A DNA stretch of 45,559 bases from Chitinivibrionales bacterium (GTDB lineage Bacteria; Fibrobacterota; Chitinivibrionia; Chitinivibrionales; WJKA01). Under the pieces are notes generated by a model that saw only the letters and a program-made list of their open reading frames with translations, had not been told where the DNA came from and ran no database searches. Both the position numbers and the translations under genes were made by a program. Below are positions 1 to 45,559 of the stretch, piece by piece. The stretch spans positions 1-45,559 of the forward strand of contig WJLZ01000224.1 of the NCBI GenBank assembly GCA_014728215.1, given 5' to 3'. The first letter of the stretch is position 1, and each line of letters starts with the position of its first letter.

Positions 1-2027
1 CATCCTATGCTGACCGTGACCCGCAATTCTCTATCCGCCGATTTGATAATATGATTCTCAATTGTGGTCCGGATTCGTTCCGCGGTAATCATTGCGCCCT
101 CATTAGTATTTTCGGGCAGAATAACAGCAAATTCTTCACCGCCATACCGTGCGGGGAAGTCATTATGCCGAATCGATTTTCTGATACACTGCGCAATTTC
201 TTTAAGCACCAGGTCGCCGACCGGATGACCATAGGTATCATTAAAGCTTTTAAAATGATCGATATCCATCAGCAGCAGAGCAACTGTTCGCCGGTATCGT
301 CTGGAACGTTCCATCTCATTTGAAAGCTGTTCCTGAAAAAAGCGATGGTTATTCAAACCGGTGAGCCCATCAGTGGTGGCCAACCGTTCCATTCGCTGGT
401 AGAGCAACGCGCGGGTGATCGCTACCGAGGCATTACCGATCAGTGTTGAAAAAACCCGCTCCGATTCCTGAGTGAACTGGTTTGGGATACTACTCTCAAC
501 CGAAAGCAACCCAAGACACCGTGCTTCATCATCGAGAATCGGAAGAATCAGTATCGAACGAATCGAAGCGTCAGGAGGTTCATCAGGGAGAAAACGAAAA
601 TACTTACCTCGATACTGCTGAAAATCACCGATATTCACGATCTTTCTCTTCTGGAAGGCAAATGAATATATTCCGGTCGACAGAGGAAATTCAAACCTTT
701 CCTTTACCATCCCTGTCGGATCGAACACTTTTGTGACCACGCCGGCCCTTTTTTGTCCATTAAAAACTATAGCCATTATTCGCGATGAATCGACCAGATG
801 TTTTATCGTTTCGAGAAGAACGTCAAACACCTGATTAAAAGCCATCGCCGTGGTAAATTTCTGCGATGATTCATAAAAAATCTGGAATTGCCGGGCATTC
901 TTTTCCTGACAAATTCTCATCCGGGCATTGGTAATCAGCGCCGCGGCGAGAGAGGAAAATCGGCGAAGAGTATCCCTGTGCTGATCGGTGAAGGCGCGCT
1001 TGTTCTTATTGTCAATAATTAATGCCCCCAGCAACTCCTTATCTGAGGAAAGAATTGGCGTCCCGCATATGGAATTCACCATTTCTTGACCGCTGTAATA
1101 CAGGATTTTTTCCCCGTAGAGTGATAGATCACCGCTATTGAATGAACGTTTGTCCACGCCGATTTGGCCGATAATTCCTTTTCCTACAGGAATAGAAATA
1201 TCCTTTTTGATAGAAACACTCTTTGAGAAAAAGGAATTTAATACAAACACCTGCCGTTCAGGATCAAAGATAAAACCCAGAGCGGAGTAGGCATCAAAAT
1301 TGCGTCGCATGAAATAAACGACCGTCGACAAAAGACCTTCCACCTCCTCTTTGCCGGCTTGAGAAAAGGAACTGAGTGTAGTCGGTGAAGAGGACTCCTG
1401 GTCGGATCCCGGTTTTATTTCTTCCTTTTGAACAGGAAGCTGTTCTGCTGTATTTTTGGCATAGGCAATTATATCCGGAGAGATTCTTTTTCCCGAAGCT
1501 TTTTCTCGCCTGCCGAATTTGGCAATAAAAAAGGGGAAAACCCCGATAAGTGACATGATACTTATTTCCGGCAATAATTTCATCATAGTGACATCCAGAG
1601 AATCTCCAGTATGCAGTATAAGCATGCCTGTTTCAAAGACAAGAGGAACAATTACCGCAAGCATCCAGAACAGGATTTTTCCAAAACTCGCATAGAGAAG
1701 AATCAACCCGTAATACAAAAAAAGAAGTGGTGAATTATCAGGATAAACCAGAGAAGGATTTCGTGTCAAATGAATCGCTGCAATAATTATAATCATTATC
1801 CCCGGGAAAGTGCGGGTATTACATGCAACGTTCCAGTTCGCAAGCGAACCGATGAGAACCCAGAGAAGTGTAATGACGCCTGCGGTTCCGACAAGATAAG
1901 TGGAGAAGGGCAAATGAAGGAGAATTCCTGATGATTGCGCGGCAATTAGTAAATACGTAAGACTGGCATATACCAGATATTCAATAGCTGCCGGTATATT
2001 TTTGAATACTCTTGAGGATGTTAACAA
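1..2027 (-). CDS. Membrane GAF-GAF-GGDEF diguanylate cyclase, C-terminus cut by window edge
   Basis: Makes cyclic di-GMP from two GTP at the inner membrane (family knowledge). The reading frame is open from 2027 to the window edge, giving 675 codons. The N-terminus is strongly hydrophobic (about six membrane segments in residues 10-165). A charged linker follows, then two GAF-like sensor domains (roughly 200-350 and 370-515), then the GGDEF domain. The active-site motif reads ARYGGEEF, and the product-inhibition I-site RxxD is present just upstream as RHND, so the enzyme looks catalytically competent and feedback inhibited. The metal-binding region reads LLLMDIDHFKSFND. I chose the TTG at 2027 because GGAG lies 10 bases upstream and an in-frame stop lies just before it; no in-frame ATG precedes the first membrane segment. 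The last few dozen residues lie outside the window. It is transcribed divergently from the gene at 2155. Confidence 0.93.
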   Translation of the reverse strand, partial: MLTSSRVFKNIPAAIEYLVYASLTYLLIAAQSSGILLHLPFSTYLVGTAGVITLLWVLIGSLANWNVACNTRTFPGIMIIIIAAIHLTRNPSLVYPDNSPLLFLYYGLILLYASFGKILFWMLAVIVPLVFETGMLILHTGDSLDVTMMKLLPEISIMSLIGVFPFFIAKFGRREKASGKRISPDIIAYAKNTAEQLPVQKEEIKPGSDQESSSPTTLSSFSQAGKEEVEGLLSTVVYFMRRNFDAYSALGFIFDPERQVFVLNSFFSKSVSIKKDISIPVGKGIIGQIGVDKRSFNSGDLSLYGEKILYYSGQEMVNSICGTPILSSDKELLGALIIDNKNKRAFTDQHRDTLRRFSSLAAALITNARMRICQEKNARQFQIFYESSQKFTTAMAFNQVFDVLLETIKHLVDSSRIMAIVFNGQKRAGVVTKVFDPTGMVKERFEFPLSTGIYSFAFQKRKIVNIGDFQQYRGKYFRFLPDEPPDASIRSILILPILDDEARCLGLLSVESSIPNQFTQESERVFSTLIGNASVAITRALLYQRMERLATTDGLTGLNNHRFFQEQLSNEMERSRRYRRTVALLLMDIDHFKSFNDTYGHPVGDLVLKEIAQCIRKSIRHNDFPARYGGEEFAVILPENTNEGAMITAERIRTTIENHIIKSADRELRVTVSIG

Positions 2028-2154
2028 TACTTTTCAGCTCCAACAATACAATTTTTAATTATGTTTCCTTCGAAGGGCTCCCGGTGTTTTATTTTACTTT
2101 ATATCGCAAAAGTCGGTACTTCTAAAAAGAATATCTATATTGTATAATCTGGTT

Positions 2155-3249
2155 ATGGAAAATTCAAAGGATTCAAAAACATTCAAATATTATCTCTACC
2201 GTTTTTTAAGCGAGAAGCTGCAGCATGCTTTATCACGATGGCTATTGCGAAAGCAGATTACAGCAGTGGGCCTTCATTTTCCAATCACTCCATCTGAAGC
2301 CCGGAAGATATGTTTTATCCTTCCTAAAACGCCTCTTGAATCATTATTTCATCTCGATTCCGTGCTGGCACTTCTTTCCCGTTTCCCCAAAGTCGAGACG
2401 ACTCTGGTCTGTGAGCAGAAAGTAAGCCCCTTTTTCAACAAGCTCCCCGGCATCGGAACGGTCCTCGAATATGAAGAAAATGAGCATTATCTTGGCTCTC
2501 GCGAGCTAGACAATTTGAGTAGTCTTCTTCGCAAAGAAGGCTTTACCATTTGCTTTTTGCTTGAGAAGAACGCCGACCTTCCATTGCTGATCCTTGCAGG
2601 GAGTACCGGAGCCCCTTTGCGTGCAGGTTTCTGGTCTACTAATGCATATCCATTTATTAATATCCGGGTTCGCCCCTCCCCCAACGATATATACCTGTCC
2701 GAACAAAATATGGTTCTGGCCAGTCTGTTCGGTGCCAGCTCCACTGGTGGCAATCGATGGGTTGTGGCGAAAAAGGCGCTTGAAGAAGTTAACTATCTTT
2801 TCCAGGAAACCGGCATCAAATTTTCTTCACGCCATATCGGTATCGACGCTGCAGCGCTGTTTGTAGAATTTGGAGAAAAATGGACAGAGTCTCTCCTGGA
2901 TACACTAGTCAAAGAGCGGCATATTCCCTGTTATATTTATTTGCCTAACGATCAAAATGACAATAACTTACGATCATTGGCCCAAAAACTGGGCGTTCCT
3001 GTAATCAGCAATCTCAACGTTCCTCAGACAGCCGCCTTAATCCAACAGTCAAAAGCCATAATCAGCGGAAAAAGCAGTTTTTTCCAGCTGGCAATTCTGT
3101 TGCGTAAGACAGCGTTCGGTATATTTAATGAAAATGAACTGGCCCAGTATTGCAAATCCTCTTCCTATTCAAAAGGAATAGCATTTTCACGGAAAAGTGA
3201 AGATAAGGCTTTAAAAGAATTGCTTTCACTGCTTGAAACAGTGTGCTAA
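2155..3249 (+). CDS. GT9 (heptosyltransferase)-like protein, probably degenerate
   Basis: The 364-residue protein has the two Rossmann-like halves of ADP-heptose:LPS heptosyltransferases. The first half begins ICFILPKTPLESLFHLDSV and the second runs from about residue 230. The family's acceptor/donor segment near the C-terminus, usually xxDTGxxHLAxxL, reads ISGKSSFFQLAILL. The conserved Asp and His are missing, so catalytic activity is doubtful. This may be a diverged or inactive GT9. There is no signal peptide; the protein is expected at the cytoplasmic face. The frame can also start at TTG 2140, but neither start has a good ribosome binding site; a TATAAT box at 2143-2148 sits between them. 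It is a single gene; the promoter for the next unit starts just after it. Assignment is by fold pattern only. Confidence 0.6.
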   Translation: MENSKDSKTFKYYLYRFLSEKLQHALSRWLLRKQITAVGLHFPITPSEARKICFILPKTPLESLFHLDSVLALLSRFPKVETTLVCEQKVSPFFNKLPGIGTVLEYEENEHYLGSRELDNLSSLLRKEGFTICFLLEKNADLPLLILAGSTGAPLRAGFWSTNAYPFINIRVRPSPNDIYLSEQNMVLASLFGASSTGGNRWVVAKKALEEVNYLFQETGIKFSSRHIGIDAAALFVEFGEKWTESLLDTLVKERHIPCYIYLPNDQNDNNLRSLAQKLGVPVISNLNVPQTAALIQQSKAIISGKSSFFQLAILLRKTAFGIFNENELAQYCKSSSYSKGIAFSRKSEDKALKELLSLLETVC

Positions 3250-3280
3250 TCACTTAAATAAGTTTTATTTTTTAATGAAG

Positions 3281-3309
3281 TTGACCGATATCGGGGTTGA
3301 ATATATAAT
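3281..3309 (+). promoter_or_regulatory. Sigma-70-type promoter for the shape-gene pair
   Basis: TTGACC at 3281-3286 is followed by a 17-base spacer and a perfect TATAAT at 3304-3309. Expected transcription start is about 3316. That is at or 1-2 bases before the GTG at 3318, and 53 bases before the ATG at 3369, so the start codon of the next gene matters (see that entry). Confidence 0.65.
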
Positions 3310-3317
3310 AAGTTATT

Positions 3318-4598
3318 GTGAATCCTATGATATCCAACTCGCTGAAAAATAAGATAGGTATCCATTCTATGTGGCAATCCTTGGAACGCAGCGTCTCATA
3401 TATTGGCAAAAAGTTCCAGTTCCGGCTTGAAACCTGGAAAAGGAAACGGGAAATTGCCAGGGCCTATCATTCACCATCCCTGTTCAAGCATGTAAAAAAG
3501 CATGCTGTAACCACGGGTATTGTTGCAGGTGTGGTTGCTGGAGGCTTTTTACTTTACACCTTTTCTCCAGCAATAATTAAAACGACGAAAAATCTGCTGG
3601 AAACCCGCCAAAGGACATTTCGGGATTTCTCCAGAGCAGAAGCATCGCCGATTGAGCAGGAAAAGGCTGAAGAAAATGCCGCAAATCCCAAACCGGGGAA
3701 ATCGGAACCTGTAAAAAAGCATATTCCTCCGGCACTAAAAACCGATTTTGCGATAATTGCAAATAAAAGTACAAAAAGTTTCTATTTATTAAAACAGCAA
3801 TCACCTGCCACCTGGAATATTGTGGAGAAATATTTCATGGCTGTGGGCGAACGGGATGGAAAAAAAGAGCGTGCCGGCGACAAGAAAACGCCCGAAGGGG
3901 CTTATTTTATTACCGGCAGAAAGGAAAACAGCGAACTACCGGAAATTTATGGCCCCCTTGCCTTTGTATTGAATTACCCGAATGATGAAGATCGCAAATT
4001 CGGCCGTAATGGAGAAGGCATATGGATCCATGGAACACGCCCCGATTCAGTTCCTCTTCAAACACGGGGATGCCTCGAGCTTTATAATAAAGATCTCAGG
4101 GAATTGTCGTCCTATTTAAAGCTTGGAATGGGCACCCCGGTGATTATCATTAACGACCCTCAGCTCGAGAATCCCATTTCCGTACTCGCCCGAAAGGTTG
4201 CCCAAAAGCAGAATCGTTTCATGGCAAAACACAAAAAATATCAGGACACCTTTAAGCAAGTGCTCAATTCGTGGGAAAAAGCCTGGGAGTCCCGGGATAT
4301 CGAACAATACGCTCATTTTTATGACACCTCCACATTTTTCGGCCAGGGGTTACATTGGAATGCCTGGAAAGAGAAAAAAGAGCGGACATTTACCATTTAT
4401 TCGTTTATTGAAGTTGGCATCGAAGATATTACCCTTGCAGACTTTTCCGATTCAACCGCGGTTGTGAAATTTATTCAAACCTATACCTCCGATGCTATAA
4501 ATGTACAGAATGGCAAAAAGCTTTCTTTCATAAACAGGCAAGGCGCCTGGAAAATTAAAATGGAAACGACCTTCCCTCAGGAGGAGCATATATCATGA
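3318..4598 (+). CDS. Membrane-anchored YkuD (L,D-transpeptidase/carboxypeptidase) with NTF2-like domain, Csd6/Pgp2-like
   Basis: Acts on peptidoglycan stem peptides in the periplasm. Numbering is from GTG 3318 (426 aa): a basic cytoplasmic N-terminus, one membrane segment at about 63-84, a charged linker, a YkuD domain at about 143-278, and an NTF2-like domain at about 305-420. The YkuD catalytic signature is clear: IHGT with His238 and TRGC with Cys252. The order YkuD then NTF2-like is that of Helicobacter pylori Csd6 and Campylobacter jejuni Pgp2, L,D-carboxypeptidases that trim tetrapeptides and are needed for helical shape. Whether this one is a carboxypeptidase or a transpeptidase cannot be decided from sequence. 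Its stop overlaps the next gene's start by 4 bases (ATGA). The start is uncertain: GTG 3318 (near-leaderless given the promoter), ATG 3327 or ATG 3369 are all in frame. Confidence 0.88.
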   Translation: MNPMISNSLKNKIGIHSMWQSLERSVSYIGKKFQFRLETWKRKREIARAYHSPSLFKHVKKHAVTTGIVAGVVAGGFLLYTFSPAIIKTTKNLLETRQRTFRDFSRAEASPIEQEKAEENAANPKPGKSEPVKKHIPPALKTDFAIIANKSTKSFYLLKQQSPATWNIVEKYFMAVGERDGKKERAGDKKTPEGAYFITGRKENSELPEIYGPLAFVLNYPNDEDRKFGRNGEGIWIHGTRPDSVPLQTRGCLELYNKDLRELSSYLKLGMGTPVIIINDPQLENPISVLARKVAQKQNRFMAKHKKYQDTFKQVLNSWEKAWESRDIEQYAHFYDTSTFFGQGLHWNAWKEKKERTFTIYSFIEVGIEDITLADFSDSTAVVKFIQTYTSDAINVQNGKKLSFINRQGAWKIKMETTFPQEEHIS

Positions 4599-7213
4599 TG
4601 TTCTCTTTTTCAAAGAAGCAGGAAATTAAAAACCCACAACAGTTGGCAGAAACAATTGAGGCGCACCTCAATGAAATTCAGGATTTACTCAAAAACGCAC
4701 GTGCCGAAAAAGTCGACCTCCATTCTCTTCTCGCATCGGTTGAAAAAGAACGTTCCGATGTTATGGCCGAGAAGCAGACAGCTGAGAATGTTCAGGGAAA
4801 TATCGGCAAGATGGAAGTACGTTTTACGGAGCTTTCAAAGAAACTCGACCGTGCTGATGAAAAATATTCGAATATCGAAGCATTGCTTTCCAAAACCGGA
4901 TCGCTTGAAGAACGGATAGAAAAAATCGAGTCATCGGTAAATAAAATTACCACCAACCAAAACATGGTAGACGAAATGGCTTCTTCAATCGATTCCCTGG
5001 TGTCGAAAATCGAAAAAAGAGGTGATTCAAGTCTGCTTGACCGTACCCTCAAGGCCGTACAAGAATTCGACGAGCGCAAGGAAAAAGCATTCGGCTATGT
5101 AGAAGAAATGGAAAAACGATCCCAGAAGATTGAAACAAGCTTTACAAAAACCCAGGCGATGCTCTATGAAACGCAGTCACAAACAGAAACGTTAGAGGGA
5201 AAGCTTTCCGATTTCAGTGAAGAAATCAACAAGGTCAGATTACTGAAGGAAAAGATCGACAATCTGAACAATCTTTCCGAGTATATCAAAAACAAAGTAA
5301 AGTCTCTTGAAGCCCAGCGGATTGTGGTTGACAAAGCGACCGAAGAAGCGGGGCGGTTGAATTCGCTTACCTGGAAAATCGATTCTGAAATGAAATATCT
5401 CCAGGAAAAAGTTTCCAAACTGGATAAGGCCGAAAAAAACATCGATCGTATCAATACGCTGCTCGAAGAGAGTCATGCATCTATTACGGAAATACGTCAG
5501 TTCCAGAAACTTATGGATCAGACTACCGAAAAAATCAAGGAGATCAAGGTACTCGATACACAGCTCGAAGAAAAGCTTGATGTTTTCAGATCCAACAGCG
5601 CCCATGTTGAGGAAGTAAACGAACGGGCACACGAGGTTATGACCATTGCCCGTAATACCGAAGCCATTCTCAATACACTGACAAAACACAAACAGATGCT
5701 CGAAAACAGTAACAACCAGATTGTTGAATACGAAGGCAATCTTAATAAGATCAGATCTAAAATCGATGAGCTTAATCAGGAATGGAGCGCTGTCGATACC
5801 ATTACCCAGCGCATTGCAGGATGCCAGACCCAACTGGATGAAATCGATTCCCGTTTTGAATCCATTCGGAAAAACGAGCGGAATATCGAAGCATTTGAAT
5901 CCAAACTCGAGGATATGCGCACCCTGATCGACGACACATGCAGAAAAGAAGAAACATTACATGAGTATCGCACTGAAGCCGAAGAACTGACTAAACGTAT
6001 GGACACCTTCTTCTCGAGCGCCGAACTTCTGGAAGAAAAAATCAAGGAACTTGGTGAGCACGAGCAGGAAATCATGGCCATGTCGCAGCAAATCGATGAA
6101 TTAAAAGCACTTTCGAAAACAACCAGTGATTCTATCAAGGATACTGAAGGAAAGGCCCAAATCATCAAAGATGTCGACGAAAAAATACGGAATCTCGGAA
6201 CGATGGTTTCGGATATTGACGATCGCATTAATACGCAACTCGAACGAAAAGGAATGATTGACGCCACCGAAAAACGGCTCGATCAATTAAACTACCTTCT
6301 CGGTGATATTAACATGAAAATACAGAATCTTACCAAAGAACAGAAGGCGGTCGAAGATGTTCTTCAACAGCTCTCCGCGATTTCGGCTCAGTCGCTTGAA
6401 GCAAAGGAAATGATGAAACGTCTTTCTGAAGAAAAACAGGCCTTGACACAGGAAGAGAGCCGTATCCGGGAAATGCAGAGCCAGCTCGAGACCATGGTAA
6501 GCCAGGGTAACGACTCACTCAATGTCTTTACCGGCAAAATATCCGATTTCAAAACCGCCGCCGCAGAAAACACTAACGATTTGCAGCAGTTACATGATGA
6601 AATCGACAACCACATGAAAGAGATCGACGGCCACAATCAGTATATAAAAACGGCGTCGGAAAAACTTTCTGAAGTACAAGGTGGTATCGAAACGCTGAAT
6701 GCGGAGATGGACCAGATTAACCGCCGCTCTTCCAAGATTGAAACCATCGACAAACGCCTCGAAAGTCTCAACACGGTAATCAGCGATATGGAAATCAGAA
6801 TCGAGACGATCGATAAAGACCGGGAAATGGTTAATGAAACCCAGAAAAAGATCGATCATCTTGGGGAACTTGCCCGGAAAGCGCAGCATGAAATCGAAGA
6901 AATCGAATCTCAGGCTGAAGAAATCCAGAATACCCGTCAACAGGTATTTAAACTTGAAGAAATCATGGATTCAGTTGACAAGCGCGTCTCACGACTTACA
7001 AAAGAAAAAGCTTCGATAAAGGAAAGTGAAAACCGCATTGCAACACTTAACCTTCTTATGGAAGATATCAAAGCGCAGATAACCAATGTAACAACTGAAG
7101 AGGAGCGGATTCGCGAAGCTATCGAGAAAACCTCGGAACTGCGATTTCTTCTGGGAGAAGTGGAATCAAAGCTTTCAATTTTTCGACAGGAAAAAGAGCG
7201 GCTTAATATCTGA
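4595..7213 (+). CDS. Giant coiled-coil protein with about 25 repeats of 31 residues
   Basis: The 872 residues are almost entirely predicted helix, rich in Glu, Lys, Ile and Leu, with no signal peptide, membrane segment or nucleotide-binding motif. It is therefore likely a cytoplasmic filament or scaffold and not an SMC ATPase. By eye the chain falls into ungapped 31-residue units with hydrophobic positions 4, 7, 11, 14, 18, 21, 25 and 28. Units start at residues 60, 91 and 122, then every 31 residues from 187 to 621 (15 units), then every 31 from 657 to 843 (7 units). Slips of 3 and 5 residues separate the three blocks. Typical cores are EKRLDQLNYLL (559), DKRLESLNTVI (719) and ENRIATLNLLM (812). 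The ATG lies 10 bases after a perfect AGGAGG (4579-4584) and overlaps the stop of the YkuD gene, so the two are translationally coupled. Automatic annotation may call it 'chromosome segregation protein'; no evidence for that is visible. Confidence 0.92.
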   Translation: MMFSFSKKQEIKNPQQLAETIEAHLNEIQDLLKNARAEKVDLHSLLASVEKERSDVMAEKQTAENVQGNIGKMEVRFTELSKKLDRADEKYSNIEALLSKTGSLEERIEKIESSVNKITTNQNMVDEMASSIDSLVSKIEKRGDSSLLDRTLKAVQEFDERKEKAFGYVEEMEKRSQKIETSFTKTQAMLYETQSQTETLEGKLSDFSEEINKVRLLKEKIDNLNNLSEYIKNKVKSLEAQRIVVDKATEEAGRLNSLTWKIDSEMKYLQEKVSKLDKAEKNIDRINTLLEESHASITEIRQFQKLMDQTTEKIKEIKVLDTQLEEKLDVFRSNSAHVEEVNERAHEVMTIARNTEAILNTLTKHKQMLENSNNQIVEYEGNLNKIRSKIDELNQEWSAVDTITQRIAGCQTQLDEIDSRFESIRKNERNIEAFESKLEDMRTLIDDTCRKEETLHEYRTEAEELTKRMDTFFSSAELLEEKIKELGEHEQEIMAMSQQIDELKALSKTTSDSIKDTEGKAQIIKDVDEKIRNLGTMVSDIDDRINTQLERKGMIDATEKRLDQLNYLLGDINMKIQNLTKEQKAVEDVLQQLSAISAQSLEAKEMMKRLSEEKQALTQEESRIREMQSQLETMVSQGNDSLNVFTGKISDFKTAAAENTNDLQQLHDEIDNHMKEIDGHNQYIKTASEKLSEVQGGIETLNAEMDQINRRSSKIETIDKRLESLNTVISDMEIRIETIDKDREMVNETQKKIDHLGELARKAQHEIEEIESQAEEIQNTRQQVFKLEEIMDSVDKRVSRLTKEKASIKESENRIATLNLLMEDIKAQITNVTTEEERIREAIEKTSELRFLLGEVESKLSIFRQEKERLNI

Positions 7214-7424
7214 TTCCGACATTAAATTACTGTCCGTATATATCTGAGACGACATAAGCGATTCGGGGGTCTGGCCGGAGCAAATGAACCCCAACCCGAT
7301 ATTGCGAAATGGTGGCCTGAACTCAAGATCAGCGCCATGGCAACAAGTTACCTGCGGGCTCGTAATCGTAGTATATTTGCTTTGATCAGCTTCTGGTATC
7401 CGCCGTTACAGGAAATGGGCTATA

Positions 7425-9605
7425 ATGCTGTTAATGGAATGGTCGGTCGAACGATCCGCCGAAAACCTGATTACCCAAATCAAGGAAGTCAACCCCCGGG
7501 TTGATACCGAGCTGATTAGCAAGGCGTTTTGTTTCTCCTGGGAAGCACACAAGAACCAGGTCCGCAAATCCGGAGAGCCCTTTCTTTCCCATCCCGTTGC
7601 CGTTGCCCTCATTTTAGCCGAATTACAGCTCGATTCGATTACAATCGCCGCAGGCCTTTTACATGATGTTCTTGAAGATACTCCGGTCGACAAGGATCAA
7701 TTAACCGAAGAATTCGGCGAGGAAATTGCCCCGCTGGTTGATGGCGTTACCAAGATCCAGAAATTTGAGATGAAATCCCGGGCTCAACGCCAGGCCGAAA
7801 CCTATCGGAAAATGCTTTTGTCCATGGCCAAAGATATCCGGGTAATTATCATCAAATTTGCCGACCGGCTCCATAATTTACGCACACTGAAATATTTAAA
7901 ACCGTCAAAGATTCGAGATATCGCGGCCGAAACAATCGATATCTACGCCCCCCTGGCTCACCGTCTCGGAATGGCAAAAGTCAAATGGGAACTTGAAGAT
8001 CTTGCATTCAAACATCTACACCCCGATGAATACAAAAAAATTGTCACAAAAATTGTAAATTCACGCTATGACCGTGAAAAACTTATCGACAGCTTTACTA
8101 TTCCTCTCCGGCATAAGCTCGAACAGGAAGGAATTGAAGCGACTGTAATCGGCCGTCCCAAGCATTTTTACAGTATCTACCGCAAAATGCACCTCTATAA
8201 CCGGCCCTTCGAAGAAATATACGATCTTCTTGCAATCCGGGTTATTACCAACAGTATCAGGGATTGCTATCATGTTCTGGGCATTGTCCATTCAATATGG
8301 AAACCCATCCAGGACCGTTTCAAAGACTATATCGGGACGCCTAAACTGAATGGATATCAATCGCTGCACACGACAATATTTGGTGAGCACGGCAATATTA
8401 CTGAAATACAGATACGGACCTGGGAAATGAACCATGTTGCTGAGGATGGTATTGCAGCGCACTGGCGATATAAAAATGGTGAAGAAGACATTAATTCAAA
8501 GGATGAACATGCGCTGGAATGGCTGAAGAATCTTATCGAATGGCAAAAAGATCTCACCGATTCGGCAGAATTTTTTGAATTTTTCAAAGTTGACCTGTTT
8601 CATGCCGAAATATTCATATTTACCCCCAGAGGAGACCTGATTTCTCTTCCCAAGGGCGCTACGGTCCTGGATTTTGCCTTTGCCGTTCACACCGATCTGG
8701 GACTTCATTGCATCGGCGCAAAGGTTGACGGCAAAATTGAGCCGATAAACACAGTTTTAAAAAGCGGTTGTACTGTCGAAATTCTTCATTCATCATCCAA
8801 GTGGCCCTCTATCGACTGGCTGCAGCACATCCAAACCGCCAAAGCCCGTTCCTCGATCCGGCGGTATTTTAAAAATATGGAAAAGCACGAAAGTATCGAG
8901 CTGGGCAAAAAGATCATCCGTACAAATTACAATAAACTCCATTTTTCTTCCCAATTTACTGATCATGTACCGGGAATGTTGAAATCTTTGGGAATCAACA
9001 ACCTCGATCAGGTCTACGAACTCGTTGGAAAAGGCGAACTTCCCATCAGCCGAATTGTACACTACTTTCAAACGCGAAAATCCAGGCAGTCGATGCCGTC
9101 ACGAATGGTATCGGGATTTGTTCGTACTTTTGTTAATCCCAATTTTCCGATACCTGTCGACGACACCGAAAATATAATGATTCGTTTTGCCAAATGCTGC
9201 AATCCGATCCCCGGCGATTCCATCATTGGATTCGTGACTAAAGGACGAGGTATTGCCATACACCGTTCGGATTGTCCTCATGTTAATAGCTTCCGTAATG
9301 AGGAAGAACGAACTATTGCCGTCAGCTGGGACAATCAGGAAAATGGCCGGTATGTTGTTATAATTGAAATTGTCGCCAATGATTCTCCCGGCCTTCTTTA
9401 TGAAATATCGAAGGTATTTACTAATTTCGGCGCTAATGTGATCGAAGGATCGATTAGAACCGAAAACCAACGGGTACATAATATTTTCAAGATTGAAATC
9501 CGTAACAAGAATCAACTGAAACAGATTTTCAGGCGAATACAAAAAATTAAAGGAATTGAGAAGATATCCCGAACAAAAGATTATATTTATTCCTCAAAAA
9601 AATAG
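7425..9605 (+). CDS. rel: Bifunctional (p)ppGpp synthetase/hydrolase, Rel/SpoT family
   Basis: Makes and degrades the alarmone (p)ppGpp in the stringent response. The 726 residues carry the full long-RSH order. An HD hydrolase domain contains LLHDVLEDT (the HDxxED metal site). The synthetase domain contains RPKHFYSIYRKM and RFKDYIGTPKLNGYQSLHT. A TGS domain (FTPRGDLISLPKGATVLDFA), a helical and zinc-finger-like segment with the CC pair in AKCCNPIPGD, and a C-terminal ACT domain follow. Intact HDxxED and the RFKD version of the synthetase motif (not the ExDD of monofunctional RelA) indicate a bifunctional enzyme. ATG 7425 has AGGA about 11 bases upstream; ATG 7434 is a less likely alternative. 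The 210 bases before it hold no convincing gene. Confidence 0.97.
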   Translation: MLLMEWSVERSAENLITQIKEVNPRVDTELISKAFCFSWEAHKNQVRKSGEPFLSHPVAVALILAELQLDSITIAAGLLHDVLEDTPVDKDQLTEEFGEEIAPLVDGVTKIQKFEMKSRAQRQAETYRKMLLSMAKDIRVIIIKFADRLHNLRTLKYLKPSKIRDIAAETIDIYAPLAHRLGMAKVKWELEDLAFKHLHPDEYKKIVTKIVNSRYDREKLIDSFTIPLRHKLEQEGIEATVIGRPKHFYSIYRKMHLYNRPFEEIYDLLAIRVITNSIRDCYHVLGIVHSIWKPIQDRFKDYIGTPKLNGYQSLHTTIFGEHGNITEIQIRTWEMNHVAEDGIAAHWRYKNGEEDINSKDEHALEWLKNLIEWQKDLTDSAEFFEFFKVDLFHAEIFIFTPRGDLISLPKGATVLDFAFAVHTDLGLHCIGAKVDGKIEPINTVLKSGCTVEILHSSSKWPSIDWLQHIQTAKARSSIRRYFKNMEKHESIELGKKIIRTNYNKLHFSSQFTDHVPGMLKSLGINNLDQVYELVGKGELPISRIVHYFQTRKSRQSMPSRMVSGFVRTFVNPNFPIPVDDTENIMIRFAKCCNPIPGDSIIGFVTKGRGIAIHRSDCPHVNSFRNEEERTIAVSWDNQENGRYVVIIEIVANDSPGLLYEISKVFTNFGANVIEGSIRTENQRVHNIFKIEIRNKNQLKQIFRRIQKIKGIEKISRTKDYIYSSKK

Positions 9606-9644
9606 CCGATTTTGCTCTGATAGTACCATTTTATCACCTTTTAG

Positions 9645-10100
9645 ATGAGTTTAGTTGCACCTATGGGTTTCATACAATCATTTTTGATTGAAATTGCCGC
9701 TTTTGCAGGCGGGATCGGTATTGCGGTGATGATCCTTTTCCTGAAAAATCGTACCAGGAGTAATCTTGCCGACATCCAGGAGACCCACACAACATTTGTT
9801 TTTTCCGGCAATCTGAAACAGACATCGCTTCTTGATGCAATTCAGTTTCTTGAAATCGGGCGTCGCCAGGGAATTCTCCATATCTACTGTGGCCGCCGGA
9901 AAGGATATCTTACATTCGCTGATGGGAAAGTAATTGATGCATTTTATCGGAATACCACTGGAAGAGAAGCGATTTTCGCCATGCTCGATCTTGAGGAAGG
10001 CGATTTTTATTTTGAACCGAAAATGATCATGCAACCTCAATTAATGCAGGAATCCATTCTGGATCTGACATTTGAGTGGGATGCAAGAAAAAACAGCTGA
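9645..10100 (+). CDS. Membrane-anchored DUF4388 (PATAN) protein
   Basis: The protein has 151 residues. One N-terminal membrane segment (about residues 10-30) is followed by a DUF4388/PATAN domain. This starts at VFSGNLKQTSLLDAIQFLE and continues through RRQGILHIYCGRRKGYLTFADGKVIDA to GREAIFAMLDLEEGDFYFEP. DUF4388 domains are small signalling modules often attached to response regulators and gliding/motility regulators; the partner here is unknown. It lies 39 bases after rel and 48 before prs in the same direction, so it may be co-transcribed. ATG 9645 has no good ribosome binding site, and ATG 9663 is also in frame. The membrane anchor before a lone DUF4388 is less usual than a receiver fusion. 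Confidence 0.8.
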   Translation: MSLVAPMGFIQSFLIEIAAFAGGIGIAVMILFLKNRTRSNLADIQETHTTFVFSGNLKQTSLLDAIQFLEIGRRQGILHIYCGRRKGYLTFADGKVIDAFYRNTTGREAIFAMLDLEEGDFYFEPKMIMQPQLMQESILDLTFEWDARKNS

Positions 10101-10148
10101 ACAGACTGAATTTATACATAGTAACTTTAATTTTTTGGAGTACACACC

Positions 10149-11096
10149 ATGTTAGGGAAGTTAAAGATCTTTGCCGGTAATGCAAACCAGCCTCTGGCAA
10201 AAGAGATCTGTCGGTATGCCGGAGTTCGGCTTGGTAAATGTAAGATTATCAAATTCAGCAACGAAAACATTAAAGTAAAAATCGATGAAAGCGTTCGGGG
10301 CAAAGATGTTTTTGTTATTCAGCCCTCCTGCACCCCTGTTAACGAAAATTTCATGGAGCTTCTGATTCTTATCGATGCTATCAAGCATGCGAGTGCGGCA
10401 CGCATCACTGCAGTTACTCCCTATTATCCCTATGTTCGCTCCGACAAAAAGGATGAAGCCAGAATATCCATCACGGCCCGTCTTGTAGCCGATCTGCTTC
10501 AGACCGCCGGCGCCCATCGAGTCATGGCCATGAACCTTCATTCTCCCCAGATTCAGGGCTTTTTCCGCATTCCAGTCGATCACCTTCTCGCCGGAAAAGA
10601 GCTTTGTGAGTTTTTTAAAAAAGAAGGAACCGAAGACTGCGTCGTTGTTGCCCCTGATTCGGGCAGTGCCAAGCACGCAAAATATTACGCAGCAGTACTT
10701 CAGCTCCCTATGGCCATTATGGACAAACGTCGTACCGATGACACTGAAAATCCAACGATTCATTCCATTATCGGCGATGTAAAAGGAAAACGGGCGTTGA
10801 TTTTTGATGATGAGGTTGCTTCCGCCGGTTCGCTCTGTCAGGTAACCAATGTCCTGCACGACCTTGGGGTTAAAGAAGTTCAGGCGTGCTGTGTTCATGG
10901 TGTTCTTTCCGGGAGTGCTATCGAACGTATAAAGACAAGCAATTTATCGCGACTCGTTGTAACCGATACCGTGTATATTCCCGAATATAAACGGATTCCT
11001 CAGCTTCATATCATTTCTGTAGCAGAACTTTTAGCAAAGGCAATTACCTATACAAACCAGGGTAAGTCGATCAGCGGGTTGTTTGATCGCTATTGA
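10149..11096 (+). CDS. prs: Ribose-phosphate pyrophosphokinase
   Basis: Makes PRPP from ribose 5-phosphate and ATP for nucleotide, His and Trp synthesis. It has 315 residues, normal length. The N-terminal half carries PYYPYVRSDKK (ATP region, usually YFGYARQDRK) and the divalent-cation region MNLHSPQIQGFF. The flexible-loop equivalent is MDKRRTDDTEN. The PRPP-binding loop reads ALIFDDEVASAGSL, where the usual form is VDDMIDTGGT, so this belongs to a variant branch of the family. GGAG lies 9 bases before the ATG. The next gene begins 8 bases after its stop. Confidence 0.93.
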   Translation: MLGKLKIFAGNANQPLAKEICRYAGVRLGKCKIIKFSNENIKVKIDESVRGKDVFVIQPSCTPVNENFMELLILIDAIKHASAARITAVTPYYPYVRSDKKDEARISITARLVADLLQTAGAHRVMAMNLHSPQIQGFFRIPVDHLLAGKELCEFFKKEGTEDCVVVAPDSGSAKHAKYYAAVLQLPMAIMDKRRTDDTENPTIHSIIGDVKGKRALIFDDEVASAGSLCQVTNVLHDLGVKEVQACCVHGVLSGSAIERIKTSNLSRLVVTDTVYIPEYKRIPQLHIISVAELLAKAITYTNQGKSISGLFDRY

Positions 11097-11104
11097 GGGC
11101 ACCT

Positions 11105-11485
11105 ATGAGTCAGACTCGATTTAATACAATGCTTCCGCTCATACTCTGGGCATGTATAATTGTAATTTTAAGTTCGATTCCCGGCGAGCAAATGCCCATT
11201 GCCACATCGATGTGGCAATGGGATAAGATTGCACATTTTGGTGAGTACTGTATTCTCGGTTTTCTTCTCATGCGCCATATCAATTACCGGAATCCTTCGG
11301 CCGGATGGAATCTTATTGCTGTATGGATTTTCTTTGCCCTTCTTTTTGCCTGTATCGATGAGGTTCATCAGACGCTGATACCAAATCGCATGTGTACCTG
11401 GCAGGATTTTATAGCCGACTCCCTGGGCATTTTTTCAGGCTTTGCTCTTTGGCATATCAGAACGGCAAAAAAGAAGGTAGCATGA
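11105..11485 (+). CDS. VanZ-like membrane protein
   Basis: The protein has 126 residues and four hydrophobic segments. The family motifs are visible: DKIAHFGEYCILGFLL, then FACIDEVHQTLIPNR, then DFIADSLGIFSGF. VanZ-like proteins are small inner-membrane proteins of poorly known role (VanZ itself gives low-level teicoplanin resistance), so no function is assigned. ATG 11105 is preferred over the overlapping TTG 11093 because GAGGG lies just upstream. Its stop overlaps the start of the pseudouridine synthase gene (ATGA). Confidence 0.85.
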   Translation: MSQTRFNTMLPLILWACIIVILSSIPGEQMPIATSMWQWDKIAHFGEYCILGFLLMRHINYRNPSAGWNLIAVWIFFALLFACIDEVHQTLIPNRMCTWQDFIADSLGIFSGFALWHIRTAKKKVA

Positions 11486-12483
11486 TTAAACTGATCCTTG
11501 GCGCCAACGATGCCGGAAGCCGTCTTGACCGCTATCTTCGAAAACATCTTGCTCTCAAATCCCTTTCAGCTATTTATCATCTTATTCGGCGGGGTGATGT
11601 AAAAATTAACGAAAAAAAAGCTAAGGCCGATTATCGAATACATGATGGTGATGTACTTGAAATCCCTTCGCTTAGTAACGCCGAATTAGTTCATAAAAAA
11701 ACCGCTCCTTCAACTCAGATAAAAAATCTCGTTAACACCGATTTTTTTAACCGGAATTTTAAAATTATTTTTGAAGATGAAACCTTGATTTTATGCAATA
11801 AACCGGTTCGCCTTGCGGTGCATCCGGGTACCGGTCACCTTAAAAGCGACACTCTTATCGATTGTGCCAAGAGCTATATCCTCAGTAAAACCACGGCAAA
11901 AAATTACATAGAACCGGTTCTGGTCCATCGACTCGACAAAGAAACTTCCGGTATTATAATGATAGCCAAAAACAAACAGGTCCTCAGAAAAATTCACCAC
12001 TCCCTTCGTCAAGGAGATATTACCAAAGAGTACATTGCTCTTTGTCATGGTGTACCACAATCCAGGAAAGGGACCATTTCACTCGGTCTGGAGCGAACTC
12101 ATACCACTGCCGGTGGAACCAAAATGAAAGTAAGTACCAATGGCACTGGTTCACAAAGCCGTTACAAAGTTACCTGGAATTCGGGGCATATATCAGAACT
12201 TTCGATACTGCTCGACACAGGAAAAACTCATCAGATCAGAATCCATACCGCTCATGAGGGATTTCCCATTATCGGCGATATGCGGTATGGTGACCGTGAG
12301 CAGGATAAAAAGATTTTTACCGCCACCGGATGCATGCAACGGATGTATCTCCATGCTTATCAGCTGACATTCCCTCACCCTGTCACCCGGGTGGTTTTCA
12401 ATTTTACTGCGCCCATACCCGACGAATTCGGCCGGCTTAAAAATGCTATAAAGAACAGACGCTTTATTGCAAATAGGCGCTGA
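11482..12483 (+). CDS. RluA-family 23S rRNA pseudouridine synthase
   Basis: Isomerises specific uridines in rRNA. It has 333 residues: an N-terminal S4 RNA-binding domain (about 10-70, from GSRLDRYLRKHL) followed by the catalytic domain. The catalytic Asp is Asp152 in HRLDKETSG; GKTHQIRIH and YGD near the C-terminus complete the family pattern. S4 plus RluA core fits RluC or RluD type enzymes, but the target uridine cannot be told from sequence. The ATG at 11482 overlaps the VanZ-like stop by 4 bases, with AAGG just upstream. Confidence 0.93.
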   Translation: MIKLILGANDAGSRLDRYLRKHLALKSLSAIYHLIRRGDVKINEKKAKADYRIHDGDVLEIPSLSNAELVHKKTAPSTQIKNLVNTDFFNRNFKIIFEDETLILCNKPVRLAVHPGTGHLKSDTLIDCAKSYILSKTTAKNYIEPVLVHRLDKETSGIIMIAKNKQVLRKIHHSLRQGDITKEYIALCHGVPQSRKGTISLGLERTHTTAGGTKMKVSTNGTGSQSRYKVTWNSGHISELSILLDTGKTHQIRIHTAHEGFPIIGDMRYGDREQDKKIFTATGCMQRMYLHAYQLTFPHPVTRVVFNFTAPIPDEFGRLKNAIKNRRFIANRR

Positions 12484-12558
12484 CTATGCTATTATAGCTA
12501 TAAGGACGATCTTTGGTATTGTGCCACCGAGCGTAGAGTATATTACTTTCATAAAATT

Positions 12559-15330
12559 ATGGCATCCCAGGACACAAAATCTACAAAGCGATTCTCGCTT
12601 AAAGGTAATGTCGAGATCGAAAATCTCCTTCCCCGAATTGAGCGGACATTTTTCAAGGTCGGCTCGACATTAGGCAAATACCGCATTATCGAAGAAATCG
12701 ACCGTGGCGGAATGGCAGTAGTCTATAAAGCACTGCAACTCGATCTCGACCGGGTCGTCGCCCTCAAAGTCCTTCCGGCGAACATAACAATCAACCGTCG
12801 CTTTGTGGACCGTTTTCTTTCGGAAGCTCATGCCGTCGCTCAGCTCAATCATCCCAATATAGTCAGTATTCATGAAGTCGCCATGGAAGACAATGTTTAC
12901 TTTCTGGCAATGGATTATATCCCGGGCAAAAATCTGTACTATTATCTTAATCTTGAGAAGCCCAAACTTGTTGATGTACTTGAAATAGTATCCACTCTTG
13001 CCGATGCATTGGGTTATGCCCATCGCCAGAAGATTGTCCACCGTGATTTGAAACTGAATAATATCATTATGCGGGATGATGCATCGCCGGTACTTATCGA
13101 TTTCGGTCTTGCAAAAGCGCTGGAGAATGAAGAAGGGTCTATTACCCAGACCGGCGAAATCATGGGCTCCCCGGCCTACATGGCGCCCGAACGGCTGCTG
13201 GGTGCCGCAGCCGATCACCGGAGCGATATCTGTTCGCTGGGAATTATGCTCTACGAAATGTTAACTTTCAAGAATCCCTACCTTGATCCCCGAAGCATAC
13301 ATCAGACAACAATGAATGTACTGGAATCGGATCCTATTCCTCCCCGCAAACTTGTGCAATGGCTGCCTGTTGAAGTTGAAGCAATAACTCTTAAAGCCAT
13401 GCACAAAGATCAGGATAAGCGATACCAGACCATGGAGGAAATGAGTGACGATGTACGGCGTTATCAGAAAGGCGAACCTGTTCTTGCACGCCCGCCTTCG
13501 TTTATCTCACGGGGCAAACATTTTTTTAAAAAATACTGGGCCTGGGCTGTCATCACCACGTTAATAATCCTTTTCTCAACTATTATCGGTATTTCGCTCT
13601 ATACTCAGAACCGGAAAGAAAGGCCTCATTGGCAGTTGGTCTATTCAGAATCATTCAGCACCGACAAAACCGATGAAAACTGGCAATCATTTACAATGGG
13701 GCAAAGCCGGGAAAAACCGATCTGGGTAATCCGTGACGGCGCTCTTCACGCACCCGGCAATACATCCGGATTTATCAGGCTCGAAAAACCCCTGACCAGA
13801 GATATTAAAATCGAGTTTGATATTGCAGCAACCGAAAAGTCATTGTTTGATGTCGGTTTTTTTCTTAACGGCGACTCGCCGGACAGTGGATATACCTTTC
13901 ACATAAATCGTTGGGGTACGCCTGAATGCGGAATCACCTTCCCTTCCAGTAAGTTCCTTTTCAGGGATTTCCTTCTCCCGGACCATCCTGAACGTTGCTC
14001 ATATCATGTCACCGTTGAAAAACAAAATGGACAAATTTCTTTTTCAATTAACGACAAACATATTGCAACGATATGGGACCTTTTTCCGCCACTCGGAAAA
14101 TCTCACCAGAAAATCGGGTTCTTTTCCTCCGGTGGTACAGTGCTTTTTGATAATTTAAAAGTTTATCGTCTTGCTATTCCTCGGCTCTCCAGCCCGACAC
14201 ATGTTGCCGACCGTTTCTGGGAAAGAGGAGATCTTGTAACTGCTCTCGAAGAATACTCGATGCTTCTGGAAGACTTTCCCGATTTTGAACAGGAACCCGA
14301 TGTACTTCTTAAAATCAGTGACTGTCTGATCCGGATGCAACGGTATACCCGGGCGCGGGAATTTCTTAACAAAACACTGAACTCAAAATACAGTAATCAA
14401 ACCCATCTTGCACAAGCCCATTATCTTTTTGGAACTCTTTATTACCATCAGAACAATTTTGATGAAGCGATGATTCGTTTCAGAGAGTTACATAAACGAT
14501 ATCCATCTCATCCGGGTAATCAGCATGCCATTTTACTGATGGCACAGCGGAATGCCTCTCTTATCGATAATAACCGGATTAATGAAGCGCTTGCCAATGT
14601 CGACAGTCTTGCCTGGGCTTACAATGATCAGACAAGCTTAACAGGGAATCTTTATCTCTATGCGGCAAATCATTATCTTCGTGCTAAAATGCCCGGAAAA
14701 GCGTTATCGGTTTTGACTCGGGCCGCGGACCGTTTCAGTGATAACCCCATTCTTCTCTCCAGTATCCGGTTGAAAAGAGGAATGGCATATTTAATGAAAG
14801 GGGAGAGAAAAAAAGCCAATGAAGCATTTAACCGAAGTATTACTCCACCAATACAAACCCATGACGGCTGGATGGGATGGATGATGCTTGCACAAATATA
14901 CGAATATCGCTTTATGTATAAAGATGCGTTAAAGATTTACCGGAAAATCTATCAGGAATGCCCTCGCGGAACAGACCTTCCCTGGCTGGCGAAACTGAAA
15001 ACGGGTGAACTCGCACCCTATACCAGGCAACACAAGGACTTCGATTTGCTGTTCAGGTCGGTTATTGATGCCCCAAGCCCCTACCCCCTTCCCCGGGCAA
15101 CTGCACAGTTTTATCTGGGAGAACTTTCCGAAAATGAATTTCATGAGATTCTTGAAAAGCTGGGTTATGATAGTCGTGAGATATTCAGATTCACCGCTCA
15201 AAAAGAATTAATAGAAGGTAATTATCGGGCTTCACGCCGCAACTTCAAAAGATTTATGCGCCACCTTTCCCGATCTTCATGGGAATACCATTTTACAGAA
15301 CGGATTTTGCAAAATCCGATACTTCGATAG
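12559..15330 (+). CDS. Transmembrane Ser/Thr protein kinase with beta-sandwich and TPR domains
   Basis: The protein has 923 residues. A Hanks-type kinase domain spans about 41-305: Gly loop DRGGMAVVYK, Lys70 in VALK, Glu89, catalytic Asp163 in HRDLKLNN (Leu where Pro is usual), DFG at 181-183, and the activation-loop end GSPAYMAPE. All catalytic residues are present. One membrane segment (about 326-348) leads to an extracytoplasmic region. That region starts with a lectin-like beta-sandwich (about 358-535; similar in pattern to LamG or DUF1080 domains) and ends in TPR-type helical repeats (about 545-800). It may sense envelope glycans or proteins and phosphorylate cytoplasmic targets; the ligand is unknown. 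ATG 12559 has only a poor ribosome binding site. The 75 bases before it are AT-rich and may hold its promoter. Confidence 0.93.
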   Translation: MASQDTKSTKRFSLKGNVEIENLLPRIERTFFKVGSTLGKYRIIEEIDRGGMAVVYKALQLDLDRVVALKVLPANITINRRFVDRFLSEAHAVAQLNHPNIVSIHEVAMEDNVYFLAMDYIPGKNLYYYLNLEKPKLVDVLEIVSTLADALGYAHRQKIVHRDLKLNNIIMRDDASPVLIDFGLAKALENEEGSITQTGEIMGSPAYMAPERLLGAAADHRSDICSLGIMLYEMLTFKNPYLDPRSIHQTTMNVLESDPIPPRKLVQWLPVEVEAITLKAMHKDQDKRYQTMEEMSDDVRRYQKGEPVLARPPSFISRGKHFFKKYWAWAVITTLIILFSTIIGISLYTQNRKERPHWQLVYSESFSTDKTDENWQSFTMGQSREKPIWVIRDGALHAPGNTSGFIRLEKPLTRDIKIEFDIAATEKSLFDVGFFLNGDSPDSGYTFHINRWGTPECGITFPSSKFLFRDFLLPDHPERCSYHVTVEKQNGQISFSINDKHIATIWDLFPPLGKSHQKIGFFSSGGTVLFDNLKVYRLAIPRLSSPTHVADRFWERGDLVTALEEYSMLLEDFPDFEQEPDVLLKISDCLIRMQRYTRAREFLNKTLNSKYSNQTHLAQAHYLFGTLYYHQNNFDEAMIRFRELHKRYPSHPGNQHAILLMAQRNASLIDNNRINEALANVDSLAWAYNDQTSLTGNLYLYAANHYLRAKMPGKALSVLTRAADRFSDNPILLSSIRLKRGMAYLMKGERKKANEAFNRSITPPIQTHDGWMGWMMLAQIYEYRFMYKDALKIYRKIYQECPRGTDLPWLAKLKTGELAPYTRQHKDFDLLFRSVIDAPSPYPLPRATAQFYLGELSENEFHEILEKLGYDSREIFRFTAQKELIEGNYRASRRNFKRFMRHLSRSSWEYHFTERILQNPILR

Positions 15331-15361
15331 AGAGCAGAGTGATTACGAAGTTATGAGAAGG

Positions 15362-15380
15362 TCACGAGATAAAGTCGTGA
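15362..15380. repeat. Inverted repeat between convergent genes, possible weak terminator
   Basis: TCACGA (15362-15367) and TCGTGA (15375-15380) can form a 6-bp stem with a 7-base loop. It lies between the kinase stop (15330) and the convergent stop at 15418. There is no T-run on either side, so terminator function is a guess from position. Confidence 0.3.
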
Positions 15381-15417
15381 TGCCAATTCTGCCAATCACG
15401 ATCTGGCCTTAAGCCTG

Positions 15418-15672
15418 CTATCTGGTCGCAATATTTATCCCGAATTGAAAGAGAAGTATAACCACAATAATAATCGCAATTATTCGGACGATTATCTCAA
15501 CCCAGGCTGGAATACGTGGTGTTGAGTGAGTCGGCTTCTTTTCTTGAGCCGAAAACTGTTCGGGTGAAGTCCCGGTTTTATCGGTATTTCTCTTCGGATT
15601 AGATTCACCACCGGAATCCAGAATTTCACGAAGATTTTTTTCAAATCCTGAATCATCACCATTGTTTTTCAT
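15418..15672 (-). CDS. Small C-terminally membrane-anchored protein, unknown function
   Basis: The protein has 84 residues. The first 55 are hydrophilic and polar (Ser, Asn, Lys, Pro rich), followed by one strong hydrophobic segment at about 58-80 and a short tail. It is not a family I recognise. ATG 15672 is chosen; a TTG five codons upstream is also in frame. No convincing ribosome binding site precedes either. The clean amphipathic-then-hydrophobic layout and the convergent position suggest a real gene, but the support is modest. Confidence 0.5.
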   Translation of the reverse strand: MKNNGDDSGFEKNLREILDSGGESNPKRNTDKTGTSPEQFSAQEKKPTHSTPRIPAWVEIIVRIIAIIIVVILLFQFGINIATR

Positions 15673-15975
15673 GATATGAATATACAAGAATGTTACAATT
15701 TTAACAACGAAGAGTGCTCATAAACAATATCTGTTAGTGTAGATTCGAATTAGTATACTTCACGCAGCACCGGAACTGCATGCCGATAAAAGGCCTACAA
15801 ATCCGGGTTTGGAAAACAGGTGTTGCTATTTCAATTAATTTCAATGCCTTTGGGAGGCTGGAAAGAGCAATAAAAGCGAACCAAAAAACTTTTCGTCATA
15901 AACCCTTGAATAATTGTGCAATTTTGGGTTATTTTAACCCTTTAAAAATGTGGCTAAATCAAGAAATGGAATATA
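15673..15975. other. Intergenic region between divergent genes with one palindrome
   Basis: The stretch is AT-rich and shared by the 5' ends of the small membrane protein gene and the PHP gene. The only structure seen is the palindrome at 15926-15940. An open frame at 15780-15998 has no family resemblance and overlaps the PHP start, so I do not call it. Confidence 0.5.
15926..15940. promoter_or_regulatory. Perfect palindrome upstream of PHP gene, possible operator
   Basis: GGGTTA-TTT-TAACCC is a perfect 6-bp inverted repeat with a 3-base centre, 36 bases before the PHP start codon. It could bind a dimeric repressor or form a small hairpin in the leader. Function is inferred from position only. 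Confidence 0.3.
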
Positions 15976-16824
15976 ATGCAGTCAGGAGTCGGTTCTAGAA
16001 CAAAACATATAGATCTACATATTCATACTAAATATTCGGACGGTTCGCTTTCGGAGCAGGAAGTGGTTGATATGGCATTTCAAAAGAACCTGAAGGCCAT
16101 AGCCATTACTGATCATGATTGCATTGATGCATATCCTCTTGCTCAAAAGCTTGGTTCAGAGTTGGATATTGAGGTCATTCCTGCGGTTGAGCTTTCATCG
16201 GAGATTGAAGGCATGGATATCCATATTCTTGGATATTACATCGATGATACCAACGAGGATTTTATCCGGAAGCTTGCTGAGATGAAACGCGCCCGGTATA
16301 AGCGGGCAAAAAAAATGGTCGAGAATTTAAACGATCAAGGGACAGATCTCCGATTTGAAACAGTGCTTAATATTGCCGGAAAAGGAGCGGTGGGCCGACC
16401 CCATATCGCGGCAGCATTGTTAAAAGAAGAACTGGTATATTCATTCAGAGAAGCTTTTGATAAATATATCGGTTACGACTCTCCCGCCTATGTCAAAAAG
16501 ATGATCCTTCATCCAAAAGAAGTTTTCGACCTTATTCGTGAGGCGAATGGACTTCCTATTCTCGCTCATCCGGGAGTCACCAAAGTTAATGACAGATTAG
16601 ATGAATTTATGCGGGATGGCCTTGCCGGTCTTGAAGTTTATCACTCCGAGCACTCCCAGTCACAAACCCGGCATTATCTTCGGTTTTGCAAAACTCACGA
16701 CTTATCATATTCCGGCGGCTCCGATTTTCACAGCATAGCCCATTACAGAGCGGAAATCGGTGTTCCCCGGGTTCCCTACAATGCCCTGAAAAGTTTAAAA
16801 GAAAAACACCAGTCTCTCTCTTAA
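15976..16824 (+). CDS. PHP-domain phosphoesterase (RNase AM / nucleoside 3',5'-bisphosphate phosphatase type)
   Basis: The 282 residues span a complete PHP domain of the YciV/TrpH (RNase AM) type: DLHIHTKYSDGSL (metal ligands), ITDHDCIDAY, the E of AVELSSEIEG, the HILGY segment, ILAHPGV, YHSEHS, and SGGSDFHS with the last metal-binding Asp-His. Characterised relatives hydrolyse 3',5'-nucleoside bisphosphates or trim 5' ends of RNA with Mn. The length is normal. The ATG overlaps a TATAAT-like sequence and has no strong ribosome binding site. manC follows after 19 bases in the same direction. Confidence 0.9.
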   Translation: MQSGVGSRTKHIDLHIHTKYSDGSLSEQEVVDMAFQKNLKAIAITDHDCIDAYPLAQKLGSELDIEVIPAVELSSEIEGMDIHILGYYIDDTNEDFIRKLAEMKRARYKRAKKMVENLNDQGTDLRFETVLNIAGKGAVGRPHIAAALLKEELVYSFREAFDKYIGYDSPAYVKKMILHPKEVFDLIREANGLPILAHPGVTKVNDRLDEFMRDGLAGLEVYHSEHSQSQTRHYLRFCKTHDLSYSGGSDFHSIAHYRAEIGVPRVPYNALKSLKEKHQSLS

Positions 16825-16843
16825 ACATTAAACAGGAACATTT

Positions 16844-17926
16844 ATGAATATTATTCCAGTTATCTTAGCCGGTGGAATCGGAGAGCGTTTCTGGCCTTTA
16901 AGCAGGTCGTCATCACCTAAGCAGCTTCTTCCTCTCATCAGTGATAAGCCAATGATAATCGAAACGCTTCAGAGGGTAGATGATTTCTGCAGTGCTCAAC
17001 AGAGGCCTTTAATTATTACAGGGAAAAAAATAGCCTCTGCGATAAGTAAGGTATTGCCCGGGAACCTTTCCTGTGAATTCATTAAAGAGCCGGTTGGGAA
17101 AAATACTGCTCCCGCCGTATGCCTTGCTGCGCAGTGGATTATCCGCAAGCATTCCGATGCCGTGATGGTTGTATTATCGGCAGACCATGCAATATCTCCG
17201 AAAAGATCATTTGTATCAGCAATAAAGTATGCTGCCGGCCTTGCGGAGCAGACGGATCGCCTGATCGTATTCGGTATTCCGCCCTCCCGCCCTGATACCG
17301 GTTATGGCTATATCCGTCGTGGGAAACCGATCGGCAGTAAGGGGAATGTCCAAAGCTGTCTGGTGCAGAAATTTGTCGAAAAGCCTTCCGATAAAAAGGC
17401 TGCATCCTATGTTAAATCGGGCAATTATTTCTGGAACAGCGGTATGTTTGTCTGGAAGTGTTCTATTATTCTGGAAGAATTTCAGAAATATATGCCCTCG
17501 GTATATGCTCTGTCGGAGATGGCCGCACGGAGTAATTTCTCACAAAAAGCAATCGACAGCTTTTATCACAATGTCGAAAATGAATCAATTGACTTTGGAA
17601 TCATGGAGCATTCGAGGCGTGTTGCAATGGTTACACCCCGGTTCTCCTGGGACGATGTAGGTTCGTGGGAATCGGTGGCTCGTCATAACCGGTCATCTGC
17701 CGGGGGTTGCACGTTGGTAGGTGATTCTATCTATGAATCAGATATTTCAAATTCTATTATAGTCAATAAGTCGAGTATGAACCTGGCAGCTATTGGCCTC
17801 GACAATATTATTTTAGTCGCAGTCGGCGATGCCGTTCTGGCCATATCCCGTGACAAATTGCCCGACCTGAAAAAGCATCTCGGCAAGATGAAAAAGAACA
17901 GTTCGTTCTCCGAAACGCTGTTTTAA
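16844..17926 (+). CDS. manC: Mannose-1-phosphate guanylyltransferase
   Basis: Makes GDP-mannose from GTP and mannose 1-phosphate, a precursor for surface polysaccharides. It has 360 residues. The nucleotidyltransferase signature ILAGGIGERFWPLSR with SPKQLL is at the N-terminus. VVLSADHAI, GIPPSRPDTGYGYI, KFVEKP and NSGMFVWK follow, all as in the family. It lacks the C-terminal phosphomannose isomerase domain of bifunctional ManC/AlgA, so it is the short, single-activity form. AGGA lies 8 bases before the ATG. It is followed after 34 bases by lpxB; together with the glycosyltransferase locus at the window's end this fits envelope glycan synthesis. Confidence 0.94.
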   Translation: MNIIPVILAGGIGERFWPLSRSSSPKQLLPLISDKPMIIETLQRVDDFCSAQQRPLIITGKKIASAISKVLPGNLSCEFIKEPVGKNTAPAVCLAAQWIIRKHSDAVMVVLSADHAISPKRSFVSAIKYAAGLAEQTDRLIVFGIPPSRPDTGYGYIRRGKPIGSKGNVQSCLVQKFVEKPSDKKAASYVKSGNYFWNSGMFVWKCSIILEEFQKYMPSVYALSEMAARSNFSQKAIDSFYHNVENESIDFGIMEHSRRVAMVTPRFSWDDVGSWESVARHNRSSAGGCTLVGDSIYESDISNSIIVNKSSMNLAAIGLDNIILVAVGDAVLAISRDKLPDLKKHLGKMKKNSSFSETLF

Positions 17927-17960
17927 CATTAAATCAGGTAAAGAAAAAGAGAGCGGAACT

Positions 17961-19106
17961 ATGGAGCCCCCATCCGTGATGTTTGTAGCAGGCGATCCAT
18001 CGGGTGACAACCATGCAGCCGCCGTCATTCATCAACTCAAAACATCAGATCCTTCACTCGAATGCTTTGGTATCGGCGGTCCGGCCATGCAGGCACAGGG
18101 TTTTACCGCATTAATGCCTTTCGAGCCCTTCAATAAAATGGGTTTTGCCGAAGTCGTTACCCATCTTCCCTTTTTTCTCAAAGCAAAAGATAAATTGATC
18201 AGAATCATGGAGCGGAAAAGGCCGTCTGTTCTTGTTTGTGTCGATTATCCCGGTTTCAATTTTCCGCTTATGAAAGCGGCTCATAAAAGAGGTGTTCCGG
18301 TCATCTATTATATCGTTCCACAGGTATGGGCATGGAAAAAGAAACGCGCAAAAATTCTCGGAACCACGGCATCCTTTATCGGCGTTGTTTTTCCTTTTGA
18401 AGAAAAAATCTTTACGCCCTATCCTTCACCGGTCCGTTTTGTAGGGCATCCCCTTGTTGAGTCGATCAATAATAAGAAAGAGAATAAACATACCTCGGAT
18501 ATTGATATCCTTTTTAAAAACAAGGATTTCCGTATCGCTTTGATTCCCGGAAGCCGGCCCCAGGAAATTGACCGGAATCTGGGCCCTATGATTGAAGCCT
18601 GCCGACACCTTCTCCGGCAATATCCTTCTTTAACAATATCTATTTCCCGCCACCCCCAGCTCCCAGAATCGCTCTTTGCTCCTCATATCGGCGAAGTTAA
18701 GGCCGAGTTGTTCACCGGCCCGCTTGATAAACTCCTGGAAAAATCCGATCTCGCATTTGTAACTTCAGGTACAGCAACGCTTCAAACAGCACTGCACGGC
18801 GTACCCATGGTAATCGCCTATAGAACATCCTTTATTACCTACCAGCTTATTAAACGGGCGGTCAGTATAAAGCATATCGGAATGCCGAATATCATCTGCG
18901 GGCGCACCGTAGTCCCCGAATGTATTCAGGAGCGTATGAAACCCGAAACGCTTGCCCGGGAAATGGAGCAATTCATAATGTCTCAATCCTGCTATATCGA
19001 AACAGCAAACACTCTGTCGGATATCAAAAACAAACTCGGCCGGAAAAAGCCTTCCCTAGAAATTGCCACCGAAATTAAAAAGTACATAACCAGCATACCA
19101 CTTTAA
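17961..19106 (+). CDS. lpxB: Lipid-A-disaccharide synthase
   Basis: Joins UDP-2,3-diacylglucosamine and lipid X to the lipid A disaccharide at the inner membrane (GT19). It has 381 residues, normal length. Family marks: VAGDPSGDNHAA at the N-terminus, CVDYPGFNFPL, YYIVPQVWAWKKKR, LIPGSRPQEI, and TSGTATLQTALHGVPMV near the C-terminal donor site. ATG 17961 is preceded by GAGCGG. Its presence shows the organism makes lipid A. Confidence 0.96.
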   Translation: MEPPSVMFVAGDPSGDNHAAAVIHQLKTSDPSLECFGIGGPAMQAQGFTALMPFEPFNKMGFAEVVTHLPFFLKAKDKLIRIMERKRPSVLVCVDYPGFNFPLMKAAHKRGVPVIYYIVPQVWAWKKKRAKILGTTASFIGVVFPFEEKIFTPYPSPVRFVGHPLVESINNKKENKHTSDIDILFKNKDFRIALIPGSRPQEIDRNLGPMIEACRHLLRQYPSLTISISRHPQLPESLFAPHIGEVKAELFTGPLDKLLEKSDLAFVTSGTATLQTALHGVPMVIAYRTSFITYQLIKRAVSIKHIGMPNIICGRTVVPECIQERMKPETLAREMEQFIMSQSCYIETANTLSDIKNKLGRKKPSLEIATEIKKYITSIPL

Positions 19107-19123
19107 CTTAACGGAGCGCAATT

Positions 19124-19681
19124 TTGTCTAAAAAGAAAGCACCCCCTATGTCTTCCCCCCGCACCATTGTTTCCGTCTGTTCCAACTGTGCCGTATGCTG
19201 CACCGAACCGATTGTGCCGGTAACCGACAGTGATGTTCATCGAATTACCAAAAGGACGGGTCTTAGAGCAAATCAAATCGTTCGCTTCTACAGCTATAGC
19301 GATGCCGATTACGATCCGGAAGCCGGATTATGGATACGAATGCCCTATGGTAAACGACTGCTTGGTTTAAAAAAGAAAAATGAACGGTGCATCTTTCTTT
19401 CCCCTCAAAATCTCTGCACAATTTATGAATTCCGTCCCTTAACCTGCAGAACCTTTCCCTTTCAGGAAGCCGACAGTGAAAGCGGTCAGAAGCTGGAAAT
19501 TAATAAAGCAGTCAAATGCCGTCTTAAAATTGCCGATGTAAAACTTCAGGAAGGTGTTATGTCGCAAATCGCCCGGGAAAACTCCGAAGATGAGCGCTAC
19601 GAACGCAAAGTTCGAAAATGGAATCGAAGCGGAGGTAAATCGTTTGACGACTATTTGCGATTCATGAAACGGACCTCTTAG
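19124..19681 (+). CDS. YkgJ-family cysteine-cluster protein
   Basis: The protein has 185 residues. Metal-binding cysteine pattern: CSNCAVCC near residue 20, then RCIFLSPQNLCTIYEFRPLTCRTFPF around 87-112, as in the YkgJ / zinc-iron chelating domain family. The biochemical role of the family is not settled. The TTG at 19124 is chosen because GGAG lies 7 bases upstream; the first in-frame ATG (19148) has no such site. It follows lpxB by 17 bases and ends convergent to the type VI secretion genes. Confidence 0.85.
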   Translation: MSKKKAPPMSSPRTIVSVCSNCAVCCTEPIVPVTDSDVHRITKRTGLRANQIVRFYSYSDADYDPEAGLWIRMPYGKRLLGLKKKNERCIFLSPQNLCTIYEFRPLTCRTFPFQEADSESGQKLEINKAVKCRLKIADVKLQEGVMSQIARENSEDERYERKVRKWNRSGGKSFDDYLRFMKRTS

Positions 19682-19696
19682 GGGGAGGAGAAAATG

Positions 19697-19724
19697 GCAG
19701 GAACGTTCAAATGAACGCCCCTGC
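19697..19724 (-). terminator. Hairpin between convergent genes, probable terminator of the tss operon
   Basis: GCAGG/CCTGC and CGTTC/GAACG form a two-part stem with an AAAT loop and a small 2x2 internal loop. On the minus strand it is followed by CATTTTC, a poor T-tract, so strength is uncertain. It lies 15 bases past the tssH stop and 15 past the YkgJ stop. Confidence 0.45.
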
Positions 19725-19738
19725 ACAATGAGCAATCA

Positions 19739-22453
19739 TCAGGAAAAATCGATATTAAACCCACCTTCACCATCATCACCGATATGAATACTTTCGTAAG
19801 CGTCTTCACCCGCACCGGTTCGTGCCAGAAGTTGACGGGATATTGCCGGAAGCAGCGTCTGGTCGATAACCGCATCGGCATTGCGAGCCCCGGCCTCAAT
19901 TGCTGTACAGTTAGCGGCAATGTTATCGATAAGGGAAGGTGAACAACTGAATCTGATACGGTGATGTTCATGGATTCGCTGGGCGACCTTATCGAGCTTG
20001 AGAGCAACGATACCCCGCATCCTCTCTTTGTCGAGAGGACGGAAAGGTACGATTTTGCATCGCCCAAGCAGAGCCGGCTGAAAATGAGCGCTCAGGGTCG
20101 GGCGGATTGCAGCGATGATCTCTTCATGGGAAGCGGTCGCAGATTCTTCTGCAGGCGCCTGTTCCCCCTCTTCACCGGCAGCTTCGGCACCGGCAGCTTC
20201 GGCATTTTCTTCAGCCGACGGCTTGTCGGGGATGCACATGTCAACAATTTGGTCCGAGGCCAGGTTCGAGGTCATAATAATGATCGTATTGCGGAAATTA
20301 ATTTCACGACCTTCGCCGTCACGCATAAACCCTTTATCAAAAACCTGATAAAAAAGATTCATCACTTCAAGATGAGCCTTTTCAACTTCATCTAAAATAA
20401 CAACCGAGTATGGTTTCTGACGTACGGCTTCGGTAAGAATACCCCCTTCACCATATCCTACATATCCGGGAGGCGATCCCTTGAGTTGAGAAACCGTATG
20501 TTTCTCCTGATATTCCGACATGTTAATGACAGTCATGAACTTTTCACCACCAAACATTGTATTGGCCAGTGCAATTGCTGTTTCTGTTTTCCCTACCCCG
20601 GATGGCCCTACAAAGAGAAATACCCCCATCGGAGCATCGGGATTTGCCATTCCTGTTTTTGATGCCCGGATTGTATTGGCAAGTTCATACAATGCATCAT
20701 CCTGACCTATAACCCGTTGTCCAAGCCGTTCTTCAAGCTCTAAAAGCGTCCTGGCTTCGTCCTTGAGCATTGACCCTACAGGAATTCCTGTCCAGTCAGA
20801 CACAACCTGAGAGCAGACTTCCGGTGATACGCAGGGGAACACCATCGGGACCTCGCCCTGAACTTCTTCAAGCTTTTTTGTCTCCTCCTCAAGTTCTGCA
20901 GAAAGCTTTTTGGATTCTTCCGATAAAGGATCTTTTTCCCGCGAGACACTACAGGCATCCTGAAGCTCGATTATTTTTTGGGCAAGAACTTTCTCCTTTT
21001 CCCATTTCTCGGTCAATTGTTTGATTTCTTCTTCTTCAGCGGCAATGGTTTCTTCACATTCCCTGATTGGGTCATCTGAAGTGATAATTCCGGCATCACG
21101 GTCCTTTTTTAAGGTTTTCAATTCGAGCTGTGCATTAATAAGTGCCCGTTCGGCTGAATCGAGCACGCCCGGTTTCGTGCTCTGACTCATACGAACCCGT
21201 GCACAGGCCGTATCGAGCACATCGACCGCCTTGTCTGGAAGTTGTCTTCCCGAGATATATCGATGCGACATGGATACCGCCGATTTGATGCCGTCATAGG
21301 TGATCCGCACACCATGATGTTTTTCATAGCTGGTACCGATACCTCTGAGCATAATACTGCATTTTTCCTCATCGGGTTCTTCTATTTTAATGAGCTGAAA
21401 TCTCCGGGTGAGAGCCGGATCTTTTTCAAAGTATTTCCGGTATTCCGACCAGGTGGTTGCAGCCATGGTCCGCAGTTCACCCCGGGCCAGTGCCGGTTTC
21501 AATAAATTGGCGGCGTCACCCTGTCCAGCAGCTCCTCCGGCGCCGATAAGTGTATGAGCTTCGTCGATAAATAAAATTGTGGGGGTCGCACTGTTTTTAA
21601 TTGCATCGATAACGTTTTTCAAACGCTTTTCGAACTCCCCTTTGACACTTGCACCTGCCTGGAGGAGCCCCAGATCCAATCCCCACAAATCAACATTCTT
21701 CAGATGCTCCGGAACGTCCCCATTGGCGATACGAAGCGCAATGCCTTCGATAATAGCGGTTTTCCCCACTCCGGCTTCACCAACCAGAATAGGATTATTT
21801 TTCCTTCTGCGGTTGAGTATATCAAGCGACTGCCTGATTTCCTCATCCCGTCCGAGAATAGGATCGATTTTGCCGTCCCGCGCTTCTTTAGTGAAATTTG
21901 TACAATACTGATTGAGGATATCCTCACCTGCACCAGCTGCACCGGGCGCACCTTTCGGTGCGGCAACACCGGCTCCCTGCTGTTCGGCTGACGGTCCTGC
22001 TATTTTGAAAAATTCCTGCTTTAATGTTTCTACATTTACTTTTGAAAGAATGGTTCCATAAGCCGACATGGCCGTCATACCCTTTTCGATCGCAGCAATA
22101 AACAATGCTCCTGAAGTTACCGCCGAAAGGCCGAAATCAAGCGAACTGAGCGTCCAACCATGCTCAAGCACTTCAAGAAAGGGAGGCGAAAACGAAGGTT
22201 TTCCGGTACTTCCCGACTGAAAACCTTCAAGCTCCTGATTAACCGCTTTCTTAAGCTGCGAAGAATCGATTTCGAAATGACGGAGAATATGAGGAATATC
22301 GCCCTGCCCCATATCAATGAACTGCATCAGCATATGTTCCCACCGAAGCTCGTAATGACCTCGATTGACACAAAACCCAACCGCACCCTCCAGAGCATGC
22401 TGGCAATGGTCATTCAACCGTTCCAACAGCTTGCGTATGTCTTTAACTGCCAT
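19739..22453 (-). CDS. tssH: Type VI secretion ATPase TssH (ClpV)
   Basis: AAA+ disaggregase that unfolds contracted T6SS sheath for reuse in the cytoplasm. It has 904 residues: a Clp N domain (1-150), a Gly/Ala-rich linker, AAA1 with Walker [10 protein letters not shown] and [14 protein letters not shown], a coiled-coil M domain (about 400-510), AAA2 with GPSGVGKTE and [10 protein letters not shown], and a ClpB-type C-domain. The ATG at 22453 is chosen because AGGAG lies 8 bases upstream; a longer frame to 22561 only translates repeat DNA. Odd feature: between [12 protein letters not shown] and [16 protein letters not shown] there is an Ala/Glu-rich low-complexity insert (about 738-777), some 25 residues longer than usual. 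It is last in the tssE-F-G-H order, after a 203-base gap. Confidence 0.95.
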
Positions 22454-22475
22454 GAAACCACTCCTTTGACAATAT

Positions 22476-22570
22476 CGAAATTCGTAACTCGAAATTCGAA
22501 ATAATAGGATAATGAATTGTAAATTCGAAATCCGATCCCGCTGAAGCGGGATGAAATTCAAAATGGAATT
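22476..22570. repeat. Intergenic repeat element with CGAAATTCG words and a GC-rich hairpin
   Basis: The words CGAAATTCG (22476), CGAAATTCGAA (22490), AAATTCGAAATCCG (22521) and GAAATTC (22553) flank a perfect hairpin. The hairpin is ATCCCGC-TGAA-GCGGGAT at 22535-22552 (7-bp stem, 4-base loop). The pattern resembles dispersed REP-like spacer DNA. It sits between tssG and tssH and gives a false 36-codon N-terminal extension to tssH. Confidence 0.6.
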
Positions 22571-22656
22571 AATATAACATTATCTGAATCTGGTGCTGCA
22601 GCACCTCTTCTTTTATTACCATTGATCTCTGACGGCTGAGTGCCGACTACTGTTCT

Positions 22657-23607
22657 CTATCTGCCGATTGTCACGGTCTGAATATCCGACTTTCCCGAAG
22701 ATTTTCCCAGGGCAGATGTTCTTCCCAGGGGTGCATTATTGGCACCGAGCCGGCTCGGAACCAGATCCGAACTTTGAAGTTTGACCTGGATATCGAAATC
22801 GAGCGGATCGGCGGTAAAATCTTCGATGAGCTTTTCCATGCGACGGATATTTTCGGTTCCCGACAGAAAGGCTTCGAATATATCTCTTGTCAGAGGCCCG
22901 ATGATGATCCGGAATTTACCTGCAATATCCCAGATCTTTGTTCCCAGAAGTGTATTTCTGCCAAGCTGCGCATCGGTTCCGATTTGTTTCGGATCACTTA
23001 CATCAGCCCACCGGGGCACCCAGCTTTCAACTTCGACAGGAATGCCACCAAACACGTCGGAAAGCATGGTCTGCAATCCCGCCGCACTTCGCCGGGGCCC
23101 GGCTAAAACACCACAATAGGCAAGGAGACCCATGCGTTCTTCCGCAACAGAACCGAGGCTGTCGATCCCGGTCATGGCCGCTATTCTCCGGACAAGCGGA
23201 TCGTTATGCTTGCGAAATGTCGATTGGAGAAGAAAATATTTTTTCCAGGCCCGGTAGAATAGCGTGTATAGCCGATGATTGAATATGGTAATAAAATCTT
23301 TAAGCGGTTGAGCGTTTTCGGGGTCGGTGTTGATATATTCTGTAAAGTAAACAGGGAGTGGCGAAGAAACTCCCGCCAGCTCCATAAAGGAAAGAATAAA
23401 GGTAATAACGCCTTTGTCTTCGGTAATACCGGCAATATCACCGGGCGGAAAGTCCAGGACACATTCGGGTTCCATCCGGATACGGCCCGAATCAACCGGA
23501 TCTTCGGCAAGCCCCTCACTCCGAAACTTCTCTTCGAGCAGCGAGAGGGCCTGAAAGAAATTGAACTTATTGCCCTCTTTCAGTAAGCGTCCGGTTAAAT
23601 TACCCAT
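22657..23607 (-). CDS. tssG: Type VI secretion baseplate protein TssG
   Basis: Forms the T6SS baseplate wedge with TssF, TssE and TssK in the cytoplasm. It has 316 residues, close to the usual 330. Family marks: FNFFQALSLLE at the N-terminus, RIRMEPECVLDFPPGDI, FMELAGVSSPLPVYFTEYI, RLYTLFYRAWKKY, and the TLLGTKIWDIAGKFRI segment. The ATG overlaps the 3' end of tssF by 13 bases, with AAGGGA upstream. The C-terminal tail (after about residue 285) is Ser/Gly/Asn-rich and may be flexible. Confidence 0.94.
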   Translation of the reverse strand: MGNLTGRLLKEGNKFNFFQALSLLEEKFRSEGLAEDPVDSGRIRMEPECVLDFPPGDIAGITEDKGVITFILSFMELAGVSSPLPVYFTEYINTDPENAQPLKDFITIFNHRLYTLFYRAWKKYFLLQSTFRKHNDPLVRRIAAMTGIDSLGSVAEERMGLLAYCGVLAGPRRSAAGLQTMLSDVFGGIPVEVESWVPRWADVSDPKQIGTDAQLGRNTLLGTKIWDIAGKFRIIIGPLTRDIFEAFLSGTENIRRMEKLIEDFTADPLDFDIQVKLQSSDLVPSRLGANNAPLGRTSALGKSSGKSDIQTVTIGR

Positions 23608-25343
23608 TGTTTTCCCTTAAGAGAATTCCAGCGAAGCTGCTTGCTTGATGGTTTCAATATCAGAATCAGCTCAATGAACGAATTTATCGAAACATAATGG
23701 GCAAGAAACTCCTTGAGTATCTGTCCAAAAAGATGTATGTCCCCAATGTCAAGAAACTCACTTTCGAGAAGTGACACCGAAAATTCGATACCCCGAACAA
23801 CAGCGCCATTAATTGTCATTTCGGTCGACTGGGCCTGAACATCGGAAATACCCTTGATTCGCCGGGCACGACCTTCGGAATTGGACCAGTCGTAAAGTTT
23901 CAGAAAGGATTTCAGGGTTTCGGCTGAAGCAAGTGTCGAATAGGTCGCTCCCAGATGAGAAAGAAATGTCCAGAGATAGTGCCCTTCTTTGGGCGGCATA
24001 AACGGCATCGTGGGTCGGGTTATATTGGTCACCATTACGTAATCGGGAAATCCGGGCCCCGGCTTATTGATATCCCCTTCCCGAAGTTCGTCACGGGGAA
24101 GGGTTCCGTTAGTAAGCCATGCTTCAATCGACAGGGTCTCTTCATGAAGCTCATCGTCCACCAGGCGTTCACCGCCCAGAGCAACAAAACACTGCCGTTG
24201 TGCATCAGGACCATAACGATACTGAACCGTATAGGTTTTTCCTGTTCTGTCGCCGATATGCTTGAATGAATGGAAAGGGTTGTAAACAATTCTTTCGCCC
24301 GTCGTCCTGTCGACGCCGGTAATCGAGACAACACTGTGGGTATGAAAGGAACCAGGATAGGAAGAATCTGCAACAACTCTGCATTCGGGCTCGTGACCGG
24401 ACCAGTAGACCGGTTCGGCATCTTTTTTGAATATATTTGCAATGGGTGAACAGAAAAGCCTGAAATTTTCTGCCCCGAAAGGTTTGTCCGGAACAAAATC
24501 ATCATTGAAAGTGAGAGAATAGGTAAAACTTGAAGGATTTTCTTCGGGTAGGGGAATTGCATCAAAACCGTTCAGATTCACAAAGAGAAATTTGTCGGGG
24601 AATATAAAGTATTCCCGCAGGAGAGCGTATCCCCAGAAATTTCTGCTTTCTCTCGGAAGTAATGATTCGGAAGGTGTCAGTCCTCCGGGAGTAACAGCTT
24701 TTTCGGGATCCAGAGTGGTAGTCTGTGTGCCGTTCTGCAAGGAAATCGAAGCTCTCAGCACCCGACGAGTCAAAAATTCATGGAGCATCAATGCGGTTGG
24801 AAGTTCGGCATAAAGAAAAAACTGTATCGACGAGACTCCGAGTGAATCCCATTGCACTCCGGGTTCCAGAATAAAATGAAAATCGAGGCTTGCCTTTCCC
24901 CGGGTATCGACTTTTCTCTCGATATTTTTCAAGGCATAGGGCCCGATAGTAACATCCTGGGTTGTGCTGAACCTGCAAATTGCCGACTCAGATCCTGCTG
25001 GAGGGGAAAGGATTTCGGCACCCCGCTCGATTATCCGTGTACTCTGCAGGAAGCCACGCCGGGGCTTGAATTCCACGACTGCCAGTGAAGGGACCTCTTC
25101 AAGTAACTGAGGCCATAAAAGCCCCATGAGCCCCTCGGTTAGTTCTGGAAATGAATCATCGATTTTCTCCCGTATCCGAGCGGCAAGAAAAGCAAAACCC
25201 TCAAATAAGCGCTCCACATAGGGATCCCTGTCCCCGACTGCATCGATATTTAAAAACCGTGCACGGTCCGGATGGGCCCGGGCAAACTCTTTTCCTGATT
25301 CATAAAGATAACGAAGCTCTTCTTCGTAATATTTCTCAATCAT
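23595..25343 (-). CDS. tssF: Type VI secretion baseplate protein TssF
   Basis: Baseplate wedge component, partner of TssG. It has 582 residues (family about 600). The N-terminus is the most diagnostic part: YYEEELRYLYESGKEFA, then RDPYVERLFEGFAFLAARI and FPELTEGLMGLLWPQLL. The C-terminus has the LYDWSN and FGQILKEFLAHYVSINSF segments. Its ATG is 2 bases after the tssE stop with GGAGAAGGA upstream, so translation is coupled. Confidence 0.95.
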   Translation of the reverse strand: MIEKYYEEELRYLYESGKEFARAHPDRARFLNIDAVGDRDPYVERLFEGFAFLAARIREKIDDSFPELTEGLMGLLWPQLLEEVPSLAVVEFKPRRGFLQSTRIIERGAEILSPPAGSESAICRFSTTQDVTIGPYALKNIERKVDTRGKASLDFHFILEPGVQWDSLGVSSIQFFLYAELPTALMLHEFLTRRVLRASISLQNGTQTTTLDPEKAVTPGGLTPSESLLPRESRNFWGYALLREYFIFPDKFLFVNLNGFDAIPLPEENPSSFTYSLTFNDDFVPDKPFGAENFRLFCSPIANIFKKDAEPVYWSGHEPECRVVADSSYPGSFHTHSVVSITGVDRTTGERIVYNPFHSFKHIGDRTGKTYTVQYRYGPDAQRQCFVALGGERLVDDELHEETLSIEAWLTNGTLPRDELREGDINKPGPGFPDYVMVTNITRPTMPFMPPKEGHYLWTFLSHLGATYSTLASAETLKSFLKLYDWSNSEGRARRIKGISDVQAQSTEMTINGAVVRGIEFSVSLLESEFLDIGDIHLFGQILKEFLAHYVSINSFIELILILKPSSKQLRWNSLKGKQWVI

Positions 25344-25345
25344 TA

Positions 25346-25765
25346 TTATTCAGTCCTTCTCCACGGCGAAATCTGCGAATTACCCATACTGGTAAAAGTG
25401 GTCTGAAATCTGACCACCCCACCTTCCTTTAACTCTCCCGAAAGAATGAATTCAATTTTAAATTCCTTGTCCTTTGGTTCGGTACGGATAACTTTTACTT
25501 TCTTTAACCGTGGCTCATACTTTTCAACAGTTTTACGGATTGCCTCCTGAAGCTCTTCAATACCATCCGGCATTTTCCGGTACATTTCGGAAATATCCGG
25601 CAGACCGTAATCCTCCAGATGCGGAATGCTCCCTTCACGGGTATTGAACATTCTGCTCAAATGGTCCATAATTGAAAGCACTCGTCGACTCTGCGGCGCA
25701 ACGCTGTCAACAGGGGTCTTATCGAGGAAATGGCCGGTTAGACTTTCAAAAAGAGCCTGATTCAT
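25346..25765 (-). CDS. tssE: Type VI secretion baseplate protein TssE (gp25-like)
   Basis: The protein has 139 residues, normal length. Phage T4 gp25-type lysozyme-fold protein at the baseplate/sheath junction. The family motif is clear: MFNTREGSIPHLEDYGLPD, followed by the conserved helix and the EPRLKKVKV strand. GGAG lies 5 bases before the ATG. It is the first gene of the minus-strand unit tssE-F-G-H; a tandem repeat lies 37-65 bases upstream. Confidence 0.94.
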   Translation of the reverse strand: MNQALFESLTGHFLDKTPVDSVAPQSRRVLSIMDHLSRMFNTREGSIPHLEDYGLPDISEMYRKMPDGIEELQEAIRKTVEKYEPRLKKVKVIRTEPKDKEFKIEFILSGELKEGGVVRFQTTFTSMGNSQISPWRRTE

Positions 25766-25801
25766 TCAGTCTCCGGGATAATGAATAATGAGCACCAATC
25801 G

Positions 25802-25830
25802 TAATAACTATTATCATAATAACTATTATC
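25802..25830. promoter_or_regulatory. Exact tandem 14-bp repeat upstream of tss genes, possible operator
   Basis: TAATAACTATTATC occurs twice with exact identity, at 25802-25815 and 25817-25830 (15-base period). Each copy, together with the A before it at 25816 for the second, holds the inverted repeat ATAATA-AC-TATTAT. Two sites about one and a half helical turns apart before the tssE start look like a paired operator. Confidence 0.45.
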
Positions 25831-25942
25831 GGATATCAAATATATAATACGTGTATTGAACGATGCAGGATTTTTTTATAGAGCGGGAGGAGAAGTAGTG
25901 GGGGAAGATTAAGGGAGAAGAAAAGAGTGAACAGCAGCGTTT

Positions 25943-25975
25943 GTGAAAAACCGGTTTTAAACGGTTGATTTTCAC
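25943..25975. repeat. Long inverted repeat in the divergent region
   Basis: GTGAAAAACCG (25943-25953) pairs with CGGTT and TTTCAC (25962-25975), giving an 11-bp stem with a 3-base bulge and an 8-base loop GTTTTAAA. No T-run follows on either strand. It could be an operator or a leader structure. Confidence 0.4.
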
Positions 25976-25994
25976 CTTCGTGCATTTTTAAGCC

Positions 25995-26026
25995 TTGACC
26001 GTCTTCGATAAATTAATTTTTATACA
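25995..26026 (+). promoter_or_regulatory. Possible promoter of the outer-membrane protein gene
   Basis: TTGACC (25995-26000) is followed by TTTATA (26019-26024, 18-base spacer) or TATACA (26021-26026, 20-base spacer). Expected start of transcription is about 26031, just before the ATG at 26041. The -10 match is mediocre. Confidence 0.35.
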
Positions 26027-26095
26027 TCTATTACATTTCAATGAATTGGGGAATATATCCGATCTTTTGTTTATAAGCTGATACTCACCGGGATT

Positions 26096-29000
26096 GTGCT
26101 GTATGCAAGCACCGGGGCGGTGATAATAGACACTTCATTTTTTGCCGACGGCACTCCGGGTCCCTATTCACTCGGACAGCTTTTTGTTGATACTTCTTCG
26201 GTTGAAATAACCCTTGCCGATAGTGCTTACGAATCCCTCCCCCCCTATACGTGGGTAGAACAGTCCAATGGGATACTTTTTTCCGAACCCATCGATAGTG
26301 GAATCGTTATTCGGGTACAGTATACAACCCGGTATACAGGGCTTCACAAATTGCACTATCTGTATAGAAAATCATATATCGATACAACCGATACATCCCT
26401 TGACTTATATACAAGCATTGTTCAGGAACAGAAGCCACTATTTGCCGGTGAGGAGCTTTCGATTTCCGGATATCAAAGTGTGGGAGTTTCTGTCGGCAAT
26501 CTTGGTGGTACTCATTTCGAGCAAGCGCTTGATGTTTCCATTTTTGGAGAAATTGCACCCCAAACCGAGCTGAAAGGTCATCTTTCGGATCAGGGTTCAA
26601 CGCTTGAAGGGGCGACTCGTGAAATCAGCGAAATCGACATGATTTATCTTACCTTAACCAATCCCCGCTATCAGACCACCGTAGGTGATCAATTTATTAC
26701 CTGGCCCTCCAACAGCTTGCTTTTCGGAGAAAAAAAGATAAAAGGCCTCTCGGCGCAATACACTCCCAAATGGGGCTTTGTTAAAGGATTCGGTGCCCTC
26801 TCCGGCGGTAAATACGCTGTTCAGAACGTACGGGGACAAAACGGCATACAGGGTCCCTACTATCTTACCGGCAGTGGCGAAGACCAGATCATCACCCCGA
26901 TCGGTGGTACTGTCGATATCTGGGTCAACGGCGAAAAGCTTATCGAGGGAGAAGAATATGATTATACGGTCGACTATGACCTTGGAACTGTAACGTTCAC
27001 TTCCCGGTATCTGATCAAGCAGGACGATCTTATCCGCATAGAATACGAATACCGGACCTTTGACTATCAACGGAATCTGGCAGGGACAATGCTCGGTGGC
27101 GCATTCAAAGATTCGCTCCTTACCGTCGGGGGCGCATTCTGGTTTGAGGCCGACAACAAACATGCACCGATCGAACTGGATCTGTCACCGACCGATAAAG
27201 GAGCCCTTCTTGCTGCCGGTGATGAAGTGTATCTCAAGCCCATGATGAGCCGTCCGATCCATCCCAATGACGCCGACAGCGTCAACCTGTTCACCCCGGT
27301 CTATGTCATGCGCCATGACAGTTCGGGGACCTTATATTTCCAGCATGTCGATCCCGATACTGCCGTATCGGATTCCTTCTATACGGTCCGGTTCCCCTTT
27401 GCGGGCAGCGGCCAGGGCGAATACGACAGTACCACAGTCTGTCCTCAGGCTGACGCTCCCTGTTATACTGTTCACCGGTATGTTGGAACCGGGGGTGATT
27501 TTACCCCCAAAGCGCCACTTCCCGCACCCGCACGTACCATGGTGGGAGAAATTAAGGCAGCCTTCCGGCCTTCATCATGGCTTTCAGCGACCGTGGATAT
27601 CGCAGGGCAGGAACATGACCGCAACCTCTATTCGGACAAAGATGACGGTGACAACACCGGTGCGGCAACCGATTTTTCTTTAACTTTAGGAGAGAAACGC
27701 GTCGACCGTGCTTCGCTCTGGCTGAGCGGTAATCATCGCCTGGTGACCCGCCGCTTTACCCGGGACATCCTTACTTCGGCCCAGACATTTTCATCATGGA
27801 ACGACTCCACAATTGGCAAAAGTAAAGGAGGGAAGCGCCTCTGGGAAACCCGGGCCGGAGGAACCATTGTTCCCAACATAACCGCAGAAATTATCTACGG
27901 CCAGCTCCGCCGCAATGATTCTCTCCTTACCGATAAAATCACCGCAACATCATCGGTGAAAGTATGGGATCATTACTCCCTGACCTATAGCGGCAACTAT
28001 TTCCGTCACCTGAATCAAATCCCGGAAGAACGAAGCCGTCGGGACAATGTAACCCTTCTGTTCGATTTCGATAAAACATCATACTCCCTTTTTGCCCGTG
28101 ATGAATGGCGTACCGAAAAAGATACCGGAAGAGGCCTGATATCAGGAGGAGCAGAGTTTATGTTCAAACCCTTTGCTCTTAAACAAAAATTCACCTATGC
28201 AAGTCATCGCAAAGGCAATCGAGAGGTTGTCTTTGCGCCCGATACCGGATATTCGATCCTGTGGGAACAATCTCTTGATCATTCCTTTCTTCCGAACTGG
28301 AAATTTACCGGATCGAGCAGCCATCATCGCTACTTTGTTGAAGATAAGCAGGAAGACATTACCACCCTTGTTAATATTGCGAGTGATATTGCCAGAACTG
28401 GAGTAGGGTTTTCGAGCAAACAGGAGTATTCGGTCAGTTCGGAGAAGGCCTCCCGCTATATTCAGATACCCCGTTACCGGGGCGCAGGATTTGGCTCGTA
28501 TACGATCGATACCACCGGAAGCGGTGACAAATATGTACCCGATCAACTGGGTGAATGGGAAATTTCCGAACGACAGGTCTATGATACTACCAGCGATTCG
28601 AGGGTAAGAAAGACAAATCTCCGTATTGCATGGTCCCTCCTTCCTTCACGGGACAACTTAGAGGGAATTCTGGCAGATCTGGAATGGAAAGGTATTGCTG
28701 GATGTGAAGAGCATATCAAAACAGATCGCACACTGTCGAAACGCTCCTGGATTCCCGCTTATGCTACCCTCTCCGGAAGTTTTGCAGATTCGATTATTCA
28801 GTTTTCGGATCTCTACTATCACCAGACTCTCGACTGGTATCCTGGTTTTACCAAAAATTTTCACGCACAGATTACGGGCAAACCGTTTATAAAGAAATTC
28901 AGAGGATATAAAGAGACCGGCTTTGAATGGGGATTGGGTGCGGACAAATCATATAAAAAGCTGTTTTTTGGTTTTGACGGTGAACATCTGCTGCTCGATC

Positions 29001-29449
29001 ATAAAGCCACCCGCTCCTCAGGCTCTACATTCACCCTCAACGATCTTTCGGTAGAATTTACCGAAAAATACCGCTTTTTTTCCGATTTCGACGTTTATCT
29101 TCGTGAGACCATAGGAAGAACCAGGAGAACAACAGAAGCCGATCCGAATGACGGTGGCATTTATTTCAATATCAAACCCGGTGTTTCCTGGCACCCCTTT
29201 GACAAAGGATGGGCCGAGGCATCCTATACCTTCTCCTACGTTGATGCGGGTGAAAATCTCGACTACCGAATGGCCAACGGATTCGCCAACGGTTATACAC
29301 ACCTTGCGGAATTTTTTATCGATATCCGGGTGGGAAAACATTTCAGTGTCGGCGGCTCATATCGTGGCGAGGTGAGCCGTGGGGTAGATGAAAAAACGTG
29401 GGGGAAGGCGATTCATGCGCTCAGTACACAGGTAAAGGCCTTCTTGTAA
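26096..29449 (+). CDS. Large outer-membrane-type beta-rich protein, unknown function; 5' end irregular
   Basis: It has 1117 residues from GTG 26096. The N-terminal third is Gly/Asp-rich beta-sandwich, including PIGGTVDIWVNGEKLIEGEE followed by a DYTVDY and TVTFTSRYLI segment. The rest is alternating polar/aromatic strands ending in a terminal strand (ALSTQVKAFL), as in outer-membrane barrels. Role unknown. The frame stays open upstream to 26045 and reads RSFVYKLILTGIVLYASTGA, a clear signal-peptide sequence, but no ATG, GTG or TTG precedes it in frame. ATG 26041 is in another frame and joins perfectly if one G is removed from GGGG (26048-26051). So the gene has a frameshift, an assembly error or a rare start such as ATC 26057. 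GTG 26096 alone would leave a poor signal. Confidence 0.8.
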   Translation: MLYASTGAVIIDTSFFADGTPGPYSLGQLFVDTSSVEITLADSAYESLPPYTWVEQSNGILFSEPIDSGIVIRVQYTTRYTGLHKLHYLYRKSYIDTTDTSLDLYTSIVQEQKPLFAGEELSISGYQSVGVSVGNLGGTHFEQALDVSIFGEIAPQTELKGHLSDQGSTLEGATREISEIDMIYLTLTNPRYQTTVGDQFITWPSNSLLFGEKKIKGLSAQYTPKWGFVKGFGALSGGKYAVQNVRGQNGIQGPYYLTGSGEDQIITPIGGTVDIWVNGEKLIEGEEYDYTVDYDLGTVTFTSRYLIKQDDLIRIEYEYRTFDYQRNLAGTMLGGAFKDSLLTVGGAFWFEADNKHAPIELDLSPTDKGALLAAGDEVYLKPMMSRPIHPNDADSVNLFTPVYVMRHDSSGTLYFQHVDPDTAVSDSFYTVRFPFAGSGQGEYDSTTVCPQADAPCYTVHRYVGTGGDFTPKAPLPAPARTMVGEIKAAFRPSSWLSATVDIAGQEHDRNLYSDKDDGDNTGAATDFSLTLGEKRVDRASLWLSGNHRLVTRRFTRDILTSAQTFSSWNDSTIGKSKGGKRLWETRAGGTIVPNITAEIIYGQLRRNDSLLTDKITATSSVKVWDHYSLTYSGNYFRHLNQIPEERSRRDNVTLLFDFDKTSYSLFARDEWRTEKDTGRGLISGGAEFMFKPFALKQKFTYASHRKGNREVVFAPDTGYSILWEQSLDHSFLPNWKFTGSSSHHRYFVEDKQEDITTLVNIASDIARTGVGFSSKQEYSVSSEKASRYIQIPRYRGAGFGSYTIDTTGSGDKYVPDQLGEWEISERQVYDTTSDSRVRKTNLRIAWSLLPSRDNLEGILADLEWKGIAGCEEHIKTDRTLSKRSWIPAYATLSGSFADSIIQFSDLYYHQTLDWYPGFTKNFHAQITGKPFIKKFRGYKETGFEWGLGADKSYKKLFFGFDGEHLLLDHKATRSSGSTFTLNDLSVEFTEKYRFFSDFDVYLRETIGRTRRTTEADPNDGGIYFNIKPGVSWHPFDKGWAEASYTFSYVDAGENLDYRMANGFANGYTHLAEFFIDIRVGKHFSVGGSYRGEVSRGVDEKTWGKAIHALSTQVKAFL

Positions 29450-29509
29450 GCCCTTTTGACTAATCTGTCACCAATAAATTATTTTGACAATTCTTTAAAC
29501 AGAAGTTTT

Positions 29510-29585
29510 GCGCCAGTAACTCAGTCGGTAGAGTATCGCCCTTTTAAGGCGAGAGTCGATGGTTCGAACCCATCCTGGCGTACCA
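29510..29585 (+). tRNA. tRNA-Lys (anticodon TTT)
   Basis: A full cloverleaf of 76 bases. Acceptor GCGCCAG pairs with CTGGCGT (G1-U72 wobble), discriminator A, encoded CCA. The anticodon stem TCGCC/GGCGA has loop CTTTTAA, giving anticodon TTT. The T arm carries GGTTCGAACCC. A strong terminator follows. Confidence 0.97.
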
Positions 29586-29595
29586 AATAAATATG

Positions 29596-29631
29596 CCCGG
29601 AATTCCTGTCGTGGGAATTGCGGGTTTTTTT
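29596..29631 (+). terminator. Rho-independent terminator after tRNA-Lys
   Basis: CCCG/CGGG and AATTCC/GGAATT form a stem with one G-G mismatch and a 7-base loop (29607-29613), followed by seven Ts at 29625-29631. Confidence 0.9.
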
Positions 29632-29729
29632 ATTGGATGATATCCTTATAGCAAAAAGCAAAATACTGCAGACCTTCCGCAAAGAATTATCTTGATGTAT
29701 GATTTCCAAACCGTTACAATAGAAGTGGT

Positions 29730-30356
29730 ATGATACAACGCCTCCCCAGGATTACCATTCTCATACTCATTATTGCAGCATCACTGTATGCTCAATTGCC
29801 GCAGGATATTGTTGCAGGTCCGGGTCTTGATTACGGTTATTCTAGCCGATTTCAGTTCCTTCGATTAAATACGCAAATTCTTATACCCGGTGAATTCATG
29901 GATATCGAATCTGATGTACTTTCTTTGTCGGTCATCCTCGATCAAGCGTATCTCGAAGAGATTGGAATCGCATGGACATCCCTTCTTGCACTTCCGCCCT
30001 ATTTTCTCAGTAAGAAATTTAAATTCATGCGCAGGCCGGCACTGGCCCTATTAGGGCTTAATTCGATTGCTAATGGAGGGATTTTCTTTGGAAACAAATG
30101 GATCAGAGCCGGCGGTGGATGGAAAAATGATATTTTTATTTTTCGTGAAATTGCCTGGTTTTGTTATCCCTTTGCGGGGTGCAAGATTGCATTGCCGGAA
30201 AAAATTATTTCAAATACCGCATTCAGCGCAACCGTCTCGTTCCCCTTTATACTCAGCAGTCTGGAGGATTTAAGAAATCGCCCCTTTGTTCCACTGTTTT
30301 TTTTCGGCCTCGATTTTTATCTCATTGCCGCAGAAATAGCTGTTGAAGCACCATAA
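29730..30356 (+). CDS. Exported or envelope protein of unknown function
   Basis: The protein has 208 residues. It has a clear signal peptide: basic MIQRLPR, then a hydrophobic core, and likely cleavage after LYA-QLP near residue 22. The mature part has several hydrophobic and aromatic stretches (around 80-90, 105-115 and 165-200) and could be a small membrane-associated or barrel-like protein. I do not recognise the family. It stands alone between the tRNA terminator and a convergent STAS-like gene that ends 20 bases beyond its stop. Confidence 0.65.
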   Translation: MIQRLPRITILILIIAASLYAQLPQDIVAGPGLDYGYSSRFQFLRLNTQILIPGEFMDIESDVLSLSVILDQAYLEEIGIAWTSLLALPPYFLSKKFKFMRRPALALLGLNSIANGGIFFGNKWIRAGGGWKNDIFIFREIAWFCYPFAGCKIALPEKIISNTAFSATVSFPFILSSLEDLRNRPFVPLFFFGLDFYLIAAEIAVEAP

Positions 30357-30376
30357 TATCCGATTATTCTCCGGGA

Positions 30377-30811
30377 CTATTCTTCATTAGTACCCACCAG
30401 CCATGCCTCGGCTTCTTCTGCAGTCTTGAAAACAGAGATTTCGCTCGGAGTATCGGAGGCGGAAGAGATCATTTCATACATCCGCGCCATGCCGTAGAGA
30501 AGATTAGTGGGAGCAATAATCGAAATACGCTGCCCTTGAAATTTTTCCCGATAGGTAAGTTCAACATTCGCAACGAAACGCATTCCCTCGGAATCAGCAC
30601 TTACTTCTTCAACAGATCTGAGATCAATCAATTCATATATTGGAGGAACAATAACAGGATCCCGGGCAACATCAAGAGCAAGCTTACGCAGGTCTTCATT
30701 ATTTACGACTCCGAAAAAACTGGCCCGCAATATTCTTTGAGAAGGATCCCAGGTGTAATGTGAAGGCAATTTTCTTATGTTTCCTTTCCTGACCGTCCTG
30801 AATTTTTGCAC
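30377..30811 (-). CDS. SpoIIAA/STAS-like protein
   Basis: The protein has 144 residues. The pattern matches the STAS / SpoIIAA-like fold: strand ILRASFFGVV, helix NEDLRKLALDV, strand YELIDLRSVEEVS, helix, strand QRISIIAPTNLLYGMARMYEM, and the final ISVFKTAEEAEAWL strand-helix. Such single-domain proteins are common next to signalling genes, but their partners are mostly unknown. There is no kinase neighbour here. It starts at GTG 30811 with a weak ribosome binding site; a TATAAT lies at 30868-30873 on the minus strand and may be its -10 box. Confidence 0.7.
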   Translation of the reverse strand: MQKFRTVRKGNIRKLPSHYTWDPSQRILRASFFGVVNNEDLRKLALDVARDPVIVPPIYELIDLRSVEEVSADSEGMRFVANVELTYREKFQGQRISIIAPTNLLYGMARMYEMISSASDTPSEISVFKTAEEAEAWLVGTNEE

Positions 30812-30937
30812 ATCGTTTGCTGCAGAATTCCAAAAAAAGCCTGGTTAATAAATTAAATGATTGAGTCATTATAGTACTAAAAAAATTGAGAATAAATTCC
30901 ATTATCCTATTAAAACCATACAACTGGCCGGCAGTAT

Positions 30938-32080
30938 CTACATTAATCTTCTCGCAATTTCATCGGCTATAAGCATGCCCTTTTCTGTGAGTTTCCACTG
31001 AGAGCCGTCTTTGATTATATACCCCGAATCAAATAAATTATCAAGGATGCCTCTCCGTAGGCCGGTGTATAGCTGAATACCTGTCATCGCATATAAACGC
31101 TCTTCACATACACCCTCAACAGTTCGTAAACCAAGAAACAGTATTTCACCGGCAAGTGTCTGAGGATCCAGTTTTTCTCTGTCTGCCACCGGCAATTTGC
31201 CTTGCTTGATTCCGATCAGATATTCATCCAGCGAATCTGTATTTGCAAAGCGGTATGGATGAAGATATGAATGCGCCGAGGGGCCGAGGCCAAGATAGGG
31301 CTTGTGCTCCCAGTATGCATAATTGTGTCTGCACCGGAATCCATCTTTAGCATAATTTGATATTTCGTAGTGATACAAACCATGGCTCGAACAGGTTGTA
31401 TCAATCAGGGAAGTCATTTCGACAACCATGTCCTCAATGGGCAAGGGCAGCACTTTTCGCTGTTCCCAGAATGGAGTGCCTTCATGAATCGTCAGTTCAT
31501 AAGCGGAAAGATGGCTGATATGATTGTATCGTAACAAAGTTTCGAGTGTTTTATTTAGTGAATCGACGGTCTGTCCGGGAAGTCCGTACATGAGATCGAT
31601 ACTGGTGGATTTGAATTTTTGGATAACCGAACTTTCACAAACATCCAGAGCCTGCTCCATAGTATGACACCGCCCAAGCATCGCAAGCTCTTCATTCGCC
31701 AGCGATTGAATACCGATTGAGAGGCGGGTTACGCCAATTTGGTGCCACATAAGCGCCTTGTCGTCAGTAAAAGATTCGGGATTGCATTCAATAGTAAATT
31801 CACAACCGTCGGCAAGGGGGAATTCGGTAATCAACAATTCATTAATGGCTTCCCATTGGTCGGTAGAAAGCCGTCCTGGTGTTCCGCCACCGAAATAAAG
31901 TGTTGTAACCTCAGCATCCTCCAGGTTATATGCACTCGCCGCACTTTCCCATTCTTTGGCCAGCGCTTCAATAAACCGGTCGGCATATTCTTCGGAATAA
32001 TTAAGGGAATAGAAATCACAATACCGACACTTTTGTGTGCAGAATGGAATATGAATATAAAGCGATATTTTCTTATCCAT
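30938..32080 (-). CDS. hemW: Radical SAM heme chaperone HemW
   Basis: Delivers heme to respiratory proteins; often misnamed oxygen-independent coproporphyrinogen oxidase. It has 380 residues. The radical SAM cluster motif is IHIPFCTQKCRYCDF with Cys14, Cys18 and Cys21, followed by TLYFGGGTPG, NPES, RLSIGIQS, DLMYGLPGQT and the C-terminal HemW domain (SAHSY, FLGLRT). The length and C-terminal domain fit HemW, not HemN. No clear ribosome binding site before ATG 32080. Confidence 0.92.
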   Translation of the reverse strand: MDKKISLYIHIPFCTQKCRYCDFYSLNYSEEYADRFIEALAKEWESAASAYNLEDAEVTTLYFGGGTPGRLSTDQWEAINELLITEFPLADGCEFTIECNPESFTDDKALMWHQIGVTRLSIGIQSLANEELAMLGRCHTMEQALDVCESSVIQKFKSTSIDLMYGLPGQTVDSLNKTLETLLRYNHISHLSAYELTIHEGTPFWEQRKVLPLPIEDMVVEMTSLIDTTCSSHGLYHYEISNYAKDGFRCRHNYAYWEHKPYLGLGPSAHSYLHPYRFANTDSLDEYLIGIKQGKLPVADREKLDPQTLAGEILFLGLRTVEGVCEERLYAMTGIQLYTGLRRGILDNLFDSGYIIKDGSQWKLTEKGMLIADEIARRLM

Positions 32081-32258
32081 AAGCGTTAATATTTAAAATA
32101 AATTTCCCCTCTTCCTCTCCCCGTTTCAGACAATAATGCCTTGACTCCTACCGCTACCTTCAATACTCCCTCTCGCTCAGTGGGATCAGTGCATCGTCTT
32201 TAACTTTCAACCTTTAACTATCTCCCATTCAACTATCTGACCTTCTCCCATGTCTGTA

Positions 32259-32282
32259 ACTATATTACTATATTACTATACG
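32259..32282. repeat. 8-bp tandem repeat upstream of rhomboid gene
   Basis: ACTATATT is repeated at 32259 and 32267, then ACTATACG at 32275. It closes a pyrimidine-rich 200-base spacer (about 32100-32280) between hemW and the rhomboid gene. The repeat includes several -10-like words. Confidence 0.45.
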
Positions 32283-32325
32283 TTTAAAACTTGTGTATCG
32301 TCTACAGGGTCGAATACGTTCACTG

Positions 32326-33021
32326 ATGTTTCCACTGAAATGCGAGAGCACCGGCACTAAAATTCCCTTTGCCACCCTGAGCCTGATCATTCTCTGTATC
32401 GCGGCTTATATTAGACATGATTTGATCGAGCCCTACGCAAAGGGATTTATTCCGCTCTATTTTGCCAATGCACTATTTAATCCGATAGAATACGGCCCCC
32501 AGGCAATGATTTCACTGTTTTCTTCACTTTTTACTCATGCGGGAATTATGCATCTCATTTCGAATATGTGGTATCTCTGGATATTCGGTTATGCAGTGGA
32601 ACAGGACACGGGCGCCGGCAAGTTTATCATCATCTATGTTGCCTGTGGCATTTTATCCATGCTCATACAGGGCGTGAGTGATCCTCTTTCATCGGTGCCG
32701 ATTGTGGGAGCATCGGGTGCGATTGCCGGAATAATGGGTCTGCATCTGATACTGCTTCCTCTTTCGAAGATTCTGGTATGGATACCCCCGATCTTTATAT
32801 TCAAAGTATGGGCTTTTATATTTTTAATTCTCTGGTTCGGTGTTCAGTATGTAAGCCTGAGGTCTTCATCACCCCAGAGCGCCGGAGTTGCCTGGTGGGC
32901 CCATATGGGAGGATATGTTTCGGGCTCATTATGGGGCATTGTACTGCGGATACGGAACAGAAACACTCAGCCGACCGTTCGCAGTAGAAAAAAGAAAGCA
33001 GTAACCCAAAAGAAAGTATAA
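32326..33021 (+). CDS. Rhomboid-family intramembrane serine protease
   Basis: Cleaves membrane proteins within or near the bilayer. It has 231 residues and six or so membrane segments. Catalytic Ser is in VGASGAIAG and catalytic His in WWAHMGGYVSG; the loop motif HLISNMWYLWIFG is typical. A basic tail (RSRKKKAVTQKK) stays in the cytoplasm. ATG 32326 gives the usual family N-terminus (MFPLK before the first helix). GTG 32293 would add 11 residues. Neither has a good ribosome binding site. Substrate unknown. Confidence 0.92.
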   Translation: MFPLKCESTGTKIPFATLSLIILCIAAYIRHDLIEPYAKGFIPLYFANALFNPIEYGPQAMISLFSSLFTHAGIMHLISNMWYLWIFGYAVEQDTGAGKFIIIYVACGILSMLIQGVSDPLSSVPIVGASGAIAGIMGLHLILLPLSKILVWIPPIFIFKVWAFIFLILWFGVQYVSLRSSSPQSAGVAWWAHMGGYVSGSLWGIVLRIRNRNTQPTVRSRKKKAVTQKKV

Positions 33022-33049
33022 ATCAATTCGTAGTTATTCATTGAGATCT

Positions 33050-33829
33050 ATGAAAATCGGTCTGGCACAAACCAACATCTGCTGGGAATCAAAGGGGTCT
33101 AATTTAAAAAGGGCCGATGGTTTCATCAAACAGGCGGCAAACGAGGGCTGCGATTGTATTATATTTCCTGAGATGTTCGCCACCGGCTTTTCCATGGACA
33201 CCACTCTAACCGGTGAATCCCGGAATGGTGAAACCTGTAAGTACCTATCGGATGCATCCAAACGACATCGGACGGCGATACTCGCAGGATATGCTCTTCG
33301 TAAAGGAGAACGGGAGGAGATGTACAACTGCGCAGCGGCGTTCGACAGCAGAGGGGAACTGACAGGAGAGTATGCGAAGATACATCTTTTCTCCCCAGGC
33401 CATGAAGACAGCTATTATACTCCGGGAAAAAGCCCGGCGGTTTTTGATTTTGCCGGTGTTAGAGCATCGATGTTTATCTGTTATGACCTGCGATTTCCCG
33501 AGATTTTCCGGAAGGTTGCATCCGAAGTCAGGATAATATTTGTTATCGCCAACTGGCCGTCCCGGCGTCAGGATCACTGGAATATCCTTCTGAAAGCCCG
33601 GGCAATCGAAAACCAGTGTTATATCGCAGGAGTAAACAGGAGCGGAAAGGACGGCAATTCAATTTTGTATACCGGTGGATCAGCCGTATATGGTCCAGCA
33701 GGAAAAACAGTGTATCTGGCGGGAAGCAGTGAAGAACTCGGAATTGCCGAAATCGCTCCTGAAAGAGTCGATCGAATTCGCAACAAGTTTCCGGTTCTTA
33801 AAGATATGAAGAAAGAAATGTTGATTTGA
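33050..33829 (+). CDS. Carbon-nitrogen hydrolase, omega-amidase (YafV/Nit2) type
   Basis: The 259 residues carry a complete nitrilase triad: Glu41 in IIFPEMFATGF, Lys110 in YAKIHLF and Cys144 in MFICYDLRFPE. The first and third blocks are closest to omega-amidases, which remove ammonia from 2-oxoglutaramate or 2-oxosuccinamate in methionine-salvage transamination (family knowledge). Substrate is not proven. ATG 33050 fits the family start (MKIGLAQ); TTG 33041 is also in frame. It follows the rhomboid gene by 28 bases. Confidence 0.9.
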   Translation: MKIGLAQTNICWESKGSNLKRADGFIKQAANEGCDCIIFPEMFATGFSMDTTLTGESRNGETCKYLSDASKRHRTAILAGYALRKGEREEMYNCAAAFDSRGELTGEYAKIHLFSPGHEDSYYTPGKSPAVFDFAGVRASMFICYDLRFPEIFRKVASEVRIIFVIANWPSRRQDHWNILLKARAIENQCYIAGVNRSGKDGNSILYTGGSAVYGPAGKTVYLAGSSEELGIAEIAPERVDRIRNKFPVLKDMKKEMLI

Positions 33830-33902
33830 GAGGTAAAAGTTGATGTTCTGCTCCGGCCTCTGAGTTCTGACTTTCAACTTTTATTATTCTTCCATTAGCT
33901 AT

Positions 33903-35336
33903 ATGAATGAAGAAATAATTACCTATTTACGAGCCCATCCCGAAGGGGTTTCATCGACCGTTCTGGCCGAGGAATTTCTGAAGTTTAAAAATCCTGTACC
34001 GGCTATGGCTCACTGCGCGGTATCGAGCATTCTTACAAAGGACCGCCGGTGTGTGTTTAGTGATGATAATCGCTGGCATGTTGTCGAAAAAAGCAGATTC
34101 GAAACTCCGGCCCTGAAAGACCTCCCCTGGACTGCTGTATACTGTTTACCTTCTCCTGCGGCAACAAAACCGGATATTATTCATGTCTCACTCTGGAATA
34201 TTTTTCCCTCTCCCCGGCAGGTTCTTTCACTGTGGCTGCGGGATCCGGCAACTTACCAGTCAAGCGGCGCCGACTTCCTTTGTGCAGACACCGATTTACC
34301 TTTCACCAGCGAAATACGCGAAAGAAACCTTCGAACACTGACTGCTTATCTCGACGGTCGTATCCCAGTCTACCTCTCGCGGCTTTATCATTCTCTTTTG
34401 TTGCAACAATGCCTGCTGACAGGAGAACAACTTACCGATGAATCGATGCTGGTGAGTCAGTTGATGTATCATGCCGGCGTTCCGGTTCCCAAGCCACTAA
34501 CGGTTGAATCCGTTTACACTGCGGTGCTGAATCAACCACCATTAATGCCCAATGTGCGAAAATGCGGCGAGGCTTTTGCCGATTGCGTGTACGAACTTTT
34601 TTCTCTCTGCGCGAAGAAAAACATAGAAAACCGGGAAGAACTTGAGCAATCGGAAGAGAAAGCGCTGGAAACAATCGATTTTTCCAGAAAAGCCTTCTCC
34701 TATGGCGATATCGTTCAGCAGCCTCGAAAACCGGGAGTATATGCTTTCAAGCAGGAAGACAGCACGTTCCTTTATATCGGCAAGGCAAAAAATCTTCGCC
34801 GCCGACTGACGGGATACTTTATAAACACCGAAGAATCGCCCGCAAAATTGAAGGAATTACGGGAAAAGGCATATAGCCTCAATACCTTCGTTTGCGGCTC
34901 TGAGCTGGAAGCGCTTATTTATGAATACCGTCTTATTAATAAACATGCACCGTTATTAAACAAACAGATAGCAATAAATGAGCGCAAGGGAGCATTTACA
35001 CCACTTAATGATTGCATTGTTCTTCTTCCCCATGCCGATGACACCAAAGGTGTTTCGTTCTGGTTTAAAAAAGATCAAAAAGTAAAATTGAAAGAATTCG
35101 ATGCTGATTTGAGTACAATTTCTTCACTGAGCGACGAACTGGAAGACTTTTTTTTCAAAGACAAGGTACCGGTTTCACCACAGGATTTTCCGGAGATAGA
35201 AATCGCTACCCGCTGGGTTCGCCGCAATGAAGAACACATCGTTGTAGTACCTGCAGCCGGAGCAGCATCACCCGAAGAGATTATCATCGTGATGAAACAC
35301 TACTGGAAAGACTCCCGAGAAAGCGTTACATCCTAG
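33903..35336 (+). CDS. GIY-YIG nuclease with N-terminal winged helix and middle domain of uncertain (possibly dead exonuclease) fold
   Basis: The protein has 477 residues. Residues 1-62 look like a winged-helix domain (strand-turn at DDNRWHVVE). Residues 75-215 resemble a DnaQ-type exonuclease fold in hydrophobic pattern but lack its acidic residues. Residues 272-355 are a GIY-YIG domain like that of UvrC/Cho: PGVYAFKQ, LYIGKAKNLRRRL with Arg301, and by alignment Glu341 and Asn353, all catalytic positions kept. The last 120 residues are unassigned. DnaQ-GIY-YIG fusions are known in UvrC/Cho relatives; a dead exonuclease half would be unusual. A role in DNA repair is likely but unproven. Confidence 0.82.
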   Translation: MNEEIITYLRAHPEGVSSTVLAEEFLKFKNPVPAMAHCAVSSILTKDRRCVFSDDNRWHVVEKSRFETPALKDLPWTAVYCLPSPAATKPDIIHVSLWNIFPSPRQVLSLWLRDPATYQSSGADFLCADTDLPFTSEIRERNLRTLTAYLDGRIPVYLSRLYHSLLLQQCLLTGEQLTDESMLVSQLMYHAGVPVPKPLTVESVYTAVLNQPPLMPNVRKCGEAFADCVYELFSLCAKKNIENREELEQSEEKALETIDFSRKAFSYGDIVQQPRKPGVYAFKQEDSTFLYIGKAKNLRRRLTGYFINTEESPAKLKELREKAYSLNTFVCGSELEALIYEYRLINKHAPLLNKQIAINERKGAFTPLNDCIVLLPHADDTKGVSFWFKKDQKVKLKEFDADLSTISSLSDELEDFFFKDKVPVSPQDFPEIEIATRWVRRNEEHIVVVPAAGAASPEEIIIVMKHYWKDSRESVTS

Positions 35337-35437
35337 GCGGCTTTTGAGTTTATCGGGCTGAAGGATGTATTTTTATTAATGGAAAATATTATTGTAAAAG
35401 TGACCTTATTAATGATATCCTTTGAAAGGGACAGATT

Positions 35438-35773
35438 ATGCCATATCGCCCTGAAGTAGACCATGATCGCTTTGTAGCCAAGAACCGTATGCTGGCAAAC
35501 GCCTACGAATCCGACAGGCGTGGCCGCAAGGGACAGAAAGGACATTCCGACGGCGAAGGCAACAAAAAAGTATCGTGTTTCACTTGCAGGAAAAGAAAAA
35601 AATGCCCTGATTTCAGGGGGAAACGCAGTGGTGGTGCGGCCGGTGCTGCATCATTTGGCGGGAATGAAAGCCTTATTTGCGACAAATATGAATCTGCTCC
35701 AACCGAAAACAAGAACATGTCCGATAAGCAGATAAAATCGTTGCTTAAAAATATGAAGAAAAATTTCAAGTAA
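35438..35773 (+). CDS. Small basic four-cysteine protein, unknown function
   Basis: The protein has 111 residues, hydrophilic and Lys/Arg-rich. Four cysteines, CFTCRKRKKCPDF and LICDKY, are spaced like a zinc or iron-sulfur site. A Gly-rich stretch (GGAAGAASFGGNE) lies between the third and fourth. There is no membrane segment. AAGGGA stands before ATG 35438. I do not recognise the family. It is the first of three close genes (35438, 35784, 36552), with 10- and 18-base gaps. Confidence 0.7.
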   Translation: MPYRPEVDHDRFVAKNRMLANAYESDRRGRKGQKGHSDGEGNKKVSCFTCRKRKKCPDFRGKRSGGAAGAASFGGNESLICDKYESAPTENKNMSDKQIKSLLKNMKKNFK

Positions 35774-35783
35774 GGACCGCTGC

Positions 35784-36533
35784 ATGGAGAATTCTCCCCT
35801 CGAGCTTTATGAAAAAGCCTATCGACTCCATTATTTAGAAAACAAACTCCCTGAAGCCTGCAAAGTTTACGAAACAATAATCAGGGAATTTCCCGAATCC
35901 AATGAATGCGGTTATTCTGTTATACAGCTGCAGAAAATTCAATCCAATCTTGTTTCGGAGACAAGTTCCAAAATCAAAAAAGGGCTTCATCCGCTGGTGG
36001 TTGTCACCCTTGTTCTTAATCTGCTTATTGCTGTTGCGCTTGTTGCGCTTGCAGGTTTTTATCTCAATACCAAAGACCGTCATCTGCACTATGTATCATC
36101 ACTATCACGAGCCATAGTCAAAGCCCAGATAGGGCAGGACCAGGAGGCGCTCAACCTTCTTGCCGAATTAAAAATGAATACTCAAGGTGATCTGACCCCC
36201 TATCTCCTGGCCGCAGATATCTATCGAGCCAATCACCGGTATGATCTTGCTGTTGAAGAACTCGATACGGTTAGAAAGCTTTTTCCCAATGCTCAGGTTC
36301 TTAATGATGAAATAGAGCGGATCAGGAAAGAGGAAGCCCGCAAACAAAAAATGGCAGTACAATCCAGCCGGTTTGCAGGGCCTCCGGAAACCGTGCCGGT
36401 AAAAAAACCAAAACCGAAACGGTCAAAACGACCTGCTGTTAAGCGACGTTCATCTCAAGCTCGCACCACGAAAAAAGCAGAAAAAAAGGCCCCTGATTTG
36501 ATTGTGGATGAAGACAGCATTTCATTTTTTTAG
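35784..36533 (+). CDS. Membrane protein with TPR-like repeats and basic tail
   Basis: The protein has 249 residues. The N-terminal 50 carry a TPR-like helix pair (ENKLPEACKVYETIIREFPE). One membrane segment at about 71-92 follows, then more TPR-like repeats (about 100-180: GQDQEALNLLAEL, NHRYDLAVEELDTVRKLFP). A Lys/Arg/Pro-rich tail (about 200-235) follows, ending in an acidic IVDEDSISFF. The family is not recognised. AGGA lies 8 bases before the ATG. It may scaffold an envelope complex. Confidence 0.75.
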   Translation: MENSPLELYEKAYRLHYLENKLPEACKVYETIIREFPESNECGYSVIQLQKIQSNLVSETSSKIKKGLHPLVVVTLVLNLLIAVALVALAGFYLNTKDRHLHYVSSLSRAIVKAQIGQDQEALNLLAELKMNTQGDLTPYLLAADIYRANHRYDLAVEELDTVRKLFPNAQVLNDEIERIRKEEARKQKMAVQSSRFAGPPETVPVKKPKPKRSKRPAVKRRSSQARTTKKAEKKAPDLIVDEDSISFF

Positions 36534-36551
36534 CAAAGGCCCGGTAACACT

Positions 36552-37088
36552 ATGGATGGTTTTGCTAAAATCGAAAAAAATATCATGAATGGCCTGGTTC
36601 TCGATGAAAGCGGGAACTGGATACCGTTATCTGAAAAAATTCGTCAGGAAAAAGAGTTTCTTCAGCATCTTCAAAACGGGCATGTGTATATTGACAAGTC
36701 CTGGATGACTATCGAGCAACGAAAAGCGATGCAGGAAACCTCGAATGTTTCCGTACAGCAACCTTTATCACCTTCCAATTACGACGATACGTACCCCCAA
36801 CAAACTGCACCCATGCCGGCAAAACCGGACTCTCACCCCGAAAACCAGGATGAATCACTGACTGTTTCCGGTGTAAGAAATATCCTTGACCAAAATTCCG
36901 GTCATCATGAATATAATACTGAAGAGAGAATCTCGAATGCGCCGAATGCCACTCAGGCTGCAGCAAAACAGGAAGGGTGGATGGAATGGGAAAATGCTCA
37001 AAAAAAGGGTAGTTTTTATAAAATATCGATTATTATCTTTCTCTGTCTTGCCATTATTGCTGCGTTAATCGGCTACTTTATTTTTTGA
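36552..37088 (+). CDS. C-terminally anchored membrane protein, unknown function
   Basis: The protein has 178 residues. The N-terminal 60 are a compact charged region (LVLDESGNWIPLSEKIRQEK), followed by a Pro/Ser/Gln-rich linker and one membrane segment at the very C-terminus (about 155-178). Tail-anchored topology with the bulk in the cytoplasm is inferred. The family is not recognised. Its last 11 bases overlap the convergent glycosyltransferase gene. Confidence 0.65.
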   Translation: MDGFAKIEKNIMNGLVLDESGNWIPLSEKIRQEKEFLQHLQNGHVYIDKSWMTIEQRKAMQETSNVSVQQPLSPSNYDDTYPQQTAPMPAKPDSHPENQDESLTVSGVRNILDQNSGHHEYNTEERISNAPNATQAAAKQEGWMEWENAQKKGSFYKISIIIFLCLAIIAALIGYFIF

Positions 37089-38241
37089 TAATCTCCTCGA
37101 GATAATCGCAAATCTCCGGCACCTGCAGCTTCTTATCGAACAATTCGATCGTTCTTCTACGGCCGGTTTCTCCCATCGAATTAATTAATTCGGGATTATC
37201 AACAAACCATTTCATTGCGTTGACATAAGCTCTTTTATCCCCATAGGTAACCAGTAATCCAGTTGTTCCATCTTCCACAATTTCATTAATACCACCGGAA
37301 TTCCAGGCAACAACCGGGAGCCCGCATCCCTGAGCCTCTGCAACAACCCGGCCGAAAGGCTCGAGATAAGATGCCATGCAGAAAACATCATGAGCGGCAA
37401 GAACCTCAAGCGGATTATCCGTTTGCGGAAGCAGGGTACATGAGTTTGCCAGTGACAAAATATGTATCTGTTTTTGCAGGTTTTCGCGGTATGCTTGTGT
37501 CCAATAGAGTGTGTCACCAACCAGGGAAAGAGAAAGCTTTTTATGGGGACATTGCTTCAACAGATCCGAAAACAGATAAATAAGCTCACAGCAACCTTTC
37601 CAGGGAACAATTCTTCCAAGGTAAATAAAGCGAATTGTATCAGGCACCGGGCACTTACGGGGTTTATTGGCAATTGTAACACCGTTGTGTATTACGGTTG
37701 CAGTGGCCTGTAGTTCCCCGGGGAGCCCCAGTTTTACTGCATGGGAGATAGTGATGCACCATGTGTTACGAGCTCTAAAAAGAAGACGATAAATCACTAT
37801 CGGACCGGCCTTTTCGTGGAAAATTTCTCTGATATGCAGACAGCATTTCCCCTTATAGCCGAGTATTTTTAAAATCATGAGTGTTACATGGGATTTGGGC
37901 ACATTCGCATGGATCAAAAGAGGATCAATCCTATTTACCAGACTTCTTGCCCGCAAAACATACCAAAAAAAAGAAAACAATCCTTTCCATGAGCGTGCCG
38001 CGGTTGCAAGCAGATTGCCCCGCCGTACATTATTCAACGACCAGCCTATCGGGAAAACATGACATTTGATTCCCGCAGCTTTTGCCCTCTCAATCAATGG
38101 CCCCTTTTCGGTTGTTACCAAATGGCAGTCCCATTTCGACGCGGCGCACTCCAGAATGTCACCAAGTGAGTATTCTGCACCTCCAAGCCGGCCAGCCCAA
38201 TGATTAAGAAATATAACCGATACGCTTTTATTCCCAGACAT
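37078..38241 (-). CDS. GT4 glycosyltransferase
   Basis: Transfers a sugar from a nucleotide donor during surface polysaccharide synthesis at the cytoplasmic face. About 387 residues. The GT4 C-terminal donor site is clear: FIYLGRIVPWKGCCELI, then EPFGRVVAEAQGCGLPVVAWNSGGINEIV with the EX7E pair. The N-terminus carries the acceptor-side WAGRLGGAEYSLGDI. ATG 38241 overlaps the upstream gene's end; TTG 38253 is an alternative. It is the last gene of the minus-strand locus. Sugar and linkage unknown. Confidence 0.9.
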   Translation of the reverse strand: MSGNKSVSVIFLNHWAGRLGGAEYSLGDILECAASKWDCHLVTTEKGPLIERAKAAGIKCHVFPIGWSLNNVRRGNLLATAARSWKGLFSFFWYVLRARSLVNRIDPLLIHANVPKSHVTLMILKILGYKGKCCLHIREIFHEKAGPIVIYRLLFRARNTWCITISHAVKLGLPGELQATATVIHNGVTIANKPRKCPVPDTIRFIYLGRIVPWKGCCELIYLFSDLLKQCPHKKLSLSLVGDTLYWTQAYRENLQKQIHILSLANSCTLLPQTDNPLEVLAAHDVFCMASYLEPFGRVVAEAQGCGLPVVAWNSGGINEIVEDGTTGLLVTYGDKRAYVNAMKWFVDNPELINSMGETGRRRTIELFDKKLQVPEICDYLEEIIKK

Positions 38242-39295
38242 AATGTTTTTCAACTCGTGATAAGGCTTTCTTTGCCAGTGATGTTCTCAGGGCATTGCTT
38301 TCCATCAGCTTTTTTATCGCTCCGGCCAACTGATGTGCATCACCGGGCTCTACAAGAAAACCGGTGTCACCAACCACTTCAGGAATACCTCCACAATTGG
38401 AAGCGATAACCGGCACACCAAAAGACATCGCTTCCAAAAGAACAATTCCAAAGCCTTCAATGCCTTTTTCCGTCGGTAATGATGATAATACAAAAATATC
38501 TGCACCGGCATATTCCCGGTACAAAGCATCATCAGAAAGCTTGTCTTTAAATTTCACCATTCGGGCAAGATTCAAACTTTTGCATAGTGTATTAAGCCGC
38601 TCTTTTTCGGGCCCCTTTCCGATAATTGCGCATCGCATTTCAGCTTGACTTTCGAGCAAAGAGAGCGCTTTAAGCAAGACAGCGTGCCCCTTTTCTTTTA
38701 CAAGCCTTCCAACAGAAATAATTGTTACCGGTCCTGATGAATTCGTTTTTGAAGAAAACCGGTTTTCAACGTCTCTTTTTGTCACATGAAGTTTTGGGTT
38801 ACGAACAGTGATTTTGCCTTTATATCCGAGTCGAACGACAAGGGATTCGGTATATCTGCTGTTCGCCACCACGGAACAAGCTTTATGCAGTATGTTTTTG
38901 AGCATTATTCCTTTGATGCCCTTTCCTATCGAATACAGATCTGTTCCATGAACATACAGCGTATATGAAACCGGATGGAATAATGATATAAACCATGGTG
39001 CAAATCCTGCATACAGATTGCCGCATTCGACAACAAATGAGCTGGTGACAGTTCCTTTTATCTTCAGCAAATTAACTATCAAAGGAACCAGAGTAAGCTT
39101 TTTTACTTTTTGTGCAAAGGGAACGGATAGATACTTTACTCTACAGGAGAGGTCCTTTGGGACAATGTGCGGCAGATTACGACACCCCACCAAGACATAA
39201 TCATCCGAAGTGTAACAGTATTTAACGATACCATGCAGATGACGTTGTATACCACCCTTTTCGGGAGGAAAATCGAGTGTAACAAGGATCTTCAT
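38228..39295 (-). CDS. GT4 glycosyltransferase
   Basis: The protein has 355 residues. The N-terminal LDFPPEKGGIQRHLHGIV is a typical GT4 acceptor loop. ISVGRLVKEKGHAVLLKAL and the donor site with IEGFGIVLLEAMSFGVPVIA and GGIPEVV follow. Its ATG overlaps the stop of the polymerase-type gene by 4 bases (ATGA), so translation is coupled. Sugar specificity unknown. Confidence 0.93.
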   Translation of the reverse strand: MKILVTLDFPPEKGGIQRHLHGIVKYCYTSDDYVLVGCRNLPHIVPKDLSCRVKYLSVPFAQKVKKLTLVPLIVNLLKIKGTVTSSFVVECGNLYAGFAPWFISLFHPVSYTLYVHGTDLYSIGKGIKGIMLKNILHKACSVVANSRYTESLVVRLGYKGKITVRNPKLHVTKRDVENRFSSKTNSSGPVTIISVGRLVKEKGHAVLLKALSLLESQAEMRCAIIGKGPEKERLNTLCKSLNLARMVKFKDKLSDDALYREYAGADIFVLSSLPTEKGIEGFGIVLLEAMSFGVPVIASNCGGIPEVVGDTGFLVEPGDAHQLAGAIKKLMESNALRTSLAKKALSRVEKHYVWE

Positions 39296-40812
39296 TCGTG
39301 CTGTCCAGATAATTGTCCGGCGGGAATTGCACCTGAAACATCACCGCCTTCGGTTTCAGCTGTCAAATCACATCTTTCTTCCATTATACCGATTTTTATG
39401 AGAACACCATTCCAGAACCAGAAATAGATATCACCGGGAAAATTGTGAATATGGGTTCCGGTAATACTCACCAGTGCAAATACGATATTCATGACCGTTA
39501 TTCCCTTTGCAAGAATAACATGATTCCTATCGATTGAGTTGTCGATTATCTGAAATCCTTTACGCACAAAGAGAATAAAAATCGTGATGATAAACAAAAC
39601 ACCGGGATATCCGAATTCGGCAAAATAGGTAAAATAAAGTGAATCGGCTTTTAAAGCGCCAAGTCCCCTTCCCATCAAGGCGTTCACCGGTTCTTTCGAT
39701 AAATACAACAGATATCGCCACAAAGCCATTCGTGAAACAAAGGAATGCTCCTCAAAGGGATTCGTTACAGCTGTTGACCTTTCGGCAACCAGCAAACTGA
39801 TATACTTGTCACCACCGAGCCCTCCTGTAGCAAATTTAATCAAATTACCGATACCACCGGCATTGAACATTTCACTTATTAATTCAAAGAAAACATACCC
39901 GAGTCCCATAATCAGAATAATTGCAATCCGCTTTTTTCGCCCCTTCACATTAACAACCAAAAACCAGAGCATAAGCGACGCTACCATGCCGATCCAGCTC
40001 GAACGCACCGATGTTATCAGAACCGAAAAGAAAAAAAGCGGCACCAATGCAAACACAAGTATGCGGTGACTCTTATCCCCCCAGAACCAGTACATCAAAA
40101 TTCCGATTGTCGCCAACTGCAAGTAATCAGCGAAGGTGACAGGGGCAATGAAAATCGAAAAGGGACGGACAACGCCTTCGATTGCAAGCGTTGAAAAGCT
40201 TATCGAATTTATCCAGACTTTTTCTGCAGCCGAATATCCGATATACAATTGTTTTATGCCATACAAAGTTCCGGCAACGCCAAGTACAATAGTAACAGCC
40301 CAGATAAATTTCAGCAGTGAGATTTTTTCGGCATAGTACATTCCTATAAAAAAGAGCAATACCGCCGGGCCGTAATATTTGAATTTTGCAAGGGCCGTTG
40401 CTGTTGGTGTGATATTAAAAAGGAAAACGCGCAAAAGTAAGTATATGAAATAGAGTGAAATCAAACGCATATAAAAAGCATCTGACTGCTCCTTTTGCCT
40501 TTCCCGAAATTCAAAGAAAAGGCCCAGAAATATAAAGGCGATAATCAATTCACCAATCATAATAAGTGGATCGATCTTTGGTCTCGAAAAGGCAAGATAG
40601 TACAGACGGCGGATAAAGGGAATGAAAGGCACGATGATAAAAAGCGCCTTCACGCCAAAAACAGGGCTCCGCATAACAGGATAGAACAGAATGAGAGCCA
40701 CAAATACGACCATCTCCATCTGGTTCGGGATGTCGAACATCTTATGAGCAATTAAATGTCCGGCAACAGCAATTGCAATCAAAAACAGAAATGATTTGAG
40801 CTTTTCTTTCAT
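39292..40812 (-). CDS. O-antigen ligase/polymerase-type membrane protein (Wzy/WaaL-like)
   Basis: It has 506 residues and about 12 hydrophobic segments. A Wzy_C-type region (TSVRSSWIGMVASLMLWFLV around residue 265) is followed by a periplasmic-size loop of about 80 residues and then the last helices. Such proteins polymerise or ligate O-antigen or capsule repeat units on the periplasmic side; ligase and polymerase cannot be told apart by sequence alone. It overlaps both neighbours by 4 bases (ATGA). Confidence 0.85.
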   Translation of the reverse strand: MKEKLKSFLFLIAIAVAGHLIAHKMFDIPNQMEMVVFVALILFYPVMRSPVFGVKALFIIVPFIPFIRRLYYLAFSRPKIDPLIMIGELIIAFIFLGLFFEFRERQKEQSDAFYMRLISLYFIYLLLRVFLFNITPTATALAKFKYYGPAVLLFFIGMYYAEKISLLKFIWAVTIVLGVAGTLYGIKQLYIGYSAAEKVWINSISFSTLAIEGVVRPFSIFIAPVTFADYLQLATIGILMYWFWGDKSHRILVFALVPLFFFSVLITSVRSSWIGMVASLMLWFLVVNVKGRKKRIAIILIMGLGYVFFELISEMFNAGGIGNLIKFATGGLGGDKYISLLVAERSTAVTNPFEEHSFVSRMALWRYLLYLSKEPVNALMGRGLGALKADSLYFTYFAEFGYPGVLFIITIFILFVRKGFQIIDNSIDRNHVILAKGITVMNIVFALVSITGTHIHNFPGDIYFWFWNGVLIKIGIMEERCDLTAETEGGDVSGAIPAGQLSGQHE

Positions 40813-41840
40813 GCAGTTTCTAAACGAATACTTTCGTAGAGCTGTAAATATTCTTGCGCTGTTTGTTGTATATCATATTTTGCCGCTGTTTTCAAACCAT
40901 TCCGGACAAGTCGCGTCCGCAAGTGTTGATCTGAAAGAACACGAACAAGAATATCCCTGAAACTATCTTTGTGGTAAAGTAAACCATTATAATTATGTGC
41001 CACGATTTCCCGAGCCCCTGCAATATTCCGCGCAACCACCGCCGTTCCACAGGCCATGGCCTCAACCATCGGGACCCCAAAGCCTTCATAAGAACTAGTC
41101 ATGCAGTATACCCAGCTTTTTCTGTATTCCTCGATTAATTCCTCCTCGGAAAGACCTATTTTACAGATGATATTTTCTCCTGTTATTTGTTCGGGACCGA
41201 CAACCGTCAACATGGCCTCCGGAAATATGTCTTCTCGTATGGAATTAAACGCACCGATGACATCACGACCTCTTTTCCGGCTCCACATATCACCGATAAA
41301 AAGGAGTGTTGGAATGGCTGTTTTCTTTGTTCCGGGACAATACTTATTAAGCGGCACGCCGCATGATATGACAGGCATTACTCCCGGTAATACACGACAG
41401 GTCATTTTTGATATCCCGACTTTGCAGCCCTTTCTTGTACATGAAATTAGTTCGAGGAGATAGAAAAGGGCATGATAAAAAAAACGGGGAATTTTCGCGG
41501 CAAAAATCGCTTCATAGAAAGATGAGCCATAAAATGTCCGCACACGATTACAGGATCCCCTGGAAAGGTAATCATCACCATGATAATGAATGATATCAAA
41601 TGTATGTTTCTTTACAGCTCTGAATTTAAGAGCAGGAAGAATTTTTCTCATAAATCGTGATCCCCTGTTAACCGGAATTTTCACATGGGCATAGCCGGCG
41701 CTATCCGGACAGGGGCTGAATGAAAAACAAGTGACCGAATGCCCTGATGCGACCAGTTCATTTGCAAGCCGGTGTACCTGACATGAGACGCCATTGGGGC
41801 TGTCTGATGGGAGCTGTTTGCTGAAAAAGGCGATTTTGAT
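40809..41840 (-). CDS. GT4 glycosyltransferase with apparent ATC start codon
   Basis: 343 residues if started at ATC 41840. The frame reads IKIAFFSKQLP and then a GGV-type loop (SPNGVSCQVHRLANELV), the usual GT4 N-terminus. AAGGAG lies 7 bases upstream, right after the stop of the preceding gene. No in-frame ATG, GTG or TTG exists before GTG 41684, which would cut off 52 residues of the N-terminal Rossmann fold. The donor site is intact: LLFIGDMWSRKRGRDVI and EGFGVPMVEAMACGTAVVA. So either this is a rare non-canonical start or an ATG-to-ATC change. Overlaps the next gene by 4 bases. Confidence 0.85.
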   Translation of the reverse strand: MKIAFFSKQLPSDSPNGVSCQVHRLANELVASGHSVTCFSFSPCPDSAGYAHVKIPVNRGSRFMRKILPALKFRAVKKHTFDIIHYHGDDYLSRGSCNRVRTFYGSSFYEAIFAAKIPRFFYHALFYLLELISCTRKGCKVGISKMTCRVLPGVMPVISCGVPLNKYCPGTKKTAIPTLLFIGDMWSRKRGRDVIGAFNSIREDIFPEAMLTVVGPEQITGENIICKIGLSEEELIEEYRKSWVYCMTSSYEGFGVPMVEAMACGTAVVARNIAGAREIVAHNYNGLLYHKDSFRDILVRVLSDQHLRTRLVRNGLKTAAKYDIQQTAQEYLQLYESIRLETA

Positions 41841-41853
41841 ACTCGTACTCCTT

Positions 41854-42807
41854 TTAAAATATCAGCAGCTTTTTGAATTTAACACTCCCGAAAGCCAGCG
41901 CAGCGCCAAGCACGAAGGGAGATATAAAAAAGGATACCCAATCGATTAGAAAATTCATAATTTTAACTTTTCTGAACCCGCTCCGACGGACGGTGAAAAA
42001 AACAATGCCCCCGATCTCTCCGGCAAGAAATACAGGCAAAAGGCGCATAACAGTAACCGATCCGGCAATGCAAAGTATATGCAATATCAGAATGCATGCA
42101 ATACCAGGGGTAAAAGGTGAACCAACCTGCTTCCGGTACAAGGCACCATGTTTTTTATAAAGAAGAGGATCAAAACGACGGTTGATACAATTTTTCAGAA
42201 GATCCCACTTTTCGTTAAGCCTGATATGATGATATATTTTCATCGTTGCACAAAATCCGATTGTGTACCCTTTTTTATTTATTGTAAGCGCCAGATCGAT
42301 ATCTTCACGCTGCACGGTAAACCGCTCATCAAAGCCTCCTACCTCCATGAAAACACTTTTTCTATACATTATATTATTGGTCCTGAAACCGGGCTTTTCA
42401 AGCCGTTTGTATTCGCGCAGTGCACTGGTATCGGCTTTGAGGTTGTTTCCTATTTCGGTTTTGCCTTCCACCCCCGCATATTCAGGATGATTCCGAAGGA
42501 ATCCTGTAGCTTCATCGAGCCAATTTTCAGCAGGCTCACAATCATCATCAATGAAGGCCAGCAACTCTCCATGAGCTATAGCAGCACCCCGATTACGCTT
42601 GGCAGAGATACTGGTTGAATTGTGATATATCCATCTGATTGCTGAAGACACTTTTTTCAGCAACTCCAAGGGATAGTCTGTCACCACGATAATCTCGTTA
42701 GAAACTTCGCTCTTATGTGAAATAAGCTTCTCTGCAAGTTTTCTCATGTATTCGGGCCTGTGTGATGGAACGATAATCGACACTACAGGCATTACCTCTT
42801 TGTCCAT
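41854..42807 (-). CDS. GT2 glycosyltransferase with C-terminal membrane segments
   Basis: The protein has 317 residues. GT-A fold: VVSIIVPSHRPEYM at the N-terminus, FIDDDCEPAENWLDEA with the metal-binding DxD-type acidic cluster, and the acceptor-side FDERFTVQREDIDLAL. Two or three hydrophobic segments near the C-terminus (about 225-300) anchor it to the inner membrane. ATG 42807 has AAGG 6 bases before it. It overlaps the upstream gene by 16 bases. Confidence 0.92.
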   Translation of the reverse strand: MDKEVMPVVSIIVPSHRPEYMRKLAEKLISHKSEVSNEIIVVTDYPLELLKKVSSAIRWIYHNSTSISAKRNRGAAIAHGELLAFIDDDCEPAENWLDEATGFLRNHPEYAGVEGKTEIGNNLKADTSALREYKRLEKPGFRTNNIMYRKSVFMEVGGFDERFTVQREDIDLALTINKKGYTIGFCATMKIYHHIRLNEKWDLLKNCINRRFDPLLYKKHGALYRKQVGSPFTPGIACILILHILCIAGSVTVMRLLPVFLAGEIGGIVFFTVRRSGFRKVKIMNFLIDWVSFFISPFVLGAALAFGSVKFKKLLIF

Positions 42808-43880
42808 AAACACCTTTCCAGGCGATGTGCCTGCCGCTCCCATCGGTTTCTGCGTGCGGTGGCAATTGCACGGGAACGAACCTGCTGCACTGTTTCTCGA
42901 TGATGCATCGTGCGTAAAATAAAATCAGCATCCTCACCCCGGTTGACACACGATATTAAATAGCCGTTTTTTTCATGAGTAATGATTTCTCTGTTTGAAG
43001 GTATCGGTGAGACAAATGCAACGGCTCCAGAAGAGAGCGCCTCTAAAAGTGCGAGAGAATGCCCTCCTTCATATCGAGATGTCAATAGATACCAGGGGCA
43101 TTTCTTATACCACAATGCCATTTCGTTCATTGGTACGGAAGGTATACAGGTTATCGCATACCCGACATTTTCGCACTCTGCATTGCAAAGAATATGAGGT
43201 TCACATCCTATACAGAAAAGGCGGGCAGCAGGTTCACGGGCAAGAATACGGGATAATAAACTTACGGCATAGGAGGGGTTTTTTTTCCAGGTCGTTCCAC
43301 CGACAAACAGGAAATAAGGCGGGACCTCCTTCTCTCTACTCCACCATTCCTTCTTTGTAGAATTCACCCCATTCGGCAGATACAGAAATTTGCCCGCGTA
43401 TCCGGAATATTTCTCACGCAACCATCGCGTCTCATGTATGGTCCCCGATACACACAATGAAACATATTTGAGTGTCAGACGAAGCATGGGGAAACGCAAG
43501 ATATGTGCCTTCCAGGTTGTAGCAGGATTAAGCAGAAAGCCGGGCAGTCTTTTTTCCAGATCATAGACAAATTCTTCCCAGCCATGATTATAAATAGCCA
43601 CTTTCGTTTTCAGTTTCAACAATCGTGTTCCCAAGGCGCAGAAGAGCCCATCGGTTGAACGAGCCAGGACCCAATCAGGTCGAGACCGGTGCATAAAAAG
43701 GATCATCAGGAACAAACGAAACGCAAAAAGTGGATACCAGCTTAAAATTCCATGACCGTCATTATAAATAACTTTTGTGATATGCCCGGCATCATGCAAT
43801 GCACGAGCAAGCGTTCTCATCGACCGATTAACGCCACCTCTGGAATTCCGGACGATCGATGCTGCGAACCATATTTTCAT
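42792..43880 (-). CDS. GT4 glycosyltransferase
   Basis: The protein has 362 residues. The N-terminus is IVRNSRGGVNRSMRTLARAL (acceptor loop). The donor half has FLFVGGTTWKKNPSYAVSLL and SRYEGGHSLALLEALSSGAVAFV with the EX7E-like pair. ATG 43880 has GGAG 8 bases upstream; TTG 43907 is less likely. A hydrophobic stretch around residues 48-64 may give membrane association. Sugar unknown. Confidence 0.9.
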   Translation of the reverse strand: MKIWFAASIVRNSRGGVNRSMRTLARALHDAGHITKVIYNDGHGILSWYPLFAFRLFLMILFMHRSRPDWVLARSTDGLFCALGTRLLKLKTKVAIYNHGWEEFVYDLEKRLPGFLLNPATTWKAHILRFPMLRLTLKYVSLCVSGTIHETRWLREKYSGYAGKFLYLPNGVNSTKKEWWSREKEVPPYFLFVGGTTWKKNPSYAVSLLSRILAREPAARLFCIGCEPHILCNAECENVGYAITCIPSVPMNEMALWYKKCPWYLLTSRYEGGHSLALLEALSSGAVAFVSPIPSNREIITHEKNGYLISCVNRGEDADFILRTMHHRETVQQVRSRAIATARRNRWERQAHRLERCLWTKR

Positions 43881-43919
43881 TCTATCGCTCCGAAAGGTGA
43901 CCGACAAAACATTTCCATG

Positions 43920-44819
43920 TTAACCATCTGCTTTTTTTGACAATAATATACCGGGCATAAGCAACCATGCCGTTATCTGCCCGATTACTGCCTGTGCTAA
44001 AAGAACAGGAATCTGCAAAGGACGTCTCAACAGTTGAGAAAAGGAGCGCCTTTTCAGGGAAATTATCGCATACTTAAATAATATAGAATTATAGGTTCCT
44101 TTAAAAGTCGGCGAATGACGGTATTTTCCGTATGCCCCGGGATGTTTCGAATAGAAGTAATATTCCGATTTTAGAAGAGCAATCATTCTCCCCGGTGCTT
44201 TAAACAGAATCCGGAATGGATCGATATTCCGGGGAAGATGAACAACTTTTAAATCCGGATAAAAGACCAGTTTTCCGACGTTCCCGGCGCGTACCGCCAA
44301 TTCATGGTCTTCAGCCATAGGAAATTTAAACGACTCATCAAAACCACCGATTCGCTCGAGCATGCTTTTTTTGTAGATCATATGCGAAGTCAGATACTTG
44401 CCACCGGAAAGATTCTGCACCTCCCTGTCCCAAAGACCGTCTCCCGATGGTTCCACTTTACCTTCAACACCCACAATCGAGCTATTCCTGAGCGACCGTA
44501 CAATTGCCGATACTTTTCCAAACCACTCCTTTTCGACCACAACATCATCATCAAGAAAAACAATCCATTCTCCGCTGCTCTTTCTGATGCCGTAATTACG
44601 CGCTGTTGCAGCCCCTTCAGGCTTATTCACATGGAGATAATTGATTCCACACGTGCTGCAAAATATTTTGTTCTGTTCGTCAATTGCTCTACATGACCCG
44701 TCATCAACAACAATAATTTCACATATGTGTCCTGATGATATCGAATCCATAATCGAAAATACACATTGTTTTAGATAATCATGACGATTATGAGTTGGAA
44801 TAACTATCGATATCAGCAT
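43920..44819 (-). CDS. GT2 glycosyltransferase
   Basis: The protein has 299 residues. GT-A motifs: ISIVIPTHNRHDYL, IVVDDGS, GAATARNYGIRKSSGEWIVF then LDDDVVVEKEW, and FPMAEDHELAVRAG. Hydrophobic C-terminal tail (about 265-292) for membrane association. Its ATG overlaps the stop of the next upstream gene by 7 bases. Sugar unknown. Confidence 0.93.
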   Translation of the reverse strand: MLISIVIPTHNRHDYLKQCVFSIMDSISSGHICEIIVVDDGSCRAIDEQNKIFCSTCGINYLHVNKPEGAATARNYGIRKSSGEWIVFLDDDVVVEKEWFGKVSAIVRSLRNSSIVGVEGKVEPSGDGLWDREVQNLSGGKYLTSHMIYKKSMLERIGGFDESFKFPMAEDHELAVRAGNVGKLVFYPDLKVVHLPRNIDPFRILFKAPGRMIALLKSEYYFYSKHPGAYGKYRHSPTFKGTYNSILFKYAIISLKRRSFSQLLRRPLQIPVLLAQAVIGQITAWLLMPGILLSKKADG

Positions 44820-45559
44820 GATCTGGTATATTCCCTCTTCTTTTCAATAATTGATTGATAAATATTCAACCACTCTTTCCCTGCTGCCCCTGATTTTTCA
44901 CGGTACCGTCTCAAGCCCCGGGATGACATCTCCGCCCATTTTTTCGGATTTTCGGCAACAGTTTTCATTCCCTCGGCAATTGAAACACAATCATAGGGAT
45001 TCGCGTAATATGCTGCATCTCCGCACGTTTCATGCACCGGGGGAATATTCGAAACAATCAGCGGGCATCCGCATTCCATCGCTTCAACCGGCGGGATTCC
45101 AAGCCCTTCATGGGTCGAACAGAAGAGCAACCCTGAGCATCGAGCCAGGAGATGATGATAATTATCCATCGATTCAAACCGGACCCCCTCAGGCAATGCC
45201 CTTTTGATTTCCTCGTTTTTATCGACATGCCCACACACCACAAGCTCGTAATCAGGAATGCTTGTGCGTGCAATTTCGAATGCGCTGATCATCCGTTCGA
45301 GATTTTTATTTACCGCCCCACCGAGAGCAAGAAAAAATGGATCGCGCTTGAAGGTCACCGGCACATACATATCCGACGACACCGGCATATAGACAACCCT
45401 GCATCGAGATGATAATTGGGGCACTATTTTGCAAAGATCATTCTTTGTTGCATGAGAAATACACGCCACTGCAGCACTTTTTTTAATGCCCCTTTTCTGC
45501 ATTTTCCAATAATTTGTCTTTTTCATAGCTTTCAAGTACGGTACAGAGTTCCATAATTC
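44813..45559 (-). CDS. GT4 glycosyltransferase, N-terminus cut by window edge
   Basis: 249 codons are open to the window edge with no start. The frame reads ELWNSVPYLKAMKK and continues upstream, so the TTG at 45535 is not the true start. Present part: the SHATKNDL linker, the LALGGAVNKNLERMISAFE donor-side strand-helix, and STHEGLGIPPVEAMECGCPLIV with the EX7E pair. It is the first visible gene of the minus-strand polysaccharide locus, which extends beyond the window. Confidence 0.92.
   Translation of the reverse strand, partial: ELWNSVPYLKAMKKTNYWKMQKRGIKKSAAVACISHATKNDLCKIVPQLSSRCRVVYMPVSSDMYVPVTFKRDPFFLALGGAVNKNLERMISAFEIARTSIPDYELVVCGHVDKNEEIKRALPEGVRFESMDNYHHLLARCSGLLFCSTHEGLGIPPVEAMECGCPLIVSNIPPVHETCGDAAYYANPYDCVSIAEGMKTVAENPKKWAEMSSRGLRRYREKSGAAGKEWLNIYQSIIEKKREYTRSC

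Follow-up and report, generated by a model that had tools for sequence, protein, structure and literature searches.

Do the two overlapping genes at positions 3281-7213 form a single cell-shaping unit? The initial annotation had proposed a curvature module in which a Csd6/Pgp2-like peptidase is coupled to a giant coiled-coil protein. The window, i.e. the whole stretch of DNA that was analysed (45,559 nucleotides), carries all the features described below on its forward (+) strand. The enzyme ORF extends over positions 3318-4598 and encodes 426 amino acids when read from the GTG at 3318; the ATG at 3369 (MWQSLERS...) is the more likely start, since this alignment column is where numerous homologues start, with MW, and the gene was placed at 3369-4598. 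The second gene (4595-7213, ATG start) encodes a predicted cytosolic coiled-coil rod protein of 872 amino acids, here called CoCo. Both ORFs and the claimed 4-base overlap, an ATGA stop/start at 4595-4598, were confirmed in the sequence; the same overlap is repeated at 22 of 36 junctions in relatives, with short gaps at the remaining ones. The promoter posited ahead of the pair was also recovered as a candidate sigma-70-like element, TTGACC-17-TATAAT (3281-3309), which agrees with the consensus in 11 of 12 positions as a consensus match only, and whose hexamers and spacing are identical in two relatives (L031 and L035). The pair is preceded by a conserved gene (2140-3249) that appears glycosyltransferase-like by eye and has no Pfam match, and is followed by a RelA/SpoT gene (7425-9605; Pfam match, conserved synteny) lying outside the proposed module.

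The YkuD plus NTF2-like architecture of Csd6 and Pgp2 was verified in the enzyme by two Pfam matches above cut-off, YkuD (PF03734, 55.8 bits, residues 145-277) and Cds6_C NTF2-like (PF24125, 59.7 bits, residues 313-416). In a phmmer search against the PDB, the top match was Bdellovibrio bacteriovorus Bd1075 (7o21, E=4e-34), followed by Csd6 (4xzz, 1e-21) and Pgp2 (6xj6/6xj7, 2e-14). Foldseek agreed, with Bd1075 7o21 as the best PDB match (E=2e-24) of an AF2 model whose mean pLDDT is 86.6. The predicted YkuD catalytic domain (3750-4148) contains the invariant residues H238 (4029-4031), G239, G251 and C252 (4071-4073). The residue two positions after the Cys is Glu, and an Arg is found there in none of 30 aligned homologues; Arg at this position is usual for L,D-transpeptidases (PMC8938487). 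In the NTF2-like domain (4254-4565), Y389 aligns with the Bd1075 pocket residue Y274, and Bd1075 W303 is not conserved. Judged by its sequence, the enzyme is thus of the Csd6/Pgp2/Bd1075 type: both domains, the catalytic Cys/His and a non-Arg residue at Cys+2, which is Val in Bd1075, are present.

These three proteins are cell-shaping proteins; Bd1075 bends Bdellovibrio, its NTF2 domain directs it to the convex side of the cell, and the sole coiled-coil protein of Bdellovibrio is dispensable for curvature (PMC8938487). The enzyme and CoCo might instead form a physical unit with another task, in which the rod would organise the flagellar base, a cell pole or a zone of growth, and general trimming or DpaA-like detachment would be the work of the enzyme at that site. 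We consider this less likely. A DpaA structure (8ikr) does match the YkuD fold and is the next phmmer match after the three shape proteins, but at E=3.5e-4 it is far more distant than Bd1075, and the score against the DpaA/YafK model NF040599 (24.9 bits, equivalog cut-off 365) led us to reject that identity; the enzyme has, moreover, retained its NTF2 domain.

The N-terminus of the enzyme sets it apart from its characterized relatives. Its anchoring from the inside, with a basic cytosolic tail, had been predicted and is borne out by topology signals: the putative tail (3369-3518) has a net charge of +9 over residues 18-69, and a probable transmembrane helix (residues 68-86, 3519-3575; 19-residue Kyte-Doolittle maximum 1.82) lies within an AF2 helix of residues 53-103. 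A further AF2 helix (residues 8-50) ends in a conserved RE-I-x-R-A-Y motif, in which A49 and Y50 are nearly invariant. At this end the helical-shape L,D-carboxypeptidases Csd6 (Helicobacter pylori) and Pgp2 (Campylobacter jejuni), otherwise identical in two-domain architecture, have an N-terminal dimerisation domain (PMC8938487). In Bd1075, the closest solved relative in sequence and fold, the N-terminus is no long cytosolic tail but a short, simple loop. We know of no coiled-coil partner of Bd1075 and, to our knowledge, cytoskeletal partner genes are not adjacent to those of Csd6 and Pgp2. The tail accompanies the coil: its median length is about 50 amino acids in CoCo-paired enzymes vs about 9 in unpaired ones, and the motif occurs in 16 of 20 paired and 2 of 40 unpaired enzymes. 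YkuD-NTF2 proteins found elsewhere without CoCo have mostly signal peptides or short tails.

CoCo itself has no signal peptide and no transmembrane segment (maximum 19-residue Kyte-Doolittle value 0.58) and contains a single Pro. With a length of about 127 nm if fully extended it is long, and the earlier description of it as giant is not upheld. The AF2 monomer is all helix, with a pTM of 0.22 and no reliable tertiary or oligomeric structure; among solved structures, only weak generic coil matches were found. The rod core (about residues 183-871, 5141-7207) is structurally odd, as some 690 residues hold about 3.45 residues per turn with zero internal gaps in an alignment of 25 homologues that are 21-50% identical. 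It includes a first array of twelve 31-residue repeats in exact phase (residues 218-589, 5246-6361). A second array with the same repeat length, but shifted in phase, covers residues 714-870 (6734-7204) and ends in the conserved block EKTSELRFLLGEVESKL. The periodicity of 3.44-3.47 residues per turn corresponds to 31/9 and not to heptads (SMC control, 3.50). Non-heptad coiled coils mostly have more than 3.5 residues per turn, and stammers put strain on the helix (PMC4786415).

The same 31-residue periodicity of about 3.45 is found in SpiroCoCo (NF047514/NF047515). CoCo scores 158.8 bits against the SpiroCoCo C-terminal model (cut-off 125) as a whole-protein sum over repeats, single stretches in a whole-genome search falling below this cut-off, and the fragment offsets of its first array differ by exact multiples of 31. 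We did not assign CoCo to SpiroCoCo, as the HTH-like C-terminal end of the latter (profile positions 268-313) has no match in CoCo and the N-terminal model gives 73.8 bits, just under its cut-off of 75; the SpiroCoCo piece that we examined lies on a short contig, where no csd6-type gene adjoins it. A generic coiled-coil artefact was rejected because identity is distributed along the rod, the core is free of indels, and the ranking of the families is inverted once 3 of every 31 residues are deleted (SpiroCoCo_C from 159 to 71 bits, SMC_prok_B from 72 to 124 bits). The parallel drawn with crescentin held as a functional likeness only: cytoskeletal coiled-coil proteins of bacteria, such as crescentin, are like CoCo in being cytosolic coils proposed to affect wall growth and curvature, whereas crescentin has heptad periodicity and no sequence homology to CoCo was shown.

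Non-conservation of the pair in relatives had been named as grounds for abandoning the proposal, and the opposite was observed. Among 101 genomes, 37 carry both genes, one the enzyme alone, none CoCo alone, and 63 neither. Adjacency and gene order are maintained across the pair-bearing families and in a distant lineage of 27% GC (L091). On a RelA/SpoT tree, about five joint losses of the pair are needed and no loss of the enzyme only. The sole genome that lost only CoCo, G016, retains an enzyme whose conserved tail has been replaced by a 17-amino-acid stub, with no remnant in other reading frames; its sister genome G020 has both CoCo and the tail. The initial annotation had noted neither this tail loss, nor the joint loss and conservation across the phylum, nor the 31-residue periodicity of CoCo. 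The pairing of enzyme and CoCo across Fibrobacterota, inherited and lost together, is therefore well supported, and we regard a physical pairing of the two proteins as likely. We found no earlier description of this pair in the literature on Fibrobacterota, coiled coils and Csd6, and no CoCo in a plasmid search.

The linkage might also reflect expression coupling only, through a common regulon and stoichiometry without contact, CoCo being an independent cytoskeletal protein. The ATGA overlap and common promoter would suffice for linkage of this kind; yet it holds in lineages without the overlap, the losses are joint with the enzyme never lost singly, and the cytosolic tail tracks the coil up to its disappearance in G016, all of which make this explanation improbable. 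Much less probable still is a functional tie between CoCo and RelA/SpoT, e.g. as a stringent-response scaffold or sensor. Although relA/spoT lies immediately 3' of the pair in nearly every locus, that of L091 included, it is retained wherever the pair was lost among the genomes tested, and CoCo tracks the enzyme instead.

That enzyme and CoCo are inherited and lost together suggests that the two act as one machine spanning the envelope, with a possible role in curved or spiral cell shape. In our preferred reading (probability roughly 0.55), the enzyme would sit in the inner membrane with its L,D-carboxypeptidase and peptidoglycan-binding NTF2 domains in the periplasm and its short basic helix projecting into the cytosol. 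There CoCo, as a stiff rod of fixed length that probably runs along the membrane, would grip this helix and confine wall trimming to a single line or side of the cell, from which a vibrioid or spiral shape would result. We infer the tail-CoCo contact, the rod position, the enzymatic activity and the shape effect. If true, an enzyme, an anchor and an internal ruler would be combined in one genetically compact operon in cultured spirilla and vibrios. More tentatively, the pair may represent a new curvature module in which an overtwisted rod recruits the peptidase through a dedicated tail for one-sided trimming; the 31-residue coil type, shared with SpiroCoCo, would then recur as an element of the cytoskeleton in bacteria of curved or helical shape.

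Of the enzyme-scaffold curvature module first envisaged, the coupling of a Csd6-type enzyme to a cytosolic coil thus stands, on the 37/1/0 co-occurrence, the joint losses and the tail loss in G016; it is plausible that the pair sets curvature. Cell-shape data are available for Chitinispirillum, Chitinivibrio and Fibrobacter only (PMC4814513). The expected co-occurrence with shape is seen in these three cultured groups, which amount to one phylogenetic contrast: the pair is present in the spirillum Chitinispirillum and the vibrio Chitinivibrio (presumed to be G022 and G013) and absent from rod-shaped Fibrobacter. The agreement may fail in the termite Fibromonas group, reportedly described by Hongoh in 2006 as undulate or vibroid, since flagellated f8/g34 genomes, probably of this group, lack the pair. 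Several flagellated Chitinivibrionia also have no such pair. Nor is the YkuD-NTF2 architecture alone diagnostic of curvature, because many Proteobacteria, including Methylophilus and Thiobacillus, carry it without CoCo; this wide distribution fits a unit with a task other than curvature, as does the presence of fliF in 36 of the 37 pair genomes. Against such a task, the pair is missing from several flagellated genomes, and flagella were rejected as its sole correlate, as most genomes fit but not all. One that does fit is G010, which has neither the pair nor fliF, and in which the upstream glycosyltransferase-like gene directly precedes relA.

The window belongs to a 5.0-Mb Fibrobacterota genome (G000), and among named relatives that carry the locus the closest is L071, a bin labelled "Chitinivibrionales bacterium", whose 3,624-base contig matches a contig of G001. 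The enzyme ORF (3318-4598, + strand) encodes a YkuD domain (residues 145-277) and a Cds6_C NTF2-like domain (residues 313-416), both above the Pfam cut-offs. Among PDB sequences, Bdellovibrio Bd1075 (7o21, E 4e-34) ranked first, H. pylori Csd6 second and C. jejuni Pgp2 third, and the same three headed a structure search with the AF2 model (mean pLDDT 86.6), in agreement with the Csd6/Pgp2 architecture already proposed in the initial annotation. The catalytic residues are retained, a pocket Tyr is present (Y389) and the Cys motif is followed by a residue other than Arg, but W303 of Bd1075 has no counterpart. Identification as DpaA was rejected, the score being far below the DpaA cut-off. Translation probably starts at ATG 3369, since MW opens many homologues at that column. 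A TTGACC-17-TATAAT site is located just 5' of the gene, with identical hexamers and spacing at two other loci (L031 and L035). The gene of the 872-aa coiled-coil protein, CoCo (4595-7213, + strand), shares the sequence ATGA with the enzyme gene at 4595-4598, which is the four-base overlap described previously.

Conservation of the pair in relatives, the check suggested at that time, was borne out among 101 genomes: both genes were found in 37, the enzyme alone in one (G016), CoCo alone in none, and neither in 63. The order enzyme-CoCo is constant wherever both can be read on one contig, the usual cluster being upstream ORF, enzyme, CoCo, relA/spoT, DUF4388 and prs, and ATGA overlaps occur at 22 of the 36 junctions in relatives. 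Named genomes with the pair are represented by a Raymondbacteria contig (L090) and by L091, which comes from a bacterium of 27% GC without near relatives among the genomes compared; here too, the enzyme gene, a coil of weak similarity and relA/spoT are consecutive. In the RelA/SpoT tree, the pair was lost on about five branches (G010; G030/G035; the group G019/G026/G027/G032/G039; Fibrobacteraceae; G052), a count that leaves out G038 (68% complete) and is only approximate because the support of the five-genome group is 92/91. In G010 the upstream ORF adjoins relA and both genes are gone, and its congener G004 has the pair.

The enzyme was predicted to have a single transmembrane helix (residues 68-86) N-terminal to its two periplasmic domains, preceded by a basic tail (net +9; modelled helix 8-50 in AF2) that terminates in a conserved REIxRAY-type motif, in which A49 and Y50 show conservation of at least 90%. 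CoCo contains one Pro and should be cytosolic, because it has no transmembrane segment; these predictions fit the anchored enzyme with a basic cytosolic tail and the cytoplasmic coil envisaged earlier. The extreme N-terminus of CoCo (M-x-F-S..KKK) is recognisable even in 682-aa versions without the ~190 following residues, and membrane binding by it is a guess.

The tail and the rod go together. In G016, a single MAG of 780 contigs, relA lies directly 3' of the enzyme gene, the tail amounts to a 17-residue stub lacking the motif, and no remnant of the tail was found in other reading frames; the coil, the tail and the motif are all present in its congeneric sister G020. Among 60 proteins with a transmembrane or signal segment detected by a crude rule, which yielded no segment in 20 others, the median tail length was ~50 aa in paired versus ~9 aa in unpaired enzymes. 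The motif pattern occurred in 16/20 paired versus 2/40 unpaired proteins of this set, L092 being scored as unpaired only due to a contig end (its genome, G012, carries CoCo on another contig). We consider physical pairing of the enzyme and CoCo likely (probability about 0.8).

The CoCo rod is unusual. Its profile autocorrelation peaks at lags 31, 62, 93 and 124, lag 31 is highest in every Fibrobacterota CoCo tested singly, and 12 in-phase repeats span residues 218-589; 31 residues in 9 turns correspond to four heptads plus a stammer. The hydrophobic periodicity is 3.44-3.47 (3.445 in the L091 coil) versus 3.50 for SMC of the same genome, and arithmetic with a helix of 3.60-3.65 residues per turn gives a superhelical pitch of ~9-12 nm versus ~13-19 nm. 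Most coiled coils that depart from the heptad exceed 3.5 residues per turn, and a stammer puts strain on the helix (PMC4786415). No indels were found across about 690 columns in 25 homologues of 21-50% identity, as would be expected of a register-locked, fixed-length rod.

The whole CoCo protein scored 158.8 bits against SpiroCoCo_C (cut-off 125), of the coiled-coil family NF047514/NF047515. First-array fragments fall at model offsets 122, 246, 401 and 432, which are congruent modulo 31, and therefore the model is also 31-periodic; second-array fragments differ in phase. Membership in SpiroCoCo was rejected, as CoCo is missing the HTH-like end, and the common repeat may reflect homology or convergence. 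A SpiroCoCo fragment in a termite-gut MAG (L157, G038:C115; 11-610, 217 bits, period 3.455, top lag 31) is likely a spirochaete contaminant, judging from its neighbours. Separately, the SpiroCoCo HTH-like end (AREQIMELHEAGLTANEIGRKLSKSVGEVQLILSMARRS) is matched by the C-termini of two proteins without a long coil (L158:8049-9425, directly 5' of an 845-aa ORF, and L159:2138-2620).

Csd6, Pgp2 and Bd1075 are cell-shape enzymes that shorten tetrapeptides to tripeptides, and Bd1075 is sent to the convex face by its NTF2 domain, the basis of this one-sided targeting being unknown (PMC8938487). Chitinispirillum alkaliphilum is a spirillum, Chitinivibrio a vibrio, and Fibrobacter comprises non-motile rods (PMC4814513). 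The pair is present in G022 and G013, which we infer to be C. alkaliphilum and Chitinivibrio, respectively, and both genes are absent from the Fibrobacter-like f8 genomes; to this extent co-occurrence follows cell shape. fliF is present in 36 of the 37 genomes with the pair, and G010 is without both. The f8/g34 genomes, probably Fibromonas, have fliF and are without the pair, but termite cells of this kind have been described as vibroid; therefore curvature in Fibrobacterota may not always require the pair. YkuD-NTF2 genes without CoCo also occur in rod-shaped bacteria, for example Methylophilus. Because of these two cases, and because the shape comparison covers only three cultured groups, we rate physical pairing as likely and a role in curvature as about even. 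The observation made in the initial annotation is thus confirmed; its interpretation as a curvature module has partial support, and the part of it that could be tested came out stronger.

Additionally, in Fibrobacterota family f14 (L155 and L156; G167 and G166), two Cds6_C domains with the highest PF24125 scores in the phylum occur at one locus, but CoCo is absent from the family. In many Beta- and Gammaproteobacteria (L095-L098, L103-L105, L107, L109, L131 and others), the YkuD-NTF2 gene stands in tandem, directly 3' of another gene that matches this profile with a lower score. Elsewhere in the window, AAA/ClpB-like ATPase and TssF genes (19739-25765, minus strand) belong to a type VI secretion-like cluster, and 12559-15330 encodes a Ser/Thr protein kinase with TPR repeats.
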